Source: Bacteroidales bacterium (GTDB lineage Bacteria; Bacteroidota; Bacteroidia; Bacteroidales; VadinHA17). From it: a stretch of 48,605 nucleotides of DNA. Positions 1-48,605 of this stretch are shown here, piece after piece. The stretch spans positions 1 to 48,605 of the forward strand of contig JANYIW010000083.1 of the NCBI GenBank assembly GCA_025358645.1, read 5' to 3'. Position 1 is the first letter of the stretch; every line of letters starts with the position of its first letter. The position numbers and the translations under genes are program-made. The notes below the pieces were generated by a model. That model ran no database searches. It was not told where the DNA came from and saw only the letters and a program-made list of their open reading frames with translations.

Positions 1-1224
1 CCATCCATGATTCTGCCAGTAGAGCCATTCATTCTGTAATAACAAACCATTTTCATCAGCAATATCGTACCAGAAATCGGGCACAATGCCTACACAAATA
101 CGCATTGAATTCCAGTTGAGTTGTTTTGGATAATTTACAAGAAGGTTCTTCACCCATTCTTTATCCCAAACCAGGTTTCCGCAATCAGGATCTTCGAAAA
201 AACGCTGAAGTGTAATATTTGTGCCCCGAAGTAAATATTTGTCCCCATTCAGGTAGTAAAATTTTCCTTTAGCTGTAAAATCACGCATACCAAAATGATG
301 AATTACTTCATCGGAAATCCCTTTTTCAAACCTGAGTCTTGTTGTGGCATTATATTGAAATGGTTTCTCAGGTGTCCATGGCGTAAAATCTGAAAAAGGA
401 ATTTCAAGTGTCATTTCGCTCAGGTTATCTCTTTTTGCAGCGAATCTTCCTTGTGCGTTTGCTACAGCTTTGCCTGAGATCTTTTCAGTTATCACTACTT
501 CAATATCCAGTGAATCAATCATTGGATCCCTAGAAAAGATCTGTGACGGGATCAAGCTTCTGATCTGGGCTTTTATTGTAAGTTTATTATTTACTACTGA
601 GGGAAGAACAAGCAGTCTGTTAATACGGACATCCCCTGTGAATGAGAGAAATACATCATCCCAAATCCCGGGGAGATAGTGTTCTTTCTCCTTATCCGTT
701 CCACCTGCCGCCTCTGAAGGTAACCAGACTCTCTCCCCTACTCTGATAAGGATCTCATTGTCTGAACCAAATTTAATCGCCTGATTGATGGGAAATTCAA
801 TAGGGGTATAACATGCCATTGAAGTGCCCAGATCCATGCCATTAATATATACCTGTGTTACATACTGACTCTTTTTTATCGTAATCATCCCCTTTTTGTT
901 CTCAAGCGATTTCGGGATGAAAACATTCTTCCTGTACCAGCTGTAACGTGGTGTATAGTCGAGGTTATATAAATTGAATTGTACTTTTGCTTCCGGTTTG
1001 TCATGCCTTTTAAAGAATTTATCATATTCAACAATTTTTGGGTCGGCAAGATGTATTAATCCGGGTACCGGAATTGTCCTGGTAAACTTTTGCGGAGGAA
1101 AAGCATTTGTCGTCTGATCAAATTCCCATATACCGTTCAGGCTGATGACTGTTCTCGGATTCTGCCCGATTGTATATTGAGCAGTCGTAAATAATGCAAG
1201 GAAAAGAATTGCTAAGTGTTTCAT
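1..1224 (-). CDS. Glycoside hydrolase family 2 (beta-galactosidase/beta-glucuronidase-like), N-terminal part; runs off the left edge
   Basis: Not in the ORF track because it is open at the edge. Minus-strand reading from ATG at 1224: MKHLAILFLALFTTAQYTIGQNPRTVISLNGIWEFDQ...PVPGLIHLADP...YSWYRKNVFIPKS...YVTQVYINGMDLG...LPGIWDDVFLSF...FYYLNGDKYLLRGTNITLQRFFEDPDCGNLVWDKEW; GH2 sugar-binding/jelly-roll features and signal peptide. Confidence 0.85.
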   Translation of the reverse strand, partial: MKHLAILFLALFTTAQYTIGQNPRTVISLNGIWEFDQTTNAFPPQKFTRTIPVPGLIHLADPKIVEYDKFFKRHDKPEAKVQFNLYNLDYTPRYSWYRKNVFIPKSLENKKGMITIKKSQYVTQVYINGMDLGTSMACYTPIEFPINQAIKFGSDNEILIRVGERVWLPSEAAGGTDKEKEHYLPGIWDDVFLSFTGDVRINRLLVLPSVVNNKLTIKAQIRSLIPSQIFSRDPMIDSLDIEVVITEKISGKAVANAQGRFAAKRDNLSEMTLEIPFSDFTPWTPEKPFQYNATTRLRFEKGISDEVIHHFGMRDFTAKGKFYYLNGDKYLLRGTNITLQRFFEDPDCGNLVWDKEWVKNLLVNYPKQLNWNSMRICVGIVPDFWYDIADENGLLLQNEWLYWQNHGW

Positions 1225-1351
1225 ATCTTATATTTTTATTGCCACCAAGACACAAAGAAACTTACTAAATAACCTACTTCCTACAAAGTCGCAAATTGAT
1301 TTTCGTAGCGATTGGCACGAAAGTTAATAATCTTGAAGTTCCTGTAAAAAA

Positions 1352-3472
1352 TTATTGTTTAACACATATTTCGTATAAATTCCCTGAATATAATCCCGGG
1401 AGTTCTACTGTAAATCCTTTTTCATTCAACTCTTTTCCGGTTAAAGAGGTTACAACTTTTCCATCGATTTCTTTCACCTCGTATGTTTTCTCCGGGTCAA
1501 GGTATCTGACTGTGACGATTCGTTTGGTTTCTACTGATCCATGTCGGAAGATCCCAATAATGCCTCCGCTTTTTGTATCTGTATTGATTCGCTGGAATCC
1601 ATCCCACATTCCTTCCATTGGTTCGCCGAATCCCGGGAGATCCTGGCGAAAATTCATAATGCTATAGTTACGTTCCATTTTTTGCAACCAATCGGCATAA
1701 CCCCTGTATTTTTTCAAATCTGTCGCCGAAAGTTTCCTGGGATCACCTAATATGATTGGCAGAGCTCCCGCGATTGATTTGATATGTGTCTCCCAATCCT
1801 TATCCTGCATCTGCGGATTTCCAATTACTAATGATGTTGCCGGTATAGCAGGTGAACGCCACCAAGCCATATTACGGATCCTGATATCGGTCTTCTCTCC
1901 GGCTGCCCCTTCGAAATTGGAGAGCCAGTCACCTTCCGCATGTTTCAACAGTGCATAATCAATTAATTGGGTCCCTCCCATCGTTTCAAAAGTACAATCA
2001 ATAAAGAGCTCCGGTTTCGCAGCATGGAGTTCATCGAAGAGCTGCCACAGGCGTTCATAATTAGTATATAGCGATTCATTATGATCTTTGTGACCAGCGT
2101 GTTTAGTTGAATAACATCCCGATTGCGTGTGATCGTAGGTGTAAGCGCTTGTGACAACTGCAAAATCAAGCTTGAAATATTCCAGGCCAGAGTCTAACGA
2201 AAGTTTAAGTAAGATCCCTTTGATATAATCATACCATCCTGTGCCGAAACAGGCGGTATATTTTTCTTTGTCACCGGGCGCATGCAATGATGTAGGAGTA
2301 CCGTTCCTGTCAAGGACAAACCATTCAGGATGAGCCTTGTATGCTTTACTTTCAGGACTGGCACTGCCAATGCTTACCCAAAGACCTGGTTTCATTCCGA
2401 GTGATTTAATATAATCAAAAACAGGTTTCAGTCCGCCTGGAAATTTCTTATAATCGATTCCCCAGTCGCCGTAGTTGTCCTGCCAGCCATCGTCGATTAC
2501 AAATTCCTTCATACCTGCATCTGCAGCCGCTTTGGCTAATTCCATTACAAGTTTCTCATTTATGTTTTTATAGAATGGTTCCCATGTATTATATACGAAT
2601 GTTGGTTTCTCCTTAAGTTCTGAAAGCCTGATCCCCATATATTTCCGTACAAAATCGGGAACAGAAGTATTAAGCATCTCATCCGGAGTTTTTTGATGAT
2701 TATATACCATTGTAAATACCTGAGGCGTTTCAAACGACTCGCCTTTTTCAATCCATTTACGGAAGGGAAATGGAGCATTTTTATGGGTCAGACCTAAACA
2801 GATATCCTGTGTCTCATAAAATACTGACGTATGCTTCATTACACCGGTTGCTTCGTTACCAAGAACGATACCCTGCTCAGTATTCATGTCATGAACTATT
2901 ATCAGCGCATCCTGTTTCCCCCCATCATAATTACCTATGTACCTTCTTCTTCCATAATCGTGATATATCCAGCTATAAGTAACAGGATAATAATCGGGCA
3001 CTTCAAATTTTTCTACGTCAACTGATTCCAGCCTAATCGGATCTTCTGTTAAATTCTTAACAATAAGACTTTTACGAATAGCAGGTGAATTTGGATACAT
3101 AAGGAATTTCACAGTGAGTTCAATTTTTTTATCACTGCTTAACATGGTTACTGTTGCTCCGCTCCCATTATTTGAATCATCTGCAACCTGAATCTTTAAT
3201 AATTCCCATCGCCCTTTCCCAGAATAGACAACATCATTTACTTCGAACTGAAAGTCCGAACAACTATATGAAAAATAGCCAAAATCTCCCGCAATCGGCT
3301 TATATGAAATAGTTACAAAGGATCCGTCAACTGTTGGAAGTTTAATTGTTCTTCTGACTAGCCCATTGCAAAGGATAAGTTCTGTTTTTGTCCATTTTGC
3401 ATAGTTATTTATTACACCATAAATTTCTGTAGCAGTCAGAATAAGAATAGATAAAAGAATGGTTTTCTTCAT
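1352..3472 (-). CDS. GH36-like alpha-galactosidase (melibiase family), secreted
   Basis: Signal peptide; FVYNTWEPFYKNINEKLVMELAKAAADAGMKEFVIDDGWQDNYGDWGIDYKKFPGGLKPVFDYIKSLGMKPGLWVSIGSASPES, YFKLDF motif typical of GH36/27 catalytic domains. Confidence 0.85.
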   Translation of the reverse strand: MKKTILLSILILTATEIYGVINNYAKWTKTELILCNGLVRRTIKLPTVDGSFVTISYKPIAGDFGYFSYSCSDFQFEVNDVVYSGKGRWELLKIQVADDSNNGSGATVTMLSSDKKIELTVKFLMYPNSPAIRKSLIVKNLTEDPIRLESVDVEKFEVPDYYPVTYSWIYHDYGRRRYIGNYDGGKQDALIIVHDMNTEQGIVLGNEATGVMKHTSVFYETQDICLGLTHKNAPFPFRKWIEKGESFETPQVFTMVYNHQKTPDEMLNTSVPDFVRKYMGIRLSELKEKPTFVYNTWEPFYKNINEKLVMELAKAAADAGMKEFVIDDGWQDNYGDWGIDYKKFPGGLKPVFDYIKSLGMKPGLWVSIGSASPESKAYKAHPEWFVLDRNGTPTSLHAPGDKEKYTACFGTGWYDYIKGILLKLSLDSGLEYFKLDFAVVTSAYTYDHTQSGCYSTKHAGHKDHNESLYTNYERLWQLFDELHAAKPELFIDCTFETMGGTQLIDYALLKHAEGDWLSNFEGAAGEKTDIRIRNMAWWRSPAIPATSLVIGNPQMQDKDWETHIKSIAGALPIILGDPRKLSATDLKKYRGYADWLQKMERNYSIMNFRQDLPGFGEPMEGMWDGFQRINTDTKSGGIIGIFRHGSVETKRIVTVRYLDPEKTYEVKEIDGKVVTSLTGKELNEKGFTVELPGLYSGNLYEICVKQ

Positions 3473-3774
3473 AGAATGTACTTTTTCACCAGCGAATGCA
3501 GGTTGATTTACCTTAGGTTAGATTTGTAAAAATTTGTCTTTACTAAGATATTTATTTAAAATGATACTCTCTTGCCTTTAATAATTTAAGTACTATTTTA
3601 AGGACAGCATCTAAACCCCATTCAACTCATATAACTATTACCCACTCTGAGAACGTCAAAATCCATGAACCACAAAGGGCACAAAGGTTACACACAAAGA
3701 TCACAAAGTCCCGATAGCTATGTTATACTTCAGAATTTTGGAAACAGATTCAAACTTCTCTTTTTTTATTTTGA

Positions 3775-3840
3775 ACCCCCTTTCATTTTCCCCCAAGGGG
3801 GAAATGTTTAGCTACTCCTTCCCCCGCGGGGGAAGGTTTG
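3775..3840. repeat. Palindromic dispersed element, 3'-truncated copy (ACCCCCTTTCattTTCCCCCAAGGGGGAAA...ACTCCTTCCCCCGCGGGGGAAGG)
   Basis: Two adjacent hairpins (TTTCCCCCAAGGGGGAAA-type and CCTTCCCCCGCGGGGGAAGG); same sequence family as 6319-6399. Confidence 0.85.
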
Positions 3841-4132
3841 TTCTTTGTGGTTAAATCGGACTTCTTCATCAGCCACTAACAATTAATAGATTGCGAATAG
3901 AATTGATAACAATTTTTCATTTTGAATTGTTAACTTTGAGATATCAACACGTAATCTGACTAAAAACAAATATTCTCATATGGAAAACCTGGAGACGACC
4001 TATCTGAGGTTAAAACTCAGGAATACGCTGATAGCCAGAAGCTGCTGACTTACAAATTCAATTTCAAATATTAAGGAGCTGGCAAAAAAAGGTGTCATTA
4101 TCAGTATTGCGAAAATTCTTTAATGGTGAATT

Positions 4133-4774
4133 ATGACATTATACCAAAATAAATTCCGGGTTGAGACTACCCGTTTGAAGAATTGGAATTACGCATCGGA
4201 TGGTTGGTATTTTATTACCATCTGTACAAAAGGGAGGGAAAATATTTTTGGAATTATAGAACATGGTACAATGATATTAAACCAATACGGACGTATTGTA
4301 GAACAATGCTGGTTCGATTTGCCTAACCATTATTTCAATTTAATATTGGATGCATTTGTAATAATGCCCAATCATTTGCACGGAATAATGATTATCGACA
4401 ATACACGCGAAACGGTTGTATCGGTTAATGGGGGCGTTGGCGTATCGATCAATGGGGGCGTTGGTGTAGAGACGGGTTTGAAACCCGTCTCTACGGATAC
4501 GCAACCGAATATGAATAAACAACCGCAATCGGATACGCAACCGCAATCGGATACGCAACCGAATATGAATAAACAACTCAAATCATCAACAAACCCACAC
4601 GGGATATTTGAATTTGTGAGGGCATTGAAAACGTTTTCATCACGGAGGATGAATGAATTGGATAATACAGCAGGCAAATCACGATGGCAATTACGATTTC
4701 ACGACCACATTATTCGCGATAAAGAGGAATTGTATAGAATTCAACAGTATATTTTCAATAACCCGTCAACATAG
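4133..4774 (+). CDS. REP-associated tyrosine transposase (RAYT, Y1/IS200-like HUH superfamily)
   Basis: RLKNWNYASDGWYFITICTKGRENIFG...ILDAFVIMPNHLHGIMII (HUH motif NHLHG) and C-terminal YRIQQYIFNNP. Confidence 0.9.
   Translation: MTLYQNKFRVETTRLKNWNYASDGWYFITICTKGRENIFGIIEHGTMILNQYGRIVEQCWFDLPNHYFNLILDAFVIMPNHLHGIMIIDNTRETVVSVNGGVGVSINGGVGVETGLKPVSTDTQPNMNKQPQSDTQPQSDTQPNMNKQLKSSTNPHGIFEFVRALKTFSSRRMNELDNTAGKSRWQLRFHDHIIRDKEELYRIQQYIFNNPST
4466..4494. repeat. Perfect 29-bp REP-like palindrome GTAGAGACGGGTTT-G-AAACCCGTCTCTAC inside the RAYT CDS
   Basis: 14-bp perfect arms around one G; begins with GTAG as many REP heads do. Confidence 0.95.
4496..4580. repeat. Short internal direct repeats in the RAYT CDS (GGATACGCAACCGCAATC / ATACGCAACCGAATATGAATAAACAA units)
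   Basis: ATACGCAACC occurs three times; ACGCAACCGAATATGAATAAACAA occurs twice. Confidence 0.9.
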
Positions 4775-4856
4775 GGAAAAGATTCGTTAAAATAATTATT
4801 TAGCTGATATGAACTAAGTCGGTACGAGAGCAGAACTCATAAATCCGACACGTCCT

Positions 4857-6278
4857 TTATAACGAAACATACTTTACGATTATATCGATCAGCCATCCCG
4901 GATAAACACCTAATACCAATATGCTTATCCCGACTATTGCAAGGGTAATATTCCCCGAAAGAGAGAGTTCAGGCAGTTTGATATCGCTCGTAGTTGAAAA
5001 GAGTGCAGTAATAATTCTTAAGTAATAGTAAAGCCCTATCACACTATTGATTATCAGAGATATTATTAGTACCATAAGTCCGGCTTTCATGCCCTCAAAA
5101 ATGACATAGAATTTAGCAATGAATCCTGCTGTCAAAGGAATTCCGGCAAGCGACAATAATGAAAGGGTAAATACAATTGCTATCCATGGCCTTTTCCAGA
5201 AGAGTCCTTTAAAATCCTCTATTTTTTCAGCTTCATGTTCATTTGTCGATAGAAGTGTTATTACTCCAAATGCCCCTACCGTTGTAAAAATATATGAAAT
5301 GAGATAAAAAATTGAAGCCTGTATTCCTCTGTTACTGCCAGTCAGTAATATTATTATCAGATACCCCATATTTGCTATAGATGAATATCCTAATAACCTT
5401 TTTATGTTTTTCTGTCTTATTGCGAGAATGTTTCCTACGAACATGGAAAGTATCGCAATACCTGAAATTGCAATAAATAAATAATGGTTATCGAATCCAT
5501 GGAGATTAAAGAAGAATCGTATAAGAATTGCCATCACAGCCCCTTTTGAAACAGTGGCTACATATGCCGAAACAGGTGCAGGCGCTCCCTGGTAAACATC
5601 AGGTGTCCACATATGAAACGGAACCAATGCCAGTTTAAAACCAATCCCTACCATCATCATTCCAAAGCCTGATAAAACCAATGGTGATAATTGTCCGGCT
5701 GCCGCTATTGCAGTTACAATTTCTGTAAAATGCATTGTTCCAAGTGCAGTGTATATCAGGGCCATACCAAATAGTAAAAATGCAGAAGAGACAGAAGCCA
5801 GGATCAGATATTTAATTCCGGCTTCAATAGAATTGCTTTTCGATCTTTGGAAGGCTATGAGAATATATAAGGAGATGCTAAGCGTTTCAATGCCCAGAAA
5901 GAAGAGTACGAAATGATTTGCAACTGCCAGTAGCGCTGCTCCCAGCGTAGATGTGAAGAGGACAATATAGTACTCTTCTCTCACCCCCTCGAGCTGTTTT
6001 ATGTAGTCATACGAGAGTAATGCCACCAGCAATGCCGAAATGATAATTATACCGAGAAAAAACAAACTATAGACATCAATAATAAACAATGGTTCAATCG
6101 TATGGGGAACCGAAGGCAGTATAAAAAATATCGAAATAAATGCGGCTATTAATGACAAAACTGAAAATCCATAAACAACATTATAATTTCTTAATAATGA
6201 AATTACAATCATAATCACGACAGGAGCTGTAGCTATTATGAGGAACGGCGTTAAACACAAAAAATCTTTGTAGGTCAT
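4857..6278 (-). CDS. nuoN: NADH-quinone oxidoreductase subunit N
   Basis: Proton-channel family (Proton_antipo_M), last gene of the nuo operon; start overlaps the nuoM stop (ATGA). Confidence 0.95.
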   Translation of the reverse strand: MTYKDFLCLTPFLIIATAPVVIMIVISLLRNYNVVYGFSVLSLIAAFISIFFILPSVPHTIEPLFIIDVYSLFFLGIIIISALLVALLSYDYIKQLEGVREEYYIVLFTSTLGAALLAVANHFVLFFLGIETLSISLYILIAFQRSKSNSIEAGIKYLILASVSSAFLLFGMALIYTALGTMHFTEIVTAIAAAGQLSPLVLSGFGMMMVGIGFKLALVPFHMWTPDVYQGAPAPVSAYVATVSKGAVMAILIRFFFNLHGFDNHYLFIAISGIAILSMFVGNILAIRQKNIKRLLGYSSIANMGYLIIILLTGSNRGIQASIFYLISYIFTTVGAFGVITLLSTNEHEAEKIEDFKGLFWKRPWIAIVFTLSLLSLAGIPLTAGFIAKFYVIFEGMKAGLMVLIISLIINSVIGLYYYLRIITALFSTTSDIKLPELSLSGNITLAIVGISILVLGVYPGWLIDIIVKYVSL

Positions 6279-7915
6279 CTAATATTACTTAATGAAAAAA
6301 TTTCGTCTTCATGATTTTTACCCCCTTTCTTATTTCCCCCAAGGGGGAAAAGATTTTGAACTACTCCTTCCCCCGTGGGGGAAGGTTGGGAAGGGGGTAA
6401 TAAAAATAAGAAAGGATCGCCCGAGTTATATGCAGAATTCTGAAATGTTATCTCTTTTTGTTTAAGAAGGGTCTTCAGCAAAGCAGGTTTAGCTGTATTA
6501 AGTACTGGCTGAGGAAACAGACCGAGCCAGAGAATCGCAATGACCAATGATGCCGAGATTGCTTTTTCACGGAGTGTCAGATCATTCATCTTCCAGTCAG
6601 TATTTTTATTTCCGAGAAAGACCTTCTGAACAATCCTGAGAGAATATATTGTTGCAGCTATCAGTCCCAGACTTGCAAGACAGGACATCAGTATATTTGC
6701 TTTAAAAGCTCCGATCAGAATAAGAAGTTCCGCTATAAAATTCCCTAATCCGGGTAATCCCAGTGATGCCATGGAAAAAACGAGTCCTATAGCGCCCATT
6801 ACGGGAGCTTTTTCCCATAGCCCTCCCATTTTAGTAATATCCCTTGTATGAATACGTTCGTAAAGCTGACCAACAAGTATAAACAGTGCACCAGTACTTA
6901 TTCCGTGTGCAATCATCTGAATAACAACCCCCTGGTAAGCAATTTCATTAAATGAAAAAACACCGAGTATTACGAATCCCATGTGGCTGACACTTGTATA
7001 AGCGACGAGCCGTTTCAGGTCGGTTTGAGCAAATGCAAGCTTGGCACCATAAAGGATTCCAATTACCCCAAGCAACATTCCAAAAGGAGCAAACGATACT
7101 GAGGCCGATGGAAATAATGGAACAATAAACCGGAGAAGTCCATACGCTCCTGTTTTTAAAAGTAATGCGGCAAGGATGAGACTTCCTGCGGTGGGTGCTT
7201 CGGTATGTGCATCCGGCAACCAGTTGTGTAAAGGCACCACAGGCAGTTTTACAAGAAATGCAGCCAGGAACCCAAGCATTATCAGGAATGCAGTTGAAGA
7301 GGGCATCTCTGTCCCAAGTAGTTGCAGATAATCGAATGTATATAACCCGGTTGATCGTCCGTGGATAAAATATAAAGTAATTATCGCAATAAACATGAGC
7401 AGTCCGCTCGCCTGTGTATAGAGAAAGAATTTATTCGAAGCAGCAGTCCTGTTTTCATGGCCCCAGATACCAATCAGGAAATACATTGGCACCAACATCA
7501 GTTCCCAGAAGAAATAGAAAAGGAAGAGGTCCAGCGAAAGAAATACACCAGTTATCCCTGCTAAAATCAAAAGAAGATTGAAATGAAAGAATCCGACTTT
7601 TGATCCTATCTCTTTCCACGAAATTATAACAGAAATTATACCAAGGAAGAAAGTCAGAATGAGCATAACCAGACTCAGTCCGTCAAGTGCAAGGTGCAAG
7701 CTTATACCGAACTGAGGAATCCATTCAAGCTTAATATCAATCAGCCAGTCTTTATCCGAAGGAGTTGATTGTAAAACATATATAATAATAATAATAAGAT
7801 CTGAGAGCAAAGCTACAAGCGAAATAATACGAGGCAGGGCAGAGTTTCGTTTTCCTGTAATCCAGGCAAGAAATGCTCCTGCTAATAATATAACTATAAG
7901 ATAAATAAGTATCAT
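6275..7915 (-). CDS. nuoM: NADH-quinone oxidoreductase subunit M, with a repeat-derived insertion in its C-terminus
   Basis: ELMLVPMYFLIGIWG, VPLHNWLPDAHTEAPTAGS; C-terminal LLPPSQPSPTGEGVVQNLFPLGGNKKGGK is encoded by the element at 6319-6399. Confidence 0.95.
   Translation of the reverse strand: MILIYLIVILLAGAFLAWITGKRNSALPRIISLVALLSDLIIIIIYVLQSTPSDKDWLIDIKLEWIPQFGISLHLALDGLSLVMLILTFFLGIISVIISWKEIGSKVGFFHFNLLLILAGITGVFLSLDLFLFYFFWELMLVPMYFLIGIWGHENRTAASNKFFLYTQASGLLMFIAIITLYFIHGRSTGLYTFDYLQLLGTEMPSSTAFLIMLGFLAAFLVKLPVVPLHNWLPDAHTEAPTAGSLILAALLLKTGAYGLLRFIVPLFPSASVSFAPFGMLLGVIGILYGAKLAFAQTDLKRLVAYTSVSHMGFVILGVFSFNEIAYQGVVIQMIAHGISTGALFILVGQLYERIHTRDITKMGGLWEKAPVMGAIGLVFSMASLGLPGLGNFIAELLILIGAFKANILMSCLASLGLIAATIYSLRIVQKVFLGNKNTDWKMNDLTLREKAISASLVIAILWLGLFPQPVLNTAKPALLKTLLKQKEITFQNSAYNSGDPFLFLLPPSQPSPTGEGVVQNLFPLGGNKKGGKNHEDEIFSLSNIR
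6319..6399. repeat. Full-length 81-bp MITE/REP-like palindromic element: TACCCCCTTTC...TTTCCCCCAAGGGGGAAA...CCTTCCCCCGTGGGGGAAGG...GGGAAGGGGGTA
   Basis: Imperfect terminal inverted repeats TACCCCCTT/AAGGGGGTA and two internal hairpins; lies inside nuoM. Confidence 0.9.
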
Positions 7916-9789
7916 TTACTAAGCAGGTAAGTTAATATTATCGTAATTCCAATAACAAATGACAGCAAATACCATCGCATTTTTCCGTTTTGAGTAGTAC
8001 TGAGCATCCGGTTGAATAAAAGAACCAGGCGGGATAATCCAATATTCCAAAGGTCAAAAAAATCGTCTTTATCGATAACAGAAAGCCAGACTATTGGTTT
8101 CACAAGCAGAGTATCATAAAGTTTGTCAAAGCCCCATCCTTTTTCAAAGAATTTGTTTATCCGGCTGTGGCTGTAAGGTGAAGACAGAGCCGGTTTTTTA
8201 TAGTAAATTAAATATGCGATATAGATTCCGGCCAGTACTATTATAGCTGAGAGTGCCTGAAACAGTAATTCCCTGCCTTCTCCGTTATTAACAACAATTA
8301 CTGGTAAAGTATTGTCAACAAGATTTGAGAAAAGATGAATATTACCAATTGATGAGGGCAGTTCTACAAATCCTCCTACAAGAGATAATACTGCAAGAAT
8401 GATTAAAGGAACTGTCATTAGTTTTCCCGGAAGAAAGGATGGTTGGGTTTTAGCTTCACCATAGAAGGTAACAAATATCATTCTGAATGAATAAAGTGCG
8501 GTTAACAATGCTCCGATAATCCCTGCCAGCCATAATATTATACTTCCGGTTTGCGATGAAAATGAATACCATAATATCTGGTCCTTGCTATAGAATCCAG
8601 CCGTTATAAGCGGTAGTGCAGAAAGTGAAGCAGAACCAATCAAAAAAGTATAAAATACAACCGGCATTTTCTTTCTCAGTCCGCCCATCTTAAAAATGTC
8701 ATGTTCTTCATCCAGAACTAATATCACGACACCTGCACCAAGAAAAAGCAGGGCTTTGAAAAAAGCATGTATCATAAAATGGAATACAGCGGCTGACCAT
8801 GCTCCTACACCAAGAGCAAGAAACATATAGCCTATCTGACTGATTGTGGAATAAGCAAGAATTCTTTTCAGGTCATGTTGCGCCAGAGCGCTGAACCCTG
8901 CAATCAGCAAAGTCAGTGCTCCTATAATCGCAATTGCAGACTGAACAACCGGAGCAAGACTGAATAACACATGAGTTCGGGCAATGAGGTAAACACCGGC
9001 GGTAACCATTGTTGCGGCGTGTATAAGAGCGCTTACCGGCGATGGACCGGCCATTGCATCAGGAAGCCAGGTTTGTAAAGGCAGCTGGGCCGACTTACCC
9101 AATGCTCCACCAAGCAATAATGCTGCTGTCAGTACTGCAATTGAAGATCCTGGAACCCACTTTGCAGATGCCTGTTGCATTAATTCGTTTATATTGACTG
9201 TGCCAAAATTCAGGAACAGGATGAAAATACCTATTATCATTGCCGTATCCCCGATTCGTGTAATGATAAATGCTTTCCTGGCTGCATAACCGTTTTGGGG
9301 TTCTTTATACCAGAAGCCTATCAACAGGTAACTGCATAGACCCACACCCTCCCATCCAAGGTACATAAGTAAAATATTGTCGGCAAGGACAAGTACGAGC
9401 ATTGAGCCAATAAAGAGATTCATATAGGCAAAGAACCTGGTGAAACCTTCATCTTTTGCCATGAATTCTATCGAGTACAGGTGTATCAGAAAGCCTACGA
9501 AAGTGATGACAAAGCAGAAAACCAACGACAGGGAGTCGAGGCTGAAAGATATATCAACCTTCAGATTACCGGCATTTATCCATTCCCATACATTAATTGA
9601 ATATGATTTGACTTCAGGCAATGATTTAAAAAAACTGATAGCCAGAATAAATGTTAGTACTGCAATGATGCCTATTGATCCGGCGCCGATAAAACCCGCA
9701 ATTTTCCGGCTCAGTTTATGGCCAAACAGTGCCAGTATGAGAAAGCTCAGAAAAGGGATTGCAGGTATGAGGGCAATAATAGTTGTCAT
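7912..9789 (-). CDS. nuoL: NADH-quinone oxidoreductase subunit L
   Basis: FLGWEGVGLCSYLLIGFWY, LPLQTWLPDAMAGPSPVSALIHAATMVTAGVYL. Confidence 0.97.
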   Translation of the reverse strand: MTTIIALIPAIPFLSFLILALFGHKLSRKIAGFIGAGSIGIIAVLTFILAISFFKSLPEVKSYSINVWEWINAGNLKVDISFSLDSLSLVFCFVITFVGFLIHLYSIEFMAKDEGFTRFFAYMNLFIGSMLVLVLADNILLMYLGWEGVGLCSYLLIGFWYKEPQNGYAARKAFIITRIGDTAMIIGIFILFLNFGTVNINELMQQASAKWVPGSSIAVLTAALLLGGALGKSAQLPLQTWLPDAMAGPSPVSALIHAATMVTAGVYLIARTHVLFSLAPVVQSAIAIIGALTLLIAGFSALAQHDLKRILAYSTISQIGYMFLALGVGAWSAAVFHFMIHAFFKALLFLGAGVVILVLDEEHDIFKMGGLRKKMPVVFYTFLIGSASLSALPLITAGFYSKDQILWYSFSSQTGSIILWLAGIIGALLTALYSFRMIFVTFYGEAKTQPSFLPGKLMTVPLIILAVLSLVGGFVELPSSIGNIHLFSNLVDNTLPVIVVNNGEGRELLFQALSAIIVLAGIYIAYLIYYKKPALSSPYSHSRINKFFEKGWGFDKLYDTLLVKPIVWLSVIDKDDFFDLWNIGLSRLVLLFNRMLSTTQNGKMRWYLLSFVIGITIILTYLLSK

Positions 9790-9801
9790 TCGCCGGATAA
9801 A

Positions 9802-10116
9802 TTAATTTTGATCTTTTAAATTATTAACTGCGTCAGAATCAAGTGTCTTAAAATGATGGTAAACCTGAAGGATCAATGCTAACGCTATAGATACTTCAAC
9901 TGCGGTAACCGCAAGTATAAAAATGAACATGACCTGGCCATCGGGTTGTTTCCAATGAGTACCGGCAATAATAAATACCAGACCCGCGCTGTTAAACATA
10001 ATCTCGATGGACATTAACATAAAGATCATATTCCTGCGGACAAGCAAACCAATCAGTCCCAGAAAAAAGAGTATTCCTGCAAACAATATTTGTGTTTCTA
10101 AGGGTACTGTGAGCAT
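9802..10116 (-). CDS. nuoK: NADH-quinone oxidoreductase subunit K
   Basis: 104 aa, MLMSIEIMFNSAGLVFI...AVTAVEVSIALALI. Confidence 0.95.
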   Translation of the reverse strand: MLTVPLETQILFAGILFFLGLIGLLVRRNMIFMLMSIEIMFNSAGLVFIIAGTHWKQPDGQVMFIFILAVTAVEVSIALALILQVYHHFKTLDSDAVNNLKDQN

Positions 10117-10120
10117 AGTT

Positions 10121-10639
10121 CTATTTTATTTCAAGAAAACGATGTTTTACTTTTTTCTTCTGACTACCCAGGTGATACGCTCCTATCACGCCTGCCATCA
10201 GAAGTATAGCAGCAATTTCTACTCCAAGCAGATAGGTTGAAAAGAGTGAAATTCCAACCTGCTTTGGTAATATTGCCTCTTTATCTGATGGTATTGTCTG
10301 TCCACTTTTTAATGCGAAGATCAGGTTGACAAGCAGAACAGCAGCCAAAATTGAGGGAATAATCCACATGCGGGGTTTAAGCCATTTTTTTTCAGTTTCT
10401 CTTTCCAGACCTATATTCAGCATCATGGTTACAAAAATGAAGAGTACCATAATAGCGCCTGCATAAATTATTACCTCCAGAGCTGCAATGAACGGTGCAC
10501 TCAACAGATAAAAAATCACAGATACAGCTAAAAGAGATAAAATAAGATATAACAATGAATGGATTGCATTCCTTCCGGAAATGGCCATTACTGTTGAGAC
10601 AATTGCTACAACACCTGCTATATAGAAAAATACATTCAT
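10121..10639 (-). CDS. nuoJ: NADH-quinone oxidoreductase subunit J
   Basis: APFIAALEVIIYAGAIMVLFIFVTMML. Confidence 0.95.
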   Translation of the reverse strand: MNVFFYIAGVVAIVSTVMAISGRNAIHSLLYLILSLLAVSVIFYLLSAPFIAALEVIIYAGAIMVLFIFVTMMLNIGLERETEKKWLKPRMWIIPSILAAVLLVNLIFALKSGQTIPSDKEAILPKQVGISLFSTYLLGVEIAAILLMAGVIGAYHLGSQKKKVKHRFLEIK

Positions 10640-10655
10640 TCTATCTGCATTTTAT

Positions 10656-11171
10656 TTAAGGTAAAAGTTCTTTCACATCTACAGGTTTCTCTTCATTATC
10701 CCCTTCACCTTTCCCTTTTACTCCCATATCAACACCCGCATTTTTGTAGAAGTCATATCCTGGATATTTCCCTTCACCGCTAATGAGTAAATGTTCCTTT
10801 TCATAAACCATATTCTGTCTGTCATACTCAGCCATTTCAAAGTCAGGTATAAGTTGAATGGCATAAGTAGGACATGCCTCTTCACAAAAACCGCAGAAAA
10901 TACATCTTGAAAAGTTGATCCTGAAGAATTCGGGGTATCGCCTGCCATCTTTATCTTCTGTCGCCTGAAGTGATATACAATCCACCGGGCATGCAGCAGC
11001 ACAGAGATAACATGCAACACATCTTTCTTTTTTCTCTGCATCGCGTGTGAGGACAATTCTTCCACGGTAACGGGGCGCAAGATATGGTTTGACTTCAGGA
11101 TATTCCACAGTTTCTGTTTTGTGAAAAACATGAAGAAAAATAAGCCACATGCTGCGAAGGATGCTTATCAT
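10656..11171 (-). CDS. nuoI: NADH-quinone oxidoreductase subunit I (2x[4Fe-4S])
   Basis: [16 protein letters not shown] and [16 protein letters not shown]. Confidence 0.96.
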
Positions 11172-11243
11172 AAATAGAGTTATATATTATTAATATTGTG
11201 TTTGTTATATAATATCATATCCTTAATTTTACTTATGTTAATT

Positions 11244-11684
11244 TTACAAGATTTGGAGAATCTTTTTTATTGAATTACCCCCTTTCTTATTTCCCCCAAG
11301 GGGGAAAGGATCGACAACTCCTTGAATTTTTTCTAAAACCCATCCTATTCTATTTTCAATATCAGTATTTCTGAACCTAATTATTGTTAGTCCGCTTGAC
11401 TCAAGATATTTTGTTCTTTCAAGGTCATATTCATGTTTACTTAAATGTATCAGTCCATCGACTTCAATTACAAGATAAGCTTCAAAGCAAAAAAAATCCA
11501 AAATATATATTCCGTAGGGATGCTGTCTCCTGAAATACAACCCATTCACTTTTCTATTTCTTATTTTCGACCACAAAATTTTCTCTGCTTCAGTCATTTT
11601 TTTCCTTAACTTCTTAGCTTTATCCTTTATAGCTAAATTTGCATCTAAACTTTGTTTTGCTCTATTGACTCTTATTTGAACCAT
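11244..11684 (-). CDS. DUF559 domain (Vsr-like, PD-(D/E)XK-type) endonuclease, inserted in the nuo operon
   Basis: AKKLRKKMTEAEKILWSKIRNRKVNGLYFRRQHPYGIYILDFFCFEAYLVIEVDGLIHLSKHEYDLERTKYLESSGLTIIRFRNTDI is a textbook DUF559 sequence; tail PFPLGGNKKGG is repeat-derived. Confidence 0.9.
   Translation of the reverse strand: MVQIRVNRAKQSLDANLAIKDKAKKLRKKMTEAEKILWSKIRNRKVNGLYFRRQHPYGIYILDFFCFEAYLVIEVDGLIHLSKHEYDLERTKYLESSGLTIIRFRNTDIENRIGWVLEKIQGVVDPFPLGGNKKGGNSIKKILQIL
11276..11307. repeat. Inverted-repeat copy 1 flanking (inside the 3' end of) the DUF559 gene: TACCCCCTTTCTTATTTCCCCCAAGGGGGAAA
   Basis: 30/32 match to the reverse complement of 11745-11776; identical to the first 32 bp of the nuoM element. 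Confidence 0.95.
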
Positions 11685-11744
11685 TATTTTTCACTTGATC
11701 ATTTAATTTCATTTACATTACTCTTGCCTATAACGGAACCATCA

Positions 11745-11776
11745 TTTCCCCCTTGGGGGAAACAGGAAAGGGGGTA
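11745..11776. repeat. Inverted-repeat copy 2, upstream of the DUF559 gene: TTTCCCCCTTGGGGGAAACAGGAAAGGGGGTA
   Basis: Reverse complement TACCCCCTTTCCTGTTTCCCCCAAGGGGGAAA differs from copy 1 at 2 of 32 positions. Confidence 0.95.
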
Positions 11777-11805
11777 CTCCTTGATGATATTGAATTTATC
11801 TTTTC

Positions 11806-12750
11806 TCATTTCATAAATATCAGGATAGCTCCGGTCACCAGAAGATTAAGTAATGCAAGGGGAAGTAAAACCTTCCATCCAAGCTCCATCAACTGATCAT
11901 ATCTTGGCCGGGGTAATGAAGCCCTGAGCAGGATAAATACACCAATAAAAAAGAAAGTCTTAAATAAAAACCAGAAAACCGGAGGTAGAAATGAAGGTCC
12001 GAGCCAGCCACCAAAAAATAATGTGGCTATTAGGGCAGAAATAAGTGTAACACCCAGGTATTCACCGACAAAAAACATCCCGAACTTCATACCGGAATAT
12101 TCCGAGTGATAGCCGGCAATAAGCTCGCCCTCAGCTTCCGGGATATCAAAGGGAAGTCTGTGAGTCTCCGCGATACCCGCGATAAAGAAAACAATAAAGC
12201 CAATAAACTGAGGAATGAAGAACCACCCGCCCTTCTGCGCTTCCACTATTTTACAGAAACTAAAGCTGTCAGCCATCATCACTACCCCCATAAGGGAAAG
12301 CCCCATGAATACTTCGTAGGTAAGCATCTGTGCCGATGCTCTCATCGCCCCAATTAAAGAGTACTTATTATTTGATGCCCAGCCGCCCAGTACAATGCTG
12401 TAAACACCAAGTGATGAATTTCCAAGGAAAAACAATATTCCAATATTTGAGTCATACACATAGAAATTCGGGCCAAAAGGGATAACTGCAAATGTAAGCA
12501 GGATGGTTACCATAAGAATTCCCGGAGCAAGAACAAAAACCGGCCTGTCTGAAAATGGAGGTACCCAATCCTCCTTAAAGAATAATTTAATAGTATCGGC
12601 AACAACCTGTCCAAGGCCGAAAGGGCCAACACGATTTGGACCCAGTCTGTCCTGCCATACTGAAAGAAGCCTGCGCTCAACCCATATCAATCCGGCTGCT
12701 ATAGTCAACGCTATCAAAAGTACTCCTGCTATTATAAAGACGTATTTCAT
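11806..12750 (-). CDS. nuoH: NADH-quinone oxidoreductase subunit H
   Basis: [69 protein letters not shown]. Start placed at [12 protein letters not shown] (12750) rather than the track's 12849, which would overlap nuoG by about 90 bp. Confidence 0.95.
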
Positions 12751-12760
12751 GAACAGTAAG

Positions 12761-15490
12761 TTAGAGTTTATGAAATTTCCCACGACCCGGAATATCAATA
12801 AATGGCATTCCCGGTAAATATACAGACAAACCGGCCAAGCCCTGTACAATACTTTTCCCGATTTTAACTTTTACTTTTAATTTAATTTTTAAAATCTCAA
12901 CTTGAACATAGTCACCATCTTTTACAGTAATGATGTCCGCATCTTTCTGATTCATCAAAACAAACGGTTCATGAATTCTTTGTAAGATGGAAGGACTAAC
13001 GGAACTAAGCTCATCGCTTCCAAAAATCTGATATACAGGAACAATTAGCCATTCATCTTTTTGAACCACTGTGATCTGAGCCTTATGTTTGAAATATATA
13101 TGATTACCTTCTATTGATGATTCGAAAAGTCTGACTCCCGGGTCGCCACCTTTCATAGAACCACCAGGTTCATCAAGATAATTATACATAGCCTGTACGG
13201 AATTCCATCCTGGCATCCAGTAAAAGGGTACAAGTGATGATGGTGGATTTTCTGGTTGTCCCTCCATGCTGAAGGCTAACGGGGAATCATTATCCTGTGA
13301 AACCTTTGTTTCACTAACTGCAAAATTTGCATTCATTGCAGTCCTGCCACTGTAACGGATTGTCTGTCGTGGTATTTTTGCGTTCAGCATCCGGAAATCT
13401 TCACCAGGCATATATTTCCTAAGCTTCGAAAAGAGAGGCAGGTCATTAGCCAGAGAATCGGCAATATCGTCAAACCGGTTCCATAAAACTTTATGATTTG
13501 TATCCCTTACTTTAATGAATTCCCCTATCCACTGCCAACTTTCCTTTATCTGATTCTTATTATCGATTGCTTTATAATAGCGCTGTGCCCGACCCTCATT
13601 ATTTACAATTGTACCTTCCGATTCGGAAAATGTTGCAACTGGTAATAAAATATCTGCATTTTGTGTAGTTCTGTTACTAAGTTGGTCGAGAACAATTATC
13701 TGTCTGCTTTTCTTAAACAGTTCATTGACTGAGTCTTCATCAGCTCTTCTGAATAAATCATTTTCAAGGACGACAAGAGTATCAATCTCTTTATTTTCAG
13801 CAATTAAGACTGCATCTTCAAATGATTTACCAGGAAGTAGTGACAGCCCCATACTATTGCATTCCGGCAGAACCATACTAAGCATAACAGTTGAACCATT
13901 AGACAGAAGTGCCATGGTTATATTCAGAACTGCATGTAAGATCGCTTCATCTCCGCAACTTATCCCCGATATTATCAAAGGATTTTTTGCATTTCTCAAT
14001 GAAAGTGCAATCTTACCGGCCAAATCCTGCAGATCTTTTTTCTTAGAATCTGAGTCCGGAGCCCTATCGTCAAGTTTTTGAGCAATACTATAACCTAAAT
14101 TTGCGATATCCTGTGGAGCAGCCCTGAATGCGTTCTCCGCAATTACATCCAGAGAATCAATAAACGGGGTAGCTATAAACACCGGACTTCTGGCATCCTG
14201 CGCCAGTAATCTTAAAGGTGCATCGTTCCATACTGGAATGCCCTTTTTCTTTGCTTCTTCATCAGGTACATTTCGCACAGCCTGTCGCAAAGCAAGTGCG
14301 ATCATAGGGGCCGTGTTAGTCAGATCTTCACCCAAAACTAAAATTGCATCAGCTTTCTCAATCTGTTTTAATGAAGGAGTGCGCACGCCTTTATTTTGGA
14401 AGAACTCTGAAATTGTTTTTGTTAACAGGAACTCTTTTTTTGAAATGCCGTGATAAAAGTTCTCTCTGCCCACAAGAGAGATTAATGCAAAATTAGACTC
14501 AAGGGATGCTCTGGGAGAACCTATTCCAATAATATTGTTATTCTTTGAAAGTGACTGATCCAAAATTGCGAAAAGCCGTTCGTTATCAACCGGTTCTGCA
14601 ATACCATCCTTTTCAGATCGGATAAGTGCAGTTTTAATCCGTTTTTCATCATTAATAAATTCATATCCAAACCGGCCTCTGTCGCATATAAAATATCCGT
14701 TAACAGCTCCATTGTACCTGCTCATTATCCGCCTCAGGGAACCATATCGTTCACTTATTATTGTATTGCATCCGACGCTGCAATGTACGCAGACTGAAGG
14801 AGCATTCGACAAATCCCATTTGCGGGTGAAATGTTTCTTCAGTGTTTTATCTGTGAAGACACCAGTCGGGCATACTTCTATAAGATTTCCACTGAATTCA
14901 TTTTCCAATGGGCCATCCTCATGCCTTCCAAAATATACCTGATTTCTGGAAGCAAAAACATTAAGATCTGTTCCTCCTGCATAATCCCTGTAAAACCGTA
15001 CACACCTGTAGCATTGAATGCAACGGTTCATCTCATGATTGATGAATGGGCCTAACTCCTGATTATTATAAGTCCTTTTTGGAAAATCATAACGCCTGTA
15101 ATTGTGGCCGGTCATCACTGTCATATCCTGCAGATGGCATTCGCCACCCTCATCACACACAGGACAATCATGAGGGTGATTGGTCATAAGGCTTTCGATT
15201 ACAGAAGCCCTGAATGCTTTTGCTTCAGGGTCATTAACTGAAACAATCAACCCTTTTGTTACAGGCTCCATGCAGGACATCACAATACGGCCTTTTGTAT
15301 CATCTTTATCTCTGAATTTCTTTACAGCACATAGCCTGCAGGCACCCACTGAACCCAGGGCAGGATGAAAACAGAAATGAGGGATGTCTATCCCAAACGA
15401 AAGACAGGTCTCGAGAAGATTCTTCTCAGGTTTTGCTTCATACAATTTCCCGTCTATCGTGATCTTTACCATGCTTACCTCCAGGGACAT
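12761..15490 (-). CDS. nuoG: NADH-quinone oxidoreductase subunit G
   Basis: N-terminal 2Fe-2S ([18 protein letters not shown]), [16 protein letters not shown], molybdopterin-oxidoreductase-like body. Confidence 0.95.
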
Positions 15491-16749
15491 TTTTTATCTG
15501 TAATATGCTTTATAAAATCATCATGAAAATATTTCAGCCCACTCTGCAATGGTTCAGCGGCACCGGGTGCGTGAGCACAAAAGGTATTGCCCGGACCCAT
15601 ATATTCAGCATTAAAATTCAAAAGATCAATGTATTCCATTTTACCGCTACCCTCCTCGATTGATGCAAGCATCTTTTCAACCCATGGGAGTCCTTCACGG
15701 CACGGTGTGCACCAACCACAACTTTCAAGTGCAAAGAATCTTTCAACATTATGAATAAATGCCACGGGGCATGTTTTATCATCCAGGATAATCATTGTAC
15801 CTGTTCCAAGTCTGCTACCTGCTGCAGCTACAGTTGAAAAATCCATTTTCACATCGAGATGTTCTTCAATAAGAAAGTCTGTTGAGACTCCGCCTGGCAA
15901 TGCACCTCTGAACCTGTGTCCGGCAATCATTCCTCCGGCATGATCCTCCAGAAGCTCCCGCATAGTTGTTCCCAGCGGCAGTTCCCATATTCCGGGCTTT
16001 TTCACTCTACCGCTTGCTCCATAGAGTTTGGTACCTCCCGTACCTGTCAGGCTTAATCCTTTAAACCAATCGGCGCCATTCTCGACTATATGCGAAATCC
16101 ATGAAAGAGTTTCAACATTATTCACAACAGTTGGTTTCCCAAATAGACCACTGATTGCAGGGTAGGGCGGTTTGGTACGCGGTACAGCCCTTTTACCCTC
16201 AAGTGAATTAAGTAAAGCTGTCTCTTCTCCGCAGATATACCTGCCTGCACTTGAATGTACATATAGGTCGAGGTTAAAACCCGATCCAAGGATATTTTTA
16301 CCCAGGTAACCGGCTTTATAAGCTTCATCTATAGCTTTACGAAGACCTGCCTCAGCTTTTTTATAAGCCCAACGAAGAAATATATATGCTTTTGAAGCCT
16401 GAATGGCATAGGCTGAAATAATCATTCCTTCAATGAGCTGATGTGGGTTGCCTTCAAGCAGATATCTGTCTTTAAAGGTACCTGGTTCCATCTCATCTGC
16501 ATTACATATCAGGTATTTTTGTTTGGAACTGTCTCCATCCATCGGGATAAGGCTCCATTTAACACCTGTTGGAAATCCAGCGCCACCCCGACCGAGTAAA
16601 TTTGACGCCTTGACAAGGTTTGTTACTTCGGCGGGTGACATGTTTTTCAGAACTTTCCGGAGATTACTATAGCCGCTATCCCGACTGTAATCTTCCAGAT
16701 TATAATCAGCAGAGTCTGGTCTAATATTTTTCGTTAATGGTTTTTCCAT
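15475..16749 (-). CDS. nuoF: NADH-quinone oxidoreductase subunit F (FMN/NADH-binding)
   Basis: LLGRGGAGFPTGVKWSLIP, CNADEMEPGTFKDR, GRYICGEETALLNSLEG, ESCGWCTPCREG. Confidence 0.97.
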   Translation of the reverse strand: MEKPLTKNIRPDSADYNLEDYSRDSGYSNLRKVLKNMSPAEVTNLVKASNLLGRGGAGFPTGVKWSLIPMDGDSSKQKYLICNADEMEPGTFKDRYLLEGNPHQLIEGMIISAYAIQASKAYIFLRWAYKKAEAGLRKAIDEAYKAGYLGKNILGSGFNLDLYVHSSAGRYICGEETALLNSLEGKRAVPRTKPPYPAISGLFGKPTVVNNVETLSWISHIVENGADWFKGLSLTGTGGTKLYGASGRVKKPGIWELPLGTTMRELLEDHAGGMIAGHRFRGALPGGVSTDFLIEEHLDVKMDFSTVAAAGSRLGTGTMIILDDKTCPVAFIHNVERFFALESCGWCTPCREGLPWVEKMLASIEEGSGKMEYIDLLNFNAEYMGPGNTFCAHAPGAAEPLQSGLKYFHDDFIKHITDKKCPWR

Positions 16750-16755
16750 CTCTGA

Positions 16756-17220
16756 TTATTTGTAACGCTTCAGTAATTCATCAATCTTTTCTGCTGTTAT
16801 TTTGTTAAAGTGATCATTGTTGATCATAAGTGCAGGTGCATTATCGCAATCACCAAGGCATGAGTTAGGGAGAAGCGTGAACCGTCCGTCAGATGTTGTA
16901 CCACCGAACCTGATACCAAGTTTCTTTGAGATGTGCTCATACAGTGATTCATAACCCATTATCATACAACTTACACTGTCGCAGATAAGTATTACATTCC
17001 TGCCGACAGGTTTACGATAGATCCTGCTGTAAAAAGTCGCAACACCATCGACCTCTTCATTCGAAATACTCAATAGCTGTGCAATATCCTTTACAGACTC
17101 GTCAGATACCCAGCCACGATGATGCTGAACAATTTTTAAAGCATCTATACATGCCACTGCAGGGTATGGATATTGTTTAATCTCTTCCTGTATCTCCTTT
17201 ATTTCCTCTTCACTCAGCAT
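16756..17220 (-). CDS. nuoE: NADH-quinone oxidoreductase subunit E (2Fe-2S)
   Basis: VDGVATFYSRIYRKPVGRNVILICDSVSCMIMGYE..LPNSCLGDCDNAPALMIN. Confidence 0.96.
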   Translation of the reverse strand: MLSEEEIKEIQEEIKQYPYPAVACIDALKIVQHHRGWVSDESVKDIAQLLSISNEEVDGVATFYSRIYRKPVGRNVILICDSVSCMIMGYESLYEHISKKLGIRFGGTTSDGRFTLLPNSCLGDCDNAPALMINNDHFNKITAEKIDELLKRYK

Positions 17221-17259
17221 TCCTGTAATTTTCTATATTTCGCGTATATTTTAAGATAT

Positions 17260-19014
17260 TTAACGATCGAGATCGGCCAAAACAAAATCCATTGCACCCA
17301 GGATTGCCAGCAGATCAGGTATTGTATATCCTTTAGTTATAAATGGCAACATTTGCATGTGAGGGAAGGAGGGCGTTCGTATTCTCGTACGGTAAGAGGA
17401 AGTGCTCCCATCACTTATAAGGTAATAACCATTACTGCCCTTGGCAGCCTCAATAGGTATCATTGCTTCCCCTGCAGGTATTACAGGACCCCATGAAACG
17501 CCCACAAAATGTGTTATAAGCGTTTCTATATCTATCATGGTTTTGTCTTTTCTCGGTGGGATTGCGAGAGGATGATCTGATTTGTAATGACCTGCTGGCA
17601 TGTTATTTACGCACTGTTGAATTATCCTAAGGCTCTGACGCATCTCCTCCATTCGTACAATGGCCCTGTCGTAACAGTCACCATTTTTCCCCAGAGGAAC
17701 ATCAAATTCAAATTTATCAATTCCGGAATAAGGTCGTTTCTTACGGTAATCCCAGTCAAAACCGGTAGCTCTGAGTCCGGAGCCGGTAATTCCCCATTCG
17801 ATCGCCTCCTTTGTGGTAAATACTCCGATACCAATTGTGCGAGCTTTTAATATTCTGTTTCTAAGAACAATATTATCAAATTCTTTAAGTCTCTTTGGAA
17901 AATAATTGAGAAACTCCTGCATCATCTTATCCCATCCCTCCGGCAGGTCGTGAGCAACGCCACCGATCCTGAACCACGATGGATGCATGCGTCCACCTGT
18001 GATTGCTGACACTATATCGAAGATCCTTTCCCTGTCGTTGAATGCATAGAATACAGGAGACATCTGACCCATATCCTGGGCAAATGTGCCAAGCCAGACT
18101 AAATGGCTGGCAATCCTGAACAGTTCGCTCATCATTATACGGATCACCTGTGCTCTGTCGGGAGGTTTAATGCCGGCTAATTTTTCAACAGAGAGAAGAT
18201 ATGCGAGATTATTCATAACACCGCTCAGATAATCAATCCGATCGGTATAGGGAATAAATGTATGCCATGATTGTCTTTCCCCCATTTTCTCAGCTCCACG
18301 ATGATGGAATCCTATATCAGGTATTATGTTTACAATATCTTCCCCGTTCAATTGAACTATAAGCCTTAACAAACCGTGTGTTCCCGGATGCTGAGGCCCG
18401 ATGTTCAGAAACATGAAATCGCTGTCTTCGCTTTTTGTGTCCAATCCATATTCTTCAGGATTAAACTTAAGATTTGCATCTTCTTCGTCTCTTAAAATAT
18501 CTGTAAGTACAAACGGATCCATTTCGGTAGCTCTTGCGTGATGATCTTTCCTTAATGGATGTCCCTTCCAGCTTTTTGGCATCAGAATCCTTGTCAGCCG
18601 TGGATGTCCGGTGAAGTTAATACCAAACATATCAAACACTTCCCGCTCATACCAATTTGCTGATTCCCATACAGTTGTTATGCTTGGAATATTTGTGTCT
18701 CCATTTGTCAGAGCCACCTTTATCCTGATATCCTGATTCCTATCAAACGAGGTAAGATGGTATACAATGGTAAAATCGCTGGCAGGCTGACCATCACGTT
18801 TAGTTCGTGTACGCTCATCTATACCAGTGAGATCATAAAGCATTTTAAAAGGCAGAGTGATTTCGTTTTTCAGATATTTCAGTACCTGAACCAGATCGTT
18901 CCTATTTATCCAAATTGTCGGAGTGCCATCTTTAGTCTGCTGTTGAGACAGAATAGTATGGTCACTAAATTCAGATCGCAGTTCAGAAATTATATCGTGA
19001 TCGTTATTACTCAT
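17260..19014 (-). CDS. nuoCD: Fused NADH-quinone oxidoreductase subunits C/D
   Basis: N-terminal 30-kDa-subunit domain ([37 protein letters not shown]) fused to the 49-kDa domain ([24 protein letters not shown]). Confidence 0.96.
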
Positions 19015-19041
19015 ATAAATTTTGACATTCGTAACCTGATG

Positions 19042-19662
19042 TTAAATTTCGTTCATCGGCCTTATGATACCCATTTTTGAACGTTCTTCCATTTTTTTAT
19101 CGCGCATCGAGGCCTTATCAGCTTTATGAATTCCCTGTGGTCCGATAACCCAACTGAAGGGACGTTGTTCTTTCCCTATTGATTCCCTAAGTAACAAAAG
19201 CCCTTCAAGAAACGCATCGGGACGCGGAGGGCAACCGGAAACATATACATCGACAGGCAAGAACTTATCAACACCCTGCACAACGCTATAAATATCATAC
19301 ATCCCACCCGAATTTGCACAAGATCCCATCGAAATGACCCACTTAGGAGCCATCATCTGTTCATACAACCTTTGTATTATGGGTGCCATCTTAAGAAACA
19401 CAGTGCCGGCAACAATCATCACATCTGCTTCCCGGGGTGTACCACGGATCACTTCTCCGCCAAATCTTGCAAGATCATACCGGCTTGTGAGTGCTGTGGC
19501 CATTTCTACAAAGCAACATGATAATCCAAAACCAAAAGGCCAGAGGGAATTTTTTCTTCCCCAGGAAATCATATCATCAAGTTTGCCAAGCAATACTGAT
19601 CTGCCAATATCATCGGTATTGTCCTTTCCGGGTACTGAATATTTGTCATTGGCTTTTATCAT
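19042..19662 (-). CDS. nuoB: NADH-quinone oxidoreductase subunit B
   Basis: [63 protein letters not shown]. Confidence 0.97.
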
Positions 19663-20081
19663 TGGAGTTCATCATTAATCTTGTTTTTATACTTAAGTAT
19701 TCTCTTCCCATTTGGCCCAAAGTCCAGAGCTCCAATGCTTAGTTCATAGACCAACAGTACGACCAGTAATCCTATGAATATCAATATTCCTATATAACCG
19801 GCAAGTCCAAGTTCACGAAATGATACGGCCCACAGCATAATAAAAGCAGCATCAAGATCGAAAATGACGAAGAACATAGCTATAATATAAAAACCGGAAG
19901 AAAATCGTAGCCTTGCATCACCAGTCGGGGGTATTCCCGATTCATAAGGTTCATCCGTGGTCTTCTCCTTATGCCGCTCTCCCAGCACCCAGGAAAGACC
20001 TATCATTATTCCAATAAGGGAAATTACAATAAACGCGAAAACTATAAAAGGCCAGAAAGTAATATCTTGTACCAACAGCAT
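19659..20081 (-). CDS. nuoA: NADH-quinone oxidoreductase subunit A
   Basis: [43 protein letters not shown]. Confidence 0.95.
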
Positions 20082-20262
20082 AATACAAATATAACAATAA
20101 ACAGATTTTATTTCACCTATCAGGAATTAAATCGAAAATTAAGAAAAAATGTCAGGTATATTTGAAAAAATCATAAAATAAAGAAAGGAAAACTCAAAAC
20201 AATTTCTTCTTTTTATCTTCTGTAATATGACTCTTTCTGATATTTAATAATCAATCCTGACA

Positions 20263-20751
20263 ATGAACAATGAAAGTTGTAAAATTGTTTATATGCATAA
20301 CTACTCAAGAATTGTTTTAGGGTTAATTAAAAATAATAATAAAAAGATTACGCAACAGAACCTCATTAACTCTGATAATTTTATGAAAGACAATACTAAT
20401 AAAACTAAGATTAATCTCCGGAAAAAAGATGACCCGGATAAAAATAATCCACAAGGTTACCCTTTATATCCTCCAGGTGAAGATATTTACGGAAAATTAC
20501 AAAAAGACAGAACAATTAATCCGGAAGATCCGTTCAATGTCAAAGAACCTGCTGACAATTATAAAACAGGAAAAAATAATGAGAAGGATTTTGACGACGA
20601 TGTTACCGGAAGCGACCTGGATATTCCAGGTTCAGAAGTTGAGGACGAGTTGGAAATAATAGGAAGTGAGGATGAAGAGAATAACTATTACAGTTTAGGA
20701 GGCGATGATCATAACGATCTTGAAGAGGATTATCTAGAATTGGAAGATTAA
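20263..20751 (+). CDS. Conserved acidic hypothetical protein (start may be the internal Met near 20383)
   Basis: GYPLYPPGEDIYGK...DVTGSDLDIPGSEVEDELEIIGSEDEENNYYSLGGDDHNDLEED; pattern recalled from many Bacteroidota hypotheticals. Confidence 0.7.
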   Translation: MNNESCKIVYMHNYSRIVLGLIKNNNKKITQQNLINSDNFMKDNTNKTKINLRKKDDPDKNNPQGYPLYPPGEDIYGKLQKDRTINPEDPFNVKEPADNYKTGKNNEKDFDDDVTGSDLDIPGSEVEDELEIIGSEDEENNYYSLGGDDHNDLEEDYLELED

Positions 20752-20824
20752 TATCACACATACGAATAAACTTCAAACAATTAAAGACTAAACGAATTGA
20801 CTGACAGAGATAAATGATAAAGAT

Positions 20825-22780
20825 TTAATTATTTTTTATCCGGCTGATTCTTGTCTTAACAGGTTGATCAATAGTAATAGGAACCTTTTCTTCAATAGTG
20901 TTTGCAGAATCGAGTTGCAATGCTTTTACATCGGAAATACACAGAAGCCTCGACAGGCTATGAAGAGCCAGCGTGATATTTTCCATGGCGGAAAGTTTAT
21001 AGTCATTCGGCATTATTCTGTCGATGAGAATATATTTAAAATCGGCAGGCATAGAATGCTTTTTAAGTGAGTCGAAAGTACTCTCAAGTTTTATTTCTCC
21101 TGCTGCTATCATATCTTCAAGTACTTCTTTGAAATAGAGATTGATTTTGGGTTCGACCTTAAATCCAATATGAAAATCCACTCGTATCAGAACTCCGGGT
21201 ATAATCTGGTTAACCTGGTAATCAATCCTGTCTGGCTCGTCGATCCTGTCCACATGCAATAACCAGTAAGTATCTGCGCGTTTGGGTTGCTTCTGGAAAA
21301 TAGAATAAATCACCTTTGATTCAACCTGATCAAGCCTGTTTGCTTTAATTATGTATACCAGGTTGGTTGCTGTTTTAGGAACAGAATTATCATTGGATAA
21401 GTCCTTAAACAGGTCAATATATTTGTAAAGGTCAGTAAAAGTTACATACCTGTTTTTCAACTTTCGTCCGAAATACCATCCAAACATAATAATGAAATAG
21501 AGAGATGCCAGCAATAAGGTGAACCAGCCTCCGTATTTGAATTTGTGAAGGTTGGCAATTAAAAAACTTCCTTCAATTGTAAGATATACTGTCAGCATCA
21601 ATAAAACCAGCCTGTGGTTCCATCCGCTTTGATAGGAATAATATGACAGCAATAAAGTTGTCATTATCATGGTAATTGTGATCGCCAACCCATAAGCAGC
21701 TTCCATGTTTGATGACTCTTTAAAGAAGAATACTACAAGGCTGCAGGTGATCCAAAGGAACCAGTTAACAAATGGGAGATAGACTTGTCCCCGTATAAAA
21801 GTAGGGTGTAATATTCTGATTTTGGGCCAGAAATTAAGGGAAACAGCTTCACTGAGAAGTGTATACGATCCGCTTATTAATGCCTGACTGGCAATTATGG
21901 CTGCAGCTGTAGATATTAATATCCCGGGTAAGAGGAACCACTTTGGCATAATTGAGTAAAACGGATTTATATCACCTCCTGAAACATCATTCATCATAAC
22001 CCATGCTCCCTGTCCAAAATAGTTCAATAACAGGGTGATCTTTACAAAGATCCAGGATACTCTTATATTTGCCCTTCCACAGTGACCAAGATCGGAGTAA
22101 AGTGCCTCCGCTCCCGTAGTACAGAGAAAAACAGCTCCCAGAAGGATAAATCCGCCGGGATACTCTCTCAGAAACCTGACTGCAAACGCTGGATTGATGG
22201 CTCGTAAAATGTCGGGATAATGCATAAGTTGAGAAAATCCAAACACCCCTAGCATCGTAAACCAGACAACCATTATCGGACCGAAAGAACCTCCGACAAA
22301 ATTAGTACCAAATTGCTGAATAAAAAACAATGCTCCAAAAATGATCAGAACAATTGGAATTACCGGAATGTCGGGATTAAAAAGCCTCAATCCCTCAATT
22401 GCCGATGTAACTGTAATTGAAGGCGTTATAACTCCATCTGCAAGTAATGCAGCACCCCCGGCCATAGTAAGAAGGGCTGCCCATCCTGATTTTTTCCTGA
22501 TCAGGGCAAAAAGTGCAAAAATGCCTCCTTCTCCATTATTATCAGCCCGCAGAGTAATAAGGATATATTTAACTGTTGTCTGAAGTGTAAGCGTCCAGAA
22601 TATACAGGATAAAGATCCATATATTAATAGTTCATTGATATTGCTTCTCCCTGCCAGAAGAATCGCCCTCATTGTATAAAGAGGGCTGGTCCCTAAATCA
22701 CCATAGACTACTCCAAGGGTGATGATCAGACCTGCAAATGATAACTTTTTAATGTCAAGATGATGTTCTTTACCTCTCAT
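20825..22780 (-). CDS. kup: Kup-family low-affinity potassium transporter (start taken at internal MRGKEHH; track ORF begins 22906)
   Basis: LGVVYGDLGTSPLYTMRAIL, ADNNGEGGIFALFALI, GAEALYSDLGHCGRANIRVSWI. Confidence 0.92.
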   Translation of the reverse strand: MRGKEHHLDIKKLSFAGLIITLGVVYGDLGTSPLYTMRAILLAGRSNINELLIYGSLSCIFWTLTLQTTVKYILITLRADNNGEGGIFALFALIRKKSGWAALLTMAGGAALLADGVITPSITVTSAIEGLRLFNPDIPVIPIVLIIFGALFFIQQFGTNFVGGSFGPIMVVWFTMLGVFGFSQLMHYPDILRAINPAFAVRFLREYPGGFILLGAVFLCTTGAEALYSDLGHCGRANIRVSWIFVKITLLLNYFGQGAWVMMNDVSGGDINPFYSIMPKWFLLPGILISTAAAIIASQALISGSYTLLSEAVSLNFWPKIRILHPTFIRGQVYLPFVNWFLWITCSLVVFFFKESSNMEAAYGLAITITMIMTTLLLSYYSYQSGWNHRLVLLMLTVYLTIEGSFLIANLHKFKYGGWFTLLLASLYFIIMFGWYFGRKLKNRYVTFTDLYKYIDLFKDLSNDNSVPKTATNLVYIIKANRLDQVESKVIYSIFQKQPKRADTYWLLHVDRIDEPDRIDYQVNQIIPGVLIRVDFHIGFKVEPKINLYFKEVLEDMIAAGEIKLESTFDSLKKHSMPADFKYILIDRIMPNDYKLSAMENITLALHSLSRLLCISDVKALQLDSANTIEEKVPITIDQPVKTRISRIKNN

Positions 22781-22829
22781 AATCATACCCTGCATGTTTA
22801 ACAGGATTTCTAAAATAAAGCGGGCAAAG

Positions 22830-23918
22830 TTAATAAATTTTCGAATTATAATACCAGGTAATAACCAGAGAAACGACCTGATTATAATTCTTAATCCCTT
22901 TGTCAATATTATTAGCTTTCAAATAACTATCGTTCACCGTGGATTGCATCTTTGAAAGAATTTTACTTTGAAGACCCGGGTAATACTTCTGCCTGAATCG
23001 TAAATCCCGCAAGACCCTCGTATCAATTTTATTCAAATAGTCACGATAATCCTTCATCTGAGTTGCATCCCTGAGAAAATATACCAGCAAAGACAGGTAT
23101 CCGGAATATTCCAGGCGCTTGTCTCCCGATTTTACACAAATTATATACGCAACAAGATTGGCCTCAGCTTCACTGGTAATTCCAAACTGGTGTCCTTTCT
23201 CATGAGCAAGCACGTAAGGATAATCCAGAGGAAGCAGATAATAATTCAAATGAATCTCATTGAAAAATGGTCCAAAATAACCGCTTACTCCTAATTTTGA
23301 ATAAATAGAACTTAGGAGCATTATTTTGGGACAACGGGTGCCATTTGGATAATTAATCCCTAATTCAAGGCTGTTTTTGCGGTAGGACTCCTCAACAAGC
23401 ATATCAATTGTTGAGTAATCTGCAGATGAAATAGGAATGTAATTGTAATTCGTATGTATAATTATTGAATCGAGGATCGACCGAAAAATCATTTCATCAG
23501 TTTTCGGGTTCTCCCAGCCAATCCGTTTTTCAATCTTTGGTCTGAAATAATTATAACCCCAGGCTATGTAGAAAAATGAATAAAGTAATGCCAGTAACTG
23601 TGCGGTTCGCAAAATATACCTGCCAAACTTCATTTTTCTGAACACAACCAAAAATAATCCACTAATTACCAACCATATAATCAATATCCAGAAGATATCC
23701 CACACTGAAAAAGGATATAATTTGCTAAAAGACGAGAATAAATTTGCAATAAAAGGATAGATCCCTCTCGAAAAATAATGCTCGACCAATTCACTGTTTC
23801 TGATAGCAAATTTAGTACTTAGAAAAACTAACACTGCAAGAAAGAAAGGCCACGAAAAGAGAATAATCTTTTTGACAATTCCACTCCATTTGTATTTACC
23901 AAAAATATCCATTCGCAT
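22830..23918 (-). CDS. DUF3810 family membrane protein with HExxH putative metalloprotease motif
   Basis: N-terminal TM segments; YVLAHEKGHQFGITSEAEANLVAYIICVKSGD. Confidence 0.8.
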   Translation of the reverse strand: MRMDIFGKYKWSGIVKKIILFSWPFFLAVLVFLSTKFAIRNSELVEHYFSRGIYPFIANLFSSFSKLYPFSVWDIFWILIIWLVISGLFLVVFRKMKFGRYILRTAQLLALLYSFFYIAWGYNYFRPKIEKRIGWENPKTDEMIFRSILDSIIIHTNYNYIPISSADYSTIDMLVEESYRKNSLELGINYPNGTRCPKIMLLSSIYSKLGVSGYFGPFFNEIHLNYYLLPLDYPYVLAHEKGHQFGITSEAEANLVAYIICVKSGDKRLEYSGYLSLLVYFLRDATQMKDYRDYLNKIDTRVLRDLRFRQKYYPGLQSKILSKMQSTVNDSYLKANNIDKGIKNYNQVVSLVITWYYNSKIY

Positions 23919-24056
23919 TATTTATATAAACAGAAGAAAGATAAGGTATATTTGACATAGTTTACAACACATCAGAGTTTAAAGGTATCTTTGAAGTAAC
24001 CAATATCAATTCCGGAGCTATAACCTGATAATTAATAATCTGATAATTGAGGACAC

Positions 24057-25211
24057 ATGAACCGAATAACTTTTAATCTCAGATCTGTACTATTTTTGTT
24101 TCTTTGTTTTTCTGTCTTTATTCCGGCGAAAAGCCAGAGTCAGCTATCTACAGACAATAAATTTTCTTTGCTTTTTATAGGTGATATAATGGGCCATGAT
24201 GAACAGATCTGGTCGGCAGAGAACAGGGAGAACCATTTATATAACTATGATGATGTGTTCAAATACATAAAGCCTGTCATTTCTGAAGCTGATATAGTAA
24301 TTGCTAATTTTGAAGTAACACTTGATGGTCAGCCTTATATGGGGTATCCACAATTCAGTTCACCGGCTGATCTTGCAGTTGCCTGTAAGAATGCCGGCAT
24401 TGAGTACCTCGTCAATGCAAATAATCACGCGGCAGACAGGAGAAAGAGAGGAATTATAAATACAATAAATAAACTCGACAGTATAGGAATTCCCCACACA
24501 GGTACCTTTCTGAATTTATCGTGCCGTGATAGTCTCACCCCATTAATGATTCACAAAAACGGTACTTCAATTGCCCTGCTCAATTATACTTTTAGTACCA
24601 ACGGGATAAAAGTCCCTGAACCGGTAATCGTCAATATGCTGGATAAAGAGATAATTACCGATGATGTTAATAAAGCGAAAAATAAGAAGGCAGATATCAT
24701 TATCCTGTTTTTGCACTGGGGAACAGAGTATGATACAATTCCATCAAAAAGCCAGACTGATCTTGCAGAATATTTCCAATCAATTGGTGTTGACATGGTA
24801 ATAGGTTCTCATCCGCATGTTCTTCAGAAAATGCTCCTGACCAAAAATATTACTACCGGCAATCAGGATGTAGTGGTTTACTCTCTGGGTAATTTTGTAT
24901 CGAACCAGAGAAAACCAAAAACTGATGGAGGATCAATGGTAAGAGTTGACCTAACAAAAAATGGTGATAAATACAGAATTTCAAATGCAGGTTTTTACCT
25001 TACATGGGTTTATACTCCAATCGAGAAATACAGAAAAAAATTCTTTATCCTTCCCTGCTCTGAGTTTGAAAACAAACCTGACTTCTTTGACAAACCTGAT
25101 GCATTTCTGCACATGAAAAAATTTATCAGTGATTCGAGGGAACTTCTTTATAAGCAAAACATCAATGTTAATGAGTATATTTTTAACGGAACTTCATGGT
25201 TATTAAAGTAA
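24057..25211 (+). CDS. CapA-family (PGA_cap) metallophosphatase-like protein, secreted
   Basis: FSLLFIGDIMGHDEQI, ADIVIANFEVTLDG, NANNHAADR, IILFLHWGTEY, VIGSHPHVLQ, YSLGNFVSNQR. Confidence 0.88.
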   Translation: MNRITFNLRSVLFLFLCFSVFIPAKSQSQLSTDNKFSLLFIGDIMGHDEQIWSAENRENHLYNYDDVFKYIKPVISEADIVIANFEVTLDGQPYMGYPQFSSPADLAVACKNAGIEYLVNANNHAADRRKRGIINTINKLDSIGIPHTGTFLNLSCRDSLTPLMIHKNGTSIALLNYTFSTNGIKVPEPVIVNMLDKEIITDDVNKAKNKKADIIILFLHWGTEYDTIPSKSQTDLAEYFQSIGVDMVIGSHPHVLQKMLLTKNITTGNQDVVVYSLGNFVSNQRKPKTDGGSMVRVDLTKNGDKYRISNAGFYLTWVYTPIEKYRKKFFILPCSEFENKPDFFDKPDAFLHMKKFISDSRELLYKQNINVNEYIFNGTSWLLK

Positions 25212-25288
25212 CCATTGAAAACCTTATCGATTTAGCGTCTTCGTGGCTAAAAGTCAACCTTTCGTGAATTTACTTTAAATTACTAGCT

Positions 25289-25957
25289 TTGCAGAAAATA
25301 AATATGCCCATAATGATATACGATTATAATACGCAGAGGAAAAGAATGGCCTTGCCTGAATATGGAAGGAATGTTCAGAAAATGGTCGATCATATTAAGA
25401 CCATTGAAGACAGGGTTGAGAGAAACCGTGCTGCAAAGACCATAATTTCGATAATGGGTAACCTTAATCCTCATCTTCGCGATGTTGGCGATTTTAAACA
25501 TAAATTATGGGATCATCTGGCACTGATTGCAAGCTTTGAACTGGATATTGATTCACCCTATCCTGTTCCTGAACCGTCGAAATTCGTTGAAAAGCCACAA
25601 CAAGTGCCCTATAAGAAGGGAAGTATAAGATTTCTACACTATGGTCGTATTATCGAACTAATGATTAATGCTGCCTGCGAACTGGAAGAAGGAAAGGAAA
25701 AAGAATACTTTACTACTCTGATTGTCAATCAGATGAAAAAATCATATATTATCTGGAACAGAGGCCAGGTAGCTGATGAGGTGATAATAAAAGACATGAA
25801 ATTATTATCCAAAGGTAAATTGTTAATGACTGAGGGGGTTAGAATTCTTGAAGTCAGAGAACTGATTCCACCAGTTAAAAGAAAACCAATTGGGAAACCT
25901 CACGGGAAACAGCAGAATAAACAATTCGTTAAGAAAAAAGGACACATCAGACATTAA
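25289..25957 (+). CDS. DUF4290 domain protein
   Basis: YDYNTQRKRMALPEYGRNVQKMVDHIKTIEDRVERNRAAKTIISIMGNLNPHLRDVGDFKHKLWDHLALIA; adjacent to murA. Confidence 0.85.
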   Translation: MQKINMPIMIYDYNTQRKRMALPEYGRNVQKMVDHIKTIEDRVERNRAAKTIISIMGNLNPHLRDVGDFKHKLWDHLALIASFELDIDSPYPVPEPSKFVEKPQQVPYKKGSIRFLHYGRIIELMINAACELEEGKEKEYFTTLIVNQMKKSYIIWNRGQVADEVIIKDMKLLSKGKLLMTEGVRILEVRELIPPVKRKPIGKPHGKQQNKQFVKKKGHIRH

Positions 25958-27264
25958 TGGGCACTTTTATTGTTCATGGAGGTAAACCGCTTAAGGGAGA
26001 AATAACGCCTCAGGGAGCCAAAAATGAAGCTTTGCAGGTAATATGTGCAACTCTGCTAACTTCAGAAAAAGTTACAATCAGGAACATTCCTGATATAAGC
26101 GATGTAAATATGCTGATTGAACTGATCAGCTGCATGGGCGTTAAGGTAACAAGAGAATCTGAATCAGTAACAAGTTTTGAAGCAGTAGATGTTGATCTTG
26201 ACTATCTCCAGACAAGTGCATTCAGGGTACAGAGCTCAAGTTTAAGGGGTTCCATAATGATAGTTGGTCCGCTACTGGCCAGATTTGGTAAAGCTTTTAT
26301 ACCTAAACCAGGAGGAGATAAAATCGGACGACGCAGAGTCGATACGCATTTTACCGGTTTCCAGAAGCTCGGAGCAAAGTTTGAATTTGATTCCAAAGAT
26401 CCGTATTTTAAAGTTGAAGCCCCATCATTAACAGGTACCTACATGCACCTCGATGAGGCTTCAGTTACCGGTACTGCCAATATTATAATGGCAGCAGTTC
26501 TGGCTAAAGGCCGTACTACAATATACAATGCAGCCTGTGAACCTTACGTTCAACAACTCTGCAGGATGCTGGTTTCAATGGGAGCAAAGATCGAAGGGAT
26601 TAGTTCCAATCTCCTTTATATTGATGGAGTAAAAGATCTGAGTGGATGTAACCATACGATCCTGCCGGATATGATTGAAATAGGATCATTCATAGGCATG
26701 GCGGCTATTACAGAATCAGAGATTACAATTAAAAACACTTCCTTCGAAAATCTTGGAATTATACCGGACTCCTTCAGACGTCTTGGAATAATTATCGAGA
26801 GAAGAGGCGATGATATCTTTATCCCAAGTCAAAAACATTACGAAATAGAAACTTTTATTGATGGATCAATAATGACCATTTCTGATGCTATCTGGCCTGG
26901 ACTGACTCCCGATTTAATTAGTGTGTTCCTTGTAACTGCAACTCAGGCAAAAGGCGCTGTCCTTATACACCAGAAAATGTTCGAAAGCCGTCTCTTCTTT
27001 GTAGATAAACTGATTGACATGGGAGCTCAGATTATTCTTTGCGATCCCCACAGAGCTACTGTAATTGGTCAGGATAAGATGATACGGTTAAAAGGTACAG
27101 TTATGTCGTCACCTGATATCAGGGCGGGTGTAGCTCTGTTGATTGCTGCTCTTTCTGCTGACGGCAAAAGTGTTATTCATAATATCGAACAAATCGACCG
27201 TGGTTATCAGAATATTGATAAACGGCTGAATGCACTCGGTGCGGATATTACCAGATTACCATAA
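25957..27264 (+). CDS. murA: UDP-N-acetylglucosamine 1-carboxyvinyltransferase
   Basis: PQGAKNEALQVICATLLT, RGSIMIVGPLLARFGKA, PDIRAGVALLIAALSADGKSVIHNIEQIDRGYQNID. Confidence 0.95.
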   Translation: MGTFIVHGGKPLKGEITPQGAKNEALQVICATLLTSEKVTIRNIPDISDVNMLIELISCMGVKVTRESESVTSFEAVDVDLDYLQTSAFRVQSSSLRGSIMIVGPLLARFGKAFIPKPGGDKIGRRRVDTHFTGFQKLGAKFEFDSKDPYFKVEAPSLTGTYMHLDEASVTGTANIIMAAVLAKGRTTIYNAACEPYVQQLCRMLVSMGAKIEGISSNLLYIDGVKDLSGCNHTILPDMIEIGSFIGMAAITESEITIKNTSFENLGIIPDSFRRLGIIIERRGDDIFIPSQKHYEIETFIDGSIMTISDAIWPGLTPDLISVFLVTATQAKGAVLIHQKMFESRLFFVDKLIDMGAQIILCDPHRATVIGQDKMIRLKGTVMSSPDIRAGVALLIAALSADGKSVIHNIEQIDRGYQNIDKRLNALGADITRLP

Positions 27265-27286
27265 CTTCCTGTCAGGTAATTAGGTC

Positions 27287-27320
27287 CCTGCCAATTTGTC
27301 AATTTCAAATGGTTGGCAGG
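27287..27320. terminator. 34-nt hairpin CCTGCCAA-N18-TTGGCAGG between murA and grpE (terminator or regulatory hairpin)
   Basis: Perfect 8-bp arms, inner TTTG/CAAA pairing, followed by TATTTTGTT. Confidence 0.5.
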
Positions 27321-27363
27321 TATTTTGTTAAATAACTTAAGTAAAATTGAAATACTTTGTGTG

Positions 27364-28008
27364 ATGATGAAAAAAAAGATGAAAAACCATGAAGAGTCAG
27401 GACTAAATAATATTAACAAATCAACTGAAAATAAAGAAAATACTGATACTCCTGATAATTATACCGAAGAGAGATCAGAGAATTCCGGATACGGTATATC
27501 TACAGAAAATGCATCTGAGGGTTTAGAGGACGACATTTTGGCTACTGACAAAGCGCTCACCTATGTAGGTGTTGTTGAAGAAAAACTGGCAGAGATGCAG
27601 GATAAGTATATTCGTCTTTCAGCTGAATTTGATAATTACAGAAAAAGAACATTACGCGAGAAGATGGATTTATCAAAATATGCCGGCGAAAACCTGCTCC
27701 TTGGCATCATTCCGCTGATGGACGATTTTGAAAGAGCTCTGAAACATATAGACGCATCAACAGATTGCATTGCTCTGAAAGATGGAATTGACATAATTTA
27801 CGGGAAGTTCAGTGACTTCCTTAAACAGAATGGAATAAAAGAAATTGAATCGCTAAACAGTAATTTTAATGTTGATCTGCATGAAGCGGTAGCAAAAGTT
27901 CCGGTCGAAGAAATTGATAAGAAAGGGAAAGTAGTTGATGTAGTTCTGAAGGGGTATTATTTGCAGGATAAAGTTATAAGGTTTTCGAAAGTTGTTGTGG
28001 GGGAATAA
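27364..28008 (+). CDS. grpE: Nucleotide exchange factor GrpE
   Basis: MQDKYIRLSAEFDNYRKRTLREK...IIPLMDDFERAL...DLHEAVAKVPV; precedes dnaJ. Start among clustered Mets, track ORF starts 27313. Confidence 0.92.
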   Translation: MMKKKMKNHEESGLNNINKSTENKENTDTPDNYTEERSENSGYGISTENASEGLEDDILATDKALTYVGVVEEKLAEMQDKYIRLSAEFDNYRKRTLREKMDLSKYAGENLLLGIIPLMDDFERALKHIDASTDCIALKDGIDIIYGKFSDFLKQNGIKEIESLNSNFNVDLHEAVAKVPVEEIDKKGKVVDVVLKGYYLQDKVIRFSKVVVGE

Positions 28009-28064
28009 ACCCTGAATAGGTCCAATGAAAGAATCGTGGCTGAATAAAATAAAAATCAATAGGG

Positions 28065-29198
28065 ATGGGGAAAAGAGATTATTATGAAGTGCTTGGTGTA
28101 TCGAAAGAGGCCACAAAGGAGGAGATAAAAAAAGCATACAGAAAACAGGCTTTGAAGTATCATCCTGACAAGAATCCCGGCGATAAAAAATCAGAAGAAA
28201 TCTTCAAGGAGGCTGCTGAAGCTTATGAAGTTTTAAGTAATGAAGAAAAAAAATCCCGCTATGATCGTTTTGGCCATTCGGGAATGGGTAATAATGGCGG
28301 TGGCTTTTCAGGTCAGGGTATGACAGTGGATGACATCTTCTCCTCTTTCGGTGATATTTTTGGTGGTTTTGGCGGATTCGGAGGCGGTAGAAGAGGCCGG
28401 AGGGTGATCAAGGGAAGTAATCTGAGAGTTAAGGTTAAGCTTACTCTTCAGGAAATTGCTGCCGGAGCAGAGAAGAAAATTAAAGTCACTAAATACGATA
28501 CATGTGATTCCTGCGGAGGAACAGGCGCAGCCGATCCATCAAGTATATCAACATGTTCCACCTGTCACGGTTCGGGGCAGGTTACCAGACTTACAAATAC
28601 AATGTTGGGTCAGATGCAGACTACAGCGGTCTGCCCTTCATGTGGTGGCGAGGGCAAAACCATTATAAAAAAATGCACTGCTTGTTACGGGGAAGGAATC
28701 GTACAAAAAGAAGAGGTTATCAAAATCAATATTCCTGCTGGTGTCGGAAAGGGAATGCAGATGACTGTCGAGGGTAAAGGAAACGCTCCAAGGAGAGGCG
28801 GAGTAAATGGCGACTTGCTGGTAGTGATTGATGAAGAAGAGCATCCCGACCTGATAAGAGAGGGCAATGATCTGATCTATAATCTGTTTATAAGTATCCC
28901 CGATGCAGTACTAGGTACCCATGTTGAAGTTCCTACTGTAGATAATAACGTAAAAATAAAAATAGAACCTGGTACCCAACCGGGAAAAATCCTTCGTCTT
29001 CGTGGAAAAGGATTACCTGAAGTAAATGGATATGGCCGTGGTGATCTGCTTGTTAACGTCAATGTCTGGATACCCAAAAGTGTTAATAAAGATGAACTGA
29101 AGATCTTTGAGAAATTCAAAGACTCTGACTCTTTCACACCCGATCCCGACAAAAATGATAAGGGATTTTTCGAAAGGATGAGAGGGTATTTTGAGTAG
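28065..29198 (+). CDS. dnaJ: Chaperone DnaJ
   Basis: J domain [38 protein letters not shown] region; four CxxCxGxG zinc repeats. Confidence 0.97.
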
Positions 29199-29269
29199 GA
29201 AAAGCGTTGTGTTTCAAAGAGTTTTTTTATATTTACGTGACTTTTGATATATTTTAAAATTATTCCCTT

Positions 29270-30178
29270 ATGGCACTTTTTGAAGCAAAGAATGTCACAA
29301 AACAGTACGGCAATCAGCTGGCACTCGATAATGTAAGCATTTCCGTTCCTGAGCAATGCATTTACGGGCTGCTGGGACCAAATGGTGCAGGAAAAACAAC
29401 ACTAATCAGGATAATAAATCAAATAACCGGACCAGATACAGGGGAGTTATTCCTTAACGGGAAAAAGCTGCTGCCCTCTGATGTCCAGTTTATTGGATAT
29501 CTGCCAGAAGAAAGAGGTCTCTATAAAAAAATGAAAGTTGGCGAGCAGGCTTTGTATTTTGCACAGCTAAAAGGGCTTTCGAAAGCTGAAGCAATGAAAA
29601 GACTAAAGTACTGGTTTACAAAACTTGACATAATTGACTGGTGGGGTAAAAAAGTCGAAGAACTGTCAAAAGGAATGGCACAAAAGGTTCAGTTTGTGAC
29701 AACAGTACTTCACGAACCCAAACTTCTTATTTTTGACGAGCCCTTTACAGGATTTGATCCACTCAACACTAAAATTGTAAAAAATGAAATCCTGTTCCTG
29801 AGAGAGAGAGGCGCTACAATTATTTTTTCTACCCACAATATGGAATCCGTTGAAGAATTATGCGATAATATCACTCTGATTGATAAAGCAAAAACAATTC
29901 TTGAAGGAAGTGTGAATGAGATCCGGAGCAAATGGGCGGCAAACGAATATGATCTGGTATTTGACGGTGACGTGAAAATTGAAGGGAATGGTCATTATAA
30001 TATTCTGAAACAGCAGACTGAAAATAATAAAAGTATTATCAGACTAAAAACAACCAGTAATATCAATACAAATGATATTCTGCAAACTTTAATGATATCG
30101 GGCAATATCCTCTCTTTTAACCCGGCACTACCATCAATGAATGAGATTTTTATCAGGGTGATTGAAGCCCGTAATTAA
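29270..30178 (+). CDS. ABC transporter ATP-binding protein (NatA-like)
   Basis: GLLGPNGAGKTTLIRII, ELSKGMAQKVQFV, LLIFDEPFTGFDPLN. Confidence 0.93.
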   Translation: MALFEAKNVTKQYGNQLALDNVSISVPEQCIYGLLGPNGAGKTTLIRIINQITGPDTGELFLNGKKLLPSDVQFIGYLPEERGLYKKMKVGEQALYFAQLKGLSKAEAMKRLKYWFTKLDIIDWWGKKVEELSKGMAQKVQFVTTVLHEPKLLIFDEPFTGFDPLNTKIVKNEILFLRERGATIIFSTHNMESVEELCDNITLIDKAKTILEGSVNEIRSKWAANEYDLVFDGDVKIEGNGHYNILKQQTENNKSIIRLKTTSNINTNDILQTLMISGNILSFNPALPSMNEIFIRVIEARN

Positions 30179-30208
30179 ACCTGCAATTAACCTCGAAACT
30201 GTTTTATT

Positions 30209-31567
30209 ATGAACAAGATATCCGTAATTATTAAAAGAGAATATGTAACAAGAGTTAGAAAAAAATCATTCATAATAATGACTATTCTTGCTCCTGTTCT
30301 CATGGCTGCTATAATTATTGTCCCCACTTTTATTATGATGAACCAGAGCGGTGATTTTAAAAAGATTGCAGTAATCGAAGATAACTCAGATCTTTTTAAA
30401 GGTGTTGTAAAGAATACAAAAGATGCTGAATTTGTATACCTTGAAAACACTAAAGTTGAGGACCTTAAAAAAACTTTTGAAAAAGCAGGTTATTACGGCA
30501 TTCTTTACATTTCTCCTGAACTGGTAAATACACCTAACGCTGTTTATATCATCTCAAAAAAACAACCGCCAATCGGCCTGCTTCAACATATTGAAGGCTC
30601 CCTTAAAAAGGAAATTGAGAGACAGAAGTTATTAGCATACAAGATTGATAATCTTGATGACATAATGAAAAACATCGAGACAAACGTCACTATCCAGACG
30701 AAAAAACTAGATGAATCCGGTGTTGAAAAAGGTACAAGTACGGGGATAGCAATGGCCCTTGCCTACATTCTTGGTTTCCTGATGTACATGCTGGTTTTCA
30801 TTTTCGGCGCACAGGTAATGCGAGGAGTAATAGAGGAAAAAACAAGCAGAGTTGTTGAGGTCATTATCTCGTCAGTGAAACCGATACAGCTGATGATGGG
30901 CAAAATAATTGGCATTGCACTCGTTGGTCTCACTCAATTTATGATCTGGATTTTCCTTACTGTTGGAATTGTAACAGTTCTCAAAACCACAATTCTTCCG
31001 AAATCAGGTATTACAGAAATATCACAATCAATGCCTCAGAATTTAATGTCGGGAAATCAGCAGGTCGCCGGAACTACTCAAACTGCACAGATGTCGCCAC
31101 AACTTGCCGAATTTTCCCAGATGTTCGATAATGCAATGAATCAGCCATGGGGTTTGATAATTATCTGTTTTATCTTTTATTTTATTACTGGTTATCTTCT
31201 CTATGCCTCAGTTTTCGCTGCCATAGGATCTGCAGTAGATAACGAAACTGAGACACAACAATTTATGCTACCTGTTACTATACCTATAATACTGGCGCTG
31301 ATGGTAGCTATGGGGACAATGCAAAATCCGGAAAGTTCACTCTCTTTCTGGTGCTCAATGATCCCATTAACCTCTCCTATCGTTATGATGGCACGTATTC
31401 CTTTTGGTGTGCCTGGCTGGCAAATAGTAATTTCAATGTTATTAATGGTGGTAACTTTCGGTGCATTTGTATGGATGGCAGCTAAGGTTTACAGAACCGG
31501 CATCCTGATGTATGGTAAGAAAACTTCCTGGAAAGAGATGTGGAAGTGGCTACGATACAGTGGGTAA
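30209..31567 (+). CDS. ABC-2 type transporter permease (NatB-like)
   Basis: NKISVIIKREYVTRVRKKSFIIMTILAPV; GVIEEKTSRVVEVIISSVKPIQLMMGKIIGI. Confidence 0.92.
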   Translation: MNKISVIIKREYVTRVRKKSFIIMTILAPVLMAAIIIVPTFIMMNQSGDFKKIAVIEDNSDLFKGVVKNTKDAEFVYLENTKVEDLKKTFEKAGYYGILYISPELVNTPNAVYIISKKQPPIGLLQHIEGSLKKEIERQKLLAYKIDNLDDIMKNIETNVTIQTKKLDESGVEKGTSTGIAMALAYILGFLMYMLVFIFGAQVMRGVIEEKTSRVVEVIISSVKPIQLMMGKIIGIALVGLTQFMIWIFLTVGIVTVLKTTILPKSGITEISQSMPQNLMSGNQQVAGTTQTAQMSPQLAEFSQMFDNAMNQPWGLIIICFIFYFITGYLLYASVFAAIGSAVDNETETQQFMLPVTIPIILALMVAMGTMQNPESSLSFWCSMIPLTSPIVMMARIPFGVPGWQIVISMLLMVVTFGAFVWMAAKVYRTGILMYGKKTSWKEMWKWLRYSG

Positions 31568-31655
31568 AGAAAAGCACAGGGCACAGGGCAAATCCATGAT
31601 CTCCGTGGTGAAAAAAGATGAAAGATAAGAGACAAAAGTATAAAGCCAAAAGTAG

Positions 31656-32831
31656 ATGTCTAAAATATTAGTCATTGATGATGAAAGGGCAATCCGGAAT
31701 ACTCTCAAGGAGGTACTGGAGTATGAAAAATATGAAGTTGACCTTGCTGAAGACGGTCCGAAAGGACTTGAAATGTTTTCTGCAAATTCGTATGACATAG
31801 TACTCTGCGATATCAAGATGGCTAAAATGGATGGTATTGAAGTCCTCGGTAAAATATCTGAGACATCGTCAGATACCCCGGTTATTATGATCTCCGGACA
31901 CGGCAACATCGATACAGCTGTTGAATCAATAAAAAAAGGAGCATACGATTTTCTTGAAAAGCCTCTCGATCTTAACAGACTTCTCATTACGATACGCAAT
32001 GCAATGGATAAGTCGAAGCTTATCATTCAGACTAAGGTGCTTAAAAACAAGGTAAGCAAAATGTATGAGATTGTTGGTGAGTCAGAGGCTATTGTAAAGG
32101 TCAAAAGTATGATCGACAGAGTTGCACCTACTGAAGCCAGAGTGCTCATCACAGGATCAAATGGAACCGGAAAAGAACTTGTCGCTCATCAGATACATGA
32201 AAAAAGCTCCAGAGCAAAAGGTCCGTTTATTGAAGTCAATTGTGCAGCAATCCCCTCGGAACTTATTGAAAGTGAGCTTTTTGGTCATGAAAAAGGTTCA
32301 TTTACATCAGCTATCAAACAGAGGATTGGCAAATTTGAACAGGCAAACGGAGGAACTCTTTTTCTCGATGAGATAGGAGATATGAGCCTTTCAGCCCAGG
32401 CAAAAGTACTAAGAGCTCTCCAGGAAAATAAGATCACAAGAGTCGGTTCCGACAAAGATATTCATGTTAATGTCCGTGTCATCACAGCAACAAATAAGAA
32501 CATTAAAAAAGAGATCGAAAATAATGGATTCCGTGAAGATTTATATCACAGACTCAGCGTTATTCTAATTCATGTTCCTTCTCTTAATGAAAGAGAGGAT
32601 GATATTCCTCTTCTGGCAGAATACTTTAATTCATTAATCTGCAATGAATATGGAATGAGTAAAAAAGTGGTTAAAGAGGATGCTCTCAAAGAGCTGCAGA
32701 ATATCCAATGGACAGGGAATGTCAGAGAGTTCAGAAATGTTATTGAAAGACTTATCATCCTATGTCCTGCTGAGATCACCGGAAGCGATGTGCTTGCTTA
32801 TGCAAAACCCGTTTCGGGGAGTAACATATAG
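31656..32831 (+). CDS. NtrC-family sigma-54-dependent response regulator lacking a recognisable C-terminal HTH
   Basis: Receiver MSKILVIDDERAIRNTLKE...CDIKMAKMDGIEVL; AAA+ GSNGTGKELVAHQIH, ESELFGHEKGSFTSA (GAFTGA-like), GGTLFLDEIGDMS; ends at 391 aa. Confidence 0.93.
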   Translation: MSKILVIDDERAIRNTLKEVLEYEKYEVDLAEDGPKGLEMFSANSYDIVLCDIKMAKMDGIEVLGKISETSSDTPVIMISGHGNIDTAVESIKKGAYDFLEKPLDLNRLLITIRNAMDKSKLIIQTKVLKNKVSKMYEIVGESEAIVKVKSMIDRVAPTEARVLITGSNGTGKELVAHQIHEKSSRAKGPFIEVNCAAIPSELIESELFGHEKGSFTSAIKQRIGKFEQANGGTLFLDEIGDMSLSAQAKVLRALQENKITRVGSDKDIHVNVRVITATNKNIKKEIENNGFREDLYHRLSVILIHVPSLNEREDDIPLLAEYFNSLICNEYGMSKKVVKEDALKELQNIQWTGNVREFRNVIERLIILCPAEITGSDVLAYAKPVSGSNI

Positions 32832-32850
32832 TTATTTTGTCCCTTCTAAG

Positions 32851-32929
32851 TTTTACCCCCCATCCCCCCCAGGGGGGGCTAACTCAAACCTTAGTTTAAG
32901 CATCCCTATGGGGGGTTTGGGGGTGAAAA
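32851..32929. repeat. MITE-like palindromic element (TTTTACCCCCCATCCCCCCCAGGGGGGG...CATCCCTATGGGGGGTTTGGGGGTGAAAA)
   Basis: Imperfect terminal inverted repeats plus an internal CCCCCCCAGGGGGGG hairpin. Confidence 0.8.
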
Positions 32930-32950
32930 ACCATAGAAAAAAAGTTTATT

Positions 32951-34387
32951 ATGTTCCGGATTGAAAAAGACTCACTTGGAGAAAAACAGATTCCTGAAGA
33001 AGTTCTATACGGAATTCATTCTGTAAGGGCAATAGAAAATTTCCCGGGGAACTCACTCTTTCCTATTGAATGGTACAAATCCGTTGGTATCACAAAACAA
33101 GCCTGCTATAACACCTACAGGAAATTCCGGACAGCTGCTGAGGCCAAATTCGGTAATAACCTTACTTTCAAAATAATAAACGCCGATATTCTTAATGCAT
33201 TAACTGTCGCTGCCAGAGAAGTGTCTGACGGAGCTCATTATGATCATTTTATAATCCCTGCTGTCCAGGGTGGCGCCGGTACCAGTATTAACATGAATAT
33301 CAATGAGATAATTACAAATTCGGCACTCCTGATCACAGGACATAAGTGTGGTGAATACACTTTTATCGATCCCCTTGAACACGCGAATATTTATCAGTCA
33401 ACCAACGATGTAATTCCAACAGCTCTTACCGTAGCTGTAATGAAACTTTTGCAATCGCTCGAAGGAAAAATAAACATGCTTCGGCAGAAGGTTGAGGAAC
33501 TTGAGAAGAAAAGCAGAGAGATGCTTCGGCCAGGTTATACACAATTACAGGCTGCCGTACCATCTTCCTTCGGAATTCTTTTCAGCACATATAATGAAGC
33601 TCTTTCACGCGACTGGTGGAGAGTATCAAAATGCTCTGAAAGAATTAAACAGGTGAATCTTGGTGGTGGTGCTATAGGTACCGGATTATCACTGCCCAGG
33701 TTTTTTATAATGGAAGTTGTCCCTGAGCTGCGTAAGCTTACGGGACTGCCACTTGCACACAGTGAAAATCTTTCCGATGCAACCTCAAACTTCGACAAAT
33801 GGGTTGAGATTCATGCCACTTTGAAAGCCCATGCAGTAAACCTTGAAAAAATGTCTTCCGACTTACGCCTTCTGGCATCGGACTTTGCAGGTGAAAGAAC
33901 TATTTCAATCCCTGACCGTCAGGTAGGAAGCTCAATCATGCCCGGGAAGATTAATCCTGTAATACCCGAATTTGTCATTTCTGCAGCTCATAAAATATAT
34001 TCCAACGATGTTCTTATCTCCTCGCTCAGCGGACAGGGCACTCTTGAACTGAACGCCTACCTCCCGGTTATCGGAACAGCTGTTATTGAAAGCATTAATT
34101 TGCTTATTTCATGCAATAATACCTTATTAAACAACCTGTTCACAGGCCTGATTATTAACGAAACAGCAGGATATGAGGCCGTTATAAACAGTCCATCAGT
34201 TACCACAGCTTTAAATCCACATATAGGATATCACAAGGCAACTGAACTCGCCAGACTAATGAAAGATAAAAAGATCAACATCTTTGAAGCTAACAGTGTT
34301 CTGAAAATCATTGATGACTCTAAATTAAAAACAATTCTTGAACCCGGGAATCTTCTTAAACTTGGGTTTTCTCTTGATGATCTGTAA
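32951..34387 (+). CDS. aspA: Aspartate ammonia-lyase-like enzyme (hydF-linked)
   Basis: Fumarase/aspartase fold; signature GSSIMPGKINPVIPE; directly upstream of hydF. Confidence 0.9.
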   Translation: MFRIEKDSLGEKQIPEEVLYGIHSVRAIENFPGNSLFPIEWYKSVGITKQACYNTYRKFRTAAEAKFGNNLTFKIINADILNALTVAAREVSDGAHYDHFIIPAVQGGAGTSINMNINEIITNSALLITGHKCGEYTFIDPLEHANIYQSTNDVIPTALTVAVMKLLQSLEGKINMLRQKVEELEKKSREMLRPGYTQLQAAVPSSFGILFSTYNEALSRDWWRVSKCSERIKQVNLGGGAIGTGLSLPRFFIMEVVPELRKLTGLPLAHSENLSDATSNFDKWVEIHATLKAHAVNLEKMSSDLRLLASDFAGERTISIPDRQVGSSIMPGKINPVIPEFVISAAHKIYSNDVLISSLSGQGTLELNAYLPVIGTAVIESINLLISCNNTLLNNLFTGLIINETAGYEAVINSPSVTTALNPHIGYHKATELARLMKDKKINIFEANSVLKIIDDSKLKTILEPGNLLKLGFSLDDL

Positions 34388-34491
34388 TTAATCCCGGGTT
34401 TTTCTGTATTCTATCGTACAGTTTTGGGAACAGAATTACGCAGAGAAATATACTGATAATAAAATACTAATTTTGCAGCAAATTACCAGCA

Positions 34492-35721
34492 ATGGTTACC
34501 AAAGGAAGAGAGTCAAAACCGCATATAGGAATTTATGGCCGTCGGAATAGCGGCAAAAGCAGCCTGATCAACTGTCTGGCAGGTCAGGATATTGCTATTG
34601 TCTCCGACCATGCTGGAACCACTACTGATCCGGTCAAAAAATCATTTGAAATATCCGACTTTGGACCTGTTATCCTTATTGATACTGCAGGTATTGATGA
34701 TTCAGGGGAACTTGGACAGAAAAGAGTTGACCGGACAATAAAGACTCTTGAAACGATCGATCTCGCTCTTCTCGTTGTGACTGATAATTCATGGGGGAAA
34801 TATGAGGATGAACTTATAGAAATGTTTAGTGCTCATGATCTTCTATATATTGTAATACACAGTAAATCTGACATTCAGGAGCCCACTGTTGAATTTAGAA
34901 AAAAAATATTCTCAGTCACAGGTAATTCGCTCTTTGAGTTTTCATCTATCGATAAAAGAAATTATGAGGAACTAATAGCTCTGATCCGAAGTAAAATCCC
35001 GGAACACTCATATAAAAATCCATCATTACTTGGCGATCTTATCAGTTACGGGGATATTGTACTTCTTATTACCCCTATCGATATCGAAGCTCCGGCTGGA
35101 CGGCTTATCCTTCCCCAGATGCAGGCTATCAGGGATATCCTTGACAATGAAGCTGTCGCTATAGTTTTAAAAGAAAGGGAGGTTGATGCATTCCTCAGGA
35201 AAACCAGGATAAAACCAGCGCTGGCAATTACTGACTCGCAGGTATTTGTCAAGGCAGATGCATCAATTCCTAATGATATCCCTCTGACCAGTTTCAGCAT
35301 CATGCTTGCCAGGTTTAAAGGGGATTTTGACAATTATCTTAAAGGCACTCCGACAATATCAACTTTAAAAGACGGTGACAGGGTGCTTCTTCTGGAATCA
35401 TGTACACATCATGTATCCTGTGATGACATCGGAAGAACAAAGATACCACGCTGGATAACCAGTTTTACAGGCAAAAAGATTGAATTTGATGTTGTAGCCG
35501 GACTTGATGCCTTATCAAGACCTGTTACTGACTACTCTCTTGTAATACAATGCGGTGGCTGTATGATAACAAGGAAACAGCTTTATAACAGACTTCAGGC
35601 AGCAATTAAAGCCGGAGTACCAGTTACCAATTATGGTATGGCAATAGCCTATGTACAAGGTATTTACAACAGAGCTATCGCGCCGTTTGTAAAAGGAAGA
35701 GATTCTGATACATATCTGTAA
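34492..35721 (+). CDS. hydF: [FeFe]-hydrogenase H-cluster maturation GTPase HydF
   Basis: GIYGRRNSGKSSLINCLAGQDIAIVSDHAGTTTDPVKKS; CTHHVSCDDIGRTKIPRWI and CGGCMITRKQL cluster ligands. Confidence 0.95.
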   Translation: MVTKGRESKPHIGIYGRRNSGKSSLINCLAGQDIAIVSDHAGTTTDPVKKSFEISDFGPVILIDTAGIDDSGELGQKRVDRTIKTLETIDLALLVVTDNSWGKYEDELIEMFSAHDLLYIVIHSKSDIQEPTVEFRKKIFSVTGNSLFEFSSIDKRNYEELIALIRSKIPEHSYKNPSLLGDLISYGDIVLLITPIDIEAPAGRLILPQMQAIRDILDNEAVAIVLKEREVDAFLRKTRIKPALAITDSQVFVKADASIPNDIPLTSFSIMLARFKGDFDNYLKGTPTISTLKDGDRVLLLESCTHHVSCDDIGRTKIPRWITSFTGKKIEFDVVAGLDALSRPVTDYSLVIQCGGCMITRKQLYNRLQAAIKAGVPVTNYGMAIAYVQGIYNRAIAPFVKGRDSDTYL

Positions 35722-35816
35722 TCTCCATAATATTTAATGAACTCACCTCTATCCCCTCTCTGCTTCGTAACTACCCTTTATACACATCTACTTGTCGTAA
35801 GATATTTAGATTAATT

Positions 35817-35915
35817 AGCTGCTCTGAAAGAGCCAAATATGAATAACCCCCGGCGCCAGCCGGGGGTGGAACAGTCACCAATCTTCAACAGCTCTGAAGG
35901 AGCTGAATATAATAG
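35817..35915. repeat. Bacteroidota-type intergenic palindromic repeat: two GCTCTGAArGAGCyrAATAT units around a 22-bp hairpin ACCCCCGGC-GCCA-GCCGGGGGT
   Basis: Perfect 9-bp arms at 35846-35867; direct repeat units at about 35821 and 35891. Confidence 0.85.
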
Positions 35916-36005
35916 TGATGGAAAAAACTTCTCATCTGGTGTAATACCTAAAGACCTAATCAATTGACAAAGTGATATGATACACATTATTTTTAATAAA
36001 AATGC

Positions 36006-36035
36006 TTGCTAATTGAAAAATCTATTCTACATTTG
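36006..36035 (+). promoter_or_regulatory. Candidate Bacteroidota promoter TTG-N19-TACATTTG
   Basis: TTG at 36006-36008, TAnnTTTG at 36028-36035, 19-nt spacer; directly precedes the candidate ncRNA. Confidence 0.55.
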
Positions 36036-36041
36036 CAGTAA

Positions 36042-36097
36042 TAATACCTGCCACGCTTCCCATTTGAACAGCGCACCCGGGCGGGTTTTCGCTTTTT
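36042..36097 (+). ncRNA. Candidate small structured RNA upstream of the Abi gene (abiF-RNA-motif-like)
   Basis: 7-bp stem ACCTGCC(36046-36052)/GGCGGGT(36080-36086), nested ACGC/GCGC pairing, then TTTTCGCTTTTT; promoter-like boxes just upstream. Confidence 0.6.
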
Positions 36098-36135
36098 ATA
36101 GACTTGTCATATTAACTTATAATATCCGTTAATTT

Positions 36136-37035
36136 ATGCGATATTCCAAGCCCCCAGTATCACTAGAAAAGCAGTTAGCCTGCTTAAAAGATCGTGGGCT
36201 TAAAATTACGGATGAAGGCTCAGCCCTAGTTTATCTTTCTAACATTAGTTATTATAGGCTAAGGGCATATACCTACCCATTTCAAGACAATACTGCTGAA
36301 GACCATCCTTTTATAATACCAGTTTCATTTGAGGAAATTATCAACCTTTACAAATTCGACAGAAAATTAAGCCATCTGGTTTTCGGAGCTTTAGAGAAAA
36401 TTGAAATTGCCTTGAGGACTCAAATTATTTATCAATGGGCGATGAATAATGGTAGTCACTGGCAAATTAACCCTGCTTTATACCGAGATCTGGTTCGCTT
36501 TGCCGGACAGAGAGCTTCTCTTCAAGCTGAAATTGATCGAAGTAACGAAACGTTTATTGAGCATTATAAAACAAAATATTCAACTCCCTCTGAACCTCCT
36601 TCATGGATGAGTCTTGAAGTAACCAGCTTTGGTTTATTATCACAAATATTTCAAAACTTAAAAAAAGGACCTGAAAAGATAGCAGTAGCGAAACATTTTG
36701 GACTTAATGATATTAGTCTCCTTGAAAATTGGATGCATTGTTTTAGCAATATCCGTAATATTTGCGCTCATCATAGCAGACTATGGAATCGGAGGCTTAC
36801 TACACATATTAAATTGCCCTCCCGTCCATCCTACTCATTTATTAATAACTTAAGCGTATACCCATACAAGGTTTATGCAACTTTTTGTTGTATGCAATAT
36901 ATCCTGAATATCGTTGACTCAGGGAATGGATTTAAGTCAGAACTTAAAGAATTAATGACCGGGTGTCCTTTAGCCCAAGAAAAAGAAATGGGTTTTCCTT
37001 CCAACTGGGAGGTAGAAGATTTCTGGAAAGATTGA
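36136..37035 (+). CDS. Abi family protein (Abi_2; AbiD/AbiF-like, HEPN-type)
   Basis: KPPVSLEKQLACLKDRGLKI...YLSNISYYRLRAYTYPFQD...FDRKLSHLVFGALEKIEIALRTQIIY...NIRNICAHHSRLWNR (RNxxxHxxR-like). Confidence 0.92.
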   Translation: MRYSKPPVSLEKQLACLKDRGLKITDEGSALVYLSNISYYRLRAYTYPFQDNTAEDHPFIIPVSFEEIINLYKFDRKLSHLVFGALEKIEIALRTQIIYQWAMNNGSHWQINPALYRDLVRFAGQRASLQAEIDRSNETFIEHYKTKYSTPSEPPSWMSLEVTSFGLLSQIFQNLKKGPEKIAVAKHFGLNDISLLENWMHCFSNIRNICAHHSRLWNRRLTTHIKLPSRPSYSFINNLSVYPYKVYATFCCMQYILNIVDSGNGFKSELKELMTGCPLAQEKEMGFPSNWEVEDFWKD

Positions 37036-37055
37036 CGATAATGACTATTGTTTAA

Positions 37056-37328
37056 ATTATTGGCAATGAATACTTTTCGTACTTACATGATCCTCTGACA
37101 TTTATATACCAGGTTAAAGATATTGGTCCCCTTATTAAACCAAATTATTTGGAATGTACTCCATTAATTCTTTCCCCATCTAGAACTGAGATATTATATG
37201 CTCAACCGCTCCGGGACTTTTGGTGGGATATTCAACGCGCCGGTAGCTTATGTCTTTCAGTGGGGGTGATAGGATATTCTCTTCCAAGTCATGATTTTTA
37301 TGCTAGGCAGGCATTATATAGTGTTTAG
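37056..37328 (+). pseudogene. C-terminal remnant of a SIR2-like-domain protein
   Basis: Stop-to-stop frame without a start: IIGNEYFSYLHDPLTFIYQVKDIGPLIKPNYLECTPLILSPSRTEILYAQPLRDFWWDIQRAGSLCLSVGVIGYSLPSHDFYARQALYSV*; VIGYSLPxxD is typical of SIR2-like C-termini. Confidence 0.65.
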
Positions 37329-37380
37329 GCTTCGTAAAAAGAAGTTGAGTACCTTTAATTCGGACAACCAGCAACAATTA

Positions 37381-40365
37381 TTAAAATCTGAAATAGATAA
37401 ATGGCATTACTTCTGATGTCTTCATCTGAAACAACAGGACTGCAACCACCATGATCACTGCAAACTGGGCAATAAGCGGAGATTTTATAAATGATCCTCT
37501 GTATGACTCTTTTATCCGCTCCGGAAGAAAATGGATTATATAGGCCACAGCCATCAGTATTAAGGCGCTACTGTAAGCCGGAAGAACAGTAAGGTATGAT
37601 CCCGGCGAAAAATTCTCAAAGATCTGTTTTAACATAATCTTTGCACTTTCCAGGTCAGAAGCTCTGAAGAAGATCCAGCAAAAGTTTACAAACTGGAAGG
37701 TTATAAAAACTGCAAATACCCGGCCAATCCATTTTGGCTTTGTATGACTTTTAAAAATAGAATCCCATATTTTATTAATTACCAGACCAATACCATGCAG
37801 ACCACCCCAGATCACAAACTTTAATGAAGCGCCATGCCATAATCCACCAAGAAGCATAGTTATCATCAGATTAAAGTAAGTTCGGATCTTTCCCTTCCTG
37901 CTTCCTCCTAATGAAATATAGAGATAGTCGCGAAGCCATTGCGACAATGAGATATGCCACCTTTTCCAGAAATCTGTAATGCTTCTCGCTTTGTAAGGGG
38001 AGTTAAAGTTTACAGGTAATCTGAATCCAAGAATCAATGCAACACCTATGGCAATGTCTGTATAACCCGAAAAATCACAGTAAATCTGTAATCCATATCC
38101 ATATATTGCCAAAAGATTCTCAAAACCTGAATAAATTGATGGAGCATCAAAGACACGATCAACAAGGTTAAGTGCAATGAAATTTGAGATGATTATTTTC
38201 TTTATCAAACCCTTGGAGATCATATAAAGAGCATGGCTGAATTCAGGCTTTGAAAGTCTGAATTCCTGATATATCTGAGGAATAAAAACAGACGCTCTCA
38301 CAATAGGACCAGCAACAAGATGGGGAAAGAATGAAACGTAAAAGCCAAAATCTATAATATTCCTCACCGGTTCCATCTTTTTCCGGTAAACATCAATAGT
38401 ATAGCTTAACGACTGAAAAGTAAAAAAGGAAATACCGACAGGAAGTATTATATAGCTTAAATCAAAAGATGTTCCGAGAATTGAATTAGAAAAAGTCGAA
38501 AGCAGGTCATAAACCCTGAATTGAGTCCCAAATAACTCATTTATTGTAGTGATAATAAATCCTGTATATTTAAAATAACCAAGCAGTCCGAGATTTGAAA
38601 TTATACTTAAGAGCACAAAAAACCTTCTTCCGGCCACTCTCTTTGATTTAAAGATCAAAAAACCACAGGTATAATCAATTACAATTACAAATAGCAGAAT
38701 GAATAAAAACAGACCGCCGGCTTTATAGTAAAAGAAGAGGCTGATCAAAAACAGGTACACATTCCTTATTAGCAATTTCTTATATACCAGGCTATAGCCC
38801 GCGAGTACAAAAAGAAAAAATATCCAGAAGGCAGGCAAAGTAAATACAAATGGTTTGCCCGGATCATAATTTAGTACTGAAAATACAAGAGATTTAAAAT
38901 AGCTTATTTGACCTGTCTTTGGTAGTGGGTTATTAATAACTATACGCGGAGCAGCCGGAACCCTGACTGGTATAGTATCAGTCATAGCCGATCGGGAAGA
39001 ATCAGTTACATGAATCACAAATAACGAAGATGCCAGCATCGCTGACAGTGAATCAGCTCCCTGACCAGTAAAGTGAATGAAATCTTTCTGGGCCAATGGA
39101 GGTTTCTTTTGTTCCCATTTAATAATTGATGATTTGCCTCCCATGGCCAGATATGAATTCCAGAAAGTAACATCAGCTTTCAGCGTGGCTCTTTTTTGAG
39201 CTTCAACTATGGCAGGAATATTACTATACGATTTTATACTATCACCCTCATTTGCTGCCATATCTGTAACACCAACAACTAATATGGGTGTTAACGGTGA
39301 AATCTCCTTAAGAAGAGAAATCTGTCTGACCAACCCTTTTTGATAATATGAATAATTGTCTTTTATATTTTTTACAATGTTTAAACCATAATGCAGAACA
39401 AACAGGTCGGGGGATAGCTTATTATATGACTCCTTTAGATTTTCCCTGTCAACCATCGTAAACTCAAGTCCGGCGCTTCCACGCTGAGGAATATTGTCAA
39501 CTACAACACCCGTTTCACTTTCAATACTTATTCCGTAAATATCGGGACTTACGCATCCTTCAAACTCTATCAGAATATTTCTTGCCCCGTATAACTGGCA
39601 TTTGATCTCATTATAACCTATGCCCGTCGTTAATGTGTCTTCAATTAATTTTTCACCATTACCTTTAACTATAATATGTACTTTCCCTTCCTTGTTTTCA
39701 TAAAATATCCGTAAAATATCATATACTGCCGAGGCGCTGTCTGCAACATTTGATGGGCTTATCCTTACAAATGCTTTTTCAGGATTTGATGTTGTTACTC
39801 CTTCTGGTAAATACCTGCAAATTGCCATGAATGGACCAAGTTTTCTATGCGAAATCTCTTTGGTTTTATAAGAAAGATAGTTATACCGTTTCCAGTTTGA
39901 GGATGAGTTTAGCCATACTGAATTAGTATACATTACCGGCATCAGAGGCAAAAACAATCCAGGACCTGTCCCTCCTCTTTCTCTTCTTAATGTTTGGCGC
40001 AGAAACGAAGTAACGCGGTCGCCTTCTATCTGTGAATCTCCATAATAAATGACCCTTACCTGTCCTTCGGAATACCTGAGAGAATCAAGAAATCTTTGTA
40101 ATGGATAATCTGACAGTTTTTCAGGGATTGTCTGTAACGAAAGGATTGATGTAATTGTATCTGCAGAACTTATTTTAGTTGTATCTGTCAGCTCAATTAC
40201 TATCGTGTCGTTGTTCTTGCTTCCTGATTTTAAACTATTTATAAGGCCTGAAGGCACAAATTCATAGATTGAAGGGAAAAGATGATTTGCAGGAATTATA
40301 TAATGAAGACCAGTAAAACAGGCCAGAAAGATCAATAATAACAAGAATGACCTTAAAGGACGCAT
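37381..40365 (-). CDS. Fused SGNH-hydrolase-like / MBOAT O-acyltransferase
   Basis: N-terminal TM, VIYYGDSQIEGDRVTSFLRQTLRRERGGTGPG (SGNH block I), WEQKKPPLAQKDFIHFTGQGAD; C-terminal half YCDFSGYTDIAIGVALILGFRLPVNFNSPYKARSITDFWKRWHISLSQWLRDYLYISLGGSRKG...LGGLWHGAS (MBOAT/AlgI-like). Confidence 0.93.
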   Translation of the reverse strand: MRPLRSFLLLLIFLACFTGLHYIIPANHLFPSIYEFVPSGLINSLKSGSKNNDTIVIELTDTTKISSADTITSILSLQTIPEKLSDYPLQRFLDSLRYSEGQVRVIYYGDSQIEGDRVTSFLRQTLRRERGGTGPGLFLPLMPVMYTNSVWLNSSSNWKRYNYLSYKTKEISHRKLGPFMAICRYLPEGVTTSNPEKAFVRISPSNVADSASAVYDILRIFYENKEGKVHIIVKGNGEKLIEDTLTTGIGYNEIKCQLYGARNILIEFEGCVSPDIYGISIESETGVVVDNIPQRGSAGLEFTMVDRENLKESYNKLSPDLFVLHYGLNIVKNIKDNYSYYQKGLVRQISLLKEISPLTPILVVGVTDMAANEGDSIKSYSNIPAIVEAQKRATLKADVTFWNSYLAMGGKSSIIKWEQKKPPLAQKDFIHFTGQGADSLSAMLASSLFVIHVTDSSRSAMTDTIPVRVPAAPRIVINNPLPKTGQISYFKSLVFSVLNYDPGKPFVFTLPAFWIFFLFVLAGYSLVYKKLLIRNVYLFLISLFFYYKAGGLFLFILLFVIVIDYTCGFLIFKSKRVAGRRFFVLLSIISNLGLLGYFKYTGFIITTINELFGTQFRVYDLLSTFSNSILGTSFDLSYIILPVGISFFTFQSLSYTIDVYRKKMEPVRNIIDFGFYVSFFPHLVAGPIVRASVFIPQIYQEFRLSKPEFSHALYMISKGLIKKIIISNFIALNLVDRVFDAPSIYSGFENLLAIYGYGLQIYCDFSGYTDIAIGVALILGFRLPVNFNSPYKARSITDFWKRWHISLSQWLRDYLYISLGGSRKGKIRTYFNLMITMLLGGLWHGASLKFVIWGGLHGIGLVINKIWDSIFKSHTKPKWIGRVFAVFITFQFVNFCWIFFRASDLESAKIMLKQIFENFSPGSYLTVLPAYSSALILMAVAYIIHFLPERIKESYRGSFIKSPLIAQFAVIMVVAVLLFQMKTSEVMPFIYFRF

Positions 40366-40379
40366 ATATTAAAAAAGAA

Positions 40380-41927
40380 TCAACTCTTTTTCTTAATCTT
40401 CAGCTTCTGTCCAACCTTTATTTTACCAGCATCAGAGATATTATTCAATGCCAGTACCTGATTCGTGGTAACATTATCAAACATCTTTACAATATCCCAG
40501 ATTGTATCGCCATTACGAACTGTATAAGTAATAAACTCACCTTCGGATTCCCCGGGGGAGAGGATTGCCAATAGTTGTGAATTGTATACAGCGGTTTTCC
40601 CCACCAGCGCTTGTTTCTCAGCAAAAGCCATTGTATTGATCTTTGAATAGTATTCAGATTTTGAAGGATCAATATATACTACCAGTTTCTGACCTACCCT
40701 TATATTATTACGGTTAATATTATTCCAGTTTCTGAGATCTGATAACCCCACCTTGTACCATTCAGAAACGAATCCAATGTTATCACCGTCCTTCACTGTA
40801 TAAATTAATTTTGTTCTGCCTTTAATATCGGTTGTTATATAAGAAGAGCGCGTAGGATCAGCTATACGGGTTGACTTACTTAAATAAAGATCGGGTTTGT
40901 ATTGCCTTATAGTGTCATTCAAATTAATAAAATCTCCAAGATGGTTCATTGGCAGAGTAAGAGTCTGAGGTTTTGAAGAACCCGGAACAAATCCTGTTTT
41001 ATATTGAGGATTGAGTGCATAAAGTTCTCCTAATGGAATACCCAAAACTTCTGAAATCTGTGCAAGATGGATATCTTTATTAACCATAATGGTATCAGTG
41101 GCAACAGGAATATTAAGTGGCAATGGCACTATATTATGCTCAGCGAAATAATTTATTGCGTATGCCGCCGCGATATATTGAGGAATATATCCCCTGGTCT
41201 CCCTGGGAAGCCTGTAATAAATATCCCAGTAATCCTTTTTATTGCCAGATCTTTTAATTGCCTTGTTTACATTGCCAGGACCGCAATTATATGCGGCAAT
41301 AACAAGAATCCAGTCATTATATATCTGATAGAGGTCTTTAATATATCGTGCAGCCGCATGGGTTGCTTTTAATGGGTCTCTGCGCTCATCAACAACGGAG
41401 TTAATTGTAAGTCCGTACATTCGTCCGGTGCTGTACATAAATTGCCATAATCCTGTTGCTCCCGAATGTCTGTTGACAACACCCGGATTAAGAGCGGATT
41501 CAATTACAGCCATATATTTAAGTTCTGCAGGAAGACCATAAGAATCGAAAACATCTTCAATCATCGGGAAATAATAATCCCTCAAACCAAGAACTGCACT
41601 GAATTTTTCTCTTTGCCTTATGGTATAAACTTCGATATGATTCCGGATGATATTATTGAAAGGCAGGCTGATTATTGAATTAATCTTACTCAGTCTCTTA
41701 ATATATACTGAATCAGGACATTGCAAGGGAATAGTGTCGCCCTGATACTCACTAAGGTTATTCTTGATAGCAATTTTAACGTACCACGTATTTACCAGGC
41801 TATCAAGATCACGGGCAATTCTATCACTACTGTTATCCGATTTAATGATAATAGTGTCAAAATCAGATGCTGCATTTGCCTTGAGAACTGCAAAGAAAAA
41901 AATTATAAGTATTATTTTAATTCTCAT
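40380..41927 (-). CDS. mltD: Membrane-bound lytic murein transglycosylase D-like (SLT + two LysM)
   Basis: LPAELKYMAVIESALNPGVVNRHSGATGLWQFMYSTGRMYGL; LysM repeats YTVKDGDNIGFVSEWY and YTVRNGDTIWDIVKMF. Confidence 0.92.
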   Translation of the reverse strand: MRIKIILIIFFFAVLKANAASDFDTIIIKSDNSSDRIARDLDSLVNTWYVKIAIKNNLSEYQGDTIPLQCPDSVYIKRLSKINSIISLPFNNIIRNHIEVYTIRQREKFSAVLGLRDYYFPMIEDVFDSYGLPAELKYMAVIESALNPGVVNRHSGATGLWQFMYSTGRMYGLTINSVVDERRDPLKATHAAARYIKDLYQIYNDWILVIAAYNCGPGNVNKAIKRSGNKKDYWDIYYRLPRETRGYIPQYIAAAYAINYFAEHNIVPLPLNIPVATDTIMVNKDIHLAQISEVLGIPLGELYALNPQYKTGFVPGSSKPQTLTLPMNHLGDFINLNDTIRQYKPDLYLSKSTRIADPTRSSYITTDIKGRTKLIYTVKDGDNIGFVSEWYKVGLSDLRNWNNINRNNIRVGQKLVVYIDPSKSEYYSKINTMAFAEKQALVGKTAVYNSQLLAILSPGESEGEFITYTVRNGDTIWDIVKMFDNVTTNQVLALNNISDAGKIKVGQKLKIKKKS

Positions 41928-41942
41928 AGTTCAATTTTTAGT

Positions 41943-42578
41943 TTAAAAGTTTATTATCAAGTCCACACCTACTCCTGCCCCCATGAATCCACCTGGTAAT
42001 GTCATCTGTATTGGAACGAGTGTAAGATTAAGGTTTGGACTTACATCGTAGTTAAAAAGACTGGCATCCACATTTGCATCAAGGATGGAAATAAGATACC
42101 ATCCTGCGATGCCAATATACGAAAGATCCCGATATCTTTTATAATAGTCAACCATCCGTAGCATTGCATCTTTATAATATGAATAAGATGAAAGACTAAA
42201 AGTTTTTGGATGCAGAACAGGATCATAAGTAGCAGGGTCAGCTAGTATCAGTCTCGTATAGCTCTGAGTTTGAGGAATTTGATCTGTAAAATCCTGATAA
42301 GCTTTCATATACATGTTATAATTCTTTGAGTTGAAACCAGCAGAATAGATAAGAGCGCCAAAACCTGCATATACTACAGGTATCTTCCAGAGTTTTCTAT
42401 TATATATCTGACCAAGTCCGGGGAATGAGACAGCCATCATTGTTGCCTTAAGTGTCTCAGGTTTAAACTTCTGCTTAACTGGTTTGGCAATAGTGACTGT
42501 ATCCTGCGAAAAGATGTTTTGTTGAAAGCAAATCAACTGCAGGATAACTATAATCAGTATTTTATGAATAATCTTCAC
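41943..42578 (-). CDS. DUF5683 domain protein
   Basis: KATMMAVSFPGLGQIYNRKLWKIPVVYAGFGALIYS; between parB and mltD. Confidence 0.85.
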   Translation of the reverse strand: MKIIHKILIIVILQLICFQQNIFSQDTVTIAKPVKQKFKPETLKATMMAVSFPGLGQIYNRKLWKIPVVYAGFGALIYSAGFNSKNYNMYMKAYQDFTDQIPQTQSYTRLILADPATYDPVLHPKTFSLSSYSYYKDAMLRMVDYYKRYRDLSYIGIAGWYLISILDANVDASLFNYDVSPNLNLTLVPIQMTLPGGFMGAGVGVDLIINF

Positions 42579-42641
42579 AATAAAAACTTACTGGTCTTTA
42601 TGTTCTAAAACCAGTATAACGGCCGATAAAGATAATTATTT

Positions 42642-43529
42642 TCAGGAGTTCAGGCGGTCAAATACTCCTAAAATACGTTCCATCTCTTCAGGGGTTTCAA
42701 ATGAGATCACGATTTTCCCTTTGCCCTTATCGTTTATTCTGAAGTTTACTTTGGCTGAAAATATCTTATTCAGATGTTCGGAGAGCTGCGTGAAATCATC
42801 ATTTAGCTTTTTCTTTTTTTCATTCTTAACCGGATCCTTGCTCTTTTCAGACTGTAATTGTCTGACAAGGTCTTCTGCCTGACGCACAGATAGTTCGCCA
42901 TCAATGATTTTATAATACACATTGATCTGCTTTTTCGGATCTTCAATATTTACAAGCGTCCGGGCATGTCCCATCATCAGGTGCTTATTTTTAATGCCAA
43001 GCTGTATTTCGGCCGGAAGTTTCAGAAGGCGCAGATAATTTGCTACAGTTGATCTTTGTTTTCCCACCCTGTCACTCAATTGTTCCTGGGTGAGCTTACA
43101 TTCCTCGATCAGCCGCTGGAAACTAATTGCTACTTCCACGGCATCAAGGTCTTCCCGCTGAATATTTTCAACCAGCGCCAGTTCAAGCATTGCCTGATCA
43201 TCTGCTGTTCTGATATATGCAGGTACATGAGTAAGTCCGGCCAGGCGCGCTGCCCTGAGTCTTCTTTCGCCGGCAATAAGCTGGAAGCGACCTGCGCCAA
43301 TCTCACGTACTGTGAGTGGTTGTACTATACCAAGCTTTTTAATTGAATTTGAAAGTTCTTCAAGCGCTTGTTCATCAAAGCTTGTCCTGGGTTGAAAAGG
43401 ATTTGCTTCGATCGAATCGACAGAGATATCAAGGTTTGCCTCAACTTTTTTCTCAAGGACCTCTTTTTCCACGCCATCTATCAATGCACCAAGACCTCTT
43501 CCCAACGCATTTTTCTTTATCATAATCAT
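42642..43529 (-). CDS. parB: ParB/RepB/Spo0J chromosome partitioning protein
   Basis: KNALGRGLGALID, IEANPFQPRTSFDEQALEELSNSIKKLGIVQPLTVRE, IAGERRLRAARLAGL. Confidence 0.95.
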   Translation of the reverse strand: MIMIKKNALGRGLGALIDGVEKEVLEKKVEANLDISVDSIEANPFQPRTSFDEQALEELSNSIKKLGIVQPLTVREIGAGRFQLIAGERRLRAARLAGLTHVPAYIRTADDQAMLELALVENIQREDLDAVEVAISFQRLIEECKLTQEQLSDRVGKQRSTVANYLRLLKLPAEIQLGIKNKHLMMGHARTLVNIEDPKKQINVYYKIIDGELSVRQAEDLVRQLQSEKSKDPVKNEKKKKLNDDFTQLSEHLNKIFSAKVNFRINDKGKGKIVISFETPEEMERILGVFDRLNS

Positions 43530-43560
43530 TATTGTTTCCGCTAAATGAAAAGTCCTTTAT

Positions 43561-44340
43561 TTATTTTTTAACTCTTATTTCCTGTTTCTCAATCAGCTCT
43601 TTGGCCAGATTAAGATAGTTGACTGTGCCTCTAGAATCGGCATCATAAAGGATAGCCGGCTGACCAAAACTTGGCGCCTCTGAGAGTTTTACGTTTCTCT
43701 GGATTATAGTTTTAAAAACCATTTGCTGAAAATGCTTATTGACCTCATCAGCAACCTGATTTGATAATCTGAGACGTGCATCAAACATTGTCAGAAGGAA
43801 ACCCTCAATTTCAAGTTCAGGATTAAGATTATTCTGAATAATTTTTATTGTATTAAGAAGTTTGCCAAGACCTTCGAGAGCAAAATACTCGCACTGAACC
43901 GGTATTATAACAGAGTGCGACGCTGTAAGGGCGTTAACGGTTAGAAGACCCAGAGAAGGAGAGCAGTCAATTAGAATATAATCATAATCTGCTTCGATTT
44001 TTTTAAGTACCTCTTTTAGAATCTTTTCCCTTTCATGCCTGTCGAGCATTTCAATTTCTGCACCCACGAGATCAATGTTTGATGGTATTATTGAAAGGTT
44101 CTCAATCTCACATTTTAATAAAGCATCCTGTGGTTCTTTCCCATCAATCAGGCAATCATATATTGTGCATCTTATCTGCCGGGTATCGATTCCAATACCT
44201 GAAGTTGCATTTGCCTGTGGGTCTCCATCTACGATCAATACCTTCTTTTCAAGAACGGCAAGACTTGCTGCAAGGTTTATGGCTGTTGTAGTCTTCCCCA
44301 CTCCACCCTTCTGATTTGCTATAGCTATAATCCTTCCCAT
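43561..44340 (-). CDS. parA: ParA/Soj chromosome partitioning ATPase
   Basis: [28 protein letters not shown]; deviant Walker A. Confidence 0.96.
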
Positions 44341-44658
44341 TTTTTAAGTTATCGAGTTAGTTTTTGAGTTTCAAATTTACTATTTATGCCCTTCTGCCAC
44401 CGGCAGTAAAAGATGTAATTGTAAACATTTTTTTTGTGGTTTTCAACACTTTATCAACATCCGTCGTTTTGACCTTAAAATGTAACTTATTGATTATATG
44501 ACAAATTAAGAATCGGACATACAGCAGATCTGCTTTTCACTGGTTCGGGTAAGGAAAACAGCAAGTCTGATAAACAGATCATTAAAGTGATATTAAACCG
44601 GATTTTAAAAAAATTGTCTATTTATTTCCATCTTTGTCCGCCACATATACAAATTATC

Positions 44659-45612
44659 ATGAGTCATAGTAACGATCAGAAAGAATGGCTGATCATTGTA
44701 AATCCTAATGCCGGTAGCGGAAGAGGTGAAAAAGACTGGGACAAGATCTCAGATCTTCTAAAAAAAGAGGACATATCATTTACCGTTAAATTTACAGAAA
44801 AAAAAGGTCACGCTATCCGATTTACAATTGAAGGTATTGCAGAAGGTTACAGGAAGATAATTACAGTGGGTGGTGACGGGACTCTGAATGAGGTTGTTAA
44901 TGGGGTCTTTTTAAATAAGGTTTGTTCAACAACTGATATTTCCCTCGCACTGATACCTGTCGGAACAGGCAACGATTGGGGCCGGATGTTTGGGATTCCT
45001 CTTGATTATAAAAAAGCAGTAAGTATTATTCATGAATATAAACTGATGCTACATGACGTGGGCCTTGTAAGTTTCTATGACAGGTCGGAGAAAAAGGAGA
45101 GATATTTCATAAATATAGCCGGACTGGGATTTGAATCGGTTGTTGTAAAAAGAACCAATCATCAGAAAGACAGGGGCCACAGTGGCAAACTCTTATATTT
45201 CTACAACCTTCTTATGAGTCTTATTTCGTATAAAAACACGAAGGCAAAGATTATTATAGACGGTGATAAGCTCACTGCAGATGTTTTCTCACTTAATGTT
45301 GGCAACGGCCGTTATTGCGGAGGAGGTATGAGACAAACTCCCATGGCTCTACCTTATGACGGACTACTCGATGTAACGATAATAAAAGGGATGGGTAAGT
45401 TTGAGATAATCAGGAACCTGAAGATCCTTTATGATGGCACAATCCTTCAGCATCCGAAGATTAGCGGATATAAGTGTAAAAATATAAAGGTCAGTTCCGA
45501 TTCTGTAATGTACGCTGAGGCTGATGGTGAATCGCTTGGTCAGACCCCTTCAGAATTCAGTATAATCCCGGAAGGTATTAAAATTGTTTATGGAAGTAAA
45601 ATTATTCCATAA
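44659..45612 (+). CDS. Diacylglycerol kinase/YegS-family lipid kinase (track ORF starts 44587)
   Basis: WLIIVNPNAGSGRGEKDW...ITVGGDGTLNEVVNG...LIPVGTGNDWGRMFGIP. Confidence 0.93.
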   Translation: MSHSNDQKEWLIIVNPNAGSGRGEKDWDKISDLLKKEDISFTVKFTEKKGHAIRFTIEGIAEGYRKIITVGGDGTLNEVVNGVFLNKVCSTTDISLALIPVGTGNDWGRMFGIPLDYKKAVSIIHEYKLMLHDVGLVSFYDRSEKKERYFINIAGLGFESVVVKRTNHQKDRGHSGKLLYFYNLLMSLISYKNTKAKIIIDGDKLTADVFSLNVGNGRYCGGGMRQTPMALPYDGLLDVTIIKGMGKFEIIRNLKILYDGTILQHPKISGYKCKNIKVSSDSVMYAEADGESLGQTPSEFSIIPEGIKIVYGSKIIP

Positions 45613-46723
45613 CCTTAATCTCGAATAGTTTAGGCCATCTCTTACCTGTAACGAAGATTCTTTTACCCTGATTATCGTATGCTATGCCATTTAAAACATC
45701 GGTCTCTGCATCACGGTCCGATTTGGGCAAAATACCTTTCAAATCAATATATGCAAGAACTTTACCACTTACCGGATCAATTCGCGCTATGAGATCAGTC
45801 ATCCATACATTTGCCCAAATCTCTCCGTTAATATACTCAATTTCATTAAGTTGGTCCACTTTCTTCTTATTATCATAAACTTCAATTCTTTTAACAATAG
45901 TAAACATCTCCGGCTCAAAGAAATAGAGAATATTTGTACCGTCGCTCATAACAATCATGTCATCTATAGTTGTCAAACCCCAACCCTCTGTTTGATAATA
46001 GATCTTATTTATCAGTTTAAAATCCGACTTATTATACACAAATCCAATTTTATTTTTCCATGTCACCTGATATATCCGGTCGTGGTAAAGTGTAATACCT
46101 TCACCAAACAATGAGTCATCAAGGTTAAGTTGCCGTATGACTTTCCCTGTTTCGAGCGCCACCTCCCTTAGTGTAGATCCTGTTTCCTGCCCGGTGCCCT
46201 CATATAATACACCGTTGTCATAAACAAGTCCCTGGGTGAATGCATCCCTGTTGTGAGGATATGTATGAATTACCTTATACCCATACTTTTTTGGAACCAG
46301 ATCTGAATAAATTATCATGAACCGCGTAATAGTATTCTGAGGTTTACCTCCTTTGAATGCAGTCACTTTCAATGATTTTCTGCCAGTGGTTACTGTGAAA
46401 ACGGGAGAGATAGAATACTCCCATGGATATGATTTAACAGATGTAACATATTTCCCATCGAAATAAACAGTTACAGAGTCGGGTACTCTTGTTTTATCTT
46501 CAAGGGCAAGTATGACTTTAACAGGTTGGTAGAGTTTAAAACCTGTATTTTCTTCAGGTGAAATTATTTTAATAAGTTTCGAAGAAACCTCTTCATTCAA
46601 TCCCGTTGATGTATGAACCCCTGACTCTTTCATTTTTCCCGATCGGCCGGAACAAGAAAGTGTCCATGTCAGCGGAAGCATTACTGAAAGGAATATGAGA
46701 TATTTCTGATAATCAGTTTGCAT
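45602..46723 (-). CDS. Glutaminyl-peptide cyclotransferase (bacterial/plant beta-propeller type), putative lipoprotein
   Basis: YKVIHTYPHNRDAFTQGLVYDNGVLYEGTGQETGSTLREVALETGKV; lipobox-like LSCSG near the N-terminus. Confidence 0.9.
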   Translation of the reverse strand: MQTDYQKYLIFLSVMLPLTWTLSCSGRSGKMKESGVHTSTGLNEEVSSKLIKIISPEENTGFKLYQPVKVILALEDKTRVPDSVTVYFDGKYVTSVKSYPWEYSISPVFTVTTGRKSLKVTAFKGGKPQNTITRFMIIYSDLVPKKYGYKVIHTYPHNRDAFTQGLVYDNGVLYEGTGQETGSTLREVALETGKVIRQLNLDDSLFGEGITLYHDRIYQVTWKNKIGFVYNKSDFKLINKIYYQTEGWGLTTIDDMIVMSDGTNILYFFEPEMFTIVKRIEVYDNKKKVDQLNEIEYINGEIWANVWMTDLIARIDPVSGKVLAYIDLKGILPKSDRDAETDVLNGIAYDNQGKRIFVTGKRWPKLFEIKVME

Positions 46724-46734
46724 TCGATTTGTTT

Positions 46735-47163
46735 TCAGGGTAAAAAACGTTTAAAAATATTCCTTCGGGCCGACGATATTCTTTTCTCAGCCTCCAGTTC
46801 ATGAAGTTCATAAGGGGCTAATATCTGCCAAACACCGCTCCAACCCGGAAAACCTCCAATATTTTTATCGTCAATATATATATCAGCATCTACCTTCCGG
46901 CTCACTGTTTCATCGAATAGCTCCTCAGGGTAGTTTTTATTGACCGCATAAAATTCAATTCCATTATTCCTGCAATATACTACCGCTTCATCAAGTTCTT
47001 TACCAGCACGAAATGTCCATAGGATTAGCCTTGCACCTAGTTTTTCGAGCTCCTTAAGTGTCTGAAAGGCAAAAAGTTTCTCTTTGCCTATTCCTGGATA
47101 CTCGTGGTCAACAATTGTTCCGTCAAAATCAACTGCAATCTTTATTCCTGTAAAGTCAACCAT
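46735..47163 (-). CDS. HAD-superfamily hydrolase-like protein (BT0820-like)
   Basis: IKIAVDFDGTIVDHEYPGIGKE...LILWTFRAGKELDEAVVYCRNNGIEFYAVNKNYPEE...DADIYIDDKNIGG. Confidence 0.85.
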   Translation of the reverse strand: MVDFTGIKIAVDFDGTIVDHEYPGIGKEKLFAFQTLKELEKLGARLILWTFRAGKELDEAVVYCRNNGIEFYAVNKNYPEELFDETVSRKVDADIYIDDKNIGGFPGWSGVWQILAPYELHELEAEKRISSARRNIFKRFLP

Positions 47164-47341
47164 TCACTTTATCTAATTTGATACAAATCTAATAATAAAT
47201 GAGAAAAGAATGACTTAATTAATAACATGCAACTCACAATGAATTGCTGATTTTACCACCTTGTATTTTCCCATAGGAGGAAATGTTTTATATTTATCTT
47301 ATTTTTACTCCACTTATAAATATACAATATCTTATTTCAAC

Positions 47342-48061
47342 ATGAAACATATTCCAAATTTCATTACATCGCTTAACCTGCTATCGGGATTTATTGCAAT
47401 TATTTTTGCAGCCCAGGGGAATATAGTAACAGCTTCCTGGCTGATACTTGCAGCGATGATCTTCGATTTCCTCGATGGTCTTTCCGCCCGTTTACTGAAA
47501 GCATATTCTCCCGTGGGAAAAGAACTGGACAGTCTTGCCGATGTTGTAAGTTTTGGAGTCGCACCCGGATTAATAATATACTATCTTCTTAGTGAGGCCA
47601 TATCATCGAATGCTCCTATTAATATAAATACAAATGTTTTAATAGCTGTACTATTAATGATGATCGCAGCAATAATGCCGATATGTGGAGCGATACGACT
47701 GGCAATATTCAATTTGGATTCAACACAGTCTAAAGCCTTTAAGGGGTTACCGATCCCTGCAAATGCTCTTGCAGTAATTTCCATTGTTATTGCCAGCCAT
47801 TATACACAATCCCCGTTAATCAACTCATTTACAGGATCTCCATTTTTGCTAATACTCTCTACCATTATATTATGCTTATTAATGGTCAGCCGAATACCCT
47901 TGTTTTCTCTCAAAATTTCAAATATGAAGCTAAAAGGAAATGAAGGAAGGTATATTCTTTTTGGTCTGGTTTTAATTGACTTAGTGATTTTTGGACCGGC
48001 AGGAATTACTTTAATAATACCCCTTTATATTATTTCTTCAGCAATATCACTGGCCTTCTGA
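47342..48061 (+). CDS. pssA: CDP-diacylglycerol--serine O-phosphatidyltransferase (track ORF starts 47261)
   Basis: CDP-alcohol phosphatidyltransferase motif DFLDGLSARLLKAYSPVGKELDSLADVVSFGVAPG. Confidence 0.94.
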   Translation: MKHIPNFITSLNLLSGFIAIIFAAQGNIVTASWLILAAMIFDFLDGLSARLLKAYSPVGKELDSLADVVSFGVAPGLIIYYLLSEAISSNAPININTNVLIAVLLMMIAAIMPICGAIRLAIFNLDSTQSKAFKGLPIPANALAVISIVIASHYTQSPLINSFTGSPFLLILSTIILCLLMVSRIPLFSLKISNMKLKGNEGRYILFGLVLIDLVIFGPAGITLIIPLYIISSAISLAF

Positions 48062-48169
48062 TCCGGAAAAATTCTTTTCGTAAACGGATAATGCATATTT
48101 TATAGCAACCCAGACTAATAAAATAAAGGCTGGCCATAATAGGTATTGAAGAATTTGACTTATATACAT
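48047..48169 (-). CDS. 40-aa single-TM micro-ORF downstream of cydB (CydX-like candidate)
   Basis: Translated by hand: MYISQILQYLLWPAFILLVWVAIKYALSVYEKNFSGSEGQ*; same strand as cydB, 67 nt after its stop; below the ORF-track size cutoff. Confidence 0.6.
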   Translation of the reverse strand: MYISQILQYLLWPAFILLVWVAIKYALSVYEKNFSGSEGQ

Positions 48170-48236
48170 GATTTAGTGTATTATTGTCTGATTGTCTGAA
48201 TGTCAAATGCAATGTAATGTGTGGTTACCGGATACT

Positions 48237-48605
48237 CTAATATTTATGTTCGTCTGATTTCATCTCCTCTTCTGTGATCCTGTTATTATTTATTGCTTTC
48301 CATGCATACCAGATGTACACCACAACAATAGGGATAATAAAAGAAACATACATCATGGTTTTTAATGTAAAAAGACTCGAAGATGCATTTCTGATAGTCA
48401 AAGAGCTTTGCAGGTCAAAAAGTGACGGGTAAAATGAGGTTCCATTAAAACCGGCAACAAGAAACAAGGAGAAAACTGCAAGTATTGTACCAGCGCCGGA
48501 AAACCAGATTCCTGAAACACTTTTCCTGAAAACAGTTATTCCAATACCATAAAGAACACTCACAACTCCGGCGAGGAAAAGAATCAGAACAACAGGCATC
48601 TGAAT
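48237..48605 (-). CDS. cydB: Cytochrome bd ubiquinol oxidase subunit II, C-terminal part; runs off the right edge
   Basis: NASSSLFTLKTMMYVSFIIPIVVVYIWYAWKAINNNRITEEEM is CydB C-terminus; frame stays open through 48605. Confidence 0.85.
   Translation of the reverse strand: MQMPVVLILFLAGVVSVLYGIGITVFRKSVSGIWFSGAGTILAVFSLFLVAGFNGTSFYPSLFDLQSSLTIRNASSSLFTLKTMMYVSFIIPIVVVYIWYAWKAINNNRITEEEMKSDEHKY

What the first reader, a model, noticed from the sequence alone, without database searches (positions are those of the whole stretch)
36006..37035. Abi_2/AbiF-like gene with a short structured RNA and its own promoter: candidate RNA-regulated toxin module
Upstream of the Abi ORF are TTG-N19-TACATTTG, then about 55 nt that can fold (ACCTGCC/GGCGGGT 7 bp with a nested ACGC/GCGC and a possible pseudoknot through the CCC loop), ending in TTTTCGCTTTTT. 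Established (from memory): a conserved abiF RNA motif has been reported next to Abi_2/abiF genes, and AbiF-type HEPN proteins have been linked to RNA-dependent toxin-antitoxin behaviour and Cas13 origins. The Abi ORF keeps an RNxxxHxxR-like HEPN motif (RNICAHHSRLWNR).
Basis: partly seen in the sequence, partly recalled or inferred. Interest (0 to 1): 0.7.

Follow-up and report, generated by a model that had tools for sequence, protein, structure and literature searches.

The report
AbiF toxin with RNA antitoxin
This is a complete, compact copy of a known bacterial self-poisoning defence module, an RNA-cutting protein held in check by a small folded RNA encoded just in front of it; the RNA is of a type the public RNA library misses, and look-alikes of it occur without the toxin gene in many phages.

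Summary
ORF 36136-37035 is a full-length AbiF (Abi_2) protein. Its only close solved relative is PbAbiF bound to its ncRNA (8vz6; sequence E 3e-54, predicted-fold TM 0.91), and the catalytic pair is kept (R207/H212 = PbAbiF R210/H215). The upstream hairpin 36046-36086 matches Rfam abiF over its whole length but below the curated cut-off (25.1 vs 37 bits). A covariance model from 11 relatives settles it: it finds the hairpin on the coding strand just upstream of 83 of 86 further Abi_2 genes from several phyla, including the proven RNA antitoxin of Clostridioides phage phiC2. Ten of 11 pairs show compensatory changes. A Bacteroidota promoter lies 18-19 nt before the hairpin and a T-run follows. 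The pseudoknot is unsupported. The module is a ~1.6 kb accessory insertion between hydF and an MBOAT gene, absent there in all 27 same-genus loci holding both genes. Best reading: an AbiF/AbiFr toxin-antitoxin defence module, the RNA being antitoxin and, by inference, leaky terminator. New member of a known kind. Side finding: orphan abiF RNAs, some in tRNA arrays or behind a T7-type promoter, recur in phages and may be anti-AbiF decoys.

The parts
36006..36035 (+). Bacteroidota-type promoter TTG-N19-TACATTTG driving the RNA and, by read-through, abiF
   Evidence: Sequence; TAnnTTTG within 30 nt upstream of the hairpin in 79 of 115 places, mostly at -18/-19, background 1.8%
36046..36086 (+). 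abiF-type antitoxin RNA (AbiFr): outer helix 36046-36052/36080-36086, inner helix 36054-36057/36070-36073, loop 36058-36069, 3' internal loop 36074-36079
   Evidence: R1 61.8 bits; Rfam abiF 25.1 bits, below cut-off 37; covariation
36087..36097 (+). T-rich tail; with the hairpin a likely intrinsic terminator and RNA 3' end (inferred)
   Evidence: At least 7 T in the 14 nt after the hairpin in 110 of 115 places
36136..37035 (+). abiF: Abi_2 HEPN ribonuclease toxin, 299 aa
   Evidence: PF07751, PADLOC AbiD, 8vz6 by sequence and by predicted fold
36754..36771 (+). Codons of the HEPN catalytic motif R207-N-I-C-A-H212
   Evidence: Invariant R, N and H in 18 homologues; aligns with PbAbiF R210/H215; coordinates
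35774..37375 (.). Approximate extent of the accessory insertion between hydF and the MBOAT gene
   Evidence: Sister genome G017 aligns to both flanks and holds only a few bases between them

Best explanation
An AbiF/AbiFr toxin-antitoxin defence module (type III-like, RNA antitoxin). One promoter at 36006-36035 makes a short RNA of about 50 nt that is essentially the hairpin 36046-36086 plus its T-tail. Most transcripts are expected to end there, because hairpin and T-tail also form an intrinsic terminator; occasional read-through makes the abiF mRNA. AbiF is a homodimeric HEPN ribonuclease whose R207/H212 sites would cut single-stranded RNA. Each monomer is held inactive by one bound hairpin RNA. 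When infection upsets the supply of the RNA or the complex, free AbiF would arrest the cell and stop the phage. Shown here: protein family, fold, catalytic residues, RNA structure by covariation, its fixed place in front of the gene, conservation of promoter and T-tail, and the accessory insertion. Inferred from characterised relatives: toxicity, dimerisation, neutralisation by binding, premature termination, phage defence and its trigger.
For: Pfam/PADLOC/PDB matches, predicted fold against 8vz6 TM 0.91, invariant R207/H212. R1 hits 83 of 86 further Abi_2 loci, all on the coding strand just upstream of the gene, and coincides with Rfam abiF on the experimentally shown antitoxin region of phage phiC2 (function in PMC12373285). 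Compensatory changes in 10 of 11 pairs. Promoter and T-tail conserved. The gap from hairpin to gene has a median of 33.5 nt, leaving little room for a second promoter. Accessory insertion.
Against: Rfam abiF does not reach its gathering score on the window. Single-sequence folding energy is not remarkable. No expression, toxicity or phage data exist for this copy. C. difficile RCd22 has two motifs and a separate terminator, this locus one motif and no separate terminator, so details of regulation may differ. The consensus terminator scan did not flag the hairpin (its loop is longer than that scan allows).
Confidence: 0.82

Rival explanations
1. The hairpin is only a cis-acting leader terminator/attenuator that limits abiF transcription and has no trans antitoxin role.
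For: T-run directly after the hairpin in 110 of 115 places; in C. difficile deletion of RCd22 raised abiF expression 17-fold (PMC12373285).
Against: Loop and internal loop are conserved in sequence, which a terminator does not need. RCd22 neutralises AbiF in trans by direct binding (PMC12373285). Orphan copies in phages keep the motif without an abi gene, some without a T-run.
Confidence: 0.08
2. The module is a decayed or toxin-only relic: an Abi_2 pseudogene or inactive protein with a leftover leader.
For: Accessory insertion present in one genome only at this site.
Against: Intact 299-aa frame, complete Abi_2 domain, catalytic residues kept, RNA fully paired at 61.8 bits, promoter intact.
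Confidence: 0.04
3. The RNA is a guide-like RNA and AbiF an RNA-guided nuclease, as in Cas13.
For: Cas13 HEPN domains are thought to descend from AbiF (PMC12373285, PMC12737573).
Against: No repeat array in the region, one hairpin copy in the genome with a conserved loop and no variable spacer-like stretch, one HEPN motif in 299 aa. Published AbiF is described as an RNA-antitoxin system rather than a guided one (PMC12737573).
Confidence: 0.02

Closest known systems
PbAbiF/AbiFr of a Prevotellaceae bacterium (PDB 8vz6; Zilberzwige-Tal et al. Cell 2025, read only through PMC12373285 and PMC12737573)
   Same: Full-length protein homology (E 3e-54), same fold (TM 0.91), catalytic R/H aligned; one RNA per monomer in the solved complex, one RNA motif here.
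   Different: About 33% identical protein; the RNA chain of 8vz6 could not be compared with the tools here.
C. difficile AbiF/RCd22 (prophage phi027, phages phiC2 and CD2301; PMC12373285)
   Same: Abi_2 protein with the RNxxxH motif; abiF-type RNA upstream on the same transcript; the phiC2 RNA is hit by both R1 and Rfam abiF.
   Different: About 28% identical protein; RCd22 has two motifs and a separate terminator, the window one motif whose own T-tail is the only terminator candidate; the window copy is chromosomal, not in a recognisable prophage.
Rfam RF03085 abiF RNA
   Same: Same two helices, asymmetric 3' internal loop and full-length alignment.
   Different: Longer loop, CACCCG internal loop, 25.1 bits against a cut-off of 37.
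ToxIN/AbiQ-type type III toxin-antitoxin systems
   Same: Works alike: ribonuclease toxin, RNA antitoxin encoded upstream, read-through expression (literature).
   Different: ToxN fold, repeat array and pseudoknot RNA in ToxIN; none of these is present here.

Membership tests
AbiF/AbiFr RNA-antitoxin system | Abi_2 domain protein of about 300 aa | tested here: met
   PF07751 E 3.1e-57, residues 33-218; PADLOC AbiD E 7.7e-72
AbiF/AbiFr RNA-antitoxin system | HEPN catalytic motif R-polar-xxx-H | tested here: met
   R207-N-I-C-A-H212, invariant R, N and H in 18 homologues and aligned to PbAbiF R210/H215
AbiF/AbiFr RNA-antitoxin system | Same fold as PbAbiF | tested here: met
   AlphaFold2 model pLDDT 94.4, TM 0.91 to 8vz6
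AbiF/AbiFr RNA-antitoxin system | Structured ncRNA upstream on the same strand, homologous to abiF RNA | tested here: met
   R1 61.8 bits, one hit in the genome; R1 and Rfam abiF hit the same place in phiC2; covariation
AbiF/AbiFr RNA-antitoxin system | Toxicity of the protein, neutralised by the RNA | not testable with these tools
   Needs expression in a laboratory strain
Rfam RF03085 at its curated threshold | Score of at least 37 bits | tested here: not met
   25.1 bits; so the RNA is filed as a divergent homologue of abiF RNA, not as a member called by Rfam
ToxIN-like type III toxin-antitoxin | ToxN/AbiQ-type toxin fold | tested here: not met
   The only fold match below E 0.001 is PbAbiF
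ToxIN-like type III toxin-antitoxin | Tandem repeat array of the antitoxin RNA | tested here: not met
   One hairpin only; no direct repeats
Cas13 (type VI CRISPR-Cas) | Two HEPN domains and a CRISPR array | tested here: not met
   299 aa with one HEPN motif; no repeats in the region

The most novel reading that the evidence does not exclude
The RNA half of this module has been taken up alone by many phages as an anti-AbiF decoy antitoxin. In IMG/VR, 38 of 41 viral places with the motif and at least 300 nt of downstream sequence have no recognisable Abi_2 gene there. Several copies sit inside phage tRNA arrays. T7-like Aeromonas phages carry one just behind a T7-type promoter in the leader of the scaffold gene, with two compensatory pair changes between phages. 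If true, these are natural RNA counter-defence genes against AbiF, parallel to the phage PhiTE pseudo-ToxI (PMC3475682).
Probability: 0.5. Interest if true: 0.75.

Novelty: new member of a known kind. Interest (0 to 1): 0.42.

Why it matters
The locus is a clean, minimal AbiF/AbiFr module (promoter, one hairpin, one gene) of the lineage from which Cas13 is thought to have evolved. It shows that the public RNA model misses many AbiF antitoxins of Bacteroidia and Alphaproteobacteria: on 20 test loci the model made here found 20 and Rfam at its cut-off four. The new model gives a direct way to find them, and it led to orphan abiF RNAs in phages, which makes RNA-based counter-defence against AbiF a testable question.

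Tried and rejected
Rfam at gathering on the window and on 9 homologous loci gave nothing, and an E-value search on 7 of those found no abiF match, so a model was built instead. Single-sequence folding gave no signal for the window. The pseudoknot idea was dropped: in an all-against-all covariation scan the top pairs are the two helices, and no loop-to-GGG pairing covaries. A first scan of genome contigs with the single protein found nothing; the alignment-based scan worked. The window-type RNA has no blastn match in named phages, and the phage-type RNA none in E. coli genomes. Guide-RNA function and a pure attenuator were considered and rated low. MAFFT on all subtypes together misaligned one subtype's 3' arm by a base, so the model was built on the matching subtypes only.

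Full report
Observation. The inner helix is CGCT/AGCG (36054-36057 with 36070-36073), one base off from what was written.

Protein. The 299-aa product is Abi_2 over residues 33-218, AbiD in PADLOC over its whole length, and its only relative among solved structures is 8vz6, PbAbiF bound to ncRNA (E 3.3e-54). An AlphaFold2 model from 18 homologues (pLDDT 94.4) matches 8vz6 with TM 0.91 and nothing else below E 0.001. R207 and H212 align with PbAbiF R210 and H215, whose double mutant is inactive according to PMC12373285, and they are invariant among the homologues.

RNA. Rfam abiF (RF03085) aligns end to end at 36047-36086 with 25.1 bits, E 0.11 against all 4227 families in 1.7 kb, below its gathering score of 37. 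That is neither acceptance nor rejection, so relatives were collected: 9 of 60 related genomes and 30 of 395 genomes of the class hold the gene. Nearly every full-length homologue has the same kind of hairpin in front; the few without one (L037-L040, L047) are remote homologues aligned only over about their first 240 residues. A covariance model, R1, was made from 11 of the hairpins.

Test on other loci. R1 was run over 86 further loci: 80 named genome contigs fetched by protein similarity, five plasmids and phage phiC2. It hit 83 of them, all on the coding strand, with only two extra hits in half a megabase, both additional copies upstream of an abi gene. One of the three loci without a hit (L094) has no upstream sequence. 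The gap between hairpin and gene has a median of 33.5 nt. R1 hits phiC2 (L074) at 678-714, where Rfam abiF hits at 679-714; according to PMC12373285 an RCd22 sequence lies upstream of the abiF gene of phiC2, and RCd22 neutralises AbiF in trans by direct binding. In 20 of these loci Rfam at gathering finds four. Some named contigs may be the same species as unnamed training genomes.

Structure. In the MAFFT alignment, which was not fitted to the structure, 4 of 11 pairs have double changes and 97.5% of cells pair, against 31-42% when the partner is slid. In alignments fitted to the model, 10 of 11 pairs have double changes and no shuffle of 500 reaches the observed values. Fitted alignments lean toward the structure, but the slid controls fall to 23-53%. 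No pseudoknot is supported.

Expression logic. TAnnTTTG starts mostly 18 or 19 nt before the hairpin (79 of 115 places have it within 30 nt, background 1.8%), and the hairpin is followed by at least 7 T in 14 nt in 110 of 115. So the RNA should begin almost at the hairpin, and the hairpin can serve as its own terminator; the gene would be read by read-through. This last step is inference; read-through past an RNA terminator was measured in C. difficile (PMC12373285).

Context. The locus holds the only Abi_2 match and the only R1 hit in the genome. In the sister genome G017 (HydF 97% identical) hydF and the MBOAT gene are about 78 bp apart; here about 1.66 kb. All 27 same-genus loci seen to hold both genes lack abiF there. 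No target-site duplication or mobile gene was recognised. Relatives of the protein are found on 425 plasmid records and 77 phage records.

Known or new. The kind is known: AbiF/AbiFr, an RNA-antitoxin system at the root of Cas13 (PMC12373285, PMC12737573; the primary structure paper and the paper that described abiF RNA were not held). This is a new member with an RNA subtype below the public model's cut-off.

Beyond the window. Exact-pattern scans of viral contigs gave 44 places with an abiF-type RNA. Three have an Abi_2 gene behind it; 38 others with at least 300 nt of downstream sequence do not. R1 scores all 44 at 22-61 bits, and 13 of 17 loci put to Rfam pass its own cut-off. Several lie in tRNA arrays, for example 8 nt after a tRNA-Thr in L201. 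In Aeromonas phages PZL-Ah8, PT2 and T7-Ah the RNA lies behind a T7-like promoter in the leader of the scaffold gene, and two pairs of the outer helix have changed on both sides between phages. No Aeromonas, Salicola or Synechococcus phage appears among the phage records with an Abi_2 match. The S-CREM1 paper (PMC9964418) had already noted one such RNA in a cyanophage, without a counter-defence reading in the passages read here. Phage RNA mimicry of a type III antitoxin has a precedent in PhiTE/ToxIN (PMC3475682, abstract only). The decoy reading is a hypothesis; two literature searches showed no report of it among the papers listed, and most subscription journals are not held.

Noticed in passing
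viral loci L199-L208 and L210-L240 (IMG/VR); L241-L245 (named phages): Orphan abiF-type RNAs in phage contigs without an Abi_2 gene behind them; in L201, L202, L204, L207, L208, L217, L221, L231 and S-CREM1 they sit beside phage tRNA genes, and in T7-like Aeromonas phages behind a T7-type promoter with compensatory changes. Possible anti-AbiF decoy RNAs.
   Followed up: partly
L195 about 8549-8590 and its tandem partner (G224:C23): Two intact abiF-type RNAs in tandem with no Abi_2 gene, placed between a short HTH-like gene and a probable hsdR in what looks like a type I restriction locus.
   Followed up: partly
L192 about 6627-6667 (G111:C17): An intact orphan abiF-type RNA with promoter, no Abi_2 gene, less than 1 kb from what looks like a cas9-cas1-cas2 locus.
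   Followed up: partly
L056 and L059 (G156:C33, G122:C35); L196 (G112:C1): abiF-type RNAs with broken pairs and no Abi_2 gene, and one in front of a degenerate Abi_2 gene: the module seems to be gained and lost.
   Followed up: partly
L028 and L029, upstream of the abi gene: Two different abiF-type hairpins in tandem before one abi gene (a short subtype followed by a longer one), reminiscent of the two motifs of RCd22.
   Followed up: no
window 36054, 36073 and 36077: Across relatives the outermost pair of the inner helix changes together with the fourth base of the 3' internal loop (C-G with C, A-U with A, U-A with U), a possible base triple; confounded by RNA subtype.
   Followed up: partly
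window 35818-35915: REP-like element: a GC-rich palindrome flanked by two similar GCTCTGAA-type repeats, inside the inserted segment; its 36-nt core recurs at two other places in the genome.
   Followed up: no
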